Shown: piece after piece, positions 1 to 64,000 of the stretch
How positions within the stretch are numbered: position 1 is the stretch's first letter
Layout of the letters: each line of letters opens with the position of its first letter
Assembly (NCBI GenBank): GCA_021776795.1
Contig: JAJFFC010000005.1
Coordinates: forward strand, 62,001-126,000
DNA from: Planctomycetota bacterium
GTDB taxonomy: Bacteria > Planctomycetota > UBA1135
DNA length: 64,000 bases
Direction: 5' to 3'
Notes under the pieces: generated by a model
The model's input: the letters and a program-made list of their open reading frames with translations, nothing else
Database searches by the model: none
Told to the model about the DNA's origin: nothing
Position numbers and translations under genes: made by a program

Positions 1-631
1 TTTCTGGATCCTCCCACATGTAGCCAAGCCATTGGTTGTCGGCGAACCCACGCTCTTCGGCCCAAGCCAACAAGCGCTGGCAGGCATCAACCACGCCGGT
101 TCCCTGATATGGATTGAGTACGCGAAGATAGGCCACGGTGCGCGCCGGGAGTTCGCGCATGGTGACTTCGAAACCATCGGGGTTTTCGCCTTGTGGCAAG
201 CGCGGCAACTTGGGGCCACCTTCTTGGCTGGCCATGACCTGCTCCAACTCGGCGCGGCGCTCTTCGCGGAACTGGTCTAAAGCAAAAGCGCTCGGTGCGA
301 CGTCGAAACGTTGCTTGAAGCTGCGCGAAAAATCAGAGGAGGAGGAAAAGCCGCACTCCAAGGCGATGTCGGTCAAGGATCGCTCCGGGGTGTGAGACAT
401 CCAATACAAAGCACGCTCTAAGCGTTGGCGCTTAACGAACTGCTGCAAGGTTTCGCCCAATATCGCACGGAATACGCGGTGAAAATGGAAGGGCGAAAAG
501 CTGGCAGCCCGGGCGACGTCTTCCAAGCGCAGCGAACTGGCCAAGTTACTCATGATGTAGTCGATGGCGCGATTAGTTCGCGCGACATAATCCGCCGAGG
601 CGGCTTCCGGGTTTTCTGGGCTACTTCGCAA
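1..631 (-). CDS. AraC-family transcriptional regulator with C-terminal GyrI-like effector domain (truncated at the left window edge; TTG start tentative)
   Basis: Reverse-strand reading gives ...ADYVARTNRAIDYIMSNLASSLRLEDVARAASFSPFHFHRVFRAILGETLQQFVKRQRLERALYWM... followed by FEVTMRELPARTVAYLRVLNPYQG; typical AraC HTH plus GyrI-like pattern. Not in the ORF track because it runs off the window. Confidence 0.8.
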   Translation of the reverse strand, partial: MRSSPENPEAASADYVARTNRAIDYIMSNLASSLRLEDVARAASFSPFHFHRVFRAILGETLQQFVKRQRLERALYWMSHTPERSLTDIALECGFSSSSDFSRSFKQRFDVAPSAFALDQFREERRAELEQVMASQEGGPKLPRLPQGENPDGFEVTMRELPARTVAYLRVLNPYQGTGVVDACQRLLAWAEERGFADNQWLGYMWEDPE

Positions 632-663
632 GATTTGGCAAGCAAGACTCTTCGGTCTCTGTC

Positions 664-1188
664 ATGGTAGCAGTCATGAGGAACACCTTCTCCCTACTCG
701 CGCTCCTTGGCGGCCTGACCCTGACCCTTTCGGCCACCTCCGCCCCGCAAGAAGAAGCCCCCCAACAAGATCCATCCATGATTCTCGGCAACTTTTCCGT
801 CAGCTTGGCCGTCAAAGACATCAAAGCTTCGCGTGACTTCTACCTGAAGCTCGACTTCCAAGAGGTCGGCGGCAACATCGAGCAGAACTGGCTGGTCCTG
901 CAAAGCGGCTCGACCACGGTGGGCTTGTTTCAGGGCATGTTCGAGGACAACCTCATGACCTTTAATCCTGGTTGGGATAAAGATCGCAACACGCCCGAGG
1001 GTTTTGACGACGTCCGCGCAATCCAAGCCAAGCTCAAGGAACGTGGCATCAAGCCGGTGATGGAAGCCGCTGCCGATGGCCAGGGCCCCGCCAGCTTTGT
1101 GATTACCGACCCTGATGGCAACACCATCTTGTTTGACCAGCATGTAGACCATCCGGCCAAGATTGCTGCGGATGCTGAGATGGAGTAG
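664..1188 (+). CDS. VOC (glyoxalase/bleomycin resistance) family protein with putative N-terminal signal peptide
   Basis: SVSLAVKDIKASRDFYLKLDFQEVGGN...FVITDPDGNTILFDQ VOC pattern; hydrophobic N-terminus; start could be 676. Confidence 0.8.
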   Translation: MVAVMRNTFSLLALLGGLTLTLSATSAPQEEAPQQDPSMILGNFSVSLAVKDIKASRDFYLKLDFQEVGGNIEQNWLVLQSGSTTVGLFQGMFEDNLMTFNPGWDKDRNTPEGFDDVRAIQAKLKERGIKPVMEAAADGQGPASFVITDPDGNTILFDQHVDHPAKIAADAEME

Positions 1189-1194
1189 GCAAGA

Positions 1195-1647
1195 ATGGGC
1201 AAGCTCGTCGCCACAACGCTGGTCAAGGCCCCAGCCGATGCCGTTTTTGCGGTCTACACCGATTTAGAAAAGATGGTGGATCGCATTCCGCAAATCACGG
1301 CTCTCGAAGTTCTTACCGAAGGACCGGTGGGCAAGGGCACGCGCTGGCGCGAAACGCGGCTGATGTACAAGAAAGAGGCCGTGGAAGAAATGGAAATCAC
1401 TTCCATGGAACCTTCCCGCCAGTACACCGTCGAAGCCAACTCGCACGGCATGCTCTACCAAACGGTATTCGACTTCGAGGAAGAAGCCGGTGGCACTCGC
1501 GTGACTTGGACTTTCCACAGCACACCGCAAAGCTTTGGCTCCAAAATCATGGCCCCCATCGTCAACCTCATGATGAGCGGCATGATGAAAAAGCTCATGC
1601 TCAAAGACATCGAGGCATTAGGCGCCGTATGCGAAGGCAAGGCATAA
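1195..1647 (+). CDS. SRPBCC / polyketide cyclase-like family protein
   Basis: ATTLVKAPADAVFAVYTDLEKMVDRIPQIT... typical START-like/SRPBCC pattern. Confidence 0.75.
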   Translation: MGKLVATTLVKAPADAVFAVYTDLEKMVDRIPQITALEVLTEGPVGKGTRWRETRLMYKKEAVEEMEITSMEPSRQYTVEANSHGMLYQTVFDFEEEAGGTRVTWTFHSTPQSFGSKIMAPIVNLMMSGMMKKLMLKDIEALGAVCEGKA

Positions 1648-1649
1648 AC

Positions 1650-2471
1650 ATGCGTAGCGCCTTTTTGATCTTCCTGGCTGTTGCCCTGGTTTCTTTCCAA
1701 CCAGTTGGCGGCCAAGATTTCGGTGGCGACCGCGGCACACCACCACCGCCGTTGCACCTCAAGGTGCTGATGATTGGCAACAGTTACACGGCGCAAACGA
1801 ATGATCTATTTCAGCAGTTTGTGCGGAGTGATCCCAATGCCAGCATGACGATCTCCTTGGCCACCCAAGCAGGTTGGGGCACAGCGGATCACTACGCCAG
1901 CCGTCTGCTCACAGTCTATGATGGCCAAACGCAAAGCCTGCTCGACAAGCTTCGGCAAGAAGACTGGGATGTCGTCATCGTGCAGGAGCAAAGCACTCTC
2001 CCCTCAGAAGCTTTTCTGGATATCCCTGGCACCAGAACTCTCCTGCAAGGAGGGTGGGCTGATTTGAGCGCCTTGATTCAGGCCGAGGCGCCCAACGCAC
2101 TCATCCGCCCCTATCAAACTTGGCCACGAGCTTGGGGCAACTCCTACCTACAGGCTTATTTCCAAGACGACCCGGTGCAAATGCATCTCGCCACCATGCG
2201 GGTTTATGGCCTCATTGCCTCTGTCATTGGCGGCGAAGTCATTCCGGTTGGCTCAGCCTTCACCTGGTCGATGGTGCAAGCTCCTGCGATATCCCTACAC
2301 AGTGGAGATGGCTCACATCCGTCCTCTCATGGACGCTATTTAGCCGGTGCCACTTTGTATTCTTTCGTCTTCAATCGCAGCCCTTATCAATCTGGGTACA
2401 GCGCAGGTGGAGACCCAGCAACCGAGGCCTGGCTCCTTCACGTGGCCGACCATATTTGGCAGGTGCGTTAG
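1650..2471 (+). CDS. Secreted SGNH-hydrolase-like protein
   Basis: Signal peptide MRSAFLIFLAVALVSFQPVGGQ, then VLMIGNSYTAQ and WDVVIVQEQS blocks and C-terminal DGSHPSSHG (SGNH-like Ser, Asp/His). Confidence 0.65.
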   Translation: MRSAFLIFLAVALVSFQPVGGQDFGGDRGTPPPPLHLKVLMIGNSYTAQTNDLFQQFVRSDPNASMTISLATQAGWGTADHYASRLLTVYDGQTQSLLDKLRQEDWDVVIVQEQSTLPSEAFLDIPGTRTLLQGGWADLSALIQAEAPNALIRPYQTWPRAWGNSYLQAYFQDDPVQMHLATMRVYGLIASVIGGEVIPVGSAFTWSMVQAPAISLHSGDGSHPSSHGRYLAGATLYSFVFNRSPYQSGYSAGGDPATEAWLLHVADHIWQVR

Positions 2472-2812
2472 CCCTGCCGGGTGCTCGCCTCACCGAGTAG
2501 CTCAATCCCGCCCTCGACCCGCGCTAGAAGTAAGGCGCCTTCGGCAAGGGCCAAGGGCGCATGCTTCGAGCCTTTGCCGAAACGTTGCAAGCTTCCTTCG
2601 GGGTATTCCCCTACTGCGTCGCGGTAGCTCCCGGCAACGACAAAGACTTCTTCCGGGCCGAGGTGCTTGTGTGCTGGATAACTGGTGTTCGGCGCTAACT
2701 CAATCAGCACCGTGGCATCGCCAGTGGAACGATCACTATGCAGAAAAGCCAAACGCACACCGGGCCACGACGGCACTTTCCAATCGAGCTCGGGGTAGCG
2801 ATTGCCAAGCAT
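2468..2812 (-). CDS. Cupin (ChrR-like) domain protein
   Basis: ELAPNTSYPAHKHLGPEEVFVVAGSYRD cupin motif; start inside the longer listed ORF, just after the gltX stop. Confidence 0.75.
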   Translation of the reverse strand: MLGNRYPELDWKVPSWPGVRLAFLHSDRSTGDATVLIELAPNTSYPAHKHLGPEEVFVVAGSYRDAVGEYPEGSLQRFGKGSKHAPLALAEGALLLARVEGGIELLGEASTRQG

Positions 2813-2814
2813 GG

Positions 2815-4281
2815 CTAGCTGACCTTGGGCACGGCCGAACGCAAGCGCGCCAAGCTCTGTTCGCGCCCGAGCAAAGCCAAGATGTCTTTCAGCTCCGGGC
2901 CGCCGAGCGAACCGGTTAAGGCCACGCGCATCGGTTGCATGAGCTTGCCGAGGCCGACGCCCTGCGCTTCTGCAATGGGCTTGGCAATCGCCATGACATC
3001 TTGAGGCGGCCAATCGTTGGCACCTTCCAAGGCATCGGCCACCGCCGAAAGCAGGACCGGTGCTTGCTCTGCGGCCAAGGCCTTGGCTGCTTTCCCTTCT
3101 GGGGTAGGGACTTCGCCGAAGAAGGCCGCGGCTTGTGCCGGCAACTCAGAAAGCAGGGTCAGGCGAGGCTGGAATGCCGCCACCAGTTGCTCCAACCAAG
3201 CCGTTTTTGCGCTGTCCATTGCGCAATTCAGGAAACCGGCCTGTTGCAGGTGGGGCAAGACGGCTTGCGCAAGATCACGAACCGACATGCTGCGCAGGTA
3301 CTCGCCGCAAATCCAATGCAGGCGATCTTGATCGAAAATAGCGCCGGATTTGTTGATGCGCTTGAGGTCAAAAGCCGCAATCAATTCTTCTGGAGTGAAG
3401 ACGTCGGTGGCGTCATCGATACTGAAGCCGAGCAAACCCAAAAAGTTAAACATGGCTTGCGGCAGGTAGCCCTTGGCGATGTAGTCGCCGAGCGCTGTAT
3501 CGCCGGTGCGCTTCGATAACTTCTTGCCGTCTTGGCCCAGAATCAAGGGAACATGCGCATAGCTTGGTTCCGGCTCACCCAGTGCGCGGTAGACCAAAAT
3601 CTGTTTGGGCGTATTCACCAAGTGCTCTTCGCCGCGAATCACATGGCTGATGCTCATGGCGGCGTCGTCTAAAGCGCAAACGAAGTTGTAGGTGGGGTTG
3701 CCATCGGAGCGAACGGCGACCCAATCTTCGACTTCTTCCGATTGGAAAACCACGCGGCCACGAATGTGGTCGTCGATTCCAATTTCTTCGTGATCTGGAA
3801 CGCGAAAGCGCAACACGAAGGAGTCCCCCGCCGCGGCACGGGCGTCGGAGTCTTCTTGGCTTAAGCCGCGCGAAGTTGGGTCGAAGCGCCAGTTCTTTTT
3901 GGCCGCGCGCGCATGTTCGCGCTGCTGCTCTAAGTCTTCGGCGGTAGCAAAGCACCGGTAGAGCCAACCCTCTTCCACGCCACGGGCGATGCTTTGCGCA
4001 TAAAACTCACCCCGCTCAGACTGGAAGTAAGGGCCGACGTCGCCACCGGCCTCGGGGCCTTCATCCCAATCTAAACCCAGCCAGCGCAGGCAATCCAAAA
4101 TGGAGCGCAAGGATTCCTCGCTGTTGCGCTCGGTGTCGGTGTCTTCGACACGCAGCAAAAAGGTGCCGCCTTCGCGCCGGGCAAAAGCCCAATTGAACAA
4201 GGCGGTACGGGCACCACCGAGATGCAACATGCCGGTGGGTGAAGGCGCAAAACGAACGCGTACGGGACGGTGACTAGCCAT
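2815..4281 (-). CDS. gltX: Glutamyl-tRNA synthetase
   Basis: RFAPSPTGMLHLGGARTALFNW (HIGH-like motif) and KLSKRTGD (KMSKS-like motif), 488 aa. Confidence 0.95.
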   Translation of the reverse strand: MASHRPVRVRFAPSPTGMLHLGGARTALFNWAFARREGGTFLLRVEDTDTERNSEESLRSILDCLRWLGLDWDEGPEAGGDVGPYFQSERGEFYAQSIARGVEEGWLYRCFATAEDLEQQREHARAAKKNWRFDPTSRGLSQEDSDARAAAGDSFVLRFRVPDHEEIGIDDHIRGRVVFQSEEVEDWVAVRSDGNPTYNFVCALDDAAMSISHVIRGEEHLVNTPKQILVYRALGEPEPSYAHVPLILGQDGKKLSKRTGDTALGDYIAKGYLPQAMFNFLGLLGFSIDDATDVFTPEELIAAFDLKRINKSGAIFDQDRLHWICGEYLRSMSVRDLAQAVLPHLQQAGFLNCAMDSAKTAWLEQLVAAFQPRLTLLSELPAQAAAFFGEVPTPEGKAAKALAAEQAPVLLSAVADALEGANDWPPQDVMAIAKPIAEAQGVGLGKLMQPMRVALTGSLGGPELKDILALLGREQSLARLRSAVPKVS

Positions 4282-4316
4282 GGTCTAGCCGCTCATTCTA
4301 GCCGCGCCGAAAGTCC

Positions 4317-5939
4317 TTAATCTTCGCGGATGACCGGGAGCTCGTCTTCGTCGAAGGACAGCTCATAGCCCCAACGCAGGGTTTGCGTGGCTCCTGGCGA
4401 GATGTACAGGCGCCAGCGATAGAGGCCGCGTTCTTCGCGCACTTCGAGATCTTCTTCGGTCTCTTCCGCAGCAGGCGACAGCCCTTCGACGCTAACCTCG
4501 AACTCGTCATTCCAGCTCATCGGCAAAGCCTCTTCGACCAACACCGCAATGCGACCACGAGCCGACGAGGACAGCTTCAAGTCTGCGCGATACTTGCGCG
4601 TAATCGTGGCCGTCGACGACAACGAAAATCGCCCTGGATTATCGCGCAGGTTTTCCACGATCTCGTACTTCACGCTGAGATTGGGGTCGATGCCCAAATT
4701 GACCATGGTCGAATCACCCTGGCGCAACAGCGGCATGGTGGCTTCGCCCAGGTAGTCCGGGCCAAGGAATACCTTAGAGACGCCTTCCATCAAAGGGACC
4801 TCGCCAGTGTTGGTGATTTCGGCGCGCAGATAAGCCTTTTCACTCAAGCTAGGCACGACGTAGCGTTCGGGCCGGACCTCCAGCGGCAAGTCGCGAATGC
4901 GGAAGCGCTGGGTTTGCCCGGTCGAAGGTAGACTGCTGGCGCCCGGCAACACAAACTGCGTGGTGATGCCGAAATCACGCACCTCCACCGTGGGTGCCTC
5001 GACTTTATTGGCTGCGACCAAGCCGGCCGACGGTGCCATGGAATCTTCGCCTACATAGCCCAGGCTCTCCAAAGCCCGCCCACGACTGCCACCGGCAATG
5101 TAGCGACGCGGCACGCGCGGTGGGTCCAGCCCGAGGTTGGGCATACTCGTCGACAACACCAACTCGGTGTCGATCCAATCCTCGCCGGTGTTCTGCTTCA
5201 CTTCACCGAGGAAGTTCACTTGTAGCCCGGTCAGGTCTGGCGCAACCCTCAGGTCATATGCAGGCTGCCAGGAGGCACCATCAATCAGATAGGTCAGGCG
5301 CACTTCCACCAGACCTGCTTGCTCGACAAACAAGGAAATGGCCACTTCGCGGTAGTCACGCGTGCCGTCGCCTGGGCTGAGAGCATCGAGGTCGCGAATC
5401 GCTTGCTCCAAATCCTTCGCCGCAAGTCGCGCCCCCACCAATGAGCGCTCCGTAGCGAGCATTTCTTCACGTAATGCCTTCAAACGCGCCGATAAGTCGC
5501 CAATCAACAAACCGCCCATACTCGGGTCCTCACCGAGACGATTGGTCATGGACTCGAGTCCGGCCACAGTGGCATCGAGGGCCTTGACCTCGGCGTTTTG
5601 CATGCCCAGCTGCTCGACCAAAGCGCGGCGCTGATAGGCGATTTCCGCCTCTTGCCGTGTGACTTGTTGCGCACCGCTCATGAGCTGCGCTTCGAGGCCC
5701 TGGACCACGGCACTGCCTCGCACCACTTGCGCCTGCAGAGAGTTGGTGCGCACCGCCATGGGGAACGGGCCGACCTGCACCGTGAGTGGTCCAAGGGGGG
5801 CATTTTCGACCACCATCAGGCGCTCGGCCATGGCTTGGCCACGATAAACCGTGACTCGTTCTAGCTTTCCAAGCTGCGCTTCGGTTTGCGCAGGGGCCAC
5901 CAGAGTCAGAGCAGACAACAACGTCGAGAAAAGCATCAC
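4317..5939 (-). CDS. DUF4139 / mucoidy inhibitor MuiA-like protein
   Basis: N-terminal VTVYRGQAMAERL, central LTYLIDGASWQPAYDLRV and C-terminal beta-rich domain are typical of DUF4139 proteins. GTG or ATG start. Confidence 0.8.
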   Translation of the reverse strand: MMLFSTLLSALTLVAPAQTEAQLGKLERVTVYRGQAMAERLMVVENAPLGPLTVQVGPFPMAVRTNSLQAQVVRGSAVVQGLEAQLMSGAQQVTRQEAEIAYQRRALVEQLGMQNAEVKALDATVAGLESMTNRLGEDPSMGGLLIGDLSARLKALREEMLATERSLVGARLAAKDLEQAIRDLDALSPGDGTRDYREVAISLFVEQAGLVEVRLTYLIDGASWQPAYDLRVAPDLTGLQVNFLGEVKQNTGEDWIDTELVLSTSMPNLGLDPPRVPRRYIAGGSRGRALESLGYVGEDSMAPSAGLVAANKVEAPTVEVRDFGITTQFVLPGASSLPSTGQTQRFRIRDLPLEVRPERYVVPSLSEKAYLRAEITNTGEVPLMEGVSKVFLGPDYLGEATMPLLRQGDSTMVNLGIDPNLSVKYEIVENLRDNPGRFSLSSTATITRKYRADLKLSSSARGRIAVLVEEALPMSWNDEFEVSVEGLSPAAEETEEDLEVREERGLYRWRLYISPGATQTLRWGYELSFDEDELPVIRED

Positions 5940-5962
5940 GACGCTATTCTAGGGAATTCACC

Positions 5963-7342
5963 ATGGCTTCACCCCTCCATGTCGTCGGCGCTGGACTAGC
6001 CGGTTCCGAAGCGGCTTTGCAACTGGCAAAGTTCGGTTATGAGGTGGTTTTGTGGGAAATGCGGCCCGAGGTGCCCACAGCAGCCCACCAAACCGACCAT
6101 GCCGCTGAATTGGTGTGCTCCAACAGCATGGGATCGCGCCTGCCAGACCGCGCTGGTGGCGTCCTCCAGGCCGAAATGCGCAGCCTGGGCTGCGAACTCC
6201 TGCCCCTGGCCGAAGCGCATTCGGTACCCGCTGGAGCCGCACTGGCCGTGGACCGAGACGAGTTTGGCGCAGCAGTCACGGCGGTGTTGGAAGACCACCC
6301 GCAGATTGAACTGCGCCGGCAGGAGCTCACCGAACTACCCGCTTTTTCTGTTGCGACGCCTGCCATCATCGCCAGTGGCCCGCTGACTTCGCAGCCTTTA
6401 GCCGAGGCGATTCAGCGAGTTAGCGGACAGGATCACCTAGCTTTTTTCGATGCCCTCGCTCCGGTCGTCACCGCAGAGTCTTTAGACCGCAGTGTGATTT
6501 TTGAAGCGGCGCGTTGGGGCAATGGCGATCCAGACTATCTCAACATTCCGCTGAACAAAGAGGAGTACGAAACCTTCATTCAGGCCTTGCTTGCCGCGGA
6601 AGCCCATCCGCTGAAAGATTTTGAAGCTGCAGACCCCCGCGCCAAAGCCTTCTTTGAACGCTGCTTGCCGATCGAGCAACTGGCTTCGCGCGGTTTGGAG
6701 TCCTTGCGCTTTGGCCCCATGCGCCCGGTCGGCCTCGATGATCCGCGCACAGGTCGTCGTCCTTGGGCGGTGATTCAACTGCGGCGCGAAAATGTTGCGG
6801 GCACGCTTTATAACTTGGTGGGTTGCCAAACCAATATCCGGCACGGAGATCAAGAAGCCTTGTTGCGCACGCTGCCTGGCCTACAAAATGCCGAGTTTGT
6901 GCGCCTCGGGAGCTTGCATCGCAACACCTTCCTGGACTCGCCGAAAATACTCACGCCAGCGCTGATGGCGCGCGAGCATCCCGGCCTTTTCTTCGCCGGA
7001 CAGATCACCGGCATGGAAGGCTATTTGGGCAATATTGGCAGTGGTCTTGCCGCCGCTTTGCAGGCGCATTTGCTCGCCCAGGGCCAGCCGCCCGCCGAAA
7101 TGCCGACGACCACCCTACTGGGAGCGCTGTGCCACCATGTGGCCACCAGCCCAGCCAAGCCCTTTCAGCCAATGAAGGCTGAGTTTGGCCTACTCCCCAC
7201 TCTCGTGCCGCTTCGCCGTAAGGCCGAGCGGCGCCAAGCCTATGCCGACCGTTCGGCTGCGGCGATGGACGCCTTTCGGCATAATCTGGGTTCGTTTGTG
7301 AGCCCACCTACCCCGACCGCTACCCATGCAGACCGTTACTGA
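5963..7342 (+). CDS. trmFO: tRNA (uracil-5-)-methyltransferase, folate-dependent TrmFO
   Basis: VVGAGLAGSEAALQLAKFGYEVVLWEMRP...HQTDHAAELVCSNSMGS; GQITGMEGYLGNIGSGLAA; 459 aa. Confidence 0.95.
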   Translation: MASPLHVVGAGLAGSEAALQLAKFGYEVVLWEMRPEVPTAAHQTDHAAELVCSNSMGSRLPDRAGGVLQAEMRSLGCELLPLAEAHSVPAGAALAVDRDEFGAAVTAVLEDHPQIELRRQELTELPAFSVATPAIIASGPLTSQPLAEAIQRVSGQDHLAFFDALAPVVTAESLDRSVIFEAARWGNGDPDYLNIPLNKEEYETFIQALLAAEAHPLKDFEAADPRAKAFFERCLPIEQLASRGLESLRFGPMRPVGLDDPRTGRRPWAVIQLRRENVAGTLYNLVGCQTNIRHGDQEALLRTLPGLQNAEFVRLGSLHRNTFLDSPKILTPALMAREHPGLFFAGQITGMEGYLGNIGSGLAAALQAHLLAQGQPPAEMPTTTLLGALCHHVATSPAKPFQPMKAEFGLLPTLVPLRRKAERRQAYADRSAAAMDAFRHNLGSFVSPPTPTATHADRY

Positions 7343-8897
7343 CATTACTCCCTTCGTGAACGAGCCGTTCACGGATTTCTCTGACCCAGAAAACGCCACC
7401 GCCTTCCAAGCCGCCCTGGACAAGATTCAAGCTGGCTTCCCTGTTGTCGGCCGCCTTTGGATCAATGGCGAAGACTGCGAAGGCGGTGCCGGCACTTTTG
7501 AGTCGACCGACCCCAGCCAAACTAGCCGCGTGGTGGCGAACTGCGCCAAGGCCAATCGCGAGGACGCGCTGCGTGCAATCGCCGGCGCCCACAAGGCCTT
7601 TGGCGAATGGTCGCGCCGCAGCGCAGAGGAACGCGCCGAATATCTATTCAAGGCCGCGCGCATCATGCGCTTGCGCAAGCATGAGTTCTCGGCGCAGATG
7701 GTTTACGAAGTTGGCAAGACTTGGGCCGAGGCCGATGGCGACACTGCTGAAGCGATTGACTTCTTGGAGTTCTATGCGCGCGAAGCTTTGCGTTATGCAC
7801 GCAAGCAGCCAATCACGCCGTACGCCGGAGAAGACAACGAGTTGGTGTACATCCCTCTCGGTGTTGGCGTAGTGATTCCACCATGGAACTTCCCACTGGC
7901 GATTTTGGCCGGCATGACCACCGCCGCCTTGGTCACGGGCAACACCGTGGTGTTGAAGCCTGCTTCTGATAGCCCAGGCATCGCCACCATGTTCCTCGAG
8001 CTGATGAAAGAAGTTGGCCTGCCTGCTGGCGTGTTGCAGTTCTGCCCCGGCGCTGGCGCCGAGGTCGGCAATACTTTGGTGGAGCACCCACTGACTCGCT
8101 TCATCTCCTTCACCGGCTCTGCAGAAGTCGGCAAAGGCGTCTACGAAAAGGCTGGCAAGACTGGCGAAGGCCAGCTTTGGCTCAAGCGCGTCGTCGCGGA
8201 AATGGGCGGCAAAGACTTCATCTTCGTCGATGAAGATGGCGACGTCGACAAGGCAGTGCTCGGCACCCATTCCGCAGCTTTTGGCTACCAAGGCCAAAAG
8301 TGCTCGGCTTGCTCGCGCCTGATCCTGCACGAAAAAATCCACGACGAGTTCATGGAGAAGTTCTTGCCACTGGTCGAAGCCACCGTGGTTGGCCACCCTG
8401 CCGACAAGAACACTTTCTTAGCCGCCATGATCAACGACAAGGCGCGTCAAGGTGCACTCGCTGGCATCGAAGCTGCGAAGAAGGAAGGCAACAACTTGGT
8501 CGCCGGCGGCGAAGTCGCTGAGGGCGAAGGCTTCTACCTGCAGCCCACCGTCTTCACCGGCGTAGGCCGTAACGACACCATCTGGAAAGAAGAGTTGTTT
8601 GCTCCGGTTCTCGCAGTACACAAGGTCAGCAGTTACGAAGAGGGTGTGGAAGCCGCCAACGATACCGATTTCGGTCTCACCGGCGCTTACTTTAGCTCCG
8701 ACGACAGCAAGCTGGAGAGCGCAAAGCGTGACCTGCATTGCGGCAACTTGTACCTGAACCGGAAGTGCACTGGCGCTCTAGTGGGCGTCCATCCTTTCGG
8801 TGGTTTCAACCTGTCTGGCACCGACTCTAAAGCTGGCGGCCGCGACTACTTGCTGTTGTTCCTGCAAGCCAAGTCGATCACGCGCGCAATCAAGTAA
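7326..8897 (+). CDS. pruA: L-glutamate gamma-semialdehyde (1-pyrroline-5-carboxylate) dehydrogenase
   Basis: ALDH superfamily; FTGSAEVGKGVYEKAGK, VAEMGGKDFIFVDED, GYQGQKCSACSRLI catalytic Cys region; 523 aa. Confidence 0.9.
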   Translation: MQTVTDITPFVNEPFTDFSDPENATAFQAALDKIQAGFPVVGRLWINGEDCEGGAGTFESTDPSQTSRVVANCAKANREDALRAIAGAHKAFGEWSRRSAEERAEYLFKAARIMRLRKHEFSAQMVYEVGKTWAEADGDTAEAIDFLEFYAREALRYARKQPITPYAGEDNELVYIPLGVGVVIPPWNFPLAILAGMTTAALVTGNTVVLKPASDSPGIATMFLELMKEVGLPAGVLQFCPGAGAEVGNTLVEHPLTRFISFTGSAEVGKGVYEKAGKTGEGQLWLKRVVAEMGGKDFIFVDEDGDVDKAVLGTHSAAFGYQGQKCSACSRLILHEKIHDEFMEKFLPLVEATVVGHPADKNTFLAAMINDKARQGALAGIEAAKKEGNNLVAGGEVAEGEGFYLQPTVFTGVGRNDTIWKEELFAPVLAVHKVSSYEEGVEAANDTDFGLTGAYFSSDDSKLESAKRDLHCGNLYLNRKCTGALVGVHPFGGFNLSGTDSKAGGRDYLLLFLQAKSITRAIK

Positions 8898-8903
8898 ACG
8901 TTC

Positions 8904-9725
8904 ATGAAAACCAAAGACTCCGGCACACCGGACGTCGACGCAGTGCGTGATCGCCGTGTCGAGCCCGTGCCGGAGTCTTATGACCCTGACGCCGGCGAAG
9001 ACCGTAGCGGACGCCCTGCCTTGGCCATTTGGCTTACGGCAGGGCCGCTCCTTTCTATGTTCGGACTCCTAGGATGGCTGCGCATGCTGTCCGGAGTGCC
9101 CAAGAGCACCACCATTGGCTTTGATGGCTGGGCATTGACGCAGGACATTTTCCTGTTGTTTCTGTTTATCGCCAGCCACAGTTTGCTGGCCCGCGGTTTC
9201 GGTCGCCGACTGCTCAACCGCCCCTTTGGTCCAGCAGCCGAGCGGCCGCTCTACGTTTTGGTCACGGGCATCACCCTCAGCCTGATGACTTGGGCATGGG
9301 TCGATACCGGTCCATTGATGTGGCGCTGGGGTGGCTTCTTTTCGGTGGTGCCGCGGCTGTTCCAGATTTTTGGCCTACTCCTTGCCGGCTGGGCCGTAAC
9401 CGTGATTGGTCTTGGGCGCATGTCCGGACTCAGTCACCTAAAAGCCTTGGAGAGCAATCGCTCCACACCAGGCCAAGAGTTTGTCGGCTTGCCTCCCTAC
9501 GCCTGGATTCGCCAGCCCCTCAACGCCGGCTTCCTATTGCTCATGGTGGGTATGCCCGAAGTCACCCTCGACCGTTTGATGATGTTGTTGGTCATGGGTG
9601 CGTGGATATTGCTGGTGGCGCCTTTTGAGGAGCGCGACGCCGAACTTGAGTTTGGCCGCGGCTACGAAATGTACCGCGCTCGCACGCCGCGGTGGTTCCC
9701 CTCCTTACGCCGCAAAGATTCATGA
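8904..9725 (+). CDS. Membrane protein of the isoprenylcysteine methyltransferase / NnrU / MddA-like group
   Basis: Multiple TM segments; FIASHSLLARGFGRRLLNRPFGPAAERPLYVLVTG; C-terminal FEERDAELEFGRGYEMYRARTPRWFP. Confidence 0.65.
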   Translation: MKTKDSGTPDVDAVRDRRVEPVPESYDPDAGEDRSGRPALAIWLTAGPLLSMFGLLGWLRMLSGVPKSTTIGFDGWALTQDIFLLFLFIASHSLLARGFGRRLLNRPFGPAAERPLYVLVTGITLSLMTWAWVDTGPLMWRWGGFFSVVPRLFQIFGLLLAGWAVTVIGLGRMSGLSHLKALESNRSTPGQEFVGLPPYAWIRQPLNAGFLLLMVGMPEVTLDRLMMLLVMGAWILLVAPFEERDAELEFGRGYEMYRARTPRWFPSLRRKDS

Positions 9726-11158
9726 GCGGCGCCTCTTTGCCTTGGCTTGCCGCTTTGCGTCAACGACTCGGCACGCGGCATGTTCTAACCTCCCCTGCCG
9801 AGCTTCTGTCCTATGAATCAGACGCGCTCACTTTGTTTCGCTGCAAGCCTGCGGCCGTGGTTCTTCCCGCTAACGCCGAGGAAGTCGCCTTCACCATGGC
9901 CCTGCTGCATGAACATGGCGTGGTATGCACACCGCGCGGCGCAGGCACTGGCCTAAGTGGAGGCGCCTTAGTACCCGAGGGCGGTGTCATTCTTTCCACC
10001 ACCCGCATGCAGGCCATTGTCGAAATCGATGGTGAAGAACGCCGCGCCTATGTCGAGCCCGGCGTGGTCAACGCCAAGTTGTCCTCTGCCGTGGCGCACT
10101 TGGGTTTGCGTTACGCCCCGGACCCCGCCAGCCAAAGCGTGTGCACCCTAGGCGGCAATGTTGCCGAAAACGCTGGCGGCCCGATGTGCTTCTTGCATGG
10201 CACCACCAGCCAACATGTTCTTGCCGCCGATGTGGTCTTGGCCGACGGCACCCGCCAGCGTTGGGGCCATCTTTGCGCCGATGGCCATGGTCCCGACTTA
10301 CGCGGCTTGCTGTGCGGTTCCGAAGGTTCTTTGGCGGTCGTCGTCGGCCTGTGGCTACGTCTGATGCCGGTGCCGGAGCGAGTCACCACCATGCTCGCAG
10401 CTTTTCCTTCGGTGACCGCGGCCTGCGCAGCAGTGTCCGGGATTGTCGCAGCAGGATTACGCCCAGTCGCGCTCGAGGTCATGGATCAGCGCGCGATTGA
10501 AGCGGTAGAAAACTCGGTCTACCGTTCCGGCTTGCCGCGAGAAGCAGGCGCAGTCCTGCTGGTGGAATGCGAAGGTCATGAACAGCAAGTGGTCCAGGAA
10601 TCCGCGGCTGTGGAAGCCATGCTTCGGGCGAAGAATCCACTGCAACTAGAACGAGGAGATGATCCAGCGCGGCGCATCGCCCTCTGGAAGGGTCGCAAGG
10701 GTGCCGGCGGGGCCTTGGGGCGCTTGGCGCCTGATTCTTACGTGATGGACGGCGTGGTTCCCCGCTCTCAACTCGCCGCCATCATGGAATTTGTGGAGGA
10801 GGTGGAAGAAGAAGTGGGTTTACCGGTCGCAAATTTATTTCACGCCGGCGACGGCAATATTCATCCGCACTTTGCTTATGACGGCCGCGATCCAGAACAG
10901 GCAGCTAAAGTTGAGCGTGCCGGTGCGCAAATCTTGGAGAAGTGTTTGGAGCTCGGCGGATCACTCAGCGGAGAGCATGGCATCGGCCTAGAAAAGCAAC
11001 ACTTGTTAGACCGCCAGTTCAGTGCAGACACCTTGCGTGTCATGCACCAAGTGGGCCAATGGCTCGATCCGCATGATTGCCTGAATCCGCGCAAAGGTTT
11101 GCCATTAGGACGCGGCTGCGCAGAAGCCTTCCACCGTCATGGCGGAGGTGCGGTGTGA
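9722..11158 (+). CDS. glcD: FAD-linked glycolate/lactate oxidase subunit GlcD-like
   Basis: PRGAGTGLSGGALVPEGGVILSTTRM; NLFHAGDGNIHPHFAYD; SGEHGIGLEK; start overlaps previous stop (ATGA). Confidence 0.9.
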   Translation: MSGASLPWLAALRQRLGTRHVLTSPAELLSYESDALTLFRCKPAAVVLPANAEEVAFTMALLHEHGVVCTPRGAGTGLSGGALVPEGGVILSTTRMQAIVEIDGEERRAYVEPGVVNAKLSSAVAHLGLRYAPDPASQSVCTLGGNVAENAGGPMCFLHGTTSQHVLAADVVLADGTRQRWGHLCADGHGPDLRGLLCGSEGSLAVVVGLWLRLMPVPERVTTMLAAFPSVTAACAAVSGIVAAGLRPVALEVMDQRAIEAVENSVYRSGLPREAGAVLLVECEGHEQQVVQESAAVEAMLRAKNPLQLERGDDPARRIALWKGRKGAGGALGRLAPDSYVMDGVVPRSQLAAIMEFVEEVEEEVGLPVANLFHAGDGNIHPHFAYDGRDPEQAAKVERAGAQILEKCLELGGSLSGEHGIGLEKQHLLDRQFSADTLRVMHQVGQWLDPHDCLNPRKGLPLGRGCAEAFHRHGGGAV

Positions 11159-12129
11159 ACGCAGTCCTGTCCACTCACGACATTCAGAAGGAAAGCGAGT
11201 TGCCCGCGCTGCTTCGGGAAACTTCGCAGGATCAACAACGCCTTTGGCCCTGTGGCAGGCAGAGTCGAATCCATCGTGTGTTTCATCATGAGCCGCAAGC
11301 CGAACACATCGTTTCTACGGCAGGCCTGCAAAACATTCATTGGTTAGACCGTGAAGATCAAACATGCGAAGTCGACGTCGGCCTGAGTCCACTTGCCTTG
11401 CAGCAGGAACTTGCTCCACTTGGCTTAGAACTCGGGGTGGACTCTCCCAGTCATGAAGCAGGGACCCTAGGAGGCTTATTTCTAAGCCGCGAGGTGAATT
11501 TCCTCCATCAGGCTTATGGCCATGCACGGGAACAAGTGCTCGGCATGCGCGCTTACCTCGCCGACGGCACTCAAGTGCAAACGGGATCTCGAGTGGTCAA
11601 ATCGGTTGCTGGCTATGACCTTACGCGTCTGTTACTTGGCAGCGAAGGGCGTCTCGCTGTGGTCACCCGTTTGACCCTGCGCCTCCATCCGCGGCCGAAA
11701 TCACTCGACTGGCGACGCATGCCAACAGCTTCGTGGCCAGATTTGCGCCAAAGCTTGCCGACCCCGCGTTATGCCTTCCAGCTTGCCCACCAGCAAGGGT
11801 TGTTTGTGGCCTGGCCGAGTCCTCTTCCGCAGGCCGCCGCGCGCTGGCCACAGCTCGATTCCGCTCAGGGCGAAGCTGCCCGCTTAGAGCTCCTGCATGC
11901 CTTTGCCGAATGCCCGCAGCGCGTGGCCTATTCGCGGCGCCCTAGGATTTTGAATACGGGTACCTTCGATTGGAACAGCCTGCAGCAACCTTGGACCGAG
12001 AGTGAGCGACTGCCTTCCCACGACTCGGAGGCGCAAATGATTCCACCCCGACAAGTGCCACCGAGTTGGGCCGCGCTTCGTCGTGCCTTGGCGCCTCAAG
12101 CTCCCCACTTTGGTCCGCAAGATGACTGA
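11155..12129 (+). CDS. glcE: GlcE-like FAD-binding subunit (GTG start)
   Basis: VKSVAGYDLTRLLLGSEGRLAVVTRLTLRL; located between glcD and glcF; GTGTGA overlap with glcD. Confidence 0.8.
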   Translation: MNAVLSTHDIQKESELPALLRETSQDQQRLWPCGRQSRIHRVFHHEPQAEHIVSTAGLQNIHWLDREDQTCEVDVGLSPLALQQELAPLGLELGVDSPSHEAGTLGGLFLSREVNFLHQAYGHAREQVLGMRAYLADGTQVQTGSRVVKSVAGYDLTRLLLGSEGRLAVVTRLTLRLHPRPKSLDWRRMPTASWPDLRQSLPTPRYAFQLAHQQGLFVAWPSPLPQAAARWPQLDSAQGEAARLELLHAFAECPQRVAYSRRPRILNTGTFDWNSLQQPWTESERLPSHDSEAQMIPPRQVPPSWAALRRALAPQAPHFGPQDD

Positions 12130-13366
12130 GTTTCTGCGTCCCGAAGGTCGCACCGACCAAAGCGCCGGCATTCTTGGCGAGGCGCGGGGCCTGTTGCCCG
12201 AAGTCCTGGATTGCATGCATTGCGGATTGTGTCTGGAGCAATGCGCGACTTACCGAGAAAGTGGCGCGGAAGATCGCTCCCCGCGTGGGCGCCTCTTTGT
12301 CATGCGCGCCGTCGACGAAGGAAGACTCACTGCTCAACAAGCAGAGCCCTCCCTGTCGAGTTGTTTGCAATGCCGCGCGTGTGAACCCGTGTGCCCCTCC
12401 AAGGTGAACTATCACGGCATTTTGGAGCAGTACTTCGCCAAGCTGCCACCTCAGCTGGCGCCCCAAACCAGTCCCATAGTTTGGTGGTTAAGCACCACCA
12501 CCCGCGTGCATCAACTTGGCCGCGTCGGTCGATGGTTACGCCAATCCGGTCTTGCCAAAGTCCTTGGCGCTTTCCCTCCTCGCGCCATGCAACAGGGCTT
12601 GGCGGCGTTGCCGCAGTCCGCGACAGTCAGTCGGTGGTCCAGCCAAAGCCATGTCCCAGCCATGGGCCACGAGCGCGCCCGCGTCAGCCTTATGCTCGGC
12701 TGTCTCGAACGCGAGTGGTTTGGCCCGGTCCTGGATGACCTCGTCGATGTTTTGAAATGGCAAGGGGTCACCGTGCGCATGCCCAAGCAACCCGCCTGTT
12801 GTGGAGCTTTCGCCGGTCACGCCGGCGATGCCATGACCGGGCGTCAACAGGCGCAAGACATGCTGCAAGCTTTACAACAAGATGATCATCTCGATGCCAT
12901 CCTGGTCAGCTCTGCCGGCTGCCACGCCTGGCTGCACGAGTTCGATCCCGCCGCGCGAGTGATGGAGCCGATGGCCTTTTTGGCAACTCTCGGTTTACGC
13001 GGTGCGCTGCAAGCCGTCCCGCAAATCGCCGCTCTACAAGAGGCTTGCCATCAGCGCAACGTCGGCGATGGCTTCGAGGCCACGCGCACACTCCTGCAGG
13101 CGGTTCCCGAGCTCACCCTCGTTGCAGATCCCGAAGCGGAGCTTTGTTGTGGCGCTGGCGGTGCGACTTTCTTGCGCGAACCAGAGCAGGCGCAAGACCT
13201 CGGACGCCGCAAGCACCAAGCCTTGTGTCAGGACAATCCCGACGTCCTGCTGAGTAGCAATCCAGGCTGTCGCATGCAGCTGCAGGCGAGTCAAGGTTCT
13301 TCGCCGAAGCCCTTAGCGATTCTGCACCCAATCCAGATGCTCTGGCGCGCGCTTAAGCCTCGGTAA
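12122..13366 (+). CDS. glcF: GlcF-like iron-sulfur subunit with CCG domains
   Basis: Two 4Fe-4S motifs (CMHCGLCLEQC, CLQCRACEPVCP) and CCG repeats (ACCGAFAGHAGD, CCGAGGA). Confidence 0.9.
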   Translation: MTEFLRPEGRTDQSAGILGEARGLLPEVLDCMHCGLCLEQCATYRESGAEDRSPRGRLFVMRAVDEGRLTAQQAEPSLSSCLQCRACEPVCPSKVNYHGILEQYFAKLPPQLAPQTSPIVWWLSTTTRVHQLGRVGRWLRQSGLAKVLGAFPPRAMQQGLAALPQSATVSRWSSQSHVPAMGHERARVSLMLGCLEREWFGPVLDDLVDVLKWQGVTVRMPKQPACCGAFAGHAGDAMTGRQQAQDMLQALQQDDHLDAILVSSAGCHAWLHEFDPAARVMEPMAFLATLGLRGALQAVPQIAALQEACHQRNVGDGFEATRTLLQAVPELTLVADPEAELCCGAGGATFLREPEQAQDLGRRKHQALCQDNPDVLLSSNPGCRMQLQASQGSSPKPLAILHPIQMLWRALKPR

Positions 13367-13742
13367 TCGGCACTGCGTTGGACAACATCCAGAGCGCGGT
13401 GGCCACGGCCATGACCGTCAGCCCGACAAAGGACCAGACCCAAAACCGATGCTTGGGACGCACCGTAGGTCGCGTACGCAGAGCCAAGCCGCTCCAAATC
13501 ACCCCGGGCAAACTGCCCAATGCGGTGAAGGCAAAACCCAAGTGAATCTGCAGGCGCAGGGCCTCGAAAGTGAAATCGCGGCCAAACAATTCGGCCTGGG
13601 TGATGGCTAGCGCCAGCAACACCACCGTAATCACCACCAATACATAGTGAGCCTGGCGTTTGCCACGATGGCCCGACAGGATGGTCGCAATCAAAAAGAG
13701 GACCGTGAGTGCCAAGTTCAGGACAAGCAGGGGCGCATTCAC
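13353..13742 (-). CDS. Four-TM membrane protein, DUF420-like
   Basis: Several hydrophobic helices with conserved H residues; GTG start; overlaps the glcF 3' end by 14 nt. Confidence 0.5.
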   Translation of the reverse strand: MNAPLLVLNLALTVLFLIATILSGHRGKRQAHYVLVVITVVLLALAITQAELFGRDFTFEALRLQIHLGFAFTALGSLPGVIWSGLALRTRPTVRPKHRFWVWSFVGLTVMAVATALWMLSNAVPITEA

Positions 13743-13749
13743 TGGCGGA

Positions 13750-13759
13750 AGGATAACAT
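13750..13759. promoter_or_regulatory. Symmetric bidirectional -10 candidate AGGATAACAT
   Basis: TAACAT 6 nt before the + ATG (13766); TATCCT 7 nt before the - GTG (13742). Confidence 0.6.
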
Positions 13760-13765
13760 CTGCCC

Positions 13766-16700
13766 ATGTTCCTGAAGTCTGTGCAACCCTTTCTCTTGAG
13801 CTGCCTTGGCGTGGCGGCTCTTACGGCTCTCAGCCCCAACTTGGCTCATGCGGCACAGGAGCCGCAGCCGGAAACGCTGGATGCCCCGTTCTTGATTCCT
13901 TCGGTGCAAGTTTGGCAGGGACCTGGACAGGATTTCGTGCGCCGCGGAGTCTTGGTCTTGGACGACCGCGAAGTTGTCTTCTTGGATGGTCCGACTTCTC
14001 CAGGCACCTTTCCCGAAGCACAAGTTTGGGAAGCCCATGAAGACGACATTTTGTACCCTGGTTTTCTTCATGGCGACTTTCGCTCGGGCATGGGCAGCCT
14101 TCCGGACAATCCATACCAAGGCACTGCAAGTGACCCGCGTGAGGGCCCGATTCCGGCGATGGAATACGGCAATCATGTCTCCTTTGCCGGCCACCTCTAC
14201 ATGAGCGACTTTGCCGACTGGAACGACGACCCGGGCAAGGCTTGGCGCGAGTCAGGATTCAGCTCGGCAATCTTGGCGCCGAATCGCGGCTTGCTTCAGG
14301 GACATGGTTCGCAAGTCGCCTTTAATGGTTTGCCTTTGGCGGAATCCCTATTACACCGCGATGGGCCGCAGCTGCTATCCCTGCGTGGCAGTGGTGGCTA
14401 CCCACAAACTGCGATGGCCGCTTTGGCGGTGCATCGGCAGCTTTTGTTGGATCAAGGGCGATCTAATCTTTCGCCAGACTTAGCACTTGGCAAGCGCCGC
14501 ATCTTCCGCGCCAACTCCCCGCGCGCGATAGAAAATGTCTTGGATTTGCATCGGGATTTTGAAACCGATTCCGAAGTCACTTGGGTCATCCTTGGCGGCC
14601 ATGGTGCGCGTGCACATCAGGAGCGACTGCAACAGCAGGGCATCGGCGTACTGTATGAAGTCAGCATGGAAGATGGCCTCGACAGTGAGGAAGATTTAGA
14701 CCTCAACGACGCCGAAGAACGCAACTGGTGGCAAGATCCCTTACGCATGCGAGAGGAAAAGCGCCGCATGGAGGCCGAGAAGGCCACAGAATTCGCAGAC
14801 TTGCGCGCGGCTGGTCTAGCTTGCGCCATAGTTCCACGCGGCAAGAGTTCCGAACTCTTTGAGCAGCTCGAGCGCATGGTCGAATTGGGATTGGACACCG
14901 AGCAGGCATTGCTCGCTCTCAGTCAAGATGCCGCGCAACTCTATGGCATCGATCACGGCACCGGCGGCTATTTCTTGTCGCGCGGCCCCTTCAGCTTTAG
15001 CGATGCCCAAATCACGGCAACCCTAAGTCTTGGTCGCCTCTTCACCTATCCCTCTAGCGAAGAGGAGGAAGATGGCGATGATCAGAACGGTGAAGCCGAA
15101 GGCGACGCCAATGCCCTAGATGGACATTGGTCTATGCTGGTCGAAACCCCCATGGGCGACGAGGAGTTCGGCATTTTTATTCAGCAGGCCGACATGTTGG
15201 TGGAAATCTATGAACTAGGCAAACCAGATGATGCCGATGCTGCAGAAGGTGTTGGCATCAAAAATGGCAACCAAGTGAAGTTTGATTTTCAGGTTCCCGA
15301 ACCGGAAATGGACGTCACCGTTTTCCTCAAGCTGAAAGATGGCAATCTCGACGGCAAGATGAAAACGCCCTTTGGCGACGTGCCGATCTTCGGTGAGCGC
15401 CCTGACGGCCAGGGCTTTGATTCCATTTCCACCACAGCGAAGAAACAGGAAGACGATGCTGAGGATGCCGAGCAAGACGAAAAAGAAAGCGATGGCCTCG
15501 CCCAAGGTCACCCACAATGGCCGGTGGAAGTAGAAGCGGACCGCTTGCCAAATAGTGACTGGGCACTTGCTCGCGAAGGCACGGTGCTATTTCGCAATGC
15601 CACGTTGTACACCATGACTGGCGAAGAGCCAGAGGTCGGTGATTTGCTGATGGAAAGTGGCGTGATTACCGGCGTCGGTGGCACCCAAACCGCCCCGGCC
15701 AATGGCGCAGTCGTTGACGCCGAAGGCTGGCACCTGATGCCAGGCATCATTGATGCCCACTCTCACTTGGCACTCGATGCCATCAACGAAGGCTCGATGA
15801 CGATTACCGCAGCTTGCCGCGTGGGCGACATGATTCGCCCTCACGATGTCGGCATTTTCCGCGCCGCGGCTGGCGGCACCGCCACCGTGCTTTCGCTTCA
15901 TGGTTCGGCAAACCCGATTGGCGGCCAAGCGGCAACCTGGACCCTCGATTACCAGCAACGTGCCTTTGCCGACTTGCTCATCCCCGAGGCGCCACGCAAT
16001 ATCAAGTTCGCCCTCGGCGAAAATGTGAAGCAATCTAATTGGGATGCCGCCAATGGCAAGCGTTTTCCGAACTCCCGCCTAGGCGTCGATGCCGTGTATC
16101 GTCGCGCCTTCACCGCCGCCCAGGACTATGCCGAAGCGCGTCGTCTTGCCGCGGATGGGCAACGCCCGAACTTTCGCCGCGATGTGCGCCTGGAAGTTTT
16201 AGCCGACATCCTCGACAACGTCGTGCATGTGCAATGCCATAGTTACCGCGCTGACGAACTGTTGATGTTCTTGGAAGTGTGTCGCGAGTTCGGCATCGAA
16301 GGTCCGACCTTCCAGCATGTATTAGAAGGCTATAAAGTGGCTCCAGAAATGGCTGCCGCCGGGGCCATGGCCTCGACCTTCTCCGATTGGTGGGCTTATA
16401 AGTTTGAAGTCCGCGACGCCATCCCCTGGAACGTGGAAATCCTGCACAAGGCAGGCGTCGTGGTCTCGATCAACTCAGACTCCGATGAAATGATTCGTCG
16501 CCTCAACACTGAAGCGGCCAAAGCCCAGCGCTATGGTGGCTTGAATTGGCAAGAAGCGATGGCCACCTGCACCATCAACTCCGCCAAGCAGCTGCGCTTG
16601 GAGGACCGCTTGGGCACTCTGGAGGTGGGCAAAGACGGCACCATCAGCATTTTCGATGGACCCCCGCTCTCGACTTACTCACGTTGTCGCATGACCCTGG

Positions 16701-18076
16701 CGCGCGGCATTGCACTTTATGAGTTTGACCCCGCCAGCGAGCAGCGGTGGCTGGATTACCTCGACGCCGCGAAATCCTTTGCGCAAGCCCAACCCAAAGA
16801 GACAAACCAGCGCGTTGCCGCGAACTCCGAAGACTGGAGCTCCTGGACCAAGGCCGGCCAAGGTCACGCCTACTGGATCTCCGGCGCCACCGTCCACACC
16901 CCTGGTGAAGAGCCCTTCGTCGGCACGCTTCATGTCCAGGATGGGCGCATCGAGCAGCTCTACCGCGGGCGCACCGAGATGCCTAAGAACATGAGCAGCA
17001 CCGTGGCGATTGATGCCCGGCGCATGAATCTCTACCCCGGGTTTATCGATGCCCTCGACCGTACCGGCTTGTTCGAAATTGGCGCCGTGCGTTCCTCGCG
17101 CGACGACCGCGAGACCGGGCAGGATCAACCAGACTTGTCTGCCGCTGTCGCGATTCATGCGGATTCCGCACATCATCACGTCACTCGACTCAATGGCGTG
17201 GCTTATGTGCTCGCCCGGCCAGACTTCGGGCGCATTCGCGGACGCGGTGCCCTGATTCAGTTGGAAGGCACCACCACGCACGACATGATTGCAGTCCCAG
17301 ACCTCGGCATGTTCATTCGCTTTCCCATGGTCGGTCGAAACTTCGATGTGGAGGACGGCCCGGAAGAACCGGAAGACCTTAGCGAACTCAATGATTGGTT
17401 CGACCGCGCCGAAGCCTATCAAACGCAATTGGATCGCTACGCCGCTGCTGGTCGCGCCCCGCTTCATCGCGATCCTCGACTGGAGGCCTTGTTGCCTTGC
17501 CTCAGCGGCGAGCAAAAGGTCTTCCTCGAAGCTGAAGATGCTCCAACCTTGATGGCTGCAAGAACTTGGGCCAAGGAGCGCGGGCTGCGAGCTGTCTTTG
17601 TCGGCGGCCGCGATGCCTGGAAAGTTGCCGGCTACTTCGGAGGTGATGAAGCAGAACTGATTATGGGTAGCGTTCATCGCTTGCCACGAAGTCGCTTCGA
17701 CCCACATGACAGCCCCTTCCGCGTGGCTGGTCTGCTTGATCAGGTAGGTTGCCGCGTCGCCCTATCCACCAATGATCCGGAGACCACGAGAAACCTCCCT
17801 TACCAAGCTGCCACGGCCGCAGCTTGGGGTTGGAGCCAAGATCGCGCATTAGCCGCCATCACGATTGAGGCCGCACGCATTCTGGAGGTCGATCGCTATA
17901 TCGGTAGCATTGAGGAAGGCAAGGTCGCAACCTTCTTCCTGACCCCTGGTGACCCCATGGATTTGAAAACCGGCATCGAGCGGATGTGGATTGGCGGCAA
18001 AGAGGTCCCCCTGACCTCCCATCAAACCCGCCTTCACGAGCGATATCTGGACCGCCTGGAGCCTTCAGCACGTTAG
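13766..18076 (+). CDS. Very large secreted multi-unit amidohydrolase (1436 aa): degenerate unit, lipocalin-like insert, canonical unit, degenerate unit
   Basis: Signal peptide; canonical LMPGIIDAHSHLALDAINEG in the middle; cognate LYPGFLHGDFRSGMG (N) and LYPGFIDALDRTGLFE (C) lack HxH. Confidence 0.85.
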   Translation: MFLKSVQPFLLSCLGVAALTALSPNLAHAAQEPQPETLDAPFLIPSVQVWQGPGQDFVRRGVLVLDDREVVFLDGPTSPGTFPEAQVWEAHEDDILYPGFLHGDFRSGMGSLPDNPYQGTASDPREGPIPAMEYGNHVSFAGHLYMSDFADWNDDPGKAWRESGFSSAILAPNRGLLQGHGSQVAFNGLPLAESLLHRDGPQLLSLRGSGGYPQTAMAALAVHRQLLLDQGRSNLSPDLALGKRRIFRANSPRAIENVLDLHRDFETDSEVTWVILGGHGARAHQERLQQQGIGVLYEVSMEDGLDSEEDLDLNDAEERNWWQDPLRMREEKRRMEAEKATEFADLRAAGLACAIVPRGKSSELFEQLERMVELGLDTEQALLALSQDAAQLYGIDHGTGGYFLSRGPFSFSDAQITATLSLGRLFTYPSSEEEEDGDDQNGEAEGDANALDGHWSMLVETPMGDEEFGIFIQQADMLVEIYELGKPDDADAAEGVGIKNGNQVKFDFQVPEPEMDVTVFLKLKDGNLDGKMKTPFGDVPIFGERPDGQGFDSISTTAKKQEDDAEDAEQDEKESDGLAQGHPQWPVEVEADRLPNSDWALAREGTVLFRNATLYTMTGEEPEVGDLLMESGVITGVGGTQTAPANGAVVDAEGWHLMPGIIDAHSHLALDAINEGSMTITAACRVGDMIRPHDVGIFRAAAGGTATVLSLHGSANPIGGQAATWTLDYQQRAFADLLIPEAPRNIKFALGENVKQSNWDAANGKRFPNSRLGVDAVYRRAFTAAQDYAEARRLAADGQRPNFRRDVRLEVLADILDNVVHVQCHSYRADELLMFLEVCREFGIEGPTFQHVLEGYKVAPEMAAAGAMASTFSDWWAYKFEVRDAIPWNVEILHKAGVVVSINSDSDEMIRRLNTEAAKAQRYGGLNWQEAMATCTINSAKQLRLEDRLGTLEVGKDGTISIFDGPPLSTYSRCRMTLARGIALYEFDPASEQRWLDYLDAAKSFAQAQPKETNQRVAANSEDWSSWTKAGQGHAYWISGATVHTPGEEPFVGTLHVQDGRIEQLYRGRTEMPKNMSSTVAIDARRMNLYPGFIDALDRTGLFEIGAVRSSRDDRETGQDQPDLSAAVAIHADSAHHHVTRLNGVAYVLARPDFGRIRGRGALIQLEGTTTHDMIAVPDLGMFIRFPMVGRNFDVEDGPEEPEDLSELNDWFDRAEAYQTQLDRYAAAGRAPLHRDPRLEALLPCLSGEQKVFLEAEDAPTLMAARTWAKERGLRAVFVGGRDAWKVAGYFGGDEAELIMGSVHRLPRSRFDPHDSPFRVAGLLDQVGCRVALSTNDPETTRNLPYQAATAAAWGWSQDRALAAITIEAARILEVDRYIGSIEEGKVATFFLTPGDPMDLKTGIERMWIGGKEVPLTSHQTRLHERYLDRLEPSAR

Positions 18077-18106
18077 AATCAAGGGGCTTTGACCCCTACC
18101 GACACC

Positions 18107-19417
18107 ATGATTCGCATTCCCTCTGACTGTGGCGATGAAGCTGCCCGACGTGGCTTCTCGCATATGGCGAGCTCCATGGTGGGGTCCTCCATCCTCAAAG
18201 TGGCAAATGAGATTCGTGCGCTGAAGGACCAGGGTGTGGCGGTGGCCGACATGACTGTCGGCGATTTCTCTCCTGCAGAGTTTCCAATTGCCGAGACCTA
18301 CGCCCAGTACCTGGTTGAAGCGATTCAGGAAGGGGACACCAACTATCCACCGAGCGCGGGTGAGCATGAGCTCCGCACCGCCGTCAAGGAGCACATTCTG
18401 CGCACCCTCGGCCTGGATTACCCCATCGATGGCATCTGCATTGTTTCTGGCGGTCGTCCCTCCCTGTACAGCACCTACCGGCTCTTAGTGGATCCAGGAG
18501 AACTTGTGTTGTTCCCGGTGCCCTCCTGGAACAACCACAACTACCGTGACACTTGCCAGGTTCGTGTGCGTGGCATTCTTGCCCGCCCCGAGGACGCCTT
18601 CCAGCCCACCGTGGATCTGCTCGCGCCCCATGCCCGCGATGCCCGTTTGATTGTGCTGAACACCCCGCAGAACCCCTCTGGCGGGGTCATGCGCAAGGAA
18701 GAGGTTGAGCGCTTTGGCCACTTCCTGGTCGAAGAAAACAATCGACGCCAGGCCAGCGGGGAAAAGCCGTTATATCTGCTCTACGACCAGATCTATTCGC
18801 TGCTCACCTTCCCCGGCTTTCAGCATTATTCGCCAGTCACCCTAGTACCCGAGTGCGCTCCTTACGTCATCCACGCCGATGGCATTTCGAAAGGATTCTG
18901 CGCCACCGGTTTGCGCTGCGGATGGTTTGTGGCCCCTCCGGCCATTACCCGCAAGGTCGTCGCCCTCGGCACCCACGTTGGCGCCTGGGCCCCACGCCCA
19001 GTGCAAGTCGCTACCGCGCGTTGGCTGCGCAACCGCGAAACCATGGATAGCTGGCTTGCTGACATGTTGGTCGACGTGCGCGAACGCCTGGAAATTCTGC
19101 ACCATGGCATTCAAGACATGAAGGCTGCGGGACTTCCTGTTGATACCATTGAGCCGCAAGGCGCGATTTACATCAGCGTGCAGTTCCAGTTGGAAGGCAT
19201 GCGCACCAAAGAAGGCAAAGTCCTCGAGAACAACGAAGATATTCGCAGCTTCTTGTTGCACGAGGCCAACTTTGCTGTGGTTCCCTTCAGCGCCTTTGGC
19301 GTCGAAGAGCACGAAGAAGATGGCTGGTCGCGGGCCAGTGTCGGTGCCGCAAGTCGCCAAGAAATCCAAGATGCGCTTCCCCGCTTGCGCACCGCGATCC
19401 AAAGCCTGCAGGCATGA
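18107..19417 (+). CDS. PLP-dependent aminotransferase class I/II
   Basis: Fold-type I pattern: NYPPSAGEHELRTAV, VLNTPQNPSGGVM, DGISKGFCATGLRCGWFV. Alternative TTG start at 18089. Confidence 0.9.
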   Translation: MIRIPSDCGDEAARRGFSHMASSMVGSSILKVANEIRALKDQGVAVADMTVGDFSPAEFPIAETYAQYLVEAIQEGDTNYPPSAGEHELRTAVKEHILRTLGLDYPIDGICIVSGGRPSLYSTYRLLVDPGELVLFPVPSWNNHNYRDTCQVRVRGILARPEDAFQPTVDLLAPHARDARLIVLNTPQNPSGGVMRKEEVERFGHFLVEENNRRQASGEKPLYLLYDQIYSLLTFPGFQHYSPVTLVPECAPYVIHADGISKGFCATGLRCGWFVAPPAITRKVVALGTHVGAWAPRPVQVATARWLRNRETMDSWLADMLVDVRERLEILHHGIQDMKAAGLPVDTIEPQGAIYISVQFQLEGMRTKEGKVLENNEDIRSFLLHEANFAVVPFSAFGVEEHEEDGWSRASVGAASRQEIQDALPRLRTAIQSLQA

Positions 19418-19746
19418 AACAAGAAGACCCGCGCGACCATACCGGAGAAGCCGATGCCATCGCCGATGGTGAAATCGTGCAGCACATCCCGGTATCCCTT
19501 GCCAGTTTAGGCTTGGGAATTTGCGGCCTTGGCGTAGGCATCATGACCTACGTGCCGCAGCTGTATTTGGTCACCTACGTCTCGCTACCCCTGGCCCTCT
19601 TGGTGTTTCTATTTACCGCCTTTCTCAGCCTAGGCGCTGCAGCTGAGGGCGAGAAAGCCTTTCTAGGGGTGCTGTTCTCTCTAGCCGGCGTGGTGTTGTG
19701 TTGCGTCCAGTTATTGCTGGACCCCTCCCACCCCTGGGTTGCCTAA
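19414..19746 (+). CDS. Small hypothetical membrane protein
   Basis: 110 aa, several hydrophobic segments; ATGA overlap with upstream aminotransferase. Confidence 0.55.
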   Translation: MKQEDPRDHTGEADAIADGEIVQHIPVSLASLGLGICGLGVGIMTYVPQLYLVTYVSLPLALLVFLFTAFLSLGAAAEGEKAFLGVLFSLAGVVLCCVQLLLDPSHPWVA

Positions 19747-19747
19747 G

Positions 19748-20893
19748 TTAGGCTTCGGTCTCGCGTTGGATTTCGAAATCCACACGAGCCTCTCGTTCCC
19801 CATTTAGGAAAAAAGTGGCCGCAGCTGGGCCGCTGATCAGGGGCGCTGCCTTGCGATCAAAAATGCGCTCGCGAATGGGGAGCTCCAAAGTGCCTCCATC
19901 GGGCACTAAATAGCGCCCACCTTGGTACCGCTTGCGACGGGGCCGACCTTCCTTACGGCCAGTCGTTTCCAGTTCATAAACCAATTCGACTTCGCCCCCC
20001 TCCCCGGGCGCACGAATGTTCAAATCGAAGCAGAGATTGGTGTTCGGGGCGACGACCTGGCCTTGGCGCAGGCTTGCCGTAACCTCCAGTTCGACTTCCC
20101 CCATACCAAGCAAGCGCAAGGCACGAAGGTCTCCCTTTTTGAGCAAGGTGCGCAATCCTTTGCGGGTCATATGCTCGACCATCGGCCCCTCCAACTTGGA
20201 CCAGCGCTCTAACAGGGAGAGCACCAACATCGGATGTTTGACGCTGAGGTCGTTGAAGCAGTTGGCCACGGCGTTGGCAGGAAAGCGGTCGTTCTCCTCG
20301 CGCATGGCTTCGAGCATCGGCACCAGTAGGGCAGGCTCACTTTGCGCCCAATCCAAATGGGAAACCCAAAAGCCTCTTGGGCGCAGCGCGGTAATGACCG
20401 CCCGCCGCACTTTGGGCGAGGGATGCACCACCCAATCTTCCACATACTCGCGAATGGCTGGCCCCCAATGGACGGCGAAAGGACGTAAGCCAAAAGCCTG
20501 GGTGGACTCTAAAACGCGGAAATCCTCGTCGTCGGCAAGAGCCTGGATTTCGGGGAGTGCGTCCTGAGGGCGGTTCATGCCCCAGCGCGCCCACAGCGAA
20601 GCCGCAAAAAAGCGCACCCGGGGTTCCGAGTGAGTGGCCAGAAAGGCAATCCGGCCGGCAGGGTCAGAATGATGCCGAATCAGGCCCCAAAAATGCTCGC
20701 TGATCCGCTGCCACTGATCGACTAGGCCAGCCTCAAAATATCCACCCGCCGCCAGTTCCTCGGGCAGCCTCAGGGCCCCTTCCAGGCCCGCCTCGGCTGC
20801 AACGGCGGCCATCAGGGGTAGGCTGGAGCGGTCTGCATTCTCTGCAGCCTCCGGCGCCACGCGACGCATTCGGTTGGGACGACGGCCAGCCAT
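19748..20893 (-). CDS. DNA alkylation repeat protein (AlkC/AlkD-like HEAT repeats) with C-terminal Ig-like beta domain
   Basis: RVRFFAASLWARWGMN, VRRAVITALRPRGFW, VANCFNDLSVKHPMLVLSLLERW HEAT-like repeats; beta-rich C-terminal ~110 aa. Confidence 0.7.
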   Translation of the reverse strand: MAGRRPNRMRRVAPEAAENADRSSLPLMAAVAAEAGLEGALRLPEELAAGGYFEAGLVDQWQRISEHFWGLIRHHSDPAGRIAFLATHSEPRVRFFAASLWARWGMNRPQDALPEIQALADDEDFRVLESTQAFGLRPFAVHWGPAIREYVEDWVVHPSPKVRRAVITALRPRGFWVSHLDWAQSEPALLVPMLEAMREENDRFPANAVANCFNDLSVKHPMLVLSLLERWSKLEGPMVEHMTRKGLRTLLKKGDLRALRLLGMGEVELEVTASLRQGQVVAPNTNLCFDLNIRAPGEGGEVELVYELETTGRKEGRPRRKRYQGGRYLVPDGGTLELPIRERIFDRKAAPLISGPAAATFFLNGEREARVDFEIQRETEA

Positions 20894-20894
20894 C

Positions 20895-20931
20895 GGGCAA
20901 GCATAGGAAACTTGGTATATACTTCCAAGCA
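20895..20931 (+). promoter_or_regulatory. Promoter-like element GGGCAAGCATAGGAAACTTGGTATATACT upstream of paralog A
   Basis: Near-identical to the element upstream of paralog B; TATACT 8 nt before ATG. Confidence 0.65.
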
Positions 20932-22383
20932 ATGAGGATTCCCCTAGGTCCTTTCCCTGCCGTATTTTTCAGCATTTTTCTTTGCCTGAATCCGCTCCAG
21001 GGACAGCAAGTCATCGACACCGCTACCCCGGTTGAGCTTGACAGTCTTGGTGTTGGCGCGGCCGATCACGCCACCATGGCAACCAACCATTTCGGAGACA
21101 TGGTGGTGGCCAACCAGACCATTCACACCAATGGCGCGAAAATGGTCGAAGCCACGGTAGTCACACCGCGGGTGAATGGCCGCTTTTCCGTCTCTGCTCC
21201 GATTTTAATTGGAGACCCCTCCCTGGGTCTGACTGGAGAAGACACCTGCCGCAAGCCCGATGTCACCGCCCTGCCTGACGGCGGTTTCGTCATTGCCTTT
21301 CCGCGTTCGAATCGCCTAGATCACCATCAAGGACAATTGGAGTTGGTTTTGTTGCGCACCCGCGACGCCTCTGGCGATGTACTCGCCCAAGCAACGGTGC
21401 AATCTCCAGGTGTAGGCCGCGGCTATGTCCTCGACGCCACGGTTAACCCGGGCGATGCCGGGGTGATGCCCGACTTGGTGCGCATTAGCGACAACTTGCC
21501 TGCAGCATGCGCGGTGGCATACGCCACCGAGCGCGTCGTCACCAATCATCAAGATGCGGTGCTTCGTGAGTACAATATTCTGCTCGGGGGTATCGACTTT
21601 GCACGCGCGCCGGGCCACCCGGAGTTCTTCATCACACCTAAAATCATCGCGACTCGCGTGCCCTGGGACAGCAATCCCACCTACCCCAAGGTCGGAGGGC
21701 TCATCCTTCCTGACATCACGACCGATGACCACGGCAACTTCGTCATTGCATGGGAGCAGTTCCTACTCGCCCCCCATTTAGGCCTGACGAGCGGCAGCAA
21801 AGGGCACATTGTGTTGGAACGCAGGAGCTCCCTATTCTCTGCGAATCCACTGCAGCGATTGGATCGACTGGAACTCGAAGGTGCCGATTTGACCCAGCAA
21901 CAGCGTCGCCCCAACCTCTCCACTAGTCGCGACGACAGCATCAACCTGGCCGGACTCAGTTGGATTGACTTGGCCAATGTGGGAGACCTGGATCGCGTGC
22001 AATACAAGCTCGTGGAATTCACTAACGACCAAGCTCCCGGCATGACGCCACCGGTGGAGGGCTATTGGGTCGACGCAGCCAATCATCCTGACCTTCATGC
22101 GGTTCCCCTAATCGGCGATCGCTTTGGGTTCAACTTTGCTGCGCGCGATCATGGCACCGAGCGCCAACTGATTTCTTCTTATAGTCGAGTCAGTGGCCTG
22201 CAGTCGATGAAAGTCATTGACATGGGCATCACCTTTCCATGGCGACCTGCAGCGGACAATCTCATCGTGCCGTCTCATGTTGCAGGCCGAGATCCCGACA
22301 CCTATCTTGTGGTGATTTGCGAAGGCGGCGATCTGGCTACCTCGGACAGCTACCGTATTTTTCTGCGCATTGACGAACACTAA
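20932..22383 (+). CDS. Secreted protein of unknown function, paralog A (483 aa)
   Basis: Signal peptide ending LNPLQGQQ; clearly homologous along its length to 22519..23970. Confidence 0.8.
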   Translation: MRIPLGPFPAVFFSIFLCLNPLQGQQVIDTATPVELDSLGVGAADHATMATNHFGDMVVANQTIHTNGAKMVEATVVTPRVNGRFSVSAPILIGDPSLGLTGEDTCRKPDVTALPDGGFVIAFPRSNRLDHHQGQLELVLLRTRDASGDVLAQATVQSPGVGRGYVLDATVNPGDAGVMPDLVRISDNLPAACAVAYATERVVTNHQDAVLREYNILLGGIDFARAPGHPEFFITPKIIATRVPWDSNPTYPKVGGLILPDITTDDHGNFVIAWEQFLLAPHLGLTSGSKGHIVLERRSSLFSANPLQRLDRLELEGADLTQQQRRPNLSTSRDDSINLAGLSWIDLANVGDLDRVQYKLVEFTNDQAPGMTPPVEGYWVDAANHPDLHAVPLIGDRFGFNFAARDHGTERQLISSYSRVSGLQSMKVIDMGITFPWRPAADNLIVPSHVAGRDPDTYLVVICEGGDLATSDSYRIFLRIDEH

Positions 22384-22481
22384 GCTTTGCCGGTGGTCGA
22401 AGCTGCGGCCCACCCAATCCCTTATTTTTTACAGCCTCCTGCCCCCCACGGCGCCCTCAGGCGTGACGAAGGCCAACAATT

Positions 22482-22518
22482 GGGCAATCCTAGGAAACTT
22501 GGTTTATACTTGGAGACC
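22482..22518 (+). promoter_or_regulatory. Promoter-like element GGGCAATCCTAGGAAACTTGGTTTATACT upstream of paralog B
   Basis: 19/20 identity over TAGGAAACTTGGTWTATACT with the paralog A element, same 8-nt spacing to ATG. Confidence 0.65.
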
Positions 22519-23970
22519 ATGAGGACCGCCCTAAGTCCATTCTCTACAGCGGCTATAGGCCTATTCCTATTCCTGAGTCCAGCTCAGGGGCAGCAAGTCA
22601 TTGATACTGGTACACCGGTCGAACTCGGGAGTCTAGGTGTGGGCGCGGCCGACCACGCCACCTTAGCAACCAATCAATTTGGAGATGTCGTTGTGGCAAA
22701 TCAGACTGTCCACAGCAATGGCGCAAAAATGATCGAAGCCACGGTCATCACCTCTGCCGGCAACGGCCAGTTTTCCATTGCCCCGCCAATTTTGGTTGGT
22801 GACCCGAGCCTGAATTTGCTGACCGAAGACACCTGCCGCAAGCCTGACGTGACTGCTCTCCCTGATGGCACATTTGCGATCGCTTTCTCTCGCGCCAATC
22901 GTCAGAATAACCAGCAAGGAAATTTGGAGATTGCGAGAGTCCGCACTCGGGATATCAATGATCTCATTCTGCCAACAGCAACGCTAATGGCACCCGCCCC
23001 TGGCCAAGGTTATGTGGTGGACGCAAATGTAATACCGGGCGATGGCGGAATCATGCCGGACTTGACACCGCTTGGCCTCAATCAACCTTCTGCCTGTGCC
23101 GTGATTTATGCTTCGGAATCTGCAACCACCCAGCAGGTGAACACTGTGCTGCGCGAGTACAACCTTCTCCTTGCCGGAATTGACTTTGCCATTAGTCCAG
23201 GTGCTCCGAACTTTATCATTCAGCCGAATCTCATCGACTCCAACATTCCTGCAGATAGCAACCCTACCTATCCCAAAGTGGGCGGCCTAGTGCTGCCTGA
23301 TATCACCACCGATGACTACGAGAATTTCGTGATCACCTGGGAAGAGTTTTTGTTAGCCCCACATCAAGGTTTGGGCTCTGGTAGCCAAGGCACCATTGTG
23401 GTGGAGCGCCGTGCCCCATTGAACAGCCCAAACCCCCTAAAACTTCACGACCGTCTCGAGTTTTCAGGAGCCACCTCCTCACGCCAGCAGCGAAGACCCA
23501 ATGTTTCTGCAAGCCGCGGCGACGCCACGAACCGAGTCTTATTAAGTTGGAATGACCTTGGCAAATGGCCCGCATTGACCCACACAAAGTACAAACGGAT
23601 TGAGTTTCAAAACAGTTCGGGTCCCGGTCATTCCCCACCGGCCGACGGGTTCTGGGTCGACGGAGTTTTATTCTCTGATTTCCATTCCATTCCGCTGGCT
23701 GATACCGATCGGGGATTCAATTTTGCGGTAAGAGATTTTATCTTTCACCGAAGAATTGCCATTTCCCATAACGGCAGCGATGGGCGAATGTCCATGAATT
23801 ACCACGAAATGGGCATTATCTTCCCTTGGCGCCCAGCTGCTGAAATTGTCACAGTACCTGCCGGGATCATTGGGCAGCCCGACCCTACTTACCTCGCACT
23901 CCTCTGCGAGGGCAGCAATCGCCATACTCAAACCCGCTACAGGATTCATTTCCGCGTGGACGAATTCTAG
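22519..23970 (+). CDS. Secreted protein of unknown function, paralog B (483 aa)
   Basis: Start at MRTALSPFSTAAIGLFLFLSPAQGQQ; same length and shared blocks (TEDTCRKPDVTALPDG, SNPTYPKVGG, GIIFPWRPAAE). Confidence 0.8.
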   Translation: MRTALSPFSTAAIGLFLFLSPAQGQQVIDTGTPVELGSLGVGAADHATLATNQFGDVVVANQTVHSNGAKMIEATVITSAGNGQFSIAPPILVGDPSLNLLTEDTCRKPDVTALPDGTFAIAFSRANRQNNQQGNLEIARVRTRDINDLILPTATLMAPAPGQGYVVDANVIPGDGGIMPDLTPLGLNQPSACAVIYASESATTQQVNTVLREYNLLLAGIDFAISPGAPNFIIQPNLIDSNIPADSNPTYPKVGGLVLPDITTDDYENFVITWEEFLLAPHQGLGSGSQGTIVVERRAPLNSPNPLKLHDRLEFSGATSSRQQRRPNVSASRGDATNRVLLSWNDLGKWPALTHTKYKRIEFQNSSGPGHSPPADGFWVDGVLFSDFHSIPLADTDRGFNFAVRDFIFHRRIAISHNGSDGRMSMNYHEMGIIFPWRPAAEIVTVPAGIIGQPDPTYLALLCEGSNRHTQTRYRIHFRVDEF

Positions 23971-24908
23971 GCCGACAATTCCGCAGCCACTTTGTGCTGC
24001 AGGAAACGCACGGCCTCGGTGTAATACGGGCGCGGAAGGCCATCGACCTGGACCAGCCACCGCTGCTCATCGCTCTTGCGGATGCGGAGGTGAAACATCT
24101 GCGCAAAGGCTTCATCGGAAGCCACGACGCGCAATAACCAGCCATTGTCCGCAGCAAACAGGGTCTTTACCTCGGCGGCGCAATCGCCCTCCTTCCAGGT
24201 TTGGCCAATGAGAGCGTTGAGCGCGTCAGAATCAGGAGCTTGGGGTAGGCGAAGGTGTTCCATGGGTTCGATGGCAAGGCGCGATGGTGTCGGCTCTGGA
24301 TGCAACAGCTGCACCACAAGGCGATATATATGTCGCCCCTCTTCCAGCCATTTTTGTTCGTAGCGGGTGCGGAAGGGGCGCTCTGGATCTTGCTCCATGG
24401 TCCGCACCACAAAGGCCTCATGCGCCTGAAAATGGCGATGACATTCCTCGGCATACCAATCTTGATCGGTAACCAACTCGAAGATGCCTTGCGGCTTTAG
24501 CACCGAAGCCAAAGTGGCGACGAAGTTGGGACTGGAGACACGATGCTTGGCATGCTTGTCCTTGGGCCAAGGCATCGGGAACTGCATCAAGACATGATCA
24601 AGACTGCCCGGGGCGAACAAGGCATGGAGCAGATAACGGGCATCACCTTGGACCAAACGAACCTGTTCGCGCTGTTCTTTCTGGAGCAGGATGGCCGCCC
24701 GAAACAGACAGTCGGGCGGCAATTCAATCCCCATAAAATGGTTCTCAGGCTCTTGGCCAGCCCACCACGACAGGTATTCCCCACCGCCAAAACCAATCTC
24801 CACTTTCATCGGCGCCTCGGTCCCAAAAAGACCGGCTGGATTCAGCGGAAGCTCCGCAAGCCTCGGGTCGATGAGGTAGCGGTGAAGGGCCGTTGGCGAA
24901 GGCTTCAC
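23967..24908 (-). CDS. trmB: tRNA (guanine-N7)-methyltransferase TrmB with long C-terminal extension
   Basis: VEIGFGGGEYLSWWA, MQFPMPWPKDKHAKHRVSSPNF; GTG start overlapping preceding stop (GTGA). Confidence 0.85.
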   Translation of the reverse strand: MKPSPTALHRYLIDPRLAELPLNPAGLFGTEAPMKVEIGFGGGEYLSWWAGQEPENHFMGIELPPDCLFRAAILLQKEQREQVRLVQGDARYLLHALFAPGSLDHVLMQFPMPWPKDKHAKHRVSSPNFVATLASVLKPQGIFELVTDQDWYAEECHRHFQAHEAFVVRTMEQDPERPFRTRYEQKWLEEGRHIYRLVVQLLHPEPTPSRLAIEPMEHLRLPQAPDSDALNALIGQTWKEGDCAAEVKTLFAADNGWLLRVVASDEAFAQMFHLRIRKSDEQRWLVQVDGLPRPYYTEAVRFLQHKVAAELSA

Positions 24909-25927
24909 GACGGCGAAGGCACTTGGTCTTCCAGGCGCCAGGAGCACTGCTCCAGCGATTCCATGATGCGGAAGGCGACTTCCACGGCACGCTTGCCATC
25001 TTCGCCGGAGACGGCCACAGGGGCCTCCTGGCGCACCGCAGCTAGGAAGGACTGCAACTCGGCACGGAGAGGCTCATCGGCGTCGAGAGTGAGCTCTTCG
25101 ACGTCGAGCAATCCCTTAAAGCCAGAGACGGGATCGCTCGAACCCGCGGCCTCGGCGACCGCTTCTGGCGAGAAGGACGCCGACTTGCGCACTAAAAGGG
25201 CCTTGCGGTCCTGACTATCCACACTGAGATAGCAATCCGGACCGAACACGCGGAAGCGGCGCATGGCCTTCAGGCTCAGGCGCGAGGCGGTCAAGTTGGC
25301 CACCGCGCCATTGGCAAAATGCAAACGCACGGAGCAAATGTCCTCGGCCGGGCTCAAGCTCGCGCCACCAACGGCATCGACGCGGGTGACTTCACTGCCA
25401 GTCCAGGCCAAGGCAAGGTCGATGTCGTGAATCATCAGGTCGAGGACCACGCCGACGTCTGCACCGCGGAAGGTGTAGGGCGCCAAGCGGTGGGCTTCGA
25501 TGAAGCGCGGCTGGATGCCAAGCTCCATGGCGCGGCGTACCGCCGGATTGAAGCGCTCAACATGCCCCGTGGCAAGCAGAGCACCGCTGGCTTGGGCGGC
25601 TTCGACTAATTGGGCGCAAGTTGCAGGATCTGGAGCAAGCGGCTTCTCGACTAAGCAAGCCACTCCGGCACGCAACAGCGGCTCGGAACAAGCCCAATGC
25701 AAGGTAGTCGGCACGGCAACCACGGCGGCATCTAGGTGCTCGGCCAAATCACCCAACTCAGCACGCCATTCACAACCATTGCGCTCGGCGAGCGGACGCG
25801 CGACTTCTTCATTGGGGTCGACGACGGCCACCAAATCGGCTTCGGGCATTTCGCCCAAAATACGCGCGTGGTGACGACCAAGATGACCGACGCCAAGCAC
25901 GGCAACACGACTCGGGGAGGCGCTCAT
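24905..25927 (-). CDS. Gfo/Idh/MocA-family oxidoreductase
   Basis: VAVLGVGHLGRHHARIL, CLVEKPLAPD, GHVERFNPAV; 340 aa. Confidence 0.9.
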   Translation of the reverse strand: MSASPSRVAVLGVGHLGRHHARILGEMPEADLVAVVDPNEEVARPLAERNGCEWRAELGDLAEHLDAAVVAVPTTLHWACSEPLLRAGVACLVEKPLAPDPATCAQLVEAAQASGALLATGHVERFNPAVRRAMELGIQPRFIEAHRLAPYTFRGADVGVVLDLMIHDIDLALAWTGSEVTRVDAVGGASLSPAEDICSVRLHFANGAVANLTASRLSLKAMRRFRVFGPDCYLSVDSQDRKALLVRKSASFSPEAVAEAAGSSDPVSGFKGLLDVEELTLDADEPLRAELQSFLAAVRQEAPVAVSGEDGKRAVEVAFRIMESLEQCSWRLEDQVPSPS

Positions 25928-26745
25928 GCCTGCACATCGCCCGAGGGGCGGCGCAAGGATTCTCGGTAACGGCCTTGGAAACCGCGCTCCATGTCTCGCA
26001 GAAAGCTGACGAGGCGGCGAGTTTCGGAATGAAGGTCCTTTTCGGCCTCCATTTCCTGAATTGCCAAACTGGTCGGCGTTTCGTCGGCGATGAGACGGCG
26101 GAAGGCGTCGCGAAGTTCGGCAATGACTGCAGGAGAAGCTTCGCTGCGACGCAGACCGACCACATTGACACCGCGAGCGCGAGCCGGAGCCCCCTCGGCA
26201 ATCATGAATGGGGGGACGTCTTTGACGACGCGGGCCATACCACCCACCATGGACATGCCGCCAATCGTGACAAAGTGATTCACCGCCACACCACCAGAGA
26301 CGATGGCACCACTTTCGATGCGTACGTGACCAGCAAGAAGCACGTTGTTACCGAGGATGATTTCATCTTCGAGCACGCAGTCATGCGCAACATGGGCGCA
26401 AGCCATGATTAAGTTTCGGTCGCCAATGCTGGTGACCCAACTGCCGGCGGCGGTACCGATGTTGACCGTCACGAATTCACGAATCACATTGCCATCGCCG
26501 ATGACTAGAGCAGACTCTTCGCCTGCATACTTCAGATCTTGCGGTAAACCACCGATGGCGCATTGGCCGACGAAGTGGTTGTCACGACCAATCGTGGTGC
26601 GACCCTGCACCGTCACGTGTGGGCCTAGGCGCGTGCCAGAAGCAATGCGCACTCGTCCGCCGACATAGCAGAACGGCCCCACCACGACATCGTGATCGAG
26701 TTCTGCGCCGGGAGAGACGAAGGAGGTTTCGTGGATGACGGTCAT
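25924..26745 (-). CDS. lpxA: Acyl-ACP--UDP-N-acetylglucosamine O-acyltransferase
   Basis: Left-handed beta-helix hexapeptide repeats; IHETSFVSPGAELDHDVVVGPFCYVG, GGLPQDLKYAGEES. Confidence 0.95.
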   Translation of the reverse strand: MTVIHETSFVSPGAELDHDVVVGPFCYVGGRVRIASGTRLGPHVTVQGRTTIGRDNHFVGQCAIGGLPQDLKYAGEESALVIGDGNVIREFVTVNIGTAAGSWVTSIGDRNLIMACAHVAHDCVLEDEIILGNNVLLAGHVRIESGAIVSGGVAVNHFVTIGGMSMVGGMARVVKDVPPFMIAEGAPARARGVNVVGLRRSEASPAVIAELRDAFRRLIADETPTSLAIQEMEAEKDLHSETRRLVSFLRDMERGFQGRYRESLRRPSGDVQA

Positions 26746-28037
26746 GTGGAAGCCACCATGGCAAAGGACAACAGGGCTTCGGAAACCACACGGCGGCCGA
26801 CCTTGCCTTGAGCTTTAATCGTGGCGCGGTTGCGGTTCATGCGTAGAGTCTCCACTTCGAGGCGCAGCTGGTCTCCTGGGACCACGCCGCCGCGGAAGCG
26901 CACCTTATCGATGCTCGCGAGAACCACTAGCTTACCGGTGTGCTCCATTTTTCGCTGCAGAAGGAAGCCAGAGAGCTGTGCAAGGGCCTCCAGCTGGAGA
27001 ACACCTGGCATCAGCGGTTGACCGGGGAAATGGCCTTCAAAGAAGGGTTCGTTGATGGTCACATTTTTAATGCCAACGGCGCGACGCCAACCCTCGACCT
27101 TGAGCACGCGATCGACTAACAAAAAGGGATAGCGGTGCGGCAATAACCGCATGACATCGATGATGCCGTATCCGCTGTCGCGGACATCTTCCTGGACCTC
27201 TTCCTCTTCGAGCAGCCCGCGCAACTCTTTGACCATCGCTTGATTCAAACCATGGCCGGACTGGGTAGCGAGGACATCGGCGTGAAGATCTGCTCCGAGA
27301 AGCGCAAAGTCGCCAAGCAAGTCGAGGACCTTATGGCGTGTCGGTTCTTGCTCAACGCGCATCTTGGGAGATTCTTCCCCACCCAATACCAAGGTGTTGT
27401 CTGCGGTAGCGCCTTTGCCGAGTCCAGCCTCCAAAAGCTTCTCAATCTCTTCGGCGCGGACAAAGGTTCGTGCAGGCGCAATCTCTTCTGCAAATTTGTG
27501 TTGCGTACTATCAAACAAGAAGGGGCGACTATCGATGCCTTCTGGATAGCTGGGGAAATAACGCACACGTAACCCATCGCCGGAAGGAGGCAACACGACT
27601 AACTCGGCATCTCCGTCGCGCACGACTTGCGCTTCGGTCACGCGGAAAGTCTGACGCTCTTGCTTGAGCTCGACCACTCCACCGCTACGCAAAGCTTCGA
27701 CATAAGGAGCAGAGGATCCATCGAGACCCGGAAGCTCTGGGCCATCGACCAACACCAATAGGTTGTCGAGGCCGAGGCCAAATGCGGCGGCCAGCAAATG
27801 CTCGACCATGCCTACCTCCGAGCCGCCCTCGCGCAACACCGTCCGGCGCTGAGACATGGAAAGTTTGCCGGCCAGCGCTGGGATGTCGGCGCCGTCTTCG
27901 CCTAAATCTGCGCGACGGAACACCACGCCATGCCCGGCGGCCGCAGGTTCAATCCGAACATGGGCCTTCGCGCCCGAGTGAAGAGCAATGCCCTCTAGCT
28001 CGACCGCGCGCTTCAGGGTGCGTTCCTGGCGCGTCAT
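26742..28037 (-). CDS. Bifunctional LpxC / FabZ fusion
   Basis: N-terminal LpxC (RTLKRAVELEGIALHSGAKAHVRIEPA..., KVLDLLGDFALLGADL) followed by FabZ (LLPHRYPFLLVDRVL, EPFFEGHFPGQPLMPGVLQLEALAQ). Confidence 0.95.
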   Translation of the reverse strand: MTRQERTLKRAVELEGIALHSGAKAHVRIEPAAAGHGVVFRRADLGEDGADIPALAGKLSMSQRRTVLREGGSEVGMVEHLLAAAFGLGLDNLLVLVDGPELPGLDGSSAPYVEALRSGGVVELKQERQTFRVTEAQVVRDGDAELVVLPPSGDGLRVRYFPSYPEGIDSRPFLFDSTQHKFAEEIAPARTFVRAEEIEKLLEAGLGKGATADNTLVLGGEESPKMRVEQEPTRHKVLDLLGDFALLGADLHADVLATQSGHGLNQAMVKELRGLLEEEEVQEDVRDSGYGIIDVMRLLPHRYPFLLVDRVLKVEGWRRAVGIKNVTINEPFFEGHFPGQPLMPGVLQLEALAQLSGFLLQRKMEHTGKLVVLASIDKVRFRGGVVPGDQLRLEVETLRMNRNRATIKAQGKVGRRVVSEALLSFAMVAST

Positions 28038-28048
28038 CTGTAGGAAGC

Positions 28049-28624
28049 CTACTCCCCCGAAGAGAGGATTTGAAGTACTTCGTTGGTGACGTCGTAGTTC
28101 GGGTTCGACCACAGAATCCAGCGGCCCTCTAGGTCGCGGAGCTGGTCGCTGGGATTGGCATTGGCCGGTGGCAGGGCCATCGGTGCCATTTGGATCGAGC
28201 TATAGCCCTGCTTCTCCCCTAACTGACGAGCCGCTTCGTGAATGCGTGCCACGCCGCGGGCGAGCAGTGCCGCATTCTCTTCATTGAGTTTGGAGGCTGC
28301 CCAGTCCACGCGAGTCTGCAGGGTCTTGACGTCGATGTCCAACTCAAAGGCTCGCTCCATGTACTCTGGGCTTTGTGGGTCGAACTCTTCCAGTGCTGCC
28401 TTTCGGCTTTCCAGCTCCGTGTTCTGGCTCTGGAATTGCTTGCGCATGGCCTCGTAAGTAGCGCGCATCGATTCATTCTGCGCTTGGAATGCGGTCCAAT
28501 CCTGCAGGCAGCGCTCCATGTCGATATAGCGCACCCCTTCCATGGGGTCCTGCTGGCTACGGTCCGCCGCAAGGTAGGAAGCGGTCGAGACCAAAAGAAG
28601 GAGTACAAGAGTGGGGATCTTCAT
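28049..28624 (-). CDS. OmpH/Skp-family periplasmic chaperone
   Basis: Signal peptide, long coiled-coil (FQAQNESMRATYEAMRKQFQSQNTELESRKAALEE); lies between bamA and lpxC-fabZ. Confidence 0.8.
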   Translation of the reverse strand: MKIPTLVLLLLVSTASYLAADRSQQDPMEGVRYIDMERCLQDWTAFQAQNESMRATYEAMRKQFQSQNTELESRKAALEEFDPQSPEYMERAFELDIDVKTLQTRVDWAASKLNEENAALLARGVARIHEAARQLGEKQGYSSIQMAPMALPPANANPSDQLRDLEGRWILWSNPNYDVTNEVLQILSSGE

Positions 28625-28650
28625 GAGATTTCCAGAGAATGGCATGGCGT

Positions 28651-31161
28651 TTAGAAGTTGCCGATGGTGAAGGAGAAGACGCGGGTGTCATCGCCGTCTT
28701 CGGACTTCAGCGGCCAGCCGAAGTCAAGAGAAAGAGGCGCTGTCGGGAGCGCCGGGAAGCGGATACGCATAGCCACACCAGTGGAGATGCGGATGGGGTC
28801 CATGGTCCCGAAATCGTCGCCGAAAGTACCGGCATCGATGAAGAGGCCACCACGAACCATTTCGAATTCGTCGACCATGCCGCGCTGACGGGTCGAAACC
28901 AAGGGGAAGCGCAACTCGATGCTGGCATCCCATGAGGCATCGCCGCCACGGGCGAAACCATTGGCATCTTCGCCAATGCCGCGATATTGGAAACCACGCA
29001 CATTGCTTTGGCCACCGACGAAGAACTTCTCTGGGTAGGGAAGATCATTCAGGCCACCAGACGTCCACGCGCGGCGGGCACGCCCACTGGTGGAAAGAAC
29101 CCAATGACGGCGCAATCCATCTTGCCACAACGGGAAGTATTTCTCTGCCGTCAAAGTGGCTTTCAAATAGTCCCAGTCTCCCCCCATGAAGCCGCCAGTC
29201 TGACCGAAGCTAAGACCGATTTTTTCGCCATCAACTGGTGAAAAGGGGTCCTCCACCGAGTTGAAACGACCACCCAAAGTAAAGGTCCGAGGGCGGTTGT
29301 TGCCTTGCAAAGCAAGCAGGTCGGCGGGCGCACCAGGATCGATGTCATTGATGTTGATGACCTGCGCCTCTGGACCAGCAAACAAGGTGAAGTAGCGACC
29401 GAAACGGCGGCCGAAGGTGAAGCCGATAATCTCGCGTTCTTCGTCGTGAGTCGAGAACAAGCGCAGACTCTTACTCGCCACCGCACTAAAGCTGAGGCGG
29501 TTGATGTGCTCTTTCAGCAGGTCAGGCTCGGTAAAGGACAAGGAATAGCTCGAGAAAATCGTGCCGGGACGAATCGAAAGGCCAAGGGATTGGCCTGCGC
29601 CGGTGAAGGCACTGCCATTCCAAATCTCGGTGAAGGCGCTCGACCAATGGTCCGGCGTGTCTGTGATATCGAAATTGGTCTTGGTCAAGTCAATCAACAA
29701 AGCCGGGCCGTTATCGGAGTTCCAGGAACCCCCAAAGCGCAGGCGATTGTTGGAGCCAAGGTCGGTGATTTCAAACACTAAGTCGACCATTTCGTCATCG
29801 CCGAAGTCCTGCCAGTACCAGTTTACGAACGGATTGCGCAGTTCATCGGTGAAGTAGCCCAAGCCAATCAGGCGCCGCAAGGAGCGCATGGCGTCATCTT
29901 CGCTGACCAAATCACCAGGCTCATTCTGGATTTCACGCCGTGGCACACGGTCTTGCGTGCGCGAGTTTCCGCGCACCACAACATCGCGCAGGCGGCGCGC
30001 GGTGCCTTCTTCAATCACGAATACGAGGTCGACTAAAGGCTCTACTTGGTCCAACTGAACATCGGCTTCTTGATTGCGGCGGGTGCCGCCGACGCTCAAG
30101 AAGGTGCTCGGCTTGACCCCAGGGATGGTGGTGACGCGAGCCGTCGTGGGGTGTCCTAGATTGCCATAGAAAGCCTGCAAGGCTAAACGGTCGCGAGTGA
30201 CGCGAGCCTTTTCATAGGGGTCGCCTTCGAGCAACTTCATTTCTCCGCGCAGCACATCTTCTGAGTAACGCAATGGCTCCCCCGAGGCGCTCTGCAGCGA
30301 TACATTGCGTACGTGATAGAGCGGGCCTTCCATCACCGTGTAGGTGACTTCGGCGCTGTCTTCATCGCCGCCGTAGAAGCTCACTTCGGTGGCGACTTGC
30401 ACCTCTAGGTAGCCGTAGTCACGATACAACTCGGCAAGAGCTTGTGCGTCTTCTTGAATCTTCAGCGGGTTATAGGGGGCACCCGAAAAGATGCCACCGG
30501 TGCCATTCTTCAGGGCACCATACAAGTCCAGTCCAGGGGTGTACCAGGCACCAGAATCAATCGCTTCGTTGCCAACGAAATGGATGCGCTCGATCGTGAC
30601 TTCAGGGCCTTCTTCGATGCGAAAAATCACTTCATCGTTCTCGCCAGGTTCTACCGTGACGATGGCATGCGCAAACCCTTCCTCGCGGTAGTGCCGCTCC
30701 AATGATTCTTTGACTAAATTGGCGCGGAAGGAATCCAGTGGTTGTCCAACGAGTCCTGCCCACAGCTCTAGCTCACTGCGCTCAAACTCTTCATTGCCGA
30801 CAAAGTAGGCGCGCCGCCAAGTCTCCAGAGGCGCCACATGAAACACCAAGCGAACCTGGTTTGGCGCACTGCCTTCTACCTGCTCCACTCGCTCTACGCG
30901 AACGCGCTGGTACTTCCACAGCCATTCCTGACTACGCTTCACCGCATCTGCACTGAGGGGTTGCCCCACCTCTTGTTGGATTGCCGAGCGGATTTCCTTT
31001 TCCCGCTCGCCTCCTCCAATGATGTCAATCGCTTCCACGCGTACTTCACCCTCTTGTTGAGGCAGCGCTGCAGGAAGAGCCATCGCGGGTGTGGCAAGGA
31101 AAGGTAGCGTGGCCAAGCAAGCTAGGCACACGGACGCAATACGGGACAGAAGCAAAGGCAA
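28651..31161 (-). CDS. bamA: Outer-membrane assembly factor BamA (Omp85), TTG start
   Basis: POTRA-like repeats; C-terminal barrel with VRGFQYRGIGE and terminal DDTRVFSFTIGNF; 836 aa. Confidence 0.9.
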   Translation of the reverse strand: MPLLLSRIASVCLACLATLPFLATPAMALPAALPQQEGEVRVEAIDIIGGGEREKEIRSAIQQEVGQPLSADAVKRSQEWLWKYQRVRVERVEQVEGSAPNQVRLVFHVAPLETWRRAYFVGNEEFERSELELWAGLVGQPLDSFRANLVKESLERHYREEGFAHAIVTVEPGENDEVIFRIEEGPEVTIERIHFVGNEAIDSGAWYTPGLDLYGALKNGTGGIFSGAPYNPLKIQEDAQALAELYRDYGYLEVQVATEVSFYGGDEDSAEVTYTVMEGPLYHVRNVSLQSASGEPLRYSEDVLRGEMKLLEGDPYEKARVTRDRLALQAFYGNLGHPTTARVTTIPGVKPSTFLSVGGTRRNQEADVQLDQVEPLVDLVFVIEEGTARRLRDVVVRGNSRTQDRVPRREIQNEPGDLVSEDDAMRSLRRLIGLGYFTDELRNPFVNWYWQDFGDDEMVDLVFEITDLGSNNRLRFGGSWNSDNGPALLIDLTKTNFDITDTPDHWSSAFTEIWNGSAFTGAGQSLGLSIRPGTIFSSYSLSFTEPDLLKEHINRLSFSAVASKSLRLFSTHDEEREIIGFTFGRRFGRYFTLFAGPEAQVININDIDPGAPADLLALQGNNRPRTFTLGGRFNSVEDPFSPVDGEKIGLSFGQTGGFMGGDWDYLKATLTAEKYFPLWQDGLRRHWVLSTSGRARRAWTSGGLNDLPYPEKFFVGGQSNVRGFQYRGIGEDANGFARGGDASWDASIELRFPLVSTRQRGMVDEFEMVRGGLFIDAGTFGDDFGTMDPIRISTGVAMRIRFPALPTAPLSLDFGWPLKSEDGDDTRVFSFTIGNF

Positions 31162-31179
31162 GGGGAGTCTATTGGGGAA

Positions 31180-32544
31180 TCAATCGAAGGCGGTGGTCGT
31201 TGGTGGCGGCGGAGGCGCCACGCCCCCACCGCTGGGAGCACTCTCAAAGCGCATGAACTTCTTGGTGAAGCGCATACGCACTTCGCCGGTGGATCCATGG
31301 CGATTTTTTGCGATCGACAGCATGGCCAAATCGCGATTTTCCTCGGTTTCGCCGTAATAGTCGTCGCGCCAGAGCAGCATGACGAGGTCGGCGTCTTGTT
31401 CAATGGCACCAGATTCACGCAAGTCCGACAGCATGGGCTTGTGGTCACTCCGCTCTTCTGCTTTGCGGTTGAGCTGAGCTAGAGCTAATACGGGTACCTT
31501 GAGATCACGGGCAATGGCCTTCAAGGTTCGCGAAATCAGAGCGATTTCGTTTTGTCGACTCTCTGCCTTGGCGCCAAGGAGCTGCAGGTAATCAATGATG
31601 ATGAGATCGAGATTATTATCCCGACGTAAGCGCCGCGCCTTGGCGCGAATCTGCGCCAAACTTGGTTGCGAACTATCATCTACGAAAATGCGCGCGTTGC
31701 GGAAGGCGGCACCGGAATGGGTTAGGCGGCGACGATCCTCCGCGGTCAAGACGCCGCGGCGCAAACTGTCATGTGCGATACGCGCATGTGCACTCAACAA
31801 TCGCGTAATCAGTTGTTCGCCCGGCATTTCCAGGGAGAACATCAGGACCGATTGACTCCCCTTCAGCGCGACACGCTCCATGAGGTTGAGAGCCAGAGCA
31901 GTCTTGCCCATGCCAGGGCGCGCTGCCAACACCACCAAGTCACCGGCACGGAAGCCCTGCTTCTCGTCTAAATCCAGGAACCCCGTCTGCAAGCCCTGCG
32001 GTTCCCCATCAGAATGCAACAGCCGGTCGAGGTGAGTATCAACCAACTCCTGGGAGGTGATCATTTCATTGCCAGCCAAACGGTCACCAACTTTGAACAC
32101 GCGCGCCTCGGCGGCATCGACGAGGTCATCGACCTCTTCGACGTCGACATCAAAAACGGAGCGTTGGATATCGGTGGCCGCGGTGTGTAAACCGCGGCGA
32201 ATCGCGAGGTCGCGAACAATCCGGATGTGGTTCTCGAGGAAGGCAATCGACGGCACACTGGCCATCAAGTCCTTGAGGTATTCCGGTCCGCCAAGGACCT
32301 CGGTTTGCCCCACTCGGTCTTCCTCGTGGGCAACGGAGACGGCATCGCAGTGACCCGGGCTGCGGGTCTCGAGCTGCGCCATGAGGGCGAACAGCTTCTG
32401 GTGGCGCTCACTATAGAAATCGTGATCGCCAAGGTGTGCCATGACCTCGGGGAAGCACCGCGGATCACGCAGGACACTTCCAATCACGCACTTCTCCGTC
32501 TCAAGGTCGAAGGGCAAATGCGAGGGGTCGGTGGAGTGCACCAT
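31180..32544 (-). CDS. dnaB: Replicative DNA helicase DnaB
   Basis: LVVLAARPGMGKTALALNL Walker A, MFSLEMPGEQLITRLLS, IIIDYLQLL. Confidence 0.95.
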   Translation of the reverse strand: MVHSTDPSHLPFDLETEKCVIGSVLRDPRCFPEVMAHLGDHDFYSERHQKLFALMAQLETRSPGHCDAVSVAHEEDRVGQTEVLGGPEYLKDLMASVPSIAFLENHIRIVRDLAIRRGLHTAATDIQRSVFDVDVEEVDDLVDAAEARVFKVGDRLAGNEMITSQELVDTHLDRLLHSDGEPQGLQTGFLDLDEKQGFRAGDLVVLAARPGMGKTALALNLMERVALKGSQSVLMFSLEMPGEQLITRLLSAHARIAHDSLRRGVLTAEDRRRLTHSGAAFRNARIFVDDSSQPSLAQIRAKARRLRRDNNLDLIIIDYLQLLGAKAESRQNEIALISRTLKAIARDLKVPVLALAQLNRKAEERSDHKPMLSDLRESGAIEQDADLVMLLWRDDYYGETEENRDLAMLSIAKNRHGSTGEVRMRFTKKFMRFESAPSGGGVAPPPPPTTTAFD

Positions 32545-32567
32545 GAGTTGCACAGGATACATGCGCA

Positions 32568-32598
32568 GGCGGCCCGGCTGTTGACCAGCCGGGCCGCC
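32568..32598 (-). terminator. Perfect 13-bp GC-rich hairpin between rplI and dnaB (terminator- or processing-like, no U-tract)
   Basis: GGCGGCCCGGCTG-loop-CAGCCGGGCCGCC perfect inverted repeat in the rplI-dnaB gap. Confidence 0.5.
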
Positions 32599-32612
32599 TA
32601 TTTGGGAGGCAT

Positions 32613-33131
32613 TTAGGCCTCGCTGGGCTCCTCAGAGGCTTCCTCTGCGTCTTCCGCAGCGGGCTCTTCTGGGGTCGGCACTTCGTCGCCAACCACCCAC
32701 ACCTTCACGGCGGCATTGATTTCCGCGTGAACGTGAATAGGGACTTCGTACTCGCCGACGGCGCGGATGGGCTCCGGCAAACGAACATTGGCCTCGGAAG
32801 TTTCCAGGCCTTGGTCGCTGATGGCGTCGGCAATGCGCTTGGCGGTGACCGCACCATAGAGATGACCTTCACCCGAAACCTTCTCTTCGAAGGTCAGGCT
32901 GAGGCTCTCGAGGCGCTTGGCCAAAGACTCCATGTCTTGGCGCATGGCGGCACGTGTTTGCTCGGCTTCGACCCGCTTCTTTTCGATGCGGAGCACCGCA
33001 TCTTCGGAGTAAGCATAGGCCAGGCCCGAAGGCACCAAGTGGTTACGAGCGTAGCCGGAAGCCACTTCAATCACGTCACCGGTGTTGCCGAGGACGGCGT
33101 GGTCGACACGCAAAATGAGTTTTGTCTTCAT
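32613..33131 (-). CDS. rplI: 50S ribosomal protein L9 with acidic C-terminal tail
   Basis: MKTKLILRVDHAVLGNTGDVIEVASGYARNHLVPSGLA; AGGAGG Shine-Dalgarno upstream. Confidence 0.95.
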   Translation of the reverse strand: MKTKLILRVDHAVLGNTGDVIEVASGYARNHLVPSGLAYAYSEDAVLRIEKKRVEAEQTRAAMRQDMESLAKRLESLSLTFEEKVSGEGHLYGAVTAKRIADAISDQGLETSEANVRLPEPIRAVGEYEVPIHVHAEINAAVKVWVVGDEVPTPEEPAAEDAEEASEEPSEA

Positions 33132-33144
33132 GGCAGGAGCCTCC

Positions 33145-33327
33145 TTAACCGGTGTACGGGATCAGGGCGAGGAAACGCGCGTACTTGACGGCGCGCTTCA
33201 GACGACGCTGTTCACGAGCGCTCAAACCTGTGCGCTTGGCGGACAAAAGCTTGCCTTGTCCGGTCAAGTACACCTGAAGCGACTCGATGTCTTTGTAGTC
33301 GAATTGACGGCTGTTCTTAGTTGCCAT
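33145..33327 (-). CDS. rpsR: 30S ribosomal protein S18
   Basis: [55 protein letters not shown] upstream. Confidence 0.95.
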
Positions 33328-33856
33328 GGTTGGTACCTCCGGTGGTCGCAGTTTCCTTCTTCTCTTCCTCAGGGTCGGCCTTGGCCTCTACTTTGCCCTC
33401 TTCTTTGCCTTCTTCCTTGGACTCTTCGCTGGAAGCTTCTTCTTCCTGCTCAGGGCCTTCGCGCATCTCTTCGGCGAGATCGTCCTCGAGCTGTTCCGGA
33501 ATGACGAGGTCGGCGTCGGCCATCTCCGGGATGCCCTGGCTCATTTCCTCGGCAGGGATTTCTCCCTGTTCCAGGAATAGGCAGCGGAACACCGGGCCAA
33601 GCAGGTAAAGCTCACGACGGGCATTGTTGACCGCGTCTCCGGAGCCTTCGAGCCAAGCTAACAGGTAGGTTGCGCGACGACGGCCACCAATCGGGTAGGC
33701 CAACTGGCGCTCGCCCCAAAGACGCAGCACGTGAACCTTGAGGCCGTGCTTCTCGAGTGTGGAGCGCACCCAATCGCGGGCGGCGTTGAATCCTTGGCGA
33801 ACCTCCTCGTTATCGAGCAGGAACATCGCCTGGTAGTTGTGATTGTGATCAGTCAT
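33317..33856 (-). CDS. rpsF: 30S ribosomal protein S6 with long acidic/charged C-terminal extension
   Basis: [12 protein letters not shown]...[24 protein letters not shown]; terminal [31 protein letters not shown]. Confidence 0.9.
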
Positions 33857-33903
33857 GATTGCCTTTCCGGTCCTACCGGTTTTTTCCGAGCCACGAGTGT
33901 GAC

Positions 33904-34548
33904 TTAGGATTCCGCCTGCGGCTTGCGGCGGTTGTAACGAGCCTGGAGTTCCTCAAACGGGAGTCCATGGGCCCAGTCCTCTAGCGCGAACGATGCCTGG
34001 TCGAGGCTATCTTCCAAGACAGCTTGTTCCGCGGGAGAGAAGGTGTTGAGAACGAAATCCACCAGGTCTGCGCCACCCCCAGATGGGGAGTCGACGCCAA
34101 AGCGCAGCCGTGGGTAATCCCGCGAACCTGCTGCTTCTTCAATCGAGGCGAGGCCGTTGTGCCCTCCAGTAGAGCCAGTGGCGCGAAGCCGCAGCCCACC
34201 AAGGGGGAGGTGAATGTCGTCAGTGATGACAAAGAACTGCTCCGGCCCCTCCAACTTCAGTTTGCGCGCCAGTCCGCGCAAAGCGCGACCGCTACGGTTC
34301 ATGAAGGTCAATGGCTTGGCCAGAACCACCCCAGGGTCCTCGCTGCCGGGCGCCGGCGGCAAAGTGGCCACGAGAGACTCGGGACCGCTCTCCCACGTTA
34401 GGCCGTGACGAGAAACCAAGAGGTCAAGAACAGCGAACCCAACGTTGTGGCGTGTGCCAGCGTAATCGGGTCCGGGATTGCCGAGGCCCAACACCAACCG
34501 ACGAGGACGAATCTCCAGCGGTGGGTCTTCAGGAATCGGGTCGACCAT
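33904..34548 (-). CDS. pth: Peptidyl-tRNA hydrolase
   Basis: RLVLGLGNPGPDYAGTRHNVGFAVLD; LAKPLTFMNRSGRAL; ITDDIHLPLGGLRLRATGSTGGHNGLASI. Confidence 0.95.
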   Translation of the reverse strand: MVDPIPEDPPLEIRPRRLVLGLGNPGPDYAGTRHNVGFAVLDLLVSRHGLTWESGPESLVATLPPAPGSEDPGVVLAKPLTFMNRSGRALRGLARKLKLEGPEQFFVITDDIHLPLGGLRLRATGSTGGHNGLASIEEAAGSRDYPRLRFGVDSPSGGGADLVDFVLNTFSPAEQAVLEDSLDQASFALEDWAHGLPFEELQARYNRRKPQAES

Positions 34549-34616
34549 GATAAGCAGGCGCACAAAATGGGGCAATCGGGGCAAGAATCCCCGAGGCCAC
34601 CGTGGCCTACAAAATT

Positions 34617-34967
34617 CTAGTCTTCGTCGGGCTCGTAACCCTTGTCTTCAAATTGCCGGGCACGCGCAACGGCATACTCCCCTTCCGGGTCACGGACAAA
34701 GTCGATTTGCATGACTTTATCCCCCATGCGGTCCCACTGGACCTCGGTGATGGCGGCTGGATGCTCCGCGCCCTCCAGCTCGAGGCTGAACTTGCGCGCG
34801 TTGGTGCGCACGCACGCATCGAAGGCGTGGGCGCTGACACTGAACTGCACCGTTGGCTGGCCACCACCGACGAGGGTGGCAGGGTAACGGCCCGATTCGC
34901 GCAGCTTGCCGGCTTGGGTGCTGCCGAATTCAGTGCGTGGCTCGGTGGTCAGGTGGAAAGTCTTCAT
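34617..34967 (-). CDS. rplY: 50S ribosomal protein L25 (short)
   Basis: LTTEPRTEFGSTQAGKLRESGRYPATLVGGGQP...FSLELEG; located between prs and pth as in many bacteria. Confidence 0.85.
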   Translation of the reverse strand: MKTFHLTTEPRTEFGSTQAGKLRESGRYPATLVGGGQPTVQFSVSAHAFDACVRTNARKFSLELEGAEHPAAITEVQWDRMGDKVMQIDFVRDPEGEYAVARARQFEDKGYEPDED

Positions 34968-34995
34968 GATGGTCGGGATGCCGCTGGGCGGAGGT

Positions 34996-35958
34996 CTATT
35001 CGGTAGGGACGCTCTCAAACAGAGCGCTTACGGATTCTTCACGGTGAATTCGGGTCACGGCCCGTGCCAACAAAGGCGCCACCGAAACCACTTTTAGGTT
35101 GTCGGGCAGCTCACCACGGAGGGCTATTGTATTCGAAACCAGCACCTCCTCGACAGGACAATTCTGAAGTCTTTCTACGGCCGGTCCACAGAGGACCGCG
35201 TGAGAGGCCGCGATGAACACCCGTTCGGCCCCCTTTTCCTTCAGAATCCGCGCTGCCTCGGTCACGGTGCCGGCGGTGGAGATCATGTCGTCGGTGAGGA
35301 GGACCTCTTTGCCATCGACTTCGCCGATGACATGCTCCATCACCACGGAATCGCCGCTGGTACGGCGCTTATCGACGATGGTCAGGGGCACATTCAGGGC
35401 TTTTGCCCAGGCGCGCGCCAGCTTGACACCGCCGACGTCTGGAGAACAGATGACCAGATTTTCCAGATTGACCCGGTCCATGACGGCCTCTTGCAGCGCC
35501 GGGCGGGCCCAAAGGTGGTCTACCGGGATGTCAAAGAAGCCCTGAATCTGTTGCGCGTGCAAATCGATGGTCAAAACGCGATTCACCCCAGCGGAAACCA
35601 GGGCATTGGCCATGACTTTGGCTGAAATCGGCACGCGCCCCTCGTCTTTGCGGTCCTTGCGCGCATAGCCAAAATAAGGCATGACCGCAGTGATGCGCCC
35701 AGCACTGGCGCGGCGCAAGGTATCCACCATGAGCAAAAGCTCGATCATGTTCTCGTTGACTGGCGGGCAAGTGGGCTGCACGACAAAGACATCGGAGCCG
35801 CGCATGTCTTCATGCAGCTTGATGTCAATCTCTCCATCGGGGAAGCGGCCAACATAAGCCGAGGTCATGGGGACATCGAGGTGGCCCGCAATCTCGTTGG
35901 CGAGATCGGGGTGTGCGGTGCCACTAACGAGTTTGAGGCGGGAATCCTTGTAGCTCAT
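34996..35958 (-). CDS. prs: Ribose-phosphate pyrophosphokinase
   Basis: FPDGEIDIKLHEDMRGSDVFVVQPTCPPVNENMIELLLMVD; VLLTDDMISTAGTVTEAA. Confidence 0.95.
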   Translation of the reverse strand: MSYKDSRLKLVSGTAHPDLANEIAGHLDVPMTSAYVGRFPDGEIDIKLHEDMRGSDVFVVQPTCPPVNENMIELLLMVDTLRRASAGRITAVMPYFGYARKDRKDEGRVPISAKVMANALVSAGVNRVLTIDLHAQQIQGFFDIPVDHLWARPALQEAVMDRVNLENLVICSPDVGGVKLARAWAKALNVPLTIVDKRRTSGDSVVMEHVIGEVDGKEVLLTDDMISTAGTVTEAARILKEKGAERVFIAASHAVLCGPAVERLQNCPVEEVLVSNTIALRGELPDNLKVVSVAPLLARAVTRIHREESVSALFESVPTE

Positions 35959-35973
35959 GGGACGGGAGTTTGC

Positions 35974-37233
35974 TTAGGACCGAGATTGAGGAAAGGGTTT
36001 GGCGGGAACACCAATCACGGTGCTGCCCGGGGCGACGTCGTGTTTGGCCGTGACCACGGAGCCTGCGCCAGTAGTGGCGCCATCGCCGATAGTGACAGGT
36101 GCGACTAAGACCGAACCAGAGCCAATAAAGGCACGTTCGCCGATGACGGTTTGGTGCTTGTGTTTGCCATCGTAGTTCGCGGTGATCGTGCCGCAACCAA
36201 TGTTGGCGTGAGCACCAACGCGAACATCGCCGAGGTAAGTCAGGTGCTTACTTTTCGCACCTTCTGCTAGGTGCGCGTTTTTGGTTTCGACAAAGTTACC
36301 CACGGCGGCGTTCTGCTCCAGAACCGTTCCTGGACGCAGGTGCGCAAAGGGCCCGACCACCGCTCCGGGGCCAATCTCGACACCGCGGCGAATCACGCAA
36401 AAGGGCATCAAATGGGCACTTGGGGCAATCGCCACGCCGGCCTCAATATAGGTGCTGGCGGGGTCATCAATCACCACGCCAGAAGCAAGGTGCCCTTGCA
36501 AAATCCGTTCACGCAAGAGCAGAGATGCGGTAGCAAACTGCGCAAGATCGTTGACTCCGAACACTTGCTCGCCATCGTCTTCCAAGCAAACCGTGGCACC
36601 ACCACGCGACTGCAACACTTGTACTGCGGCATCGGTGAGGTAGATCTCACCCTGGGCGTTATCACTGTTGACGCCAGCGAGTGCCTCACGCAGCGGGCCC
36701 ATTTCTAAAACAAAGACACCCGAGTTGATCTCTTGAATCTGCTTTTGCTCGTCGTCAGCATCGGCCTCTTCGACAATCGCCTGCAATTCCCCTTCTGCGC
36801 CACGCATGATGCGCCCCAAACCGGTGGGGTCCTCGACCAGCGCGGTCAACATGGCATTGTCATGCTCGGTCAATAACTGCAAGGTCTCCCCCTCTAAAAG
36901 CGGGGTGTCACCACACAGAATCAACAAGCGCCCGTCCTCAGGGAGCACCTCAAGCGCACAACGCACGGCATCGCCGGTGCCTCGTGCCACTTCTTGAATC
37001 ACCACCTGCCAATCGCGGTGACCGGCCTTCTCCAGCCAAGCCTCAATCGGCTCGCGATGGCGCGGGCCCAACACCAGAGTTTTGGCACTGGTCGCCAAGT
37101 CTTCGGTGGCGGCAAAAATATGCTCGAGCAGCGGGCGGCCGCATAAAGGCAGCAATGCCTTGGGTCCACCGGTACGAATGCGCGTGGACTCGCCTCCGGC
37201 GAGGATGAGGACATGCAGGGACGAATCGGCCAT
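35974..37233 (-). CDS. glmU: Bifunctional GlcNAc-1-phosphate uridyltransferase / GlcN-1-P acetyltransferase
   Basis: VLILAGGESTRIRTGGPKALLPLCGRPLLEH; C-terminal beta-helix NFVETKNAHLAEGAKSKHLTYLGD. Confidence 0.93.
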   Translation of the reverse strand: MADSSLHVLILAGGESTRIRTGGPKALLPLCGRPLLEHIFAATEDLATSAKTLVLGPRHREPIEAWLEKAGHRDWQVVIQEVARGTGDAVRCALEVLPEDGRLLILCGDTPLLEGETLQLLTEHDNAMLTALVEDPTGLGRIMRGAEGELQAIVEEADADDEQKQIQEINSGVFVLEMGPLREALAGVNSDNAQGEIYLTDAAVQVLQSRGGATVCLEDDGEQVFGVNDLAQFATASLLLRERILQGHLASGVVIDDPASTYIEAGVAIAPSAHLMPFCVIRRGVEIGPGAVVGPFAHLRPGTVLEQNAAVGNFVETKNAHLAEGAKSKHLTYLGDVRVGAHANIGCGTITANYDGKHKHQTVIGERAFIGSGSVLVAPVTIGDGATTGAGSVVTAKHDVAPGSTVIGVPAKPFPQSRS

Positions 37234-37306
37234 GGCGCGGCAGGAGTATAGCTCGACCGAAGGCCCGGCTGACGCGTGGGCGGGCAACCGTTATTCTGAG
37301 GCGGTC

Positions 37307-38167
37307 GTGGACCTGCGAACCCTCGCCACCATCCCGGCTGTGCCGCGTCGCGGCCTGTCGCGTCTTGCCGGTTCGGCAGCCCGTATGCCCTTACCTGTCG
37401 GTATGCGCGCACGGGTCTGGGGCATGCTGGCCAAGCGCCTAGGCATCGACCCCAGCTCGGTCCCCGGCAAGCTCGAAGACTATCCCAGCTTTCTGAGCTT
37501 ATTCACCCGCGGCCTGCCCGAAGATTCGCGGCCCCTGCCGCCAGGCGAGGAATGGCTCTCCCCGGCCGACGGACTCTTGGTGGCTAGCTCGCAAATGCGC
37601 CCGGAAGGCACTTGGCTGATTAAGGGGGTCCCCTACAGCACCAAAGAATTGCTGTGTGGAGCCTCGGCCCGCGATTTGGCCAGCTATCGCGCCCTGCAGA
37701 TTTACCTCGCCCCGCGCGATTACCACCGCTACCACGCACCCTGCGACCTGCAGATTGAGGCCGCCTACCAACAGCCCGGCGATTTGCAGCCAGTGGATCC
37801 GGTGCTGGTGCGTCGGTCGATGCGAGTCTTGTTGCGCAATCGAAGAGTCCTTCTGCGCTGTCGCTCCCTGACCGACGGCACCCGCTTCGCCTTACTCTTT
37901 GTCGGTGCGTTTAATGTCGGCGGAATGCGCTTCGTGTTTGATCGCACCTTGGGCCAGCCGCCACTCAGTGAAGGCGAGCGCCTTTACCAACCAGCGGTGG
38001 TCTGTGAACGCGGCAGTGAACTGGGGCAGTTTGAGTTTGGCTCTACGGTAGTGCTGTTTACCCCGCCTGGTTTACGCCCACTGGTGGAAGAGGGTGATCG
38101 CGTTTCCGCACGCACACCGCTGTTCAGCACCCGCCCCTTAATCACGGGCGACGAGTTTCATGACTAA
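37307..38167 (+). CDS. psd: Phosphatidylserine decarboxylase proenzyme (GTG start)
   Basis: Conserved LAPRDYHRYHAPCD and processing motif FEFGSTVVLF. Confidence 0.9.
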   Translation: MDLRTLATIPAVPRRGLSRLAGSAARMPLPVGMRARVWGMLAKRLGIDPSSVPGKLEDYPSFLSLFTRGLPEDSRPLPPGEEWLSPADGLLVASSQMRPEGTWLIKGVPYSTKELLCGASARDLASYRALQIYLAPRDYHRYHAPCDLQIEAAYQQPGDLQPVDPVLVRRSMRVLLRNRRVLLRCRSLTDGTRFALLFVGAFNVGGMRFVFDRTLGQPPLSEGERLYQPAVVCERGSELGQFEFGSTVVLFTPPGLRPLVEEGDRVSARTPLFSTRPLITGDEFHD

Positions 38168-38750
38168 ATATCTGGGCCCTTCCATCCAGGTTTGGGCTGC
38201 GTTGTTCGCACAGGACGCAGACCGATTGGTGATTGCGTCCGAGGCACTGCGTCAGGAGGCAAGTGATGATTATCTGCGCGAGGTCCTTCATCTCGCTCAC
38301 TTGTATGTCGGCTTTCCTCGAGTCGTCCAAGCCTTGAATCATTTGCCGCCAGCAGAGTCTCAAGCGAACCGTCCCCCCCGCCGAGAAGGCGCCCGCCAGC
38401 AATTAGGGGAGCAAAGTTTTCGCGAGATCTACGGCGAAGATGCTGACCCGGTATTGGAACACCTGCGCAAACTCGATCCTCAGTTTGCTGATTTGGTGCT
38501 TGGCCATGCCTATGGCGAGGTGTTCGCGCAAAGCCTACTGGATTTGATGACTCGAGAGCGATTAAGCGTTTTGGCCTTGTTGGCGACCAATTGCGAATTA
38601 CAGGCACGCTCTCATATGCGCGCTTGTCTCCGCCATGGCGCCACTGTGGACCAGATGCACGCCGACCTACGACTGGCGAACTGGCTGAGTCCAGAGCAGA
38701 TTGCTCTCGGCGACCACTGCTTGCAAGAAGAGCAGGCGCGACGGTCATGA
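38160..38750 (+). CDS. Carboxymuconolactone decarboxylase-like (AhpD-fold) protein, two repeats
   Basis: DDYLREVLHLAHLYVGFPRVVQALN and LLDLMTRERLSVLALLATNCELQARSHMRACLRHGAT. Confidence 0.7.
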   Translation: MTKYLGPSIQVWAALFAQDADRLVIASEALRQEASDDYLREVLHLAHLYVGFPRVVQALNHLPPAESQANRPPRREGARQQLGEQSFREIYGEDADPVLEHLRKLDPQFADLVLGHAYGEVFAQSLLDLMTRERLSVLALLATNCELQARSHMRACLRHGATVDQMHADLRLANWLSPEQIALGDHCLQEEQARRS

Positions 38751-40006
38751 ATCAGGTTCTGCGTGATGTCCGCAGTTATTTCCTGCTACTTGGCACGCAG
38801 TTTTTGACCGTCATCAATGACAACTTATTTAAGCAATCCGTCCTGCTTCTCGCGGTGAGCCGACAAGGCCAAGAGGGTCACCTGCAATCTATGGCCCAGG
38901 CCCTTTTCTCGCTTCCGTTTTTGCTGTTCGCCGTGCTGGCGGGAGATTGCGCGGATCGTTGGCCCAAACGCACCATTTTGATTGCCGCAAAATTCGCAGA
39001 AGCCGTCATCATGGTCTTGGCTGCTGCCGCCTTTTGGTATGGCGCACTGTGGCCACTACTCGGCGTGGTGTTCCTGATGGGCGCACAATCCTCCTTTTTG
39101 GGGCCAGCCAAGTATGGATCCCTACCCGAACTCAGTACCCAAGAGGGCTTGCCACGGGCCAACGGCCTGTTTCAGGCCAGCGTGTTGGGTGCCATCCTGC
39201 TCGGCACCGGGGCTGCAGGTCATGTCGCCGAGTCAGCCCTGCCCTACCTTGCGCTAGGTATGACCATCACCGCCCTCGTCGGCGCCGGACTGGCCATGGG
39301 AATGCGTGCCCAACTGGTGACCTCCCCTCCTGCGGCATTGCGCTTCAACCCGCTTCGACGCCTACGCGAAGGTTGGGCCGATGCCGCCAAACGCGCCGGC
39401 CTTAGACCCGCACTCTGGGGACATGCCCTGTTTTGGATGGTCGGCAGCCTGATGCTCCTGGCTTGGAATGAATTCCTGGCCTTGGATGAGCAAGGCATTT
39501 CCGAGGTCGCGGTATCCAGCGGGGACTGGTCGATTGGCTTGGCCGTCCTCAGTGTGTTCATGGCCATCGGTGCCTTGATTGCTGGGCAGTTACAGCGCAC
39601 CGCCATTCGCCGCAGCCTGGTTGGGTTCGGCTCTTGTGGCATGGCAGTCGGGTTCTTGGCCGCCTCCGTAGTGCCCACCGAACCATGGCCATTGTTCCTG
39701 TGCATGGCCACCGCCAGTTTCTTCAGTGGTTTCTACTTGATCCCTCTGCGCACTTTGGTGCAGAAGATTCCACCCCACCATGCACTCGGCGCGACTTTAG
39801 GCACCAGCCAAATGCTCGACTTTGGCTTTATCTTTTTTGGCGCGATGTTGCGCCCCTTGCTCACGTTGGCTGGTGTGGATTCGCAGGGGCTGCTTGGTTT
39901 TCTTGGCTTGATTTTGTTGCTCACGCTGGTGCCTCTGATGCGCCACCTACCCCCACAAGTGGCGCTTAGTGAGGGCGCAGGCGCAGACGAAGCTCGGTCA
40001 AGCTAA
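38747..40006 (+). CDS. MFS transporter, LplT/lysophospholipid-transporter-like
   Basis: LGTQFLTVINDNLFKQSVLLLAV, MGAQSSFLGPAKYGSLPEL are typical of the LplT-type MFS group; 12-TM-like hydrophobicity. Confidence 0.75.
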   Translation: MNQVLRDVRSYFLLLGTQFLTVINDNLFKQSVLLLAVSRQGQEGHLQSMAQALFSLPFLLFAVLAGDCADRWPKRTILIAAKFAEAVIMVLAAAAFWYGALWPLLGVVFLMGAQSSFLGPAKYGSLPELSTQEGLPRANGLFQASVLGAILLGTGAAGHVAESALPYLALGMTITALVGAGLAMGMRAQLVTSPPAALRFNPLRRLREGWADAAKRAGLRPALWGHALFWMVGSLMLLAWNEFLALDEQGISEVAVSSGDWSIGLAVLSVFMAIGALIAGQLQRTAIRRSLVGFGSCGMAVGFLAASVVPTEPWPLFLCMATASFFSGFYLIPLRTLVQKIPPHHALGATLGTSQMLDFGFIFFGAMLRPLLTLAGVDSQGLLGFLGLILLLTLVPLMRHLPPQVALSEGAGADEARSS

Positions 40007-42614
40007 AGGTCGATGTGGTGGTCAACAGGAAACGACCACGCCAGGAAGAATCTGGTTGCCAGGGAGCCACCATCAAGCCATCGAGGGAAACCTCGCGCCC
40101 GTTCCAGGCAAGAACCTGACGCCCACCACCAGGCTGAATGCCGAAGCCCTCGGAGCGGCGACCAGCTACTCGTAAAGAAGGCAACAGTCTGCCGCCGGGG
40201 TGCACCAAGGTGATGTCCTTCAGCCACTGCACGCGTTTCGGCGCAATGGCACTGGCAGCAAGGTCCCATTGCAGAGACCACTCCAACAAATCAGCTTGGC
40301 GAATCTCTTGGCGTAGATCGAGTTCCCAGGTCTTCTCAATCACCACCTTCTCGATTTGCACTTCCAAATTGCCGTCGCTCATGCGGGTGAATTTGGCCTG
40401 AGGATACACCCGCAAAATCGCCCGTTCCAAACTCTCGCGACGGTCCCCGCTGGCCACCGCTTCGACAGGACCATCGGGTTGAGGCGCAATAGCCTCTGGG
40501 TTGGTAACCTGAGGCTCCCCCGAGGATCCCGGAGTTTGCGGCGTGGCCCGACCCTGCAGATCTAGCTCCTGTTGCCACAGCCATAACCACAATCTTGGCT
40601 GCCATTCTTCTGGGGTGGTCGCCGCGGGCACCAAGCGCATGCGCGCAATGGATTCCTCCAATCGTCCCTGGCACCAAAGCAGCTGGGCAATGAGCCAATC
40701 TTCTTGGTCTCCATCGAGCCATTTCACGACCTCGGCGGCATTCAAATCAAGCAGGGGGATCAGCACCAAGGTTTGGCCGAAGTAATCCAGGGCGTAGCCA
40801 TCTTCATCGGGCACCAAAGTGCCGCTGACGATCGACCCCGTTTTCATGGTTAGGGTGAGAGTTTGGCCGACGTTCTCGCGCAGGCGACCTTCCAGACGAC
40901 GATCTAGCGCCAAAAGCTCATCAATGCGCACCACTTCGGCACGAGCCTCGGTGGATTGCAAAAGGGCCTTGGGCTCCAATCCGTCCCAACGCTGACGAGC
41001 TTCGGCAAATCGACCCTCGCGCAGTAAACGTTGGCCAGATTGCAGGAGCTGAGGAACTCTGGCTAGGGCCAACTCAAGATTGGCCGCTTCGGCCTCAGCT
41101 TCCAAACTCGCCGACGCCAAACGAAGTCGGCCACGCGGATCGGCTGCGCCAGGGCGCAGGGGAAGGTCCCCTACCATTAAGCCTGTGCGTTGCCAGGCAT
41201 CTTCCACATCGCGCACCCACAGGTCGACCTGGAAGTTCCCGCGCACCATGGCTGCGCGCGCCATCCTGACGCGTTGGTCCAAAAGATCTAGAGCCTGTCC
41301 AGCAATGCGTTCTGCCGCAGCATCGACTTGGATGCGGCTTTCGGCAAGGAAACTTCGACGCTCTTGCAGGAATCCGACCGGGGCATCGGCGGGAGATTCT
41401 GCTCCCTCTAACTCACTCAGTAAATCAAGAGCTTGGCGCAATGCCCCATCGGCCAAGGCTAGTTCAAAACCCTGGCGTTGACTGCGACTCCACCGCGCAA
41501 AGGCTGCGCCGGCATCGGTTTGCGGAAGGTTCTCGGTTTGGTTCGCTGGCGGATTGACCGGCAGGTTTTGTCCCTGGCCCTGGTCTTCGGCCGCAACTTG
41601 ATTGGGGTCATCCCCGAGAAGACTGGGGCCAGATCCCAGCCATTGCCATGGCTTTGCCCACCACAGCCCAGCCACAAGCATCGGGGTGACCACGGCGGCC
41701 AGCAGACGGCGGCGGCGCTGACGATGACGATTGCGTGTCATTAAGCGCGGCGGATGCCCCAAGAGAACTCGGCCGAGATCATGACCGAAATCGCGCACGC
41801 GTGCGTAGCGGCGTTCGACATCTTTGGCCATCGCCGTCTCCACGACTTTGGCCAATGCCACGGGCACTTCTTCGGGAAGCGGCAAGGGCGCTTCATGCAT
41901 GACTCGGTGAATCACTTCGCCGACTCCCTTGCCTTGAAATGGAGGGCCTCCGGACAAGGCATGGTGCAGGGTGGCACCGAGGGAATAAATGTCCGCCTGC
42001 TCATCGACGGTGGAGGGGTCGCGCGCCTGTTCCGGACTCATATAGGCCGGGCTGCCCAAGGCAGCGCCTTGGCGGGTCAAGGTGGTGTCTTCTTCACGCC
42101 GCACCAGACCAAGGTCCGCGAGCACGGCCCCGCGCTGCGGATGCAACAGAATGTTGTGTGGTTTCACATCGCGGTGAATCGCACCTGCACGATGCAAACG
42201 ATCCAATGCGCGTGCAATTTGGACACCAAAGCGACACGCTTGCTCCCATTCGAGTGGCTGTTCCTGCAAACGCGCGCGCAAGGTTGGACCATCGATGAAC
42301 TCCAATAATAAAGCTGGACAGCCATTGACCTCGGCAGTGCCGTGCCCATGCACCAATTGCGGGTGGTCCAGTGCTTGGAGCATTTGCGCTTCTCGCTTCC
42401 AGCGTTCGCGCAAACGCGGGTCGCGCGCCACACTGGCGCGCAAAATTTTCAGCGCAAAAGGCCGTCCCTGTTCATCTTCGACCAACAACACTCGGCTTAA
42501 TGGCGACTCACCGAGAGCGCGCACAAACCGCAAGCCAGAGGGCAGGGTGACCGGCGTGGGCTCAGTCAGAAGAGTCCTCCTGGTCTTCCCGGTCTTCCTT
42601 GTCCCCGCCAGCAA
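39966..42614 (-). CDS. Membrane Ser/Thr protein kinase with large C-terminal extracytoplasmic region
   Basis: IHRDVKPHNILLHPQ, DLGLVR, GSPAYMSPEQARD, ADIYSLGATLHHAL; TM segment RRRRLLAAVVTPMLVAGLWW; start codon uncertain. Confidence 0.9.
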   Translation of the reverse strand: MLAGTRKTGKTRRTLLTEPTPVTLPSGLRFVRALGESPLSRVLLVEDEQGRPFALKILRASVARDPRLRERWKREAQMLQALDHPQLVHGHGTAEVNGCPALLLEFIDGPTLRARLQEQPLEWEQACRFGVQIARALDRLHRAGAIHRDVKPHNILLHPQRGAVLADLGLVRREEDTTLTRQGAALGSPAYMSPEQARDPSTVDEQADIYSLGATLHHALSGGPPFQGKGVGEVIHRVMHEAPLPLPEEVPVALAKVVETAMAKDVERRYARVRDFGHDLGRVLLGHPPRLMTRNRHRQRRRRLLAAVVTPMLVAGLWWAKPWQWLGSGPSLLGDDPNQVAAEDQGQGQNLPVNPPANQTENLPQTDAGAAFARWSRSQRQGFELALADGALRQALDLLSELEGAESPADAPVGFLQERRSFLAESRIQVDAAAERIAGQALDLLDQRVRMARAAMVRGNFQVDLWVRDVEDAWQRTGLMVGDLPLRPGAADPRGRLRLASASLEAEAEAANLELALARVPQLLQSGQRLLREGRFAEARQRWDGLEPKALLQSTEARAEVVRIDELLALDRRLEGRLRENVGQTLTLTMKTGSIVSGTLVPDEDGYALDYFGQTLVLIPLLDLNAAEVVKWLDGDQEDWLIAQLLWCQGRLEESIARMRLVPAATTPEEWQPRLWLWLWQQELDLQGRATPQTPGSSGEPQVTNPEAIAPQPDGPVEAVASGDRRESLERAILRVYPQAKFTRMSDGNLEVQIEKVVIEKTWELDLRQEIRQADLLEWSLQWDLAASAIAPKRVQWLKDITLVHPGGRLLPSLRVAGRRSEGFGIQPGGGRQVLAWNGREVSLDGLMVAPWQPDSSWRGRFLLTTTSTFSLTELRLRLRPH

Positions 42615-44493
42615 GATTGTATTTTTCGATCTTGCGCAACAAAGTAAACCGGGTAATGCCTAAGAGCTTGGCCGCACGTGATCGGTTATTCGGCTCTTGT
42701 TCTAAAGCCATTTGAATGGCGCGAATCTCTAAAGCTTTGACGCGTTCGGTTAAGGGCAAACTGCTGTCATCTTCGACCAAATTGGTCTTGTCGGCGGCAG
42801 CCACTTCCAAAATCACTGGGGAAAGCTCCTCGACCTGCACCTCTCCTTCTCCAAGCAAAGTTAGGCGGCGCATTTCATTGCGAAGCTGCCGTACGTTGCC
42901 TGGCCAAGAGTATTGGGTCAGACGCTCCATTGCCGCGGCGCCCACGGTGCGGGTGGTTCTGCCTTGATCTGCAGCTTCAAGAACCAAGAAGTGTTCGGAC
43001 AACAAAGGCACATCGCCTTCGCGGTCGCGCAAGGGAGGCAACCGCAAGGAAACCACCTTGAGGCGGTAAAACAAGTCTTCCCGAAAACGTCCCTGTTCGA
43101 CTCGCTCTTGCAAGGAAACATTGGAAGCCGCAATCACGCGCACCTGGATATGGCGCACCTCATTGCTTCCCACGCGGCGAATCTCACCTTCTTGCAAAAC
43201 GCGTAGAAGACGCGCCTGCATGGCTTCGGACATTTCCGCCACTTCGTCCAAGAACATGATGCCGCCATCTGCTTCCTCGAAGCGGCCTTTGCGGTCGCGA
43301 GTCGCCCCGGTGAAGGCGCCTTTGACATGGCCGAAGAGCTCAGATTCCAACAAAGAATCAGGTAGTGCACCACAATTTTCAACCACAAAGGGGCGATCAG
43401 CCTTGCGGCCATGCAGGTGCAAGGCGCGGGCCACAAGCTCTTTGCCAGTCCCACTCTCCCCCTCAATGACCACCGGAACATCGCTATCCAAGATCCGCTC
43501 CATTTGTCCAAAGAGCTCTTGCATGGCGGGCGAGGTGCCATAAAGGCCGTGGAATCCACCGCCTGTTGGCGTATCCAGGGCAGACTGGGGGCCTTCATTG
43601 CGGCGACCTAATTGCCGTTCCAGGCGAGTTAGCCGGCGCTGCATTCGTTGCCGACGTTGGCTTTCCAAGCTGGAGCCAAGGTGACTCGCAGCCATTCCGG
43701 CCAATCCACCGATGAGTTCGGCATCGCGCTGACGAAAGGCTGCCACGGTCATACGGTGATCCACCGCCAGGAGACCAAGGGCCTCACCGCGAAAACGCAA
43801 AGGCACCGCAAGCACCGAGCGCAAGCCAAGATCGCTGATGCTCTCCACGCCAGCGAACTCGCCATCGGAGGCGGCATCGCGTAACAACACAGGCGCCTTG
43901 GCTTTCGCTGTTGCCTCTAACAAAGTGCGCGAAAATTTCCGCTCCGGTGCGCTCACTGGTTCACGCGCAAAATTGCGCGCAAGAGCAAGAGAAACCTTGC
44001 CATCTTCCAGCAGGAACAAGAAACCACGCTCTGCGCGACAAAGTGACACCGCGGCGTCGACCAATAAAGCGGCCACGCGTTCGACGCGATCTTCTTGATC
44101 TAGCGTTCGCGCCACCGCCAACATCGTGCGCAGGGTGTCTTCTTCTTGAGGAGTTTCCTGGGTGCGCGTGGATTCCATCGCAGCAAGGCGCTCGGCCAAT
44201 CCCCCCGTCAGGCGAATGGTCGTGCCACCGATTTGGATGATGTCTTGCGCGGTCAATGGACGGCGGTCGATTTGTTGTCCATCAATCCAGGTGCCATTTG
44301 CTGAACCCAAATCGACCAAAAACACCTCTTCGCCAAGACGCTCCAGGCGACAATGCCGACGCGAAGCCATGGGGTCATCGAGGCGGACATCGCAATCGGA
44401 ACCACGGCCAATCAACACCGTGTCCCCATCTACGCTCACCACCTGGCGCAGCTGGTCGCGTTCAAGACTAATCTCCAGGGGCACTTCCATCAT
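42562..44493 (-). CDS. FHA-GAF-AAA+ sigma54 activator with Fis-type HTH
   Basis: FHA: VLIGRGSDCDVRLDDPMASRRHCRLE; GESGTGKELVARALH, ELFGHVKGAFTGATRDRKGRFEEADGG (GAFTGA intact); C-terminal NRSRAAKLLGITRFTLLRKIEKY. Confidence 0.95.
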   Translation of the reverse strand: MMEVPLEISLERDQLRQVVSVDGDTVLIGRGSDCDVRLDDPMASRRHCRLERLGEEVFLVDLGSANGTWIDGQQIDRRPLTAQDIIQIGGTTIRLTGGLAERLAAMESTRTQETPQEEDTLRTMLAVARTLDQEDRVERVAALLVDAAVSLCRAERGFLFLLEDGKVSLALARNFAREPVSAPERKFSRTLLEATAKAKAPVLLRDAASDGEFAGVESISDLGLRSVLAVPLRFRGEALGLLAVDHRMTVAAFRQRDAELIGGLAGMAASHLGSSLESQRRQRMQRRLTRLERQLGRRNEGPQSALDTPTGGGFHGLYGTSPAMQELFGQMERILDSDVPVVIEGESGTGKELVARALHLHGRKADRPFVVENCGALPDSLLESELFGHVKGAFTGATRDRKGRFEEADGGIMFLDEVAEMSEAMQARLLRVLQEGEIRRVGSNEVRHIQVRVIAASNVSLQERVEQGRFREDLFYRLKVVSLRLPPLRDREGDVPLLSEHFLVLEAADQGRTTRTVGAAAMERLTQYSWPGNVRQLRNEMRRLTLLGEGEVQVEELSPVILEVAAADKTNLVEDDSSLPLTERVKALEIRAIQMALEQEPNNRSRAAKLLGITRFTLLRKIEKYNLAGGDKEDREDQEDSSD

Positions 44494-44497
44494 CGAA

Positions 44498-44507
44498 AGG
44501 ATACCCT
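44498..44507. promoter_or_regulatory. Symmetric bidirectional -10 candidate AGGATACCCT
   Basis: TACCCT 6 nt before the + ATG (44514); TATCCT 4 or 7 nt before the - ATG-ATG (44493/44490). Confidence 0.6.
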
Positions 44508-44513
44508 GTTGCG

Positions 44514-44963
44514 ATGGTCGACTCGACCTCCTCTTCCCCGCCGTGGTGGGCCGCTGGCCTGCCCTTCTCCTGCAGCCAATGCGGCAAGTGCTGTGAGGCG
44601 CGGGGAGATGTGGCTCATGTTTATGTCGGGAGGGCGGATCAGGAGCGCTTAGCCAGCCATTTGGGGCTCAGTTTGCAGGTCTTCCGCAAGCGCTATACCC
44701 GGTTTGAGCCAGGTGGTTACCTCGGCCTGCGCTTCGAGAAAGGAAGCTGTATCTTCCTCGACGGCAAGAGTTGCTCGGTGCATGAGGCGAAGCCGGTGCA
44801 ATGCCGCACCTGGCCGTTTTGGCCCGAGCTGCTGGAAAGTCCCGAAACTTACCGAAAAGAGGTCCTTGAATTCTGCCCTGGTAGCCAAGCAGAAACCCCG
44901 ATTGTGCCCCCCGAGAGCATTGCCGACCAGGCGCTCGCCACCGACGAAGCCATTCAAGACTGA
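44514..44963 (+). CDS. YkgJ-family cysteine cluster protein
   Basis: FSCSQCGKCCEARGDVAHV ... CIFLDGKSCSVHEAKPVQCRTWPFWPE. Confidence 0.85.
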   Translation: MVDSTSSSPPWWAAGLPFSCSQCGKCCEARGDVAHVYVGRADQERLASHLGLSLQVFRKRYTRFEPGGYLGLRFEKGSCIFLDGKSCSVHEAKPVQCRTWPFWPELLESPETYRKEVLEFCPGSQAETPIVPPESIADQALATDEAIQD

Positions 44964-45016
44964 GGCCGCGGGAAGCCTTTTGCTTTGCTTTTCTTGCGAT
45001 ACAATCACTGGTTGCC

Positions 45017-46702
45017 ATGGCGGAGAACCCCAATGAATACGCGCTTCAGGTTATTGGCCTGAACAAGTTTTACGACCGCACCCAAGTGTTGAAGGACATC
45101 ACCTTGTCGTTCTTCGCTGGGGCCAAGATTGGCGTCATTGGTGCGAACGGTTCGGGCAAGACCACGCTGCTGCGGATTTTGGCCGGTGCCGATAGCGAGT
45201 TTGAAGGTCAGCGGATTCAAATGGCTGGGCGCACGCTTGGCTATGTGCCGCAGGAACCGCAACTCGATCAAGACAAAACGGTGCGCGAGGTTCTCGACGA
45301 AGCTGTAGCGCATATTCATGCTGTCACCGATCGCTACAACGAAATCTGCGGATTGATGGGCGAAGCCGATGGCGAGGCCTTGGAAAAGCTTGCCGAGGAG
45401 TTTGACCGGCTGCAGGCGGAGATCGACACCCATGACATGTGGGAGATTGACCGCTTGCTCGAGAAGGCGGCCACTGCCTTGGATTTGCCGCCCATGGATC
45501 AAAGCTGCTCGGTGTTGTCCGGTGGCGAGGCGCGCCGGGTCGCCCTGTGCAAAACCTTGCTGGAATCGCCCGACATTTTGCTGCTGGACGAACCAACCAA
45601 CCACCTCGATGCCGCCACCACCGAATGGCTCGAGCATCACTTGGCCAACTACCCGGGCATGGTCATCGTGATTACTCACGACCGCTACTTCCTCGACAAC
45701 GTCGTCGAATGGATGCTCGAAATCGACCGTGGAACCGCCCGCCCCTATCAGGGCAACTACTCGTCCTACCTTGAGGCCAAAGAAAAGGAGTTGGAGCTGA
45801 GTGAACGCCAACAAGACAAGCGGCGCAAGCGCCTAAAGAGCGAGCTCGATTGGGTACGCCAAAACTCCAAGGCCCGTGGCAATAAGAATAAAGCGCGTAT
45901 TCAGCGCTATGACCAGTTGGTGGAGCAACAAGAGAAGCTGCGCCCAGAAACCATCGACCTCATGATTCCCTCCGGCCCGCGCCTTGGCAATAAGGTGATC
46001 GAGATGGAACATGTCCGCAAGGGATATGGCGACCGCATCTTGATTGAGGACCTCTCCCTGACTATGCCGGCCGGTGCCATTGTTGGCGTGATCGGCCCCA
46101 ATGGCGCAGGGAAAACGACCCTGATGAAAATGGTCGTGGATTTGGAAGAGCCTGATTCCGGCACCATTACCTTTGGCTCCACGATTGAGGCCTGTTTCGT
46201 CGACCAGCGTCGCGCCGAACTGTCGGATGACCGCTCCGTGTTCGAAGAGATTACCGACGGCCTCGAGTTTCTTCCCTTTGGTGCCGGCGAAATCCAATCT
46301 CGCGCCTATGTCTCGCGCTTTAACTTCAAGGGCACGGACCAAGAAAAACTAGTCGGCAACTTATCCGGAGGACAGCGTAACCGGGTCCAACTCGCCAAGA
46401 TGCTTCGCGTCGGCGGCAACCTCATCATCTTGGACGAGCCGACCAACGACCTCGACTTGCCCACTACGCGTGTTCTCGAAGAAGCGATCGAGCACTACGC
46501 CGGCTGTATGTTCGTGGTCAGCCACGACCGCTATTTCCTCGACCGCATCTGCACCCACATTCTCGCCTTCGAAGGCGACGGTCAAGTCGAGTTCTTCTAC
46601 GGCAACTACAGTGAGTATGCCGAGTGGCTAGCTCAGCGACGCGAAGCCGAAGGCAAAGGCCCTGATTCTCGCGCCGCCAAGCATCGCAAACTTTCGCTCT
46701 AG
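45017..46702 (+). CDS. ettA: ABC-F ATPase EttA (energy-dependent translational throttle)
   Basis: Two ABC domains; VIGANGSGKTTLLRILAG, LSGGEARRVALCK, LDEPTNHLDA; IVGVIGPNGAGKTTLMKM; RFNFKGTDQEK typical of EttA. Confidence 0.93.
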   Translation: MAENPNEYALQVIGLNKFYDRTQVLKDITLSFFAGAKIGVIGANGSGKTTLLRILAGADSEFEGQRIQMAGRTLGYVPQEPQLDQDKTVREVLDEAVAHIHAVTDRYNEICGLMGEADGEALEKLAEEFDRLQAEIDTHDMWEIDRLLEKAATALDLPPMDQSCSVLSGGEARRVALCKTLLESPDILLLDEPTNHLDAATTEWLEHHLANYPGMVIVITHDRYFLDNVVEWMLEIDRGTARPYQGNYSSYLEAKEKELELSERQQDKRRKRLKSELDWVRQNSKARGNKNKARIQRYDQLVEQQEKLRPETIDLMIPSGPRLGNKVIEMEHVRKGYGDRILIEDLSLTMPAGAIVGVIGPNGAGKTTLMKMVVDLEEPDSGTITFGSTIEACFVDQRRAELSDDRSVFEEITDGLEFLPFGAGEIQSRAYVSRFNFKGTDQEKLVGNLSGGQRNRVQLAKMLRVGGNLIILDEPTNDLDLPTTRVLEEAIEHYAGCMFVVSHDRYFLDRICTHILAFEGDGQVEFFYGNYSEYAEWLAQRREAEGKGPDSRAAKHRKLSL

Positions 46703-47751
46703 AGTTTGACCTCTTCGTAGTGCTTCGCACAAGCCGCTTGCGACTTGTAATCGCAGCGCTCACAGGAAGACTTGTAGCCCGGTTTACGCGCTTCAATCAA
46801 CGCACGCGCAGCATCGTAGGCATGGAGTTCAATCTTGCCGCCCTTGCCCTTCTTCATGGCAGAGCGATAAGTCTTGACGGCCTCCAAGTACTCCTTGGCG
46901 CCCTCTAGTTCCTTGGCTTCGGCAAAAAGCTTGCCGCCATTGATTTCCTTCTTGTAGTTCTTCTCCTCTTGCAGCATGAGCATGCGTTGCTCCATTTCTG
47001 CAGCGCCGTCGTAAGGAGACTCATTTCCGAGGTAAGGATCCACTAGCTGAGTGGCGCGGAAGTAGAAACCCGTTTCTATGCTCTCGGTTGCCTTTGCAAA
47101 AGCCCTGGCGCCCTGATCCATCAAGTAAGCCTTGTAGCGACCAGCCCAAGCGGCGTCTTTCTCATCGAGCTTTGGCGTCACCTTTTCGAGCTCTGCCATG
47201 GCGTCGATCGCCTTGCCCTGGTCCATCAGCTTAAAGGCCTTGGAGAGCTTCTTCGGATAAGGACCGCCCTTGGTGGCCCCCTTCATGGCTTTCTCGACTG
47301 CGCTGTGCGCGCTCGACGGGTGGCCGGACCACTGCAACTCGTTGTCGAAGAACACACCCGAGGTCGGGAATCCGCTGACCCCAATCACCTTCTCTAGTGC
47401 GCCATCGGGCAGAATGACCACCGGGTGGGTGACATTCATTTCCTTCATGTACTGGTCAACCAGTTCCTCTTTCTCATCAGTCACGCTGATGACGACCAAA
47501 CCCTTTTCCATGCCGTCTTCCCATTCGGAATTGAGCATCGGGATTTGGCCCTTACAAGGGCCTCACCAAGTACGGAAGACTTCGATCAGGACAGCCTTCT
47601 GTTTAAAATCTTCTACCGACAGAGGTGGTGTGTTGTACCACTTCAATGCCTTGAGTTCGGGCATGGTGCCACCTTCCGGGCCTCCGCCCCCGCCCAGGAA
47701 GGGCAGAGCGAGTGCACCGGCGAGAACGGCTACAGGAGCGTGAAATTTCAT
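46699..47751 (-). CDS. Secreted thioredoxin/TlpA-like selenoprotein candidate: in-frame UGA at W-U-G-P-C (UGA at 47565..47563)
   Basis: ORFs 47563..47751 and 46699..47538 are in the same frame, joined by GTACTTGGTGAGGCCCTTGTAAGGGCCAAATCCCG = ..TW*GPCKGQIP; cis-Pro GFPTS downstream; signal peptide upstream. Confidence 0.88.
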
Positions 47752-47838
47752 GCGAAAATGGGGTGGAAGCCGGAGAGCCCGGCAGGTGCTCTCATCCTAA
47801 CAGGCAAACGCTCCTGTGGCTAAGGCGTAAGCTGGGGT

Positions 47839-48198
47839 ATGCGCTCAGCCGCCTACCGCTTCCGCACGTCCTCTGGAGGGCCTGCAGGCACACCTAAGCC
47901 TGGATTCTTTGCTTCCTGCCTCGCCTTGATTGTCGGCCTTGCTGCTGCGGTTCTGGCATTGGGCCTGGCTGCCTTCGTTTTTGTCGCCGGTTTGGTGGTG
48001 ATTGCCTTCTTGTATATCCGACGCTTATTGACCGGGGGCGGAGTAGCGGCCACGCCCACTGCGGGTACCAGGACCGATGTCCCTGAGCCTGAAGTTTCCG
48101 GTGAATCCAATACAGGCCCTGAAGATCAGGCCGAACTGGAACAGTTTCATGGCAATCTCGACGAGTGGTTTGCGCAAAAGCGTAAGGGTTCCTCTTAA
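47839..48198 (+). CDS. Hypothetical membrane protein
   Basis: 119 aa, central hydrophobic segments; TAAGCT box 5 nt upstream of ATG. Confidence 0.55.
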   Translation: MRSAAYRFRTSSGGPAGTPKPGFFASCLALIVGLAAAVLALGLAAFVFVAGLVVIAFLYIRRLLTGGGVAATPTAGTRTDVPEPEVSGESNTGPEDQAELEQFHGNLDEWFAQKRKGSS

Positions 48199-48249
48199 GG
48201 CAAAGGGCAGCATCTGCGGCCAGTCGCTATGGTGAAGTCTTAGCAAGCC

Positions 48250-49227
48250 ATGACTGACCGCCCTGAACTATCTGAAACTCCCGATTCTTCTCGCCCGGTG
48301 CCGGTGGGTGCACTTCACCGCTTAACCGAAGCCGTCGGCGAAATCCTACAGGGCAAAGAAGAGGCGGTGCGCCTCACTCTAGTCGGCCTGTTGGCTGGCG
48401 GACATATTCTGCTCGAAGACATTCCGGGCACGGGAAAAACTACCTTGGCACGCGCAATGGCACGCGCTTTGGGCCTGAGCTTCCAGCGCATTCAGTTCAC
48501 GGCAGATCTTCTGCCCAGCGATGTGCTTGGTGTCAGCATTTGGTCCAATCAAGAAGAGCGCTTTCGCTTCACCAAGGGCCCGGTGTTCCATCACCTCGTT
48601 CTCGCCGACGAATTGAATCGCAGTTCTCCACGAACGCAATCCGCACTGCTCGAGGCCATGGGCGAGGGGCATGTTTCGGTGGACGGAGAGACGCGCGAGC
48701 TGCCACAACCCTTTTGTGTGTTGGCCACTCAGAACCCTCTGGAATTCGAAGGCACCTATCCTCTTCCTGAAGCCCAACTCGACCGCTTCCTGTTGCGCCT
48801 GCAACTTGGTCACCCTGATCGTGAAACCATGCGCCAGATTTTGGAAGAGCGTGGACGCACCGAGCCGGTAGAAAGCCTGCAAAGCGTGGTCAGCGCAGAA
48901 GACCTGGAGGCGCTCTTGGCGGCGGTGCCGAGAGTGCGCATCGATCCGAGCGTCCGTGAGTACCTGCTCGACTTAGTCGAGGCCACCCGTCAAGACCCAC
49001 GTTTGGCTTTAGGCTTATCCACTCGCGCCGCCCTCGGCCTGCAACGTGCTAGCCAAGCACTGGCCTTAACTCGCGGCCGCGCTTACGTCCTGCCCGATGA
49101 CATCAAGGAGCTCTTCCTGCCCTGCGGTGGCCACCGTGTGGTGCTCTCGCCATTGCGTGATGGTCGCCAGGAATCCACCGAAGAAGTCTTGGCGTCGTTA
49201 TTAGAGAAGACGACTGTGCCGGCCTAA
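48250..49227 (+). CDS. MoxR-family AAA+ ATPase
   Basis: HILLEDIPGTGKTTLARAMA, VLADELNRSSPRTQSALLEAM, ATQNPLEFEGTYPLPEAQLDRF. Confidence 0.95.
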   Translation: MTDRPELSETPDSSRPVPVGALHRLTEAVGEILQGKEEAVRLTLVGLLAGGHILLEDIPGTGKTTLARAMARALGLSFQRIQFTADLLPSDVLGVSIWSNQEERFRFTKGPVFHHLVLADELNRSSPRTQSALLEAMGEGHVSVDGETRELPQPFCVLATQNPLEFEGTYPLPEAQLDRFLLRLQLGHPDRETMRQILEERGRTEPVESLQSVVSAEDLEALLAAVPRVRIDPSVREYLLDLVEATRQDPRLALGLSTRAALGLQRASQALALTRGRAYVLPDDIKELFLPCGGHRVVLSPLRDGRQESTEEVLASLLEKTTVPA

Positions 49228-50480
49228 TGATTCCAGCCCAGGAGACGGCGACAAAAATCACGGATGAGGGACGCCTTGTCCGTAGCATTGCGATTTACGG
49301 CATCATCCTGATTGTTTTTCTTGGTTTCAGCGACCTGTCTTCGGCATGGCTGTTGTGTTTCCTTTTGCCGAGCATTGTGCTGGGTTTGGCTTGGTGGCTT
49401 GGCCGGCGTGATTTCGAGCTCCTCGAACTTGGTGAGTTTTCTCCCTTGCAAGGCTTTAGCAGGCAACGCATGCAGGTGTATTTCCAAGCTCAGTATTTTG
49501 GGCGCCGCCCGCTTCGCGACCTTAGTTTTTGGCATGGCAAAAGCGGTGGCAAAAGCACCGTCTTTGCCGTTCTCCCCTACATAGAGGCCTCAGAAGAAAG
49601 TTCCACCATTGAAGGCCTCATGGCCATGCCTTCACGTGGGCGCCATCAGGAGCATGTCATCCGACTACGATCCCAATTCCCCTGGGGCTTGTGGCAGCGG
49701 TCGGCACAATACACCTTGCCCACAGAAATCATTAGCTGGCCCCGCTTAGGCACAGTACGCGCCTTGGATCTTCTATTGCCGCGGGTCCTTGAGGACCGCG
49801 GCGCTCGGCCGCAGCGCCACGCCATGGGCGATGAATTTCATGGCCTGGAGGAATGGCGCCCCGGCCTCAGTTTGCGCCAAGTGCATTGGAAGAGCACCGC
49901 CCACCGCGGCAAGCTCATGATTCGACTTAATGAAGGCGAGCGTCAAGGCATGGTCACGATTCAAGTGTTGCCACCGCGGAATTCGATTGCGCTCGGCTTG
50001 CAAAGTGCTTCTTTTGAACGGTCCCTCTCATTAGCCGCCAGCTTGGGCGAAGCCATCATGCGCAAACAAGTGGCCGCCATTCTTCAGGTCGACGATGTCC
50101 GCGGCGCCTTCCGTCACCAGCAAATGCGCGGGCAGCGCGGCTTCTATCAACTGCTTAATGACCTCACCGAAGTCCAGCTGAAGGACAGCATCGTTCCCGG
50201 CGATGGACCACCGCCCTTGGCCATGCCCAGTGGGCAATTTCGACTGGTGATTCAAGCCGGAGCAGGAACCCAAGTCACCCCTGCCGGTGTGGTGCTCGAC
50301 CCGATTGATCCGCTCACCCGACGTTGGTTTCGCGAAGAGCGCGGCATGCGCATGCATATCCCGACCCAACACCGGCCAAGTCGTTGGGGAGAGGCCCGAC
50401 GCAAACAGTTTTCGGTGGGCGCGTGGACAGAAGCCAAGTTCAGCGAGACCGATGAAGATGATGAGGAAGCCCTGGTATGA
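49227..50480 (+). CDS. DUF58 domain protein
   Basis: GDEFHGLEEWRPGLSLRQVHWKSTAHRGKLMIRLNE matches the DUF58 signature; in operon with MoxR. Confidence 0.9.
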   Translation: MIPAQETATKITDEGRLVRSIAIYGIILIVFLGFSDLSSAWLLCFLLPSIVLGLAWWLGRRDFELLELGEFSPLQGFSRQRMQVYFQAQYFGRRPLRDLSFWHGKSGGKSTVFAVLPYIEASEESSTIEGLMAMPSRGRHQEHVIRLRSQFPWGLWQRSAQYTLPTEIISWPRLGTVRALDLLLPRVLEDRGARPQRHAMGDEFHGLEEWRPGLSLRQVHWKSTAHRGKLMIRLNEGERQGMVTIQVLPPRNSIALGLQSASFERSLSLAASLGEAIMRKQVAAILQVDDVRGAFRHQQMRGQRGFYQLLNDLTEVQLKDSIVPGDGPPPLAMPSGQFRLVIQAGAGTQVTPAGVVLDPIDPLTRRWFREERGMRMHIPTQHRPSRWGEARRKQFSVGAWTEAKFSETDEDDEEALV

Positions 50481-52858
50481 GAACCCGGCCCTCTTTACGA
50501 GCACGCTTCTATGGCGAAGTCCCACCCCATCCCTTCGACAAGCGATGTGATCGCAGCCTGCAAGTCCTCGCCCTATTGGCATGGACTTCCAGCTTGCCGG
50601 TACTGTTCCGTGAATTGACGGGCAGTTGGCTCCTGGCGGCTTTGGTCCCGCTCTACTTGGTGTTCGCGCTACCTCACGCCCTACTTTGCTTTGGCGATTT
50701 CGCCAAGGAACGTTCTTGGGCATTTTCGAAGGGAATCTTCCGCATCCTTGCCACTCTTCCGCTGTGGCTTTGGATTCAGACGCGGGAACCTATTTGGCCA
50801 GCAGAATTGAGCCTCGTCGGCGTACTCCTTTTTGCCATTGCCTTCGCCCACGGCATGTTGTTGCCTCGTGCTCAACGGGTTGGCACGGCAATTCTTGCTT
50901 GCCTACTTCCTCTATTGGTGGCCATCATCGTGATGGGCATGGGGCAGGTATCTCCCTATTCCTACCCACTAGCTTTACCGGTGCTCCCTGCCACTTTGGG
51001 AGTCGCGCTATTGCTGCAAGCGCGCAACCATGATCGCCTGCAAAGCACCCGCCCCTTGGTGATTCCAGGTCCATTGGCTACCGAGGAAGATTTGCGGGGT
51101 CGCCAGCGCATTGGATGGCTCACCGGCTTTGCTTGCCTATTGCTGCTCCTGATTTCGCCGCAACGCATCAGTGAACCTTTTCAGAAGAAGAGTCCGGTTG
51201 CCAGCACGGTAGGCAAGGCGGAAGAAGAGCCACAGGCTGGCATTGTGCGGTCGTTACCCCCGCTTGATGACCCCACCGCGGTGCAGCCGCCTAACAGCCC
51301 CGCTCCTCCAGCGCGCCCCGTCATGCCAGATGAAGTCACCTTCGATGGCCGCATGATGAAAGACAGCCATCGCCCTTGGCGTACTTTGTTTCAAGTGCGC
51401 AGTGATCTCGACCGACGCGGCCCGTTCTTTGGCGCAGACCGACCGCTGTACCTGCGCACTCATACCTATGATCGCATTCATGCCGATGGCCTTTCCACCA
51501 GCCCAGGCCCGGTGGATGTGATTTACGGCGAACCCAGTGGCGCTGGCGAATGGTCTTGGCTCGACTTGGTCGACGAGTTTTTTGGCAATGACGCGGTACG
51601 CTTCGAATGGCAAGGCTTTCCGGTTCGTAGCCAGGCCACGCGTGGCCGCGCAGATCTTGCCCTACTCATGCATCGTTCACCACTCATGGCGATGCAGGTA
51701 CCCGAATTGCATCGCTATCCTGGGAGCACCTATTACACCTCGGTCAATGAAAACGGCCCCTTTGTGTACCGCTGGATCAATCGCGATGCAGGCGCAACCG
51801 CGGAAACTTATGACGCGGACAGCGAGGTTGCCTTGCTGCCCAACTATCGCGCTACCGCTCTTCCGCTCGGCATCGACTATCTCCAAGTTCCCCAAGACGA
51901 GCGCCTGCGGCCATGGCTCGATGGGGTGCGCACCGAAGTCGGCGGCATCATCAATGCCCAGGAAAAGATTGCCGCAATCTTAAACCGCTATCGCGACTAC
52001 CGATACTCGCGCATCGTCGGCAATCAAAATGGCTTGGAATCCTTGCTGGATTTCCGCCAAAAGCAACGCGGCTATTGCACCTACTTTGCCACCGCCGTGG
52101 CTTTGGAATTGCGCACGGTGGGCATTCCTTGTCGCTTGGTCGGCGGCTTTCGCTTGACGCGATGGTCGACCAAGGTTCAAGCTTACCTCGGCAGCGAACG
52201 CGAGGCGCACCTGTGGTTAGAAGTTCCGAACCAAGACGGCGATTGGGTCGCATTGGAAGCCACGCCACCCGGCAACCTCGCTTCCCTTCTCGCGGCGGAC
52301 TTAAAGGCCGCGGAAGAAATCGCTGAGCAAGAGCGCCAGGCGGTTGCTGAAGAAGCGATTGCCGCTGCCGAAGTGGACCCTGAGGAAGATCCTGAGAAAA
52401 GGGCTTTGGAGGCCGGCGGTACGGGCGACGATCCACCCCTGGAGCCAAAACGAGGCATTCTGCCGAGCATGGATGACCTTCCCATGGTTGCGATTGCACT
52501 CGCCTTTCTGTTCGTCGCCTGGCAACTCCAACGCAAGCTCAAGCATGTCTTTGAGAATAAGGAACGACAAAGACTTGAAGCGGAGCATGCTGCTCTCACT
52601 CACGTCGAATTGCCGCCAACTTGGCTTGCGCTGATGGAGCATTTGGCCGACGAAGGCTTAGCGCGGGAACCCACCGAAACGATGACGGAGTTTGCGCATG
52701 TGGCCGTAAATGAGGGCGTGGAAGAAGCGTACCGCTTGGTGCCCGTATTCCAACGCCAGCAACGATTCCGCTTCGGCGACCGCAAGTGGACCAAGCGCGA
52801 TGAACGCGAAACACAGGCACTGCTAGATCAACTGCGCCAAAAATCCGAAGCTAGCTGA
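50477..52858 (+). CDS. Transglutaminase-like membrane protein (TgpA/DUF3488-like)
   Basis: N-terminal TM bundle, RQKQRGYCTYFATAVALELRTVGIPCRLVGGF, ...EAHLWLEVPNQDGDWVALEATPPG; C-terminal TM. Confidence 0.9.
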   Translation: MRTRPSLRARFYGEVPPHPFDKRCDRSLQVLALLAWTSSLPVLFRELTGSWLLAALVPLYLVFALPHALLCFGDFAKERSWAFSKGIFRILATLPLWLWIQTREPIWPAELSLVGVLLFAIAFAHGMLLPRAQRVGTAILACLLPLLVAIIVMGMGQVSPYSYPLALPVLPATLGVALLLQARNHDRLQSTRPLVIPGPLATEEDLRGRQRIGWLTGFACLLLLLISPQRISEPFQKKSPVASTVGKAEEEPQAGIVRSLPPLDDPTAVQPPNSPAPPARPVMPDEVTFDGRMMKDSHRPWRTLFQVRSDLDRRGPFFGADRPLYLRTHTYDRIHADGLSTSPGPVDVIYGEPSGAGEWSWLDLVDEFFGNDAVRFEWQGFPVRSQATRGRADLALLMHRSPLMAMQVPELHRYPGSTYYTSVNENGPFVYRWINRDAGATAETYDADSEVALLPNYRATALPLGIDYLQVPQDERLRPWLDGVRTEVGGIINAQEKIAAILNRYRDYRYSRIVGNQNGLESLLDFRQKQRGYCTYFATAVALELRTVGIPCRLVGGFRLTRWSTKVQAYLGSEREAHLWLEVPNQDGDWVALEATPPGNLASLLAADLKAAEEIAEQERQAVAEEAIAAAEVDPEEDPEKRALEAGGTGDDPPLEPKRGILPSMDDLPMVAIALAFLFVAWQLQRKLKHVFENKERQRLEAEHAALTHVELPPTWLALMEHLADEGLAREPTETMTEFAHVAVNEGVEEAYRLVPVFQRQQRFRFGDRKWTKRDERETQALLDQLRQKSEAS

Positions 52859-53621
52859 GGCCTTCCACTCGGCTGCCAGGAAGCAAACGCTCTTCGTCTT
52901 CACCGTCCAAGCGCAGCAGGCATTTCCAGCCGCCGTCGTAATCTTTGGCCTGCACCAAAAGGGTCGCATCATGGCCGCGCACTTGGCAACGGCCACCATG
53001 GGCTGAATCGATGCCACGCCAATAGCGGACGAAAGGATTGCGCTCCCACTCGTCGCCAATCGTGGTGTTCTCTTGATGCCCGGGAAACACCGTCATGCCC
53101 TCTGGGAGTTTCATCATGCGCTCCATGATCGCGTGCTTGAGTTCCGCCGTGGTGCCGTGGCCATGCCCCATGGTGCCGCCGACGGAACCGCGGAATAGAG
53201 TGTCCCCGGTAAAGATGGCGTGCTGGGGAAGCACAAAAGCCATTTGCCCTTGAGTGTGTCCTGGAATGGACCACGCCTCCAACAAAAGCGCACCGCAAGA
53301 CAGGGCTTCTCCCGCATGAAGAAGGTATTGGCAATCTTCCTCAACACACCATTGTGCTTCAAGTGCGGGAACGCGTACGCGACAACCGAGTGCGCGATAC
53401 TCCGCGTTGTGCGCCACATGATCCGGATGGTGATGGGTACACCACACTTCGCGAAGCTCCAACTCCCAGGCTTGGACCTTGTCCAGAATCGGTTCCATCG
53501 GCCCCCCACTATCAATCACCACCGCTTGGCGACTCTCGACGTCGGCAAGAAGAAAGCTATTCACCAGCCAGTAGTCGTCACGACTACTAGCCCAACGGAA
53601 CGGGAGATTCGCCTCAGCCAT
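52851..53621 (-). CDS. MBL-fold hydrolase (glyoxalase II-like)
   Basis: VWCTHHHPDHVAHNAEY (HxHxDH), SIPGHTQGQMAF, IFTGDTLF. Confidence 0.9.
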   Translation of the reverse strand: MAEANLPFRWASSRDDYWLVNSFLLADVESRQAVVIDSGGPMEPILDKVQAWELELREVWCTHHHPDHVAHNAEYRALGCRVRVPALEAQWCVEEDCQYLLHAGEALSCGALLLEAWSIPGHTQGQMAFVLPQHAIFTGDTLFRGSVGGTMGHGHGTTAELKHAIMERMMKLPEGMTVFPGHQENTTIGDEWERNPFVRYWRGIDSAHGGRCQVRGHDATLLVQAKDYDGGWKCLLRLDGEDEERLLPGSRVEGLS

Positions 53622-53627
53622 GTGAGC

Positions 53628-53637
53628 ATCGTAGGAT
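53628..53637. promoter_or_regulatory. Symmetric bidirectional -10 candidate ATCGTAGGAT
   Basis: TAGGAT 6 nt before the + ATG (53644); TACGAT 6 nt before the - ATG (53621). Confidence 0.65.
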
Positions 53638-53643
53638 GCGCGC

Positions 53644-54408
53644 ATGTTTTCCTGGACTGCTTGGCGGCGAAAGCGCCTGCGAGCGCGCCCCTTTCCGCTG
53701 GCGTGGCAGGAAACGTTGGGCTTTTTGCCCGTGCTGCATGGCCTCAGCACCGAGGAACAGCGCAAGTTGCAGGGCTTGATTCATGTCTTCGTCGCGGAGA
53801 AGAGCTTTGAGGGTTGCGGCGGCCTCGAAATGCGCGACAAAATTAAAGTGGTCATTGCCGCGCAAGCTGCTTTATTGATCTTGCACTTGCACCACGATTT
53901 TTATCACCGCGTCAATAGCATCCTGGTGTATCCCAGCACCTTCCGCCACAACATGATGCACCGCCAGGGTGACGGCACCGTCGCCGCGGTCAATCAATCC
54001 CACCTTGGCGAAGCTTGGCCGGGTGGCCCGGTAATCTTGGCTTGGGACTCGGCTTACCAGGGTGGTCGCCGTGCCGATGACGGCCAGAACACCGTCATTC
54101 ATGAGTTCGCGCATAAGCTCGACATGCTCGACGGCACCACCGACGGCATCCCGCCGCTAGCGCAAGACCTCGACCCGCCAAGCTGGCGCACAGACTTCAC
54201 CGCCGCACTAGAAAATCATCAGCGCGCTCTTAAGGCTAAACGTCCCCACCTGATTGATGCCTATGGCGCGACTTCGCCCGCCGAGTTCTTTGCCGTGGCA
54301 AGCGAGAACTTCTTCGAACGCCCGGTGGCTTTGAAACAAGAAGAGCCAGCCTTGTACCAACGCATGGCCGCTTTCTTCCGCCAAGATCCGGCGCGGCGGC
54401 AAGCCTAG
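53644..54408 (+). CDS. mtfA: MtfA/M90-family zinc peptidase
   Basis: NTVIHEFAHKLDMLDGTTDGIPPL; AASENFFERPVALKQEEPALY. Confidence 0.9.
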   Translation: MFSWTAWRRKRLRARPFPLAWQETLGFLPVLHGLSTEEQRKLQGLIHVFVAEKSFEGCGGLEMRDKIKVVIAAQAALLILHLHHDFYHRVNSILVYPSTFRHNMMHRQGDGTVAAVNQSHLGEAWPGGPVILAWDSAYQGGRRADDGQNTVIHEFAHKLDMLDGTTDGIPPLAQDLDPPSWRTDFTAALENHQRALKAKRPHLIDAYGATSPAEFFAVASENFFERPVALKQEEPALYQRMAAFFRQDPARRQA

Positions 54409-54421
54409 GTGGTGGCGCCGA

Positions 54422-54697
54422 CTAAGGCTTTTGCCACAGGTACCAGCACCAAAAGCCCCAATCCAGGGCGGCCAGTCCGCCGCAAATCCAAAAGCTGATT
54501 TTGCGGATTTTATGCCGAAACACGCCCATCGCGATTAAGCCCCCGGGGGCGCCACCGGCGAGCATCCAGGTCAGGAGAATGCGCTCGGGAGTGCGACGCG
54601 CATGCTTGATGGCGGCGCGCTTATCTCGCGCAAATAGGAGGAAGGCGGCCGCCGAAGCGACCGCCAACCAGATAGCAGTAAAGCTTAAAGGGTTCAA
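54422..54697 (-). CDS. DUF1294 membrane protein
   Basis: DKRAAIKHARRTPERILLTWMLAGGAPGGLIAMGVFRHKIRK. Confidence 0.85.
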   Translation of the reverse strand: MNPLSFTAIWLAVASAAAFLLFARDKRAAIKHARRTPERILLTWMLAGGAPGGLIAMGVFRHKIRKISFWICGGLAALDWGFWCWYLWQKP

Positions 54698-55599
54698 CCT
54701 TCGAGCTTGTCCAGGTGAACGTCCATCTGCGGGAATGGAATGCCGATTCCAGCAGCGTCGAGTTCCATCTTGACCAAGCGAGTGGTTTCTTCCATGCAGC
54801 CCCAGTAATCACTGGAGTTACACCACACGCGTATCTTCCAGTCGATGCAGGAATCACCCAAGGAGGCCAAGACCACTTGATGGCCAGGATCCTCGATGCG
54901 GGTGGGAACTGCGGCAGCGGCCTTGTCGAGTACCGCGCGAACGGCATCGAGATCGGCGCCGTAATCGGTACCCACGGCAACTTCCACACGACGCGTAGCG
55001 TGGTGGGAGATGTTCTCAATCGTGCCACCGAAGACCGAACCGTTGGGAACAATGATGCGGCGATTGTCTGGGGTGTCCAGGACCGTGGTGAAGAGATCAA
55101 TCTCAAACACCTTACCCATCACGCCAGCAGCATTGATGACATCGCCCACCTTGAACGGGCGGAAAATCAACAACATGACGCCCGAGGCGAAGTTGCCAAG
55201 AGTTCCTTGCAAGGCCATGCCGATGGCCAAGCCTGCCGCACCAATGAGGACGGCAAAGCTGCTGGTTTCGACTCCGAACATGCCGAGGATGAACAAAATC
55301 CCGACCGCCAGAATGGCCCAGCGCGCCAGTTTGCCGAAGAATCGGGCCAAGGTTTCTTCCATTCCTGCCTTCCGGCAACCGGTACTGGCAATGCGACGTG
55401 CCCAGCTCGCCAAAATCATGGTGGCGAAAATTGCCAGCAAGGCAAGCGCGGCACTGAGCCAGTTGTCTTCTACGATTTCCATCGCGGAATCCATCCAGCC
55501 CGTGAGATCTTCCGTGGTCGGAAGGGGCGGAACCGAACTACTGGTCGCTCCTTCAGCCGGAGCAGGGTCCTGAAAGAGGTGAAAAGAGGGTAAATTCAT
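54694..55599 (-). CDS. Small-conductance mechanosensitive channel (MscS family)
   Basis: GAAGLAIGMALQGTLGNFASGVMLLIFRPFKVGDVI; PNGSVFGGTIENIS. Possible upstream start at 55653. Confidence 0.92.
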   Translation of the reverse strand: MNLPSFHLFQDPAPAEGATSSSVPPLPTTEDLTGWMDSAMEIVEDNWLSAALALLAIFATMILASWARRIASTGCRKAGMEETLARFFGKLARWAILAVGILFILGMFGVETSSFAVLIGAAGLAIGMALQGTLGNFASGVMLLIFRPFKVGDVINAAGVMGKVFEIDLFTTVLDTPDNRRIIVPNGSVFGGTIENISHHATRRVEVAVGTDYGADLDAVRAVLDKAAAAVPTRIEDPGHQVVLASLGDSCIDWKIRVWCNSSDYWGCMEETTRLVKMELDAAGIGIPFPQMDVHLDKLEG

Positions 55600-55699
55600 G
55601 ATGGTCTCTGGGGAGAAGGATGCACTCACGATTCTAATTGAGGTGAGAGCCATCCAGCTAAGACCGTCATTCTAGCAACACGCTGTTAATCTGTGAGCC

Positions 55700-56734
55700 A
55701 TGGCCCTCCGCCTCGTGCAAGCTACGGTTCCCGATGCCGCCGCCGACAAAGTCGATGCCCTCCTGTCCGAGCATGAGGGATTGAGCTTTCAGCGCCACAA
55801 CCTGCCTGGGCCCGATTCCGAATTCCATTTTTTGCTCGAGGGCGACCAGCTGGATTCGGTGATCGACCCCTTACAACAGGCACTCCAGGGCTACGAGGGG
55901 TTCCGCGCAATCATCCTCCCGGTGGAAACCGTCATCCCCCGCCCTGCCCCCCCTGAAGAAGAAAAGGACGAATCTGAGGAGTCTGGCAAAAAGGAGAAGA
56001 AGGCCGAGGAGGCCAGGCCGAAATGGGCTAACCGCATCGGTCGAGAAGAACTCCTGACGCGATTAGACGAGGCTGCGCGCATGGATCGCGGCTACCTCAT
56101 TATGGTTTTCCTATCGGCGGTGGTGGCGGTGCTTGGCCTCACCTTAGATGACGTCGCCATCCTCATTGGCGCCATGGTCATCGCTCCCCTGCTTGGCCCC
56201 AACATGGCCCTCGCCCTGGCTTCCACGCTTGCCGACGGTAAACTGGCCCGCCGCTGCATGAAGAGCAATCTTTCTGGAGTCGCGCTTGCCTTTGCGGTCG
56301 CCTTATTCATGGGCGTCGTGTTTGACTTGCCCTTAAACACAGACTCCATGCATGCGCGCAGTACTCTCGACCTGTCCGACCTTGCGGTTGCGCTAGCTGC
56401 CGGAGCTGCAGGAGCCATGGCTTACACCAGTGGTAGCGGTGGCGGACTGGTCGGCGTCATGGTGGCTGTTGCTTTGCTTCCCCCTCTTTCCGCCTCCGCC
56501 CTATACGTTGCCGACGGCCAGTGGCAGGCGGCGATTGGCGCGGCACTTCTTCTGACTGGAAACCTAGTGTCCCTCAACCTTGCCGGGATTTTGGTGTTCC
56601 TGTCGCGTGGAATTGCCCCACAACAATGGTGGCTCAAGGAGCGCTCGCGCAAGGTCGCCTCGCGCATGCTCTTTCTTTGGATTGGGCTGTTTCTTGCTCT
56701 CGCCTTCTTTGCCCATCTCGCCAGTCAAAACTAG
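55700..56734 (+). CDS. TIGR00341/DUF389 membrane protein
   Basis: LSAVVAVLGLTLDDVAILIGAMVIAPLLGPNMALALA; TSGSGGGLVGVMVAVALLPPL. Confidence 0.88.
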   Translation: MALRLVQATVPDAAADKVDALLSEHEGLSFQRHNLPGPDSEFHFLLEGDQLDSVIDPLQQALQGYEGFRAIILPVETVIPRPAPPEEEKDESEESGKKEKKAEEARPKWANRIGREELLTRLDEAARMDRGYLIMVFLSAVVAVLGLTLDDVAILIGAMVIAPLLGPNMALALASTLADGKLARRCMKSNLSGVALAFAVALFMGVVFDLPLNTDSMHARSTLDLSDLAVALAAGAAGAMAYTSGSGGGLVGVMVAVALLPPLSASALYVADGQWQAAIGAALLLTGNLVSLNLAGILVFLSRGIAPQQWWLKERSRKVASRMLFLWIGLFLALAFFAHLASQN

Positions 56735-56809
56735 GCACGGGCGCGTTCTCGCGGATTTTTAACAGAAATTCCTCAAGTAGAGGCTTGGCGCGTGCGCCAA
56801 AAAGGTGTC

Positions 56810-57217
56810 ATGGTCCGCCTCTTCTTATCCTTCCCACTCGCCGCCTTCGCCCTACTCGGCGCGACGGCCTGCTCTTCCGGCCCCACTATACTCACGCACG
56901 ACAATGGCGAAGTCGCCTTGCGTGTGGAGTCTGGTGTGGACGAAGTCGAAGTGGAGAACATGAAGGTGCGCAAGCGCGACGGCCGCGCCACCGCCCAGTT
57001 CCACCTGGTCAACGAGGGCGATGAACTCCGAAGGGTCTTTGTTTCCCTGGAATGGTTCGATTCTGACGGCTTCCTCCTCGATGATTCGATGGAAGTCGAT
57101 CCACGCGAGCGCACCTTCACCCTGCGTGGGGAAAACGCGCGCACCTTGACCTTCTTTAGTCCCGAAGGTGGCTCACCCAGCAAACTACGCTGCGTGATTG
57201 AACACGTCGACCTCTAG
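56810..57217 (+). CDS. YcfL-like (DUF1425) lipoprotein
   Basis: Lipobox ALLGATAC; VRKRDGRATAQFHLVNEGDELRRVFVSLEWFDSDGF. Confidence 0.7.
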   Translation: MVRLFLSFPLAAFALLGATACSSGPTILTHDNGEVALRVESGVDEVEVENMKVRKRDGRATAQFHLVNEGDELRRVFVSLEWFDSDGFLLDDSMEVDPRERTFTLRGENARTLTFFSPEGGSPSKLRCVIEHVDL

Positions 57218-57768
57218 ATCGCTAGGCGTTCTCGCCACATCACCAGTTTCTGTTCGCGCGACAATGCGGCATGAGCTGGGGAAGTGCTTGGAAGTGGGAT
57301 CAGAATCGGCAGCGGTTGCGCCATCGGCCAGGTGGGAACGATGTGCTTCTTCCAGGCGGACATGGCCTTGTTGCCATTGAAGGCCACGCGTTGAATGCTC
57401 GGATGCGCGGCAAGGAAGTCCGCTAGTGGATGCGCTTCTTCGCTGGCAACGACAATCCGGCTATCCAAGCTGCCCTCGCGTTGGCACTGGCCGAGGACGT
57501 CCCATAAAGCGACCTTAGCTTTGCCCAGACCCGCAAGTCGTTCGTCATAGGCGGCACTGAGTTCCACCCCCCATAACTGTTCGGCAATCCACCAAAAGGC
57601 ATTGCGCGGATTGGCATAGTATTCCGCCGCCTGTAGAGAGGGAGCGCCGGGCATGGAACCTAGAATCAATAATTGAGCGCCGATTTCCACCACGGGAGGG
57701 AAACCGACGCAAACAGAAATCGCCGAGGACTCAGCGGAAGAAGCGTCCGAGCGCGCCTTGTTTTTCAT
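57214..57768 (-). CDS. Uracil/deoxyinosine-DNA glycosylase superfamily protein (MUG-like)
   Basis: LLILGSMPGAPSLQAAEYYANPRNAFWWI; VAFNGNKA; PLPSTSPAHA. Confidence 0.85.
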   Translation of the reverse strand: MKNKARSDASSAESSAISVCVGFPPVVEIGAQLLILGSMPGAPSLQAAEYYANPRNAFWWIAEQLWGVELSAAYDERLAGLGKAKVALWDVLGQCQREGSLDSRIVVASEEAHPLADFLAAHPSIQRVAFNGNKAMSAWKKHIVPTWPMAQPLPILIPLPSTSPAHAALSREQKLVMWRERLAI

Positions 57769-58336
57769 AATATTGCTGGTGGTACTCTTCCGCGCGAATG
57801 AAGTCGCCAGCCTCTTCGACTCCGGTAGCCACCACTCGATCGGAAGTCTTCTGCAGTTCCGCAATCGAAGCTTCCGCCAACTTACGCTGCTCCTCATTGT
57901 GCACGAAAATGGCAGAACGGTATTGATCACCGATATTTACGCCTTGCCCATTGGCCTGGAAGGGGTTGTGGTTTTCCCAGAACAACTGCAGCAGATGTTC
58001 GTAGCTCACTTGCTTGGGGTCAAAGCGAATATGCACGGCCTCGGCATGTCCGGTAGTGCCGGAGCAAACCATTTCATAGGTCGCGTTCGGCACATCGCCA
58101 CCGATGTAACCCGATTGAGTTTCTAATACGCCCTCGACTTCACGGTAGAGAGCTTCCACACCCCAGAATCAGCCTGCGGCAAAGGTGGCCTCGGCCACAA
58201 CAGCCGTAGGGTCATTGGCAAAATTGGTGGTCGAGGTAGTCATGGTGTTGGATTGTCCGGTGGAACAGGCCGCCGTCAGCAGCAAGACCGGGCTGAGCTT
58301 GCTCCATGCGGCGGAAGAGAATGCGCGAAAGGCCAT
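57731..58336 (-). CDS. msrA: Lipoprotein peptide methionine sulfoxide reductase A, selenoprotein candidate: in-frame UGA at G-U-F-W-G (UGA at 58171..58169)
   Basis: Reverse-strand reading from ATG 58336: MAFRAFSSAAWSKLSPVLLLTAACSTGQSNTMTTSTTNFANDPTAVVAEATFAAG(UGA)FWGVEALYREVEGVLETQSGYIGGDV...; lipobox LTAAC. Confidence 0.92.
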
Positions 58337-58344
58337 AGTGCTTC

Positions 58345-59271
58345 TTAGGATAGCGGAAGGAGGGACTCCAGGGCGGCATCTAGTGTGGGGAGTGCAAAGC
58401 CAAAACCGCTCAGGAGCAGGGCTTCGGGGCGGATTTTCATGCTCTCGAGGACCAATTTGGCCTCTGAGCCGGCAAGTCTGGCGCCAAGCTTGATGCCAAA
58501 GGCGGGTGCGGGCAAGCCAATCGGACGGCGCAGCACTCGGCGCATTTCCGCCATGAAGGCGGCATTGGTCACAGGATGCGGGGTAGCAAGGTTGATTGCC
58601 CCCTGTAAATCCTCATGCTGGTAGGCGTGGACGATGGCGGCACAATAATCTTGCACCGCAATCCAACTCATCCATTGTTTGCCACTGCCGGCGCGGCCAC
58701 CTAAGCCCCATCGCGTGATGCGTTGCAGCACAGGAAGAGCGCCGTCGTTGCCCAACACCACACTGGTGCGCAGGGCAAGACGCCTGGTTTCAGGCAAATC
58801 GCGAGCCATCAACTCCTGCTCCCAAGCAATGCCGATATCGCGAAGCTCCTCTCCCGGGCAAGGTGGTGCCGCTTCGGTTGCCGCCGGGTTCTCGCCCCAA
58901 ACCGGCTCGTAAATGGCGCCAGTAGAAGCATTCATCCACACTCGCGGTGGATTTTCGCAGGCGGCGATGGCTTCGCCCACTGCACGCGTGGTGTCGATGC
59001 GAGAAGACAAAATTTGGCGCAGGTTCTCGGGTGTGTGGCGGCAATTGATGCTCCGGCCAGCAAGGTTGATGACCAAAGCGGCGCCCTCTAAGCGTTTCGC
59101 CCAAGGACCTTGAGCACGACCATCCCAAACTTCATGCGCACAACCGGCAACAGCAGGGGTTGCGTGCCGGCTCACGGTGACGACCTCTAAGCCCGCCCGC
59201 TGCAGGGCCTCGGCCAGATGCGGGCCAAGAAAACCGTTCGCGCCGAAAAGGATTGCCTGTGGAGCCTCCAT
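58345..59271 (-). CDS. TIGR01777-type NAD(P)-dependent epimerase (SDR superfamily)
   Basis: ILFGANGFLGPHLAEALQ, VINLAGRSINCRHTPENLRQILSSRIDTTRAVGEAI; start chosen at MEAPQ. Confidence 0.9.
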   Translation of the reverse strand: MEAPQAILFGANGFLGPHLAEALQRAGLEVVTVSRHATPAVAGCAHEVWDGRAQGPWAKRLEGAALVINLAGRSINCRHTPENLRQILSSRIDTTRAVGEAIAACENPPRVWMNASTGAIYEPVWGENPAATEAAPPCPGEELRDIGIAWEQELMARDLPETRRLALRTSVVLGNDGALPVLQRITRWGLGGRAGSGKQWMSWIAVQDYCAAIVHAYQHEDLQGAINLATPHPVTNAAFMAEMRRVLRRPIGLPAPAFGIKLGARLAGSEAKLVLESMKIRPEALLLSGFGFALPTLDAALESLLPLS

Positions 59272-59313
59272 AGCAGGAGTGTAGGACATCAGATGCTGCC
59301 GCTAAACTCCGCT

Positions 59314-60468
59314 ATGCGATTCCTCGTCCTTGCGCTCCTGCTGTGTTCCTGTCAGAACCCAAACCTGCGCCATGACCAATCTCCGTCAACCATGAGCAAC
59401 ACTCTTGCCCTGCGCCCTCTCAGCCCAAAGGAGGTCTCTGCCTTTGCCCGCTTGGCACTAGACGGCATTGAGCGGCCCTTCCCTAATAAGCCCGGGCAGG
59501 TATATGTTGGCCCAGAGTCTGCTGTGGTACCGCAGGACATGCACCCTGTGTTCTATGGATCCTTTGATTGGCACAGCTCGGTACACGGCCATTGGATGTT
59601 GGTGCGCCTCTTACGCCATTACCCCAACAGTCCGGTTGATGCGGAAATCCGCAGCCTGCTCGCACGCCAACTCACGCCGGAGAAACTCGAACAGGAAGCC
59701 GCCTACTTCACCCCGAAGCACAACCAGGGCTTTGAACGCATGTATGGCTGGGCCTGGTTACTACGCTTGGCGCAGGAGCTGGAAATGGGCGCTACCGAGG
59801 ACACGCAAATCGCGGAGTGGCGCGAAGCCATTCGACCATTGGAAATGCGGATTGTGGAGCTCAGTATGAACTACTTGCCGCGATTGAGTTGGCCGATCCG
59901 CACTGGAGTGCACCCGGACAGCGCCTTTGCTTTGGGCATGCTTCTCGACTATGCCGAGGTCGTCGACAACCCAGAACTCGCTGCCTTGGTGCGCTCGCGG
60001 GCGCAAGATTTTTACGGCCAAGATCGCAACTACCGCGGCGCCTACGAACCCTCTGGTGAGGACTTCTTCTCCGCCGGTTGGAATGAAGCTGACCTCATGC
60101 GCAGGGTGCTTTCCCCCGCAGAGTTCCGCCGCTGGCTAGATGGCTTCCTCCCTGGTTTGGCCACGGGGGACGTCGGCAATCTGCTGACACCTGTTGAAGT
60201 CAGTGATCCTACGGATGGCCGCTTGGTTCATCTTGCTGGCCTCGACTTGTCGCGGGCATGGACCATGCTTGGTGTGGCCTCGGCCTTGCAAGAGGATGAT
60301 CCACGCCATGGCCTCTTGCTTGAAGCCGCAGCAGCCCATCGCGAGGCCGGCCTGGCCTATGTCTTCAGTGGCCACTACGAGGGCGAACACTGGCTCGCCA
60401 GCTTTGCGGTATATCTGCTTACGCGGGCTGGTCTCGACGAGGTGGGACCACCAACAGCGGAACGCTAA
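59314..60468 (+). CDS. DUF2891-like lipoprotein
   Basis: Lipobox-like LALLLCSC; HPVFYGSFDWHSSVHGHWMLVRLLR, GEDFFSAGWNEADLMRRVL. Confidence 0.8.
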   Translation: MRFLVLALLLCSCQNPNLRHDQSPSTMSNTLALRPLSPKEVSAFARLALDGIERPFPNKPGQVYVGPESAVVPQDMHPVFYGSFDWHSSVHGHWMLVRLLRHYPNSPVDAEIRSLLARQLTPEKLEQEAAYFTPKHNQGFERMYGWAWLLRLAQELEMGATEDTQIAEWREAIRPLEMRIVELSMNYLPRLSWPIRTGVHPDSAFALGMLLDYAEVVDNPELAALVRSRAQDFYGQDRNYRGAYEPSGEDFFSAGWNEADLMRRVLSPAEFRRWLDGFLPGLATGDVGNLLTPVEVSDPTDGRLVHLAGLDLSRAWTMLGVASALQEDDPRHGLLLEAAAAHREAGLAYVFSGHYEGEHWLASFAVYLLTRAGLDEVGPPTAER

Positions 60469-60865
60469 GTTTCTTCAATAGCGCTTCGGTGGTGCTACCC
60501 ACCAACCACTGATGCCATTTGCCGTGGCCACGCGTTCCGGCAATGACATAGTCGGCGGCATACTTCTCGGCCATATCCACTAAGGTCGGCACCGTCGGGC
60601 CTTGCACCATGTGGCCTTCAGCCTCCCATCCTTGCTGTTGCAATTCGGCAACCTGGTCAAGAAGCTGCCGATGCTCCTCACGCAGTTCTTTGCTCACGAT
60701 TTCACGCACGGAAGCTGGGCCCGCGCTGTAAGGAATGAAGTCAGGCTCGGGCGCAGCCACGTGCACCAAAATCAATCGATCTGCGGATTTCGCCAAGCCG
60801 CAGGCGGTGGCAACCAAATCTGGCGTGAGTGGAGAAAAGTCTAGTGCGATGAGGTAGTTGGTCAT
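60419..60865 (-). CDS. Universal stress protein (UspA family)
   Basis: YLIALDFSPLTPDLVATA, ADYVIAGTRGHGKWHQWLVGSTTEALLKKLSVPLLVV. Confidence 0.92.
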   Translation of the reverse strand: MTNYLIALDFSPLTPDLVATACGLAKSADRLILVHVAAPEPDFIPYSAGPASVREIVSKELREEHRQLLDQVAELQQQGWEAEGHMVQGPTVPTLVDMAEKYAADYVIAGTRGHGKWHQWLVGSTTEALLKKLSVPLLVVPPRRDQPA

Positions 60866-61299
60866 GAGCAGGAAGGCAGCGGGCTTTCGCGCACTTTCAG
60901 CGACCACCCCGACTGAAGTTTCATGCTACGCGCTGGAGCCCCCTGCTTTGGCGAGAACCATGAAAATGTTCGGCGGTTCCGTTCTGGCCGCAGATACTGG
61001 CGCAGGCATTGTGCCGGCAATTGATGCAAATGGACTTCGCTCCGCTGCAGATAGCGGCCCTGATGGCTGGCGACGTAGACTTGGTCATGCAGTCCCTGAG
61101 GTTTCATGAAGGCGTCGTAACTTTCTTGATCTCGCCAAAGGCCAAGGATGATGGCGAGTTGCGGATCCTGTTCGCACCAACCGCCAAGTTGCCCGAGGAA
61201 TCCATCGAGAGTCAATGCCGCACGCCAAGACTCTTGTGCCTCGGCAAAGGCTTGTTCATCGCCGGGGCGAACCCAGCACAGAATTTCTTTCAGGATCAT
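60862..61299 (-). CDS. DUF4937/YdbC-like protein with C-terminal extension
   Basis: MILKEILCWVRPGDEQAFAEAQESWRAALTLDGFLGQLGGW...DQESYDAFM. Confidence 0.6.
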   Translation of the reverse strand: MILKEILCWVRPGDEQAFAEAQESWRAALTLDGFLGQLGGWCEQDPQLAIILGLWRDQESYDAFMKPQGLHDQVYVASHQGRYLQRSEVHLHQLPAQCLRQYLRPERNRRTFSWFSPKQGAPARSMKLQSGWSLKVRESPLPSCS

Positions 61300-61300
61300 G

Positions 61301-61332
61301 AAAAAGAGAGGAGCCCCCTCCAGGCTCCTCTC
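61301..61332 (-). terminator. Intrinsic terminator of the Hsp20 gene
   Basis: Minus strand GAGAGGAGCC-TGGAGGG-GGCTCCTCTC followed by TTTTT; 10-bp perfect stem plus T-tract. Confidence 0.8.
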
Positions 61333-61351
61333 CATCCTAAATCCTCCAGGG

Positions 61352-61798
61352 TCAATTCACCTGGACATCAAAGGCTTTGGGTTGCGCTTCCTCCACTTTG
61401 GGCAAAACAATGCGCAAGACGCCGTGCTCGAAGCGCGCCTCAATGCCCTCGGCGCGGACATTTTCCGGCATCGTAAAGCGCCGCTCGAACTCGCCGAAGC
61501 GACGCTCCGACCGAAGTGCACGATCTCCCTCGGACAGGACTTGCGCCTCGCGCTTTCCTTGGACGTGAAGGACCTCCTCCTTCACCTGAACCTGCACTTC
61601 TTCGCGAGTCATGCCAGGTAGGTCGACATCGATGACGAAGCTCTGCTCGTTTTCGCGAATGTCCACGGCGGGTTGCCAAGTCGACCGTGTGCCATTCTTC
61701 GCATCTTGGCGAGAGGAGGACGATAGGTCGCGACGGTAGCCTTCCAGGAAGGCGTCGATTTCAGAAAAAGGATTCCAATGAAGTAGTTGATGTGACAT
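61352..61798 (-). CDS. Hsp20/alpha-crystallin small heat-shock protein
   Basis: PAVDIRENEQSFVIDVDLPGMTREEVQVQVKEEVLHVQGKRE; HGVLRIVLPKVEEAQPK. Confidence 0.95.
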   Translation of the reverse strand: MSHQLLHWNPFSEIDAFLEGYRRDLSSSSRQDAKNGTRSTWQPAVDIRENEQSFVIDVDLPGMTREEVQVQVKEEVLHVQGKREAQVLSEGDRALRSERRFGEFERRFTMPENVRAEGIEARFEHGVLRIVLPKVEEAQPKAFDVQVN

Positions 61799-61971
61799 GT
61801 TGCTTACGGATTAGGGATGCGGCCCGTGATTGGCGCCGTGTCCGAGAAAACGCAATCGCAATGCCAGCCCGAACCCGGCCAGGCAGGCAGATACCACTGC
61901 CGCACTGACAGCTAAGCCTGCAATCTTGACAGTGAGCCACTAAAAAGGCACGAAAAGGCCTGAATCTGCCT

Positions 61972-63444
61972 TTACACCTCGATCGTGGCGCGGCCGTGAT
62001 AAATCTCCCTTGCCGGCCGTGGCCCCAATGGGCCACACAGCACTTCCATCTGTGCCAAGGGGACTTCACTCGGATGGTCGTAGCCGCATGCCCGACTCAG
62101 GCGCAACAACTCCTTGCGCAAGGTCACCAAGTAGTTCGCAAGGCGCTCCGATTTTTCCGTTGGATCTAGTCCGCGTTGCAGCCATTTGTTTTGCGTAGCC
62201 ACTCCGGTGGGGCAATGTCCGGTATGACAACGCTGCGCTTGTATACAACCGATAGCCAACATCGGCTCTCGCGCTAGACCAATCATGTCAGCGCCAAGAC
62301 CAAAGGCCAGTAAGGCTCTTGGTGGCAAGCCCAAACGTCCCGAGGCAATCACGATGACTTCGTCACGGATGTCATGCTCCACGAAGGGTTGCAAAGCACG
62401 CGGCAATCCATGCATCAGCGGCAAGGAAACATGGTCCGTAAAGACCAAGGGGCCGGCACCAGTTCCACCTTCTCCGCCATCAATGGCCAAAAAATCTGGA
62501 CCGGTCCTGGTCGCGGCCATGCGCCGGGCTAATTCTTGCCAGAACAGTGGGGCACCGACAGCTGATTTAATGCCAACAGGCAAGCCCGACTCAGCGGCCA
62601 AGAGCTCAATAAACTCAAGCATGCCATCGACGTTGCCAAAAGCGCGATGGTGGCTCGGGCTGAGGCAATCTTCTCCTTGGGGAATGCCGCGGATGGCTGC
62701 GATTTCCGAGGTCACTTTGGCGCCAGGCAAAATGCCGCCGATGCCAGGCTTGGCTCCTTGGCTCAACTTGACTTCAATGGCTTTCAAATTTGGATTCGCC
62801 GCCACGGTTTCGCGGAAGCGACCAAGATCAAAGTTGCCATCGGTACCGCGAGCCCCAAAGTATCCGGTGCCCAATTGCCAAATCAAATCACCACCTTGCT
62901 GATGATAGGGAGAAATGCCGCCCTCGCCCGTGTTGTGCAATCCACCCGCCTTTTTGACGCCGCGATTCAAAGCCATCACGGCGGTCGAACTCAAGGAGCC
63001 AAAACTCATGGCCGACACATTGACCACCGAAGCTGGACGGAAGGCGTGCTTGCGCCCGCGTGCCTCGCCCAAGATTTTGGTACAAGCCAACTTGTGTTGC
63101 GCGTCGTAACCAGCCATTCCTGGATGCAGGTCATCCTTGGGGAAGGCCGCATGCGAGAAAATCGGATAGTCCTCCGAAGTATCTAGATCATTGTCGGTAC
63201 CAAAACCAAAATAGTTGTTCTGCTTTTTTGCCGAACTGTAAATCCAACGCCGTTGGTCTCGACTAAAAGGACGCTCCTCATCGTTGCTGGTCACGATGTA
63301 CTGGCGCAATTCGGGACCAATATTCTCAAGCCAATAGCGCAGATGGCCAATCACAGGAAAGTTGCGCAAGATGGCATGCTTTGGCTGCAATAGGTCATAA
63401 ACCACCACGGCAATCAGCAATCCAAGCAGTAGGAGCCACCACAT
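61972..63444 (-). CDS. FMN-binding glutamate synthase family protein (GltB/GOGAT central-domain-like), membrane-anchored
   Basis: NVSAMSFGSLSSTAVMALNRGVKKAGGLHNTGEGGISPYH; KLSQGAKPGIGGILPGAKVT; GEGGTGAGP; N-terminal TM. Confidence 0.92.
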   Translation of the reverse strand: MWWLLLLGLLIAVVVYDLLQPKHAILRNFPVIGHLRYWLENIGPELRQYIVTSNDEERPFSRDQRRWIYSSAKKQNNYFGFGTDNDLDTSEDYPIFSHAAFPKDDLHPGMAGYDAQHKLACTKILGEARGRKHAFRPASVVNVSAMSFGSLSSTAVMALNRGVKKAGGLHNTGEGGISPYHQQGGDLIWQLGTGYFGARGTDGNFDLGRFRETVAANPNLKAIEVKLSQGAKPGIGGILPGAKVTSEIAAIRGIPQGEDCLSPSHHRAFGNVDGMLEFIELLAAESGLPVGIKSAVGAPLFWQELARRMAATRTGPDFLAIDGGEGGTGAGPLVFTDHVSLPLMHGLPRALQPFVEHDIRDEVIVIASGRLGLPPRALLAFGLGADMIGLAREPMLAIGCIQAQRCHTGHCPTGVATQNKWLQRGLDPTEKSERLANYLVTLRKELLRLSRACGYDHPSEVPLAQMEVLCGPLGPRPAREIYHGRATIEV

Positions 63445-63446
63445 GC

Positions 63447-64000
63447 TTAGCGACCTTGAAATTCCGGCGGCCGTTTCTCGGCGAATGCCGCTAATGCTTC
63501 GAGGCGGTCCTCGGTAGGAATGATGCGCTTGTAACAACTCGCTTCGTGTTCCAAGGCCTGCTCCAACGTCATGTTGAGGCCGCCATCAATCGCGTCCTTG
63601 GCCGCACGTAAAGCCAAAGGTCCATTCTTCAATAAGCGCTGTAGCAGATGATCCAATTCCGCAGCAAAATGAGCCGCTGGAGCCACTTCATGGACTAGTC
63701 CACAAGCCAAGGCTTCCTCACTGGTCAAGCGTTCTGCAAGCAAGATCATCTGCTTGGCTTTGGCTGCCCCCACCAAACGCGGCAAGCGCACGCACCCGCC
63801 AGCACCCGGAATGATGGCCAGCGCCGTTTCGGTCAGACCGATGAGTGCCTGGTCTGCCATCAAACGCAAATCACAGCTCAAGGCCAGTTCACATCCTCCG
63901 CCAAAAGCCGCGCCTTGGATGGCAGCAATCGTGGGCTGTGGCAAATTGGCGATGTCATCCATGGTCGCGCGAATCTGACGCACGAATTCACGCACTTGAT
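63447..64000 (-). CDS. Enoyl-CoA hydratase/isomerase family protein (5' end beyond the right window edge)
   Basis: PTIAAIQGAAFGGGCELALSCDLRLMADQALIGLTETALAIIPGAGGCVRLPRLVG crotonase signature. Confidence 0.92.
   Translation of the reverse strand, partial: QVREFVRQIRATMDDIANLPQPTIAAIQGAAFGGGCELALSCDLRLMADQALIGLTETALAIIPGAGGCVRLPRLVGAAKAKQMILLAERLTSEEALACGLVHEVAPAAHFAAELDHLLQRLLKNGPLALRAAKDAIDGGLNMTLEQALEHEASCYKRIIPTEDRLEALAAFAEKRPPEFQGR

Follow-up and report, generated by a model that had tools for sequence, protein, structure and literature searches.

A probable selenocysteine-type MsrA with a predicted lipoprotein signal in a planctomycete genome

Features of the msrA locus

The window, i.e., the whole 64,000-nucleotide stretch of DNA analyzed here, corresponds to contig C26:62001-126000 of a 3.26-Mb planctomycete genome that is 89% complete and assembled in 31 contigs. 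The features of the locus are compiled in Table 1.

Table 1. Positions of msrA, its elements and its neighbors in the window
Feature	Position	Strand	Remarks
msrA	57731..58336	-	201 codons including one UGA read through; own TGA stop 57733..57731
Sec-UGA codon, residue 56 (putative)	58169..58171	-	Catalytic position of GCFWG; aligned to the catalytic Cys of 1ff3
PMSR (MsrA) catalytic domain, residues 49-193	57758..58192	-	Pfam match; high-confidence AlphaFold region with MsrA fold
Predicted lipoprotein signal, residues 1-24	58265..58336	-	Lipid-anchor Cys24 (LLLTAAC-S); relaxed lipobox pattern
SECIS-like hairpin	58130..58153	-	Arms 58153..58145 and 58138..58130; loop CGUGAA 58144..58139; one mismatch
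NAD-dependent epimerase (Epimerase + DUF1731)	58345..59289	-	Upstream of msrA; ends 8 nt before it
DUF1425-like small lipoprotein	56792-57217	+	Just below the Pfam cut-off; conserved MsrA neighbor in the family
DUF2891 protein	59218-60468	+	Conserved MsrA neighbor in the family

Translation of the msrA frame (57731-58336, minus strand) yields MAFRAFSSAAWSKLSPVLLLTAACSTGQ...EATFAAG*FWGVEALYREVEGV...EKQGALGRFFR*, in which the only internal stop is a TGA. Apart from this TGA at 58171..58169, the gene contains neither a further stop nor a frameshift. A preliminary description of the locus had noted that the mechanical ORF call begins at an internal GTG (58159) and thereby cuts off the catalytic motif, which agrees with the ORF list. 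It had also placed the TGA at the catalytic Cys codon of GCFWG in a frame open to ATG 58336, and this was borne out by the translation and by the alignment with Escherichia coli MsrA (PDB 1ff3), in which residue 56 falls on the catalytic Cys. The nucleophile motif is intact, with U replacing C. The read-through frame scored 207 bits against PF01625 (curated cut-off, 23.7) and 188 bits against TIGR00401 (curated cut-off, 108), and its AlphaFold model, built from 36 input sequences, fits MsrA structures. The active-site columns of the alignment are conserved, and the domain is otherwise intact. No second MsrA, with Cys or otherwise, was found in the 89%-complete source genome, so that the intact Cys ortholog that would have marked this copy as a pseudogene did not turn up. 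Plasmid records contained only homologs of less than 60% identity.

A TATCCT box located 10 nt before the ATG had been pointed out previously. Since the upstream epimerase gene stops 8 nt before the ATG and its 3' end overlaps the box, the latter is poor evidence for a promoter. Judged from this gene arrangement, msrA is more likely expressed by read-through from the upstream gene. The epimerase gene was not found next to msrA in the relatives examined.

Conservation and evolution of the TGA codon

MsrA genes with TGA at the catalytic codon occur in 12 of the 26 family genomes surveyed and in five genera, namely g1, g3 (six genomes), g5 (two), g6, and g13 (two). As the position is shared by 11 further genomes from this family, its placement at this exact codon is beyond chance. 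This conservation also excludes the sequencing error, a misread TGC, that had been named as a possible refutation. An assembly in 31 contigs at 89% completeness does leave room for a misread TGC or TGT codon, and genes in decay are most often recognized by a premature stop. However, an error or a decaying pseudogene is extremely improbable given the identical TGA in 11 other genomes, a conserved domain free of additional stops and frameshifts, the standing of this gene as the sole MsrA of the genome, and a full set of Sec genes.

The survey of the order comprised 154 genomes. Among the reported matches from the 128 genomes of its other families, no TGA was found in MsrA. At the level of the phylum (395 genomes, strict threshold), one further TGA-containing MsrA was detected in a different family (genome G282), with TGA likewise at the catalytic codon. 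This protein (L187, G282:C55:20000-24500) has a tail Cys (YYEKAGCRV) and, at its N terminus, a hydrophobic stretch that lacks a lipobox Cys. Another genome (G017) encodes, besides a Sec-MsrA, a protein (L044/L144, G017:C568:4673-5116) that resembles MsrA but has Ser (AGT) in place of the catalytic residue.

A quick tree implied three changes between Sec and Cys. A single Sec clade was not rejected (AU test, P = 0.65), and the tree constrained to it reached a higher likelihood; gain of Sec and its loss in the Cys-containing genus g10 are therefore both compatible with the data. The Cys lipoprotein MsrA of g10 (L031, L039) is joined to the Sec copies at a node that has a support of 90 and is not starred, a grouping compatible with either direction of change. 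The same g10 gene adjoins the DUF2891 neighbor. As DUF2891 is found next to both kinds of MsrA, a single locus appears to accommodate either a Sec enzyme that lacks the tail Cys or a Cys enzyme that has it.

Selenocysteine machinery and decoding of UGA

The preliminary description had called for a search for Sec machinery in the genome, and all of the components were found. SelB (640 amino acids) is encoded on the same contig as msrA, and SelA, SelD, and a tRNA-Sec with anticodon UCA lie within approximately 7 kb on contig C4; all four scored above their curated cut-offs. The SelD gene has an in-frame UGA of its own, at SSGUAAK. Across the set of relatives, tRNA-Sec exceeded the cut-off in 40 of 41 genomes.

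Genome-wide reassignment of UGA was considered and rejected. In-frame TGAs are also present in TlpA-like genes and in SelD, as would be expected if the codon specified one of the ordinary amino acids genome-wide, yet TGA terminates 13 of the 38 long nonoverlapping ORFs in the window as well as msrA itself. The internal TGAs that were seen sit at redox-active Cys positions (WUGPC, SSGU, and GUFWG), no widespread TGA at non-Cys positions of essential genes was seen, and a dedicated tRNA-Sec (anticodon UCA) is encoded in the genome. Reassignment is thus barely credible. The best reading of residue 56 is selenocysteine, which is supported by these sequence comparisons; tRNA-Sec and SelB would decode UGA 58171..58169, guided by a hairpin just downstream.

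A conserved hairpin downstream of UGA

The hairpin proposed initially, GUGGA-AGCUC-UCUAC at 10 to 14 nt after the UGA, had to be replaced. The conserved structure is the one given in Table 1, which begins 15 nt past the UGA, with its loop beginning 24 nt past it. A nine-pair hairpin at nucleotides 19 to 42, counted from the U of UGA, is common to eight distinct lipoprotein MsrA sequences, with 98.6% of its paired cells in these eight relatives able to pair. Pair 22-39 occurs in four types (A-U, G-C, C-G, and G-U), and its covariation alters the amino acids on both sides, which are Leu and Glu here and Ile or Val and Asp elsewhere. When synonymous shuffles that keep the relatedness of the sequences were used as the control, the fold energy of the alignment was matched in 6 of 500. 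Shuffling each sequence independently was a poor control, as it destroys relatedness, and the Cys set, too, outperformed every one of 500 such shuffles.

The bSECIS model specifies a loop of 3 to 9 nt, a stem of 4 to 16 bp, a G within the first two bases of the loop, a spacing of 16 to 37 nt, and a minimum free energy of at most -7.5 (PMC13188914). With its CGUGAA loop, G in second place, distance of 24 nt, and -9.5 kcal/mol, the window hairpin fits these constraints, its stem consisting of two stacked segments with one mismatch. In a scan for this permissive model, some Cys homologs passed as well. The value of -9.5 kcal/mol was calculated for the hairpin alone with its one mismatch. Single-sequence stability was not distinctive: it was not above that of synonymous shuffles (z = +0.9) and did not separate Sec from Cys homologs, and stable folds were likewise obtained for Cys sets from other families. 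A search of Rfam returned nothing for the window under gathering scores and nothing, SECIS included, for the 121-nt stretch at E values of up to 10. Overall, conservation and covariation provide moderate evidence for the hairpin as a putative SECIS element. The fused MsrB-MsrA copies have a different hairpin, for example CCGUC-AGGUU-GACGG, with the AGGUU loop present in two of three.

Predicted export

A relaxed lipobox pattern was matched in all nine single-domain Sec-MsrA copies; Thr at position -3 in the window copy is less typical. Two Cys orthologs likewise have a hydrophobic stretch with a lipobox-like Cys at its end. The MsrA product would accordingly be exported and then lipid anchored via Cys24. 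Alternatively, translation may start at the internal ATG 58243, leaving the lipobox-like stretch unused and the enzyme in the cytoplasm. An in-frame ATG indeed follows the lipobox region (MTTSTTNFAND), and the lipobox is not of the strictest form. We consider this quite improbable, however, because a lipobox-like Cys after a hydrophobic stretch recurs in all of the single-domain Sec-MsrAs of the family and in the two Cys orthologs, and a purine-rich AAGAAG precedes ATG 58336.

The only MsrB of the source genome (L190 1068-1568, minus strand, G000 contig C12) is likewise predicted to be a lipoprotein (MRFLSLILLGTLAAC-S); its RYCMN motif holds a Cys. As a pair, the lipoprotein MsrA and MsrB would take care of the two epimers of methionine sulfoxide on the extracytoplasmic side.

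The earlier proposal, a lipoprotein MsrA whose catalytic residue is selenocysteine, is thus supported by the Sec genes, the TGA shared by 12 genomes, the hairpin, the lack of a Cys copy, and the conserved lipoprotein-like signals. We consider it very probable that the window msrA encodes a Sec-MsrA, which is predicted to be an exported lipoprotein and would work by a one-selenol cycle with an exported reductant.

Proposed catalytic cycle and candidate reductants

A Cys in the C-terminal tail was found in none of the nine single-domain Sec-MsrAs versus 84 of 96 distinct single-domain Cys homologs; the fused MsrB-Sec-MsrA copies keep it in two of three. The window MsrA, which has no tail Cys, retains Cys91 within its domain. 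In the proposed cycle, the selenol of Sec56 would attack protein methionine-S-sulfoxide and release methionine. Owing to the lack of a C-terminal resolving Cys, the oxidized Sec would be reduced by an outside molecule. A competing proposal keeps the exported Sec-MsrA but assigns Cys91 the role of an internal resolving residue, with no one-Sec cycle. This Cys is invariant in 11 Sec copies and is the sole Cys of the window protein besides the lipobox Cys. It is, however, nearly invariant in Cys homologs that keep tail Cys residues too, and therefore looks structural, which makes a resolving role unlikely.

In the one-selenol cycle, the oxidized selenium would be reduced directly, by a thiol or selenol reductant that is itself exported and supplied via DsbD. 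DsbD is present in the source genome. The 1-Cys type Sec-MsrA of Clostridium oremlandii is reduced by glutaredoxin and not by thioredoxin (PMC4479559). Candidate reductants are Sec-containing TlpA/ResA-like proteins. Export of MsrA, its one-selenol cycle, and an exported thiol reductant are what we infer from the sequences; Sec-TlpA is possibly that reductant.

The window itself contains a TlpA/ResA-like gene (46699-47751, minus strand) in which TGA 47567..47565 replaces the first Cys of WCGPC to give WUGPC. This is presumably the second catalytic-Cys UGA that had been mentioned for the same 64 kb. Orthologs with one TGA are present in nine other genomes of the family (40 to 51% identity), and TGA-bearing paralogs are numerous in the family, with one in the source genome (C26:167421-168137).

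A broader scenario can be drawn in which the family has moved methionine sulfoxide repair outside the cytoplasm and onto selenium, with a lipoprotein Sec-MsrA, after loss of its resolving Cys, being recycled directly by Sec-TlpA/ResA-like proteins that are exported as well and fed by DsbD. We put it forward tentatively and regard it as somewhat unlikely.

Relation to known MsrA systems

Sec-MsrA is a listed family of bacterial selenoproteins with a GUFWG/H motif (PMC13188914), has been seen in ocean metagenomes (PMC2398784), and is thus already established; selenoproteins have also been reported from other planctomycetes (PMC4807772). The window protein is consequently a new member with variant architecture and not a new family, the enzyme type being known. 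A search of the open-access literature returned no description of a lipoprotein or MsrB-fused Sec-MsrA, and, going by sequence, an exported Sec-MsrA without a helper Cys looks like a little-described version of the enzyme.

With these findings, Planctomycetota gain a well-supported group of Sec-MsrAs, an enzyme that mechanical ORF calling cuts short there. They also reveal a natural experiment at the DUF2891 locus, at which Sec goes together with the lack of a tail Cys in some genera, and Cys with its presence in one genus. This allows a test of whether a resolving Cys becomes dispensable with Sec. Exported selenoproteins seem to be abundant in the lineage, and its redox biology is therefore probably misread by standard annotation.

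Compared with E. coli MsrA (PDB 1ff3 and 6yev), the window protein has the same domain and fold, approximately 50% identity, and an aligned catalytic residue. The E. coli enzyme, however, uses a Cys nucleophile with two C-terminal resolving Cys residues (3-Cys type, PMC4479559) and has no Sec. The g10 Cys-MsrA of the same family is a sister branch that shares the lipobox-like signal and the DUF2891 neighbor but differs in its TGT catalytic codon and its C-terminal Cys (...NGISCPTQ). The MsrB-Sec-MsrA fusions of g6 and g13 (L027, L035, and L041) have TGA at the same position in an MsrA domain that is 49 to 52% identical. Unlike in the window protein, this domain lies behind MsrB, no lipobox was matched, two of the three have a tail Cys, and the hairpin is another one.

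The enzyme of Clostridium (Alkaliphilus) oremlandii, CoMsrA (PDB 4lwj and 4u66; PMC4479559 and PMC4333827), resembles the window MsrA in its Sec nucleophile, its fold, and the lack of a resolving Cys in the tail. CoMsrA, which is of the 1-Cys type, possesses a helical domain at its C terminus and is entirely free of Cys, whereas the window MsrA, at about 30% identity, is without the helical domain, keeps Cys91, and carries a lipoprotein-like signal. Recycling by Sec-TlpA, if true, would represent an extracytoplasmic version of the pairing between Sec-MsrA and Sec-glutaredoxin in C. oremlandii.
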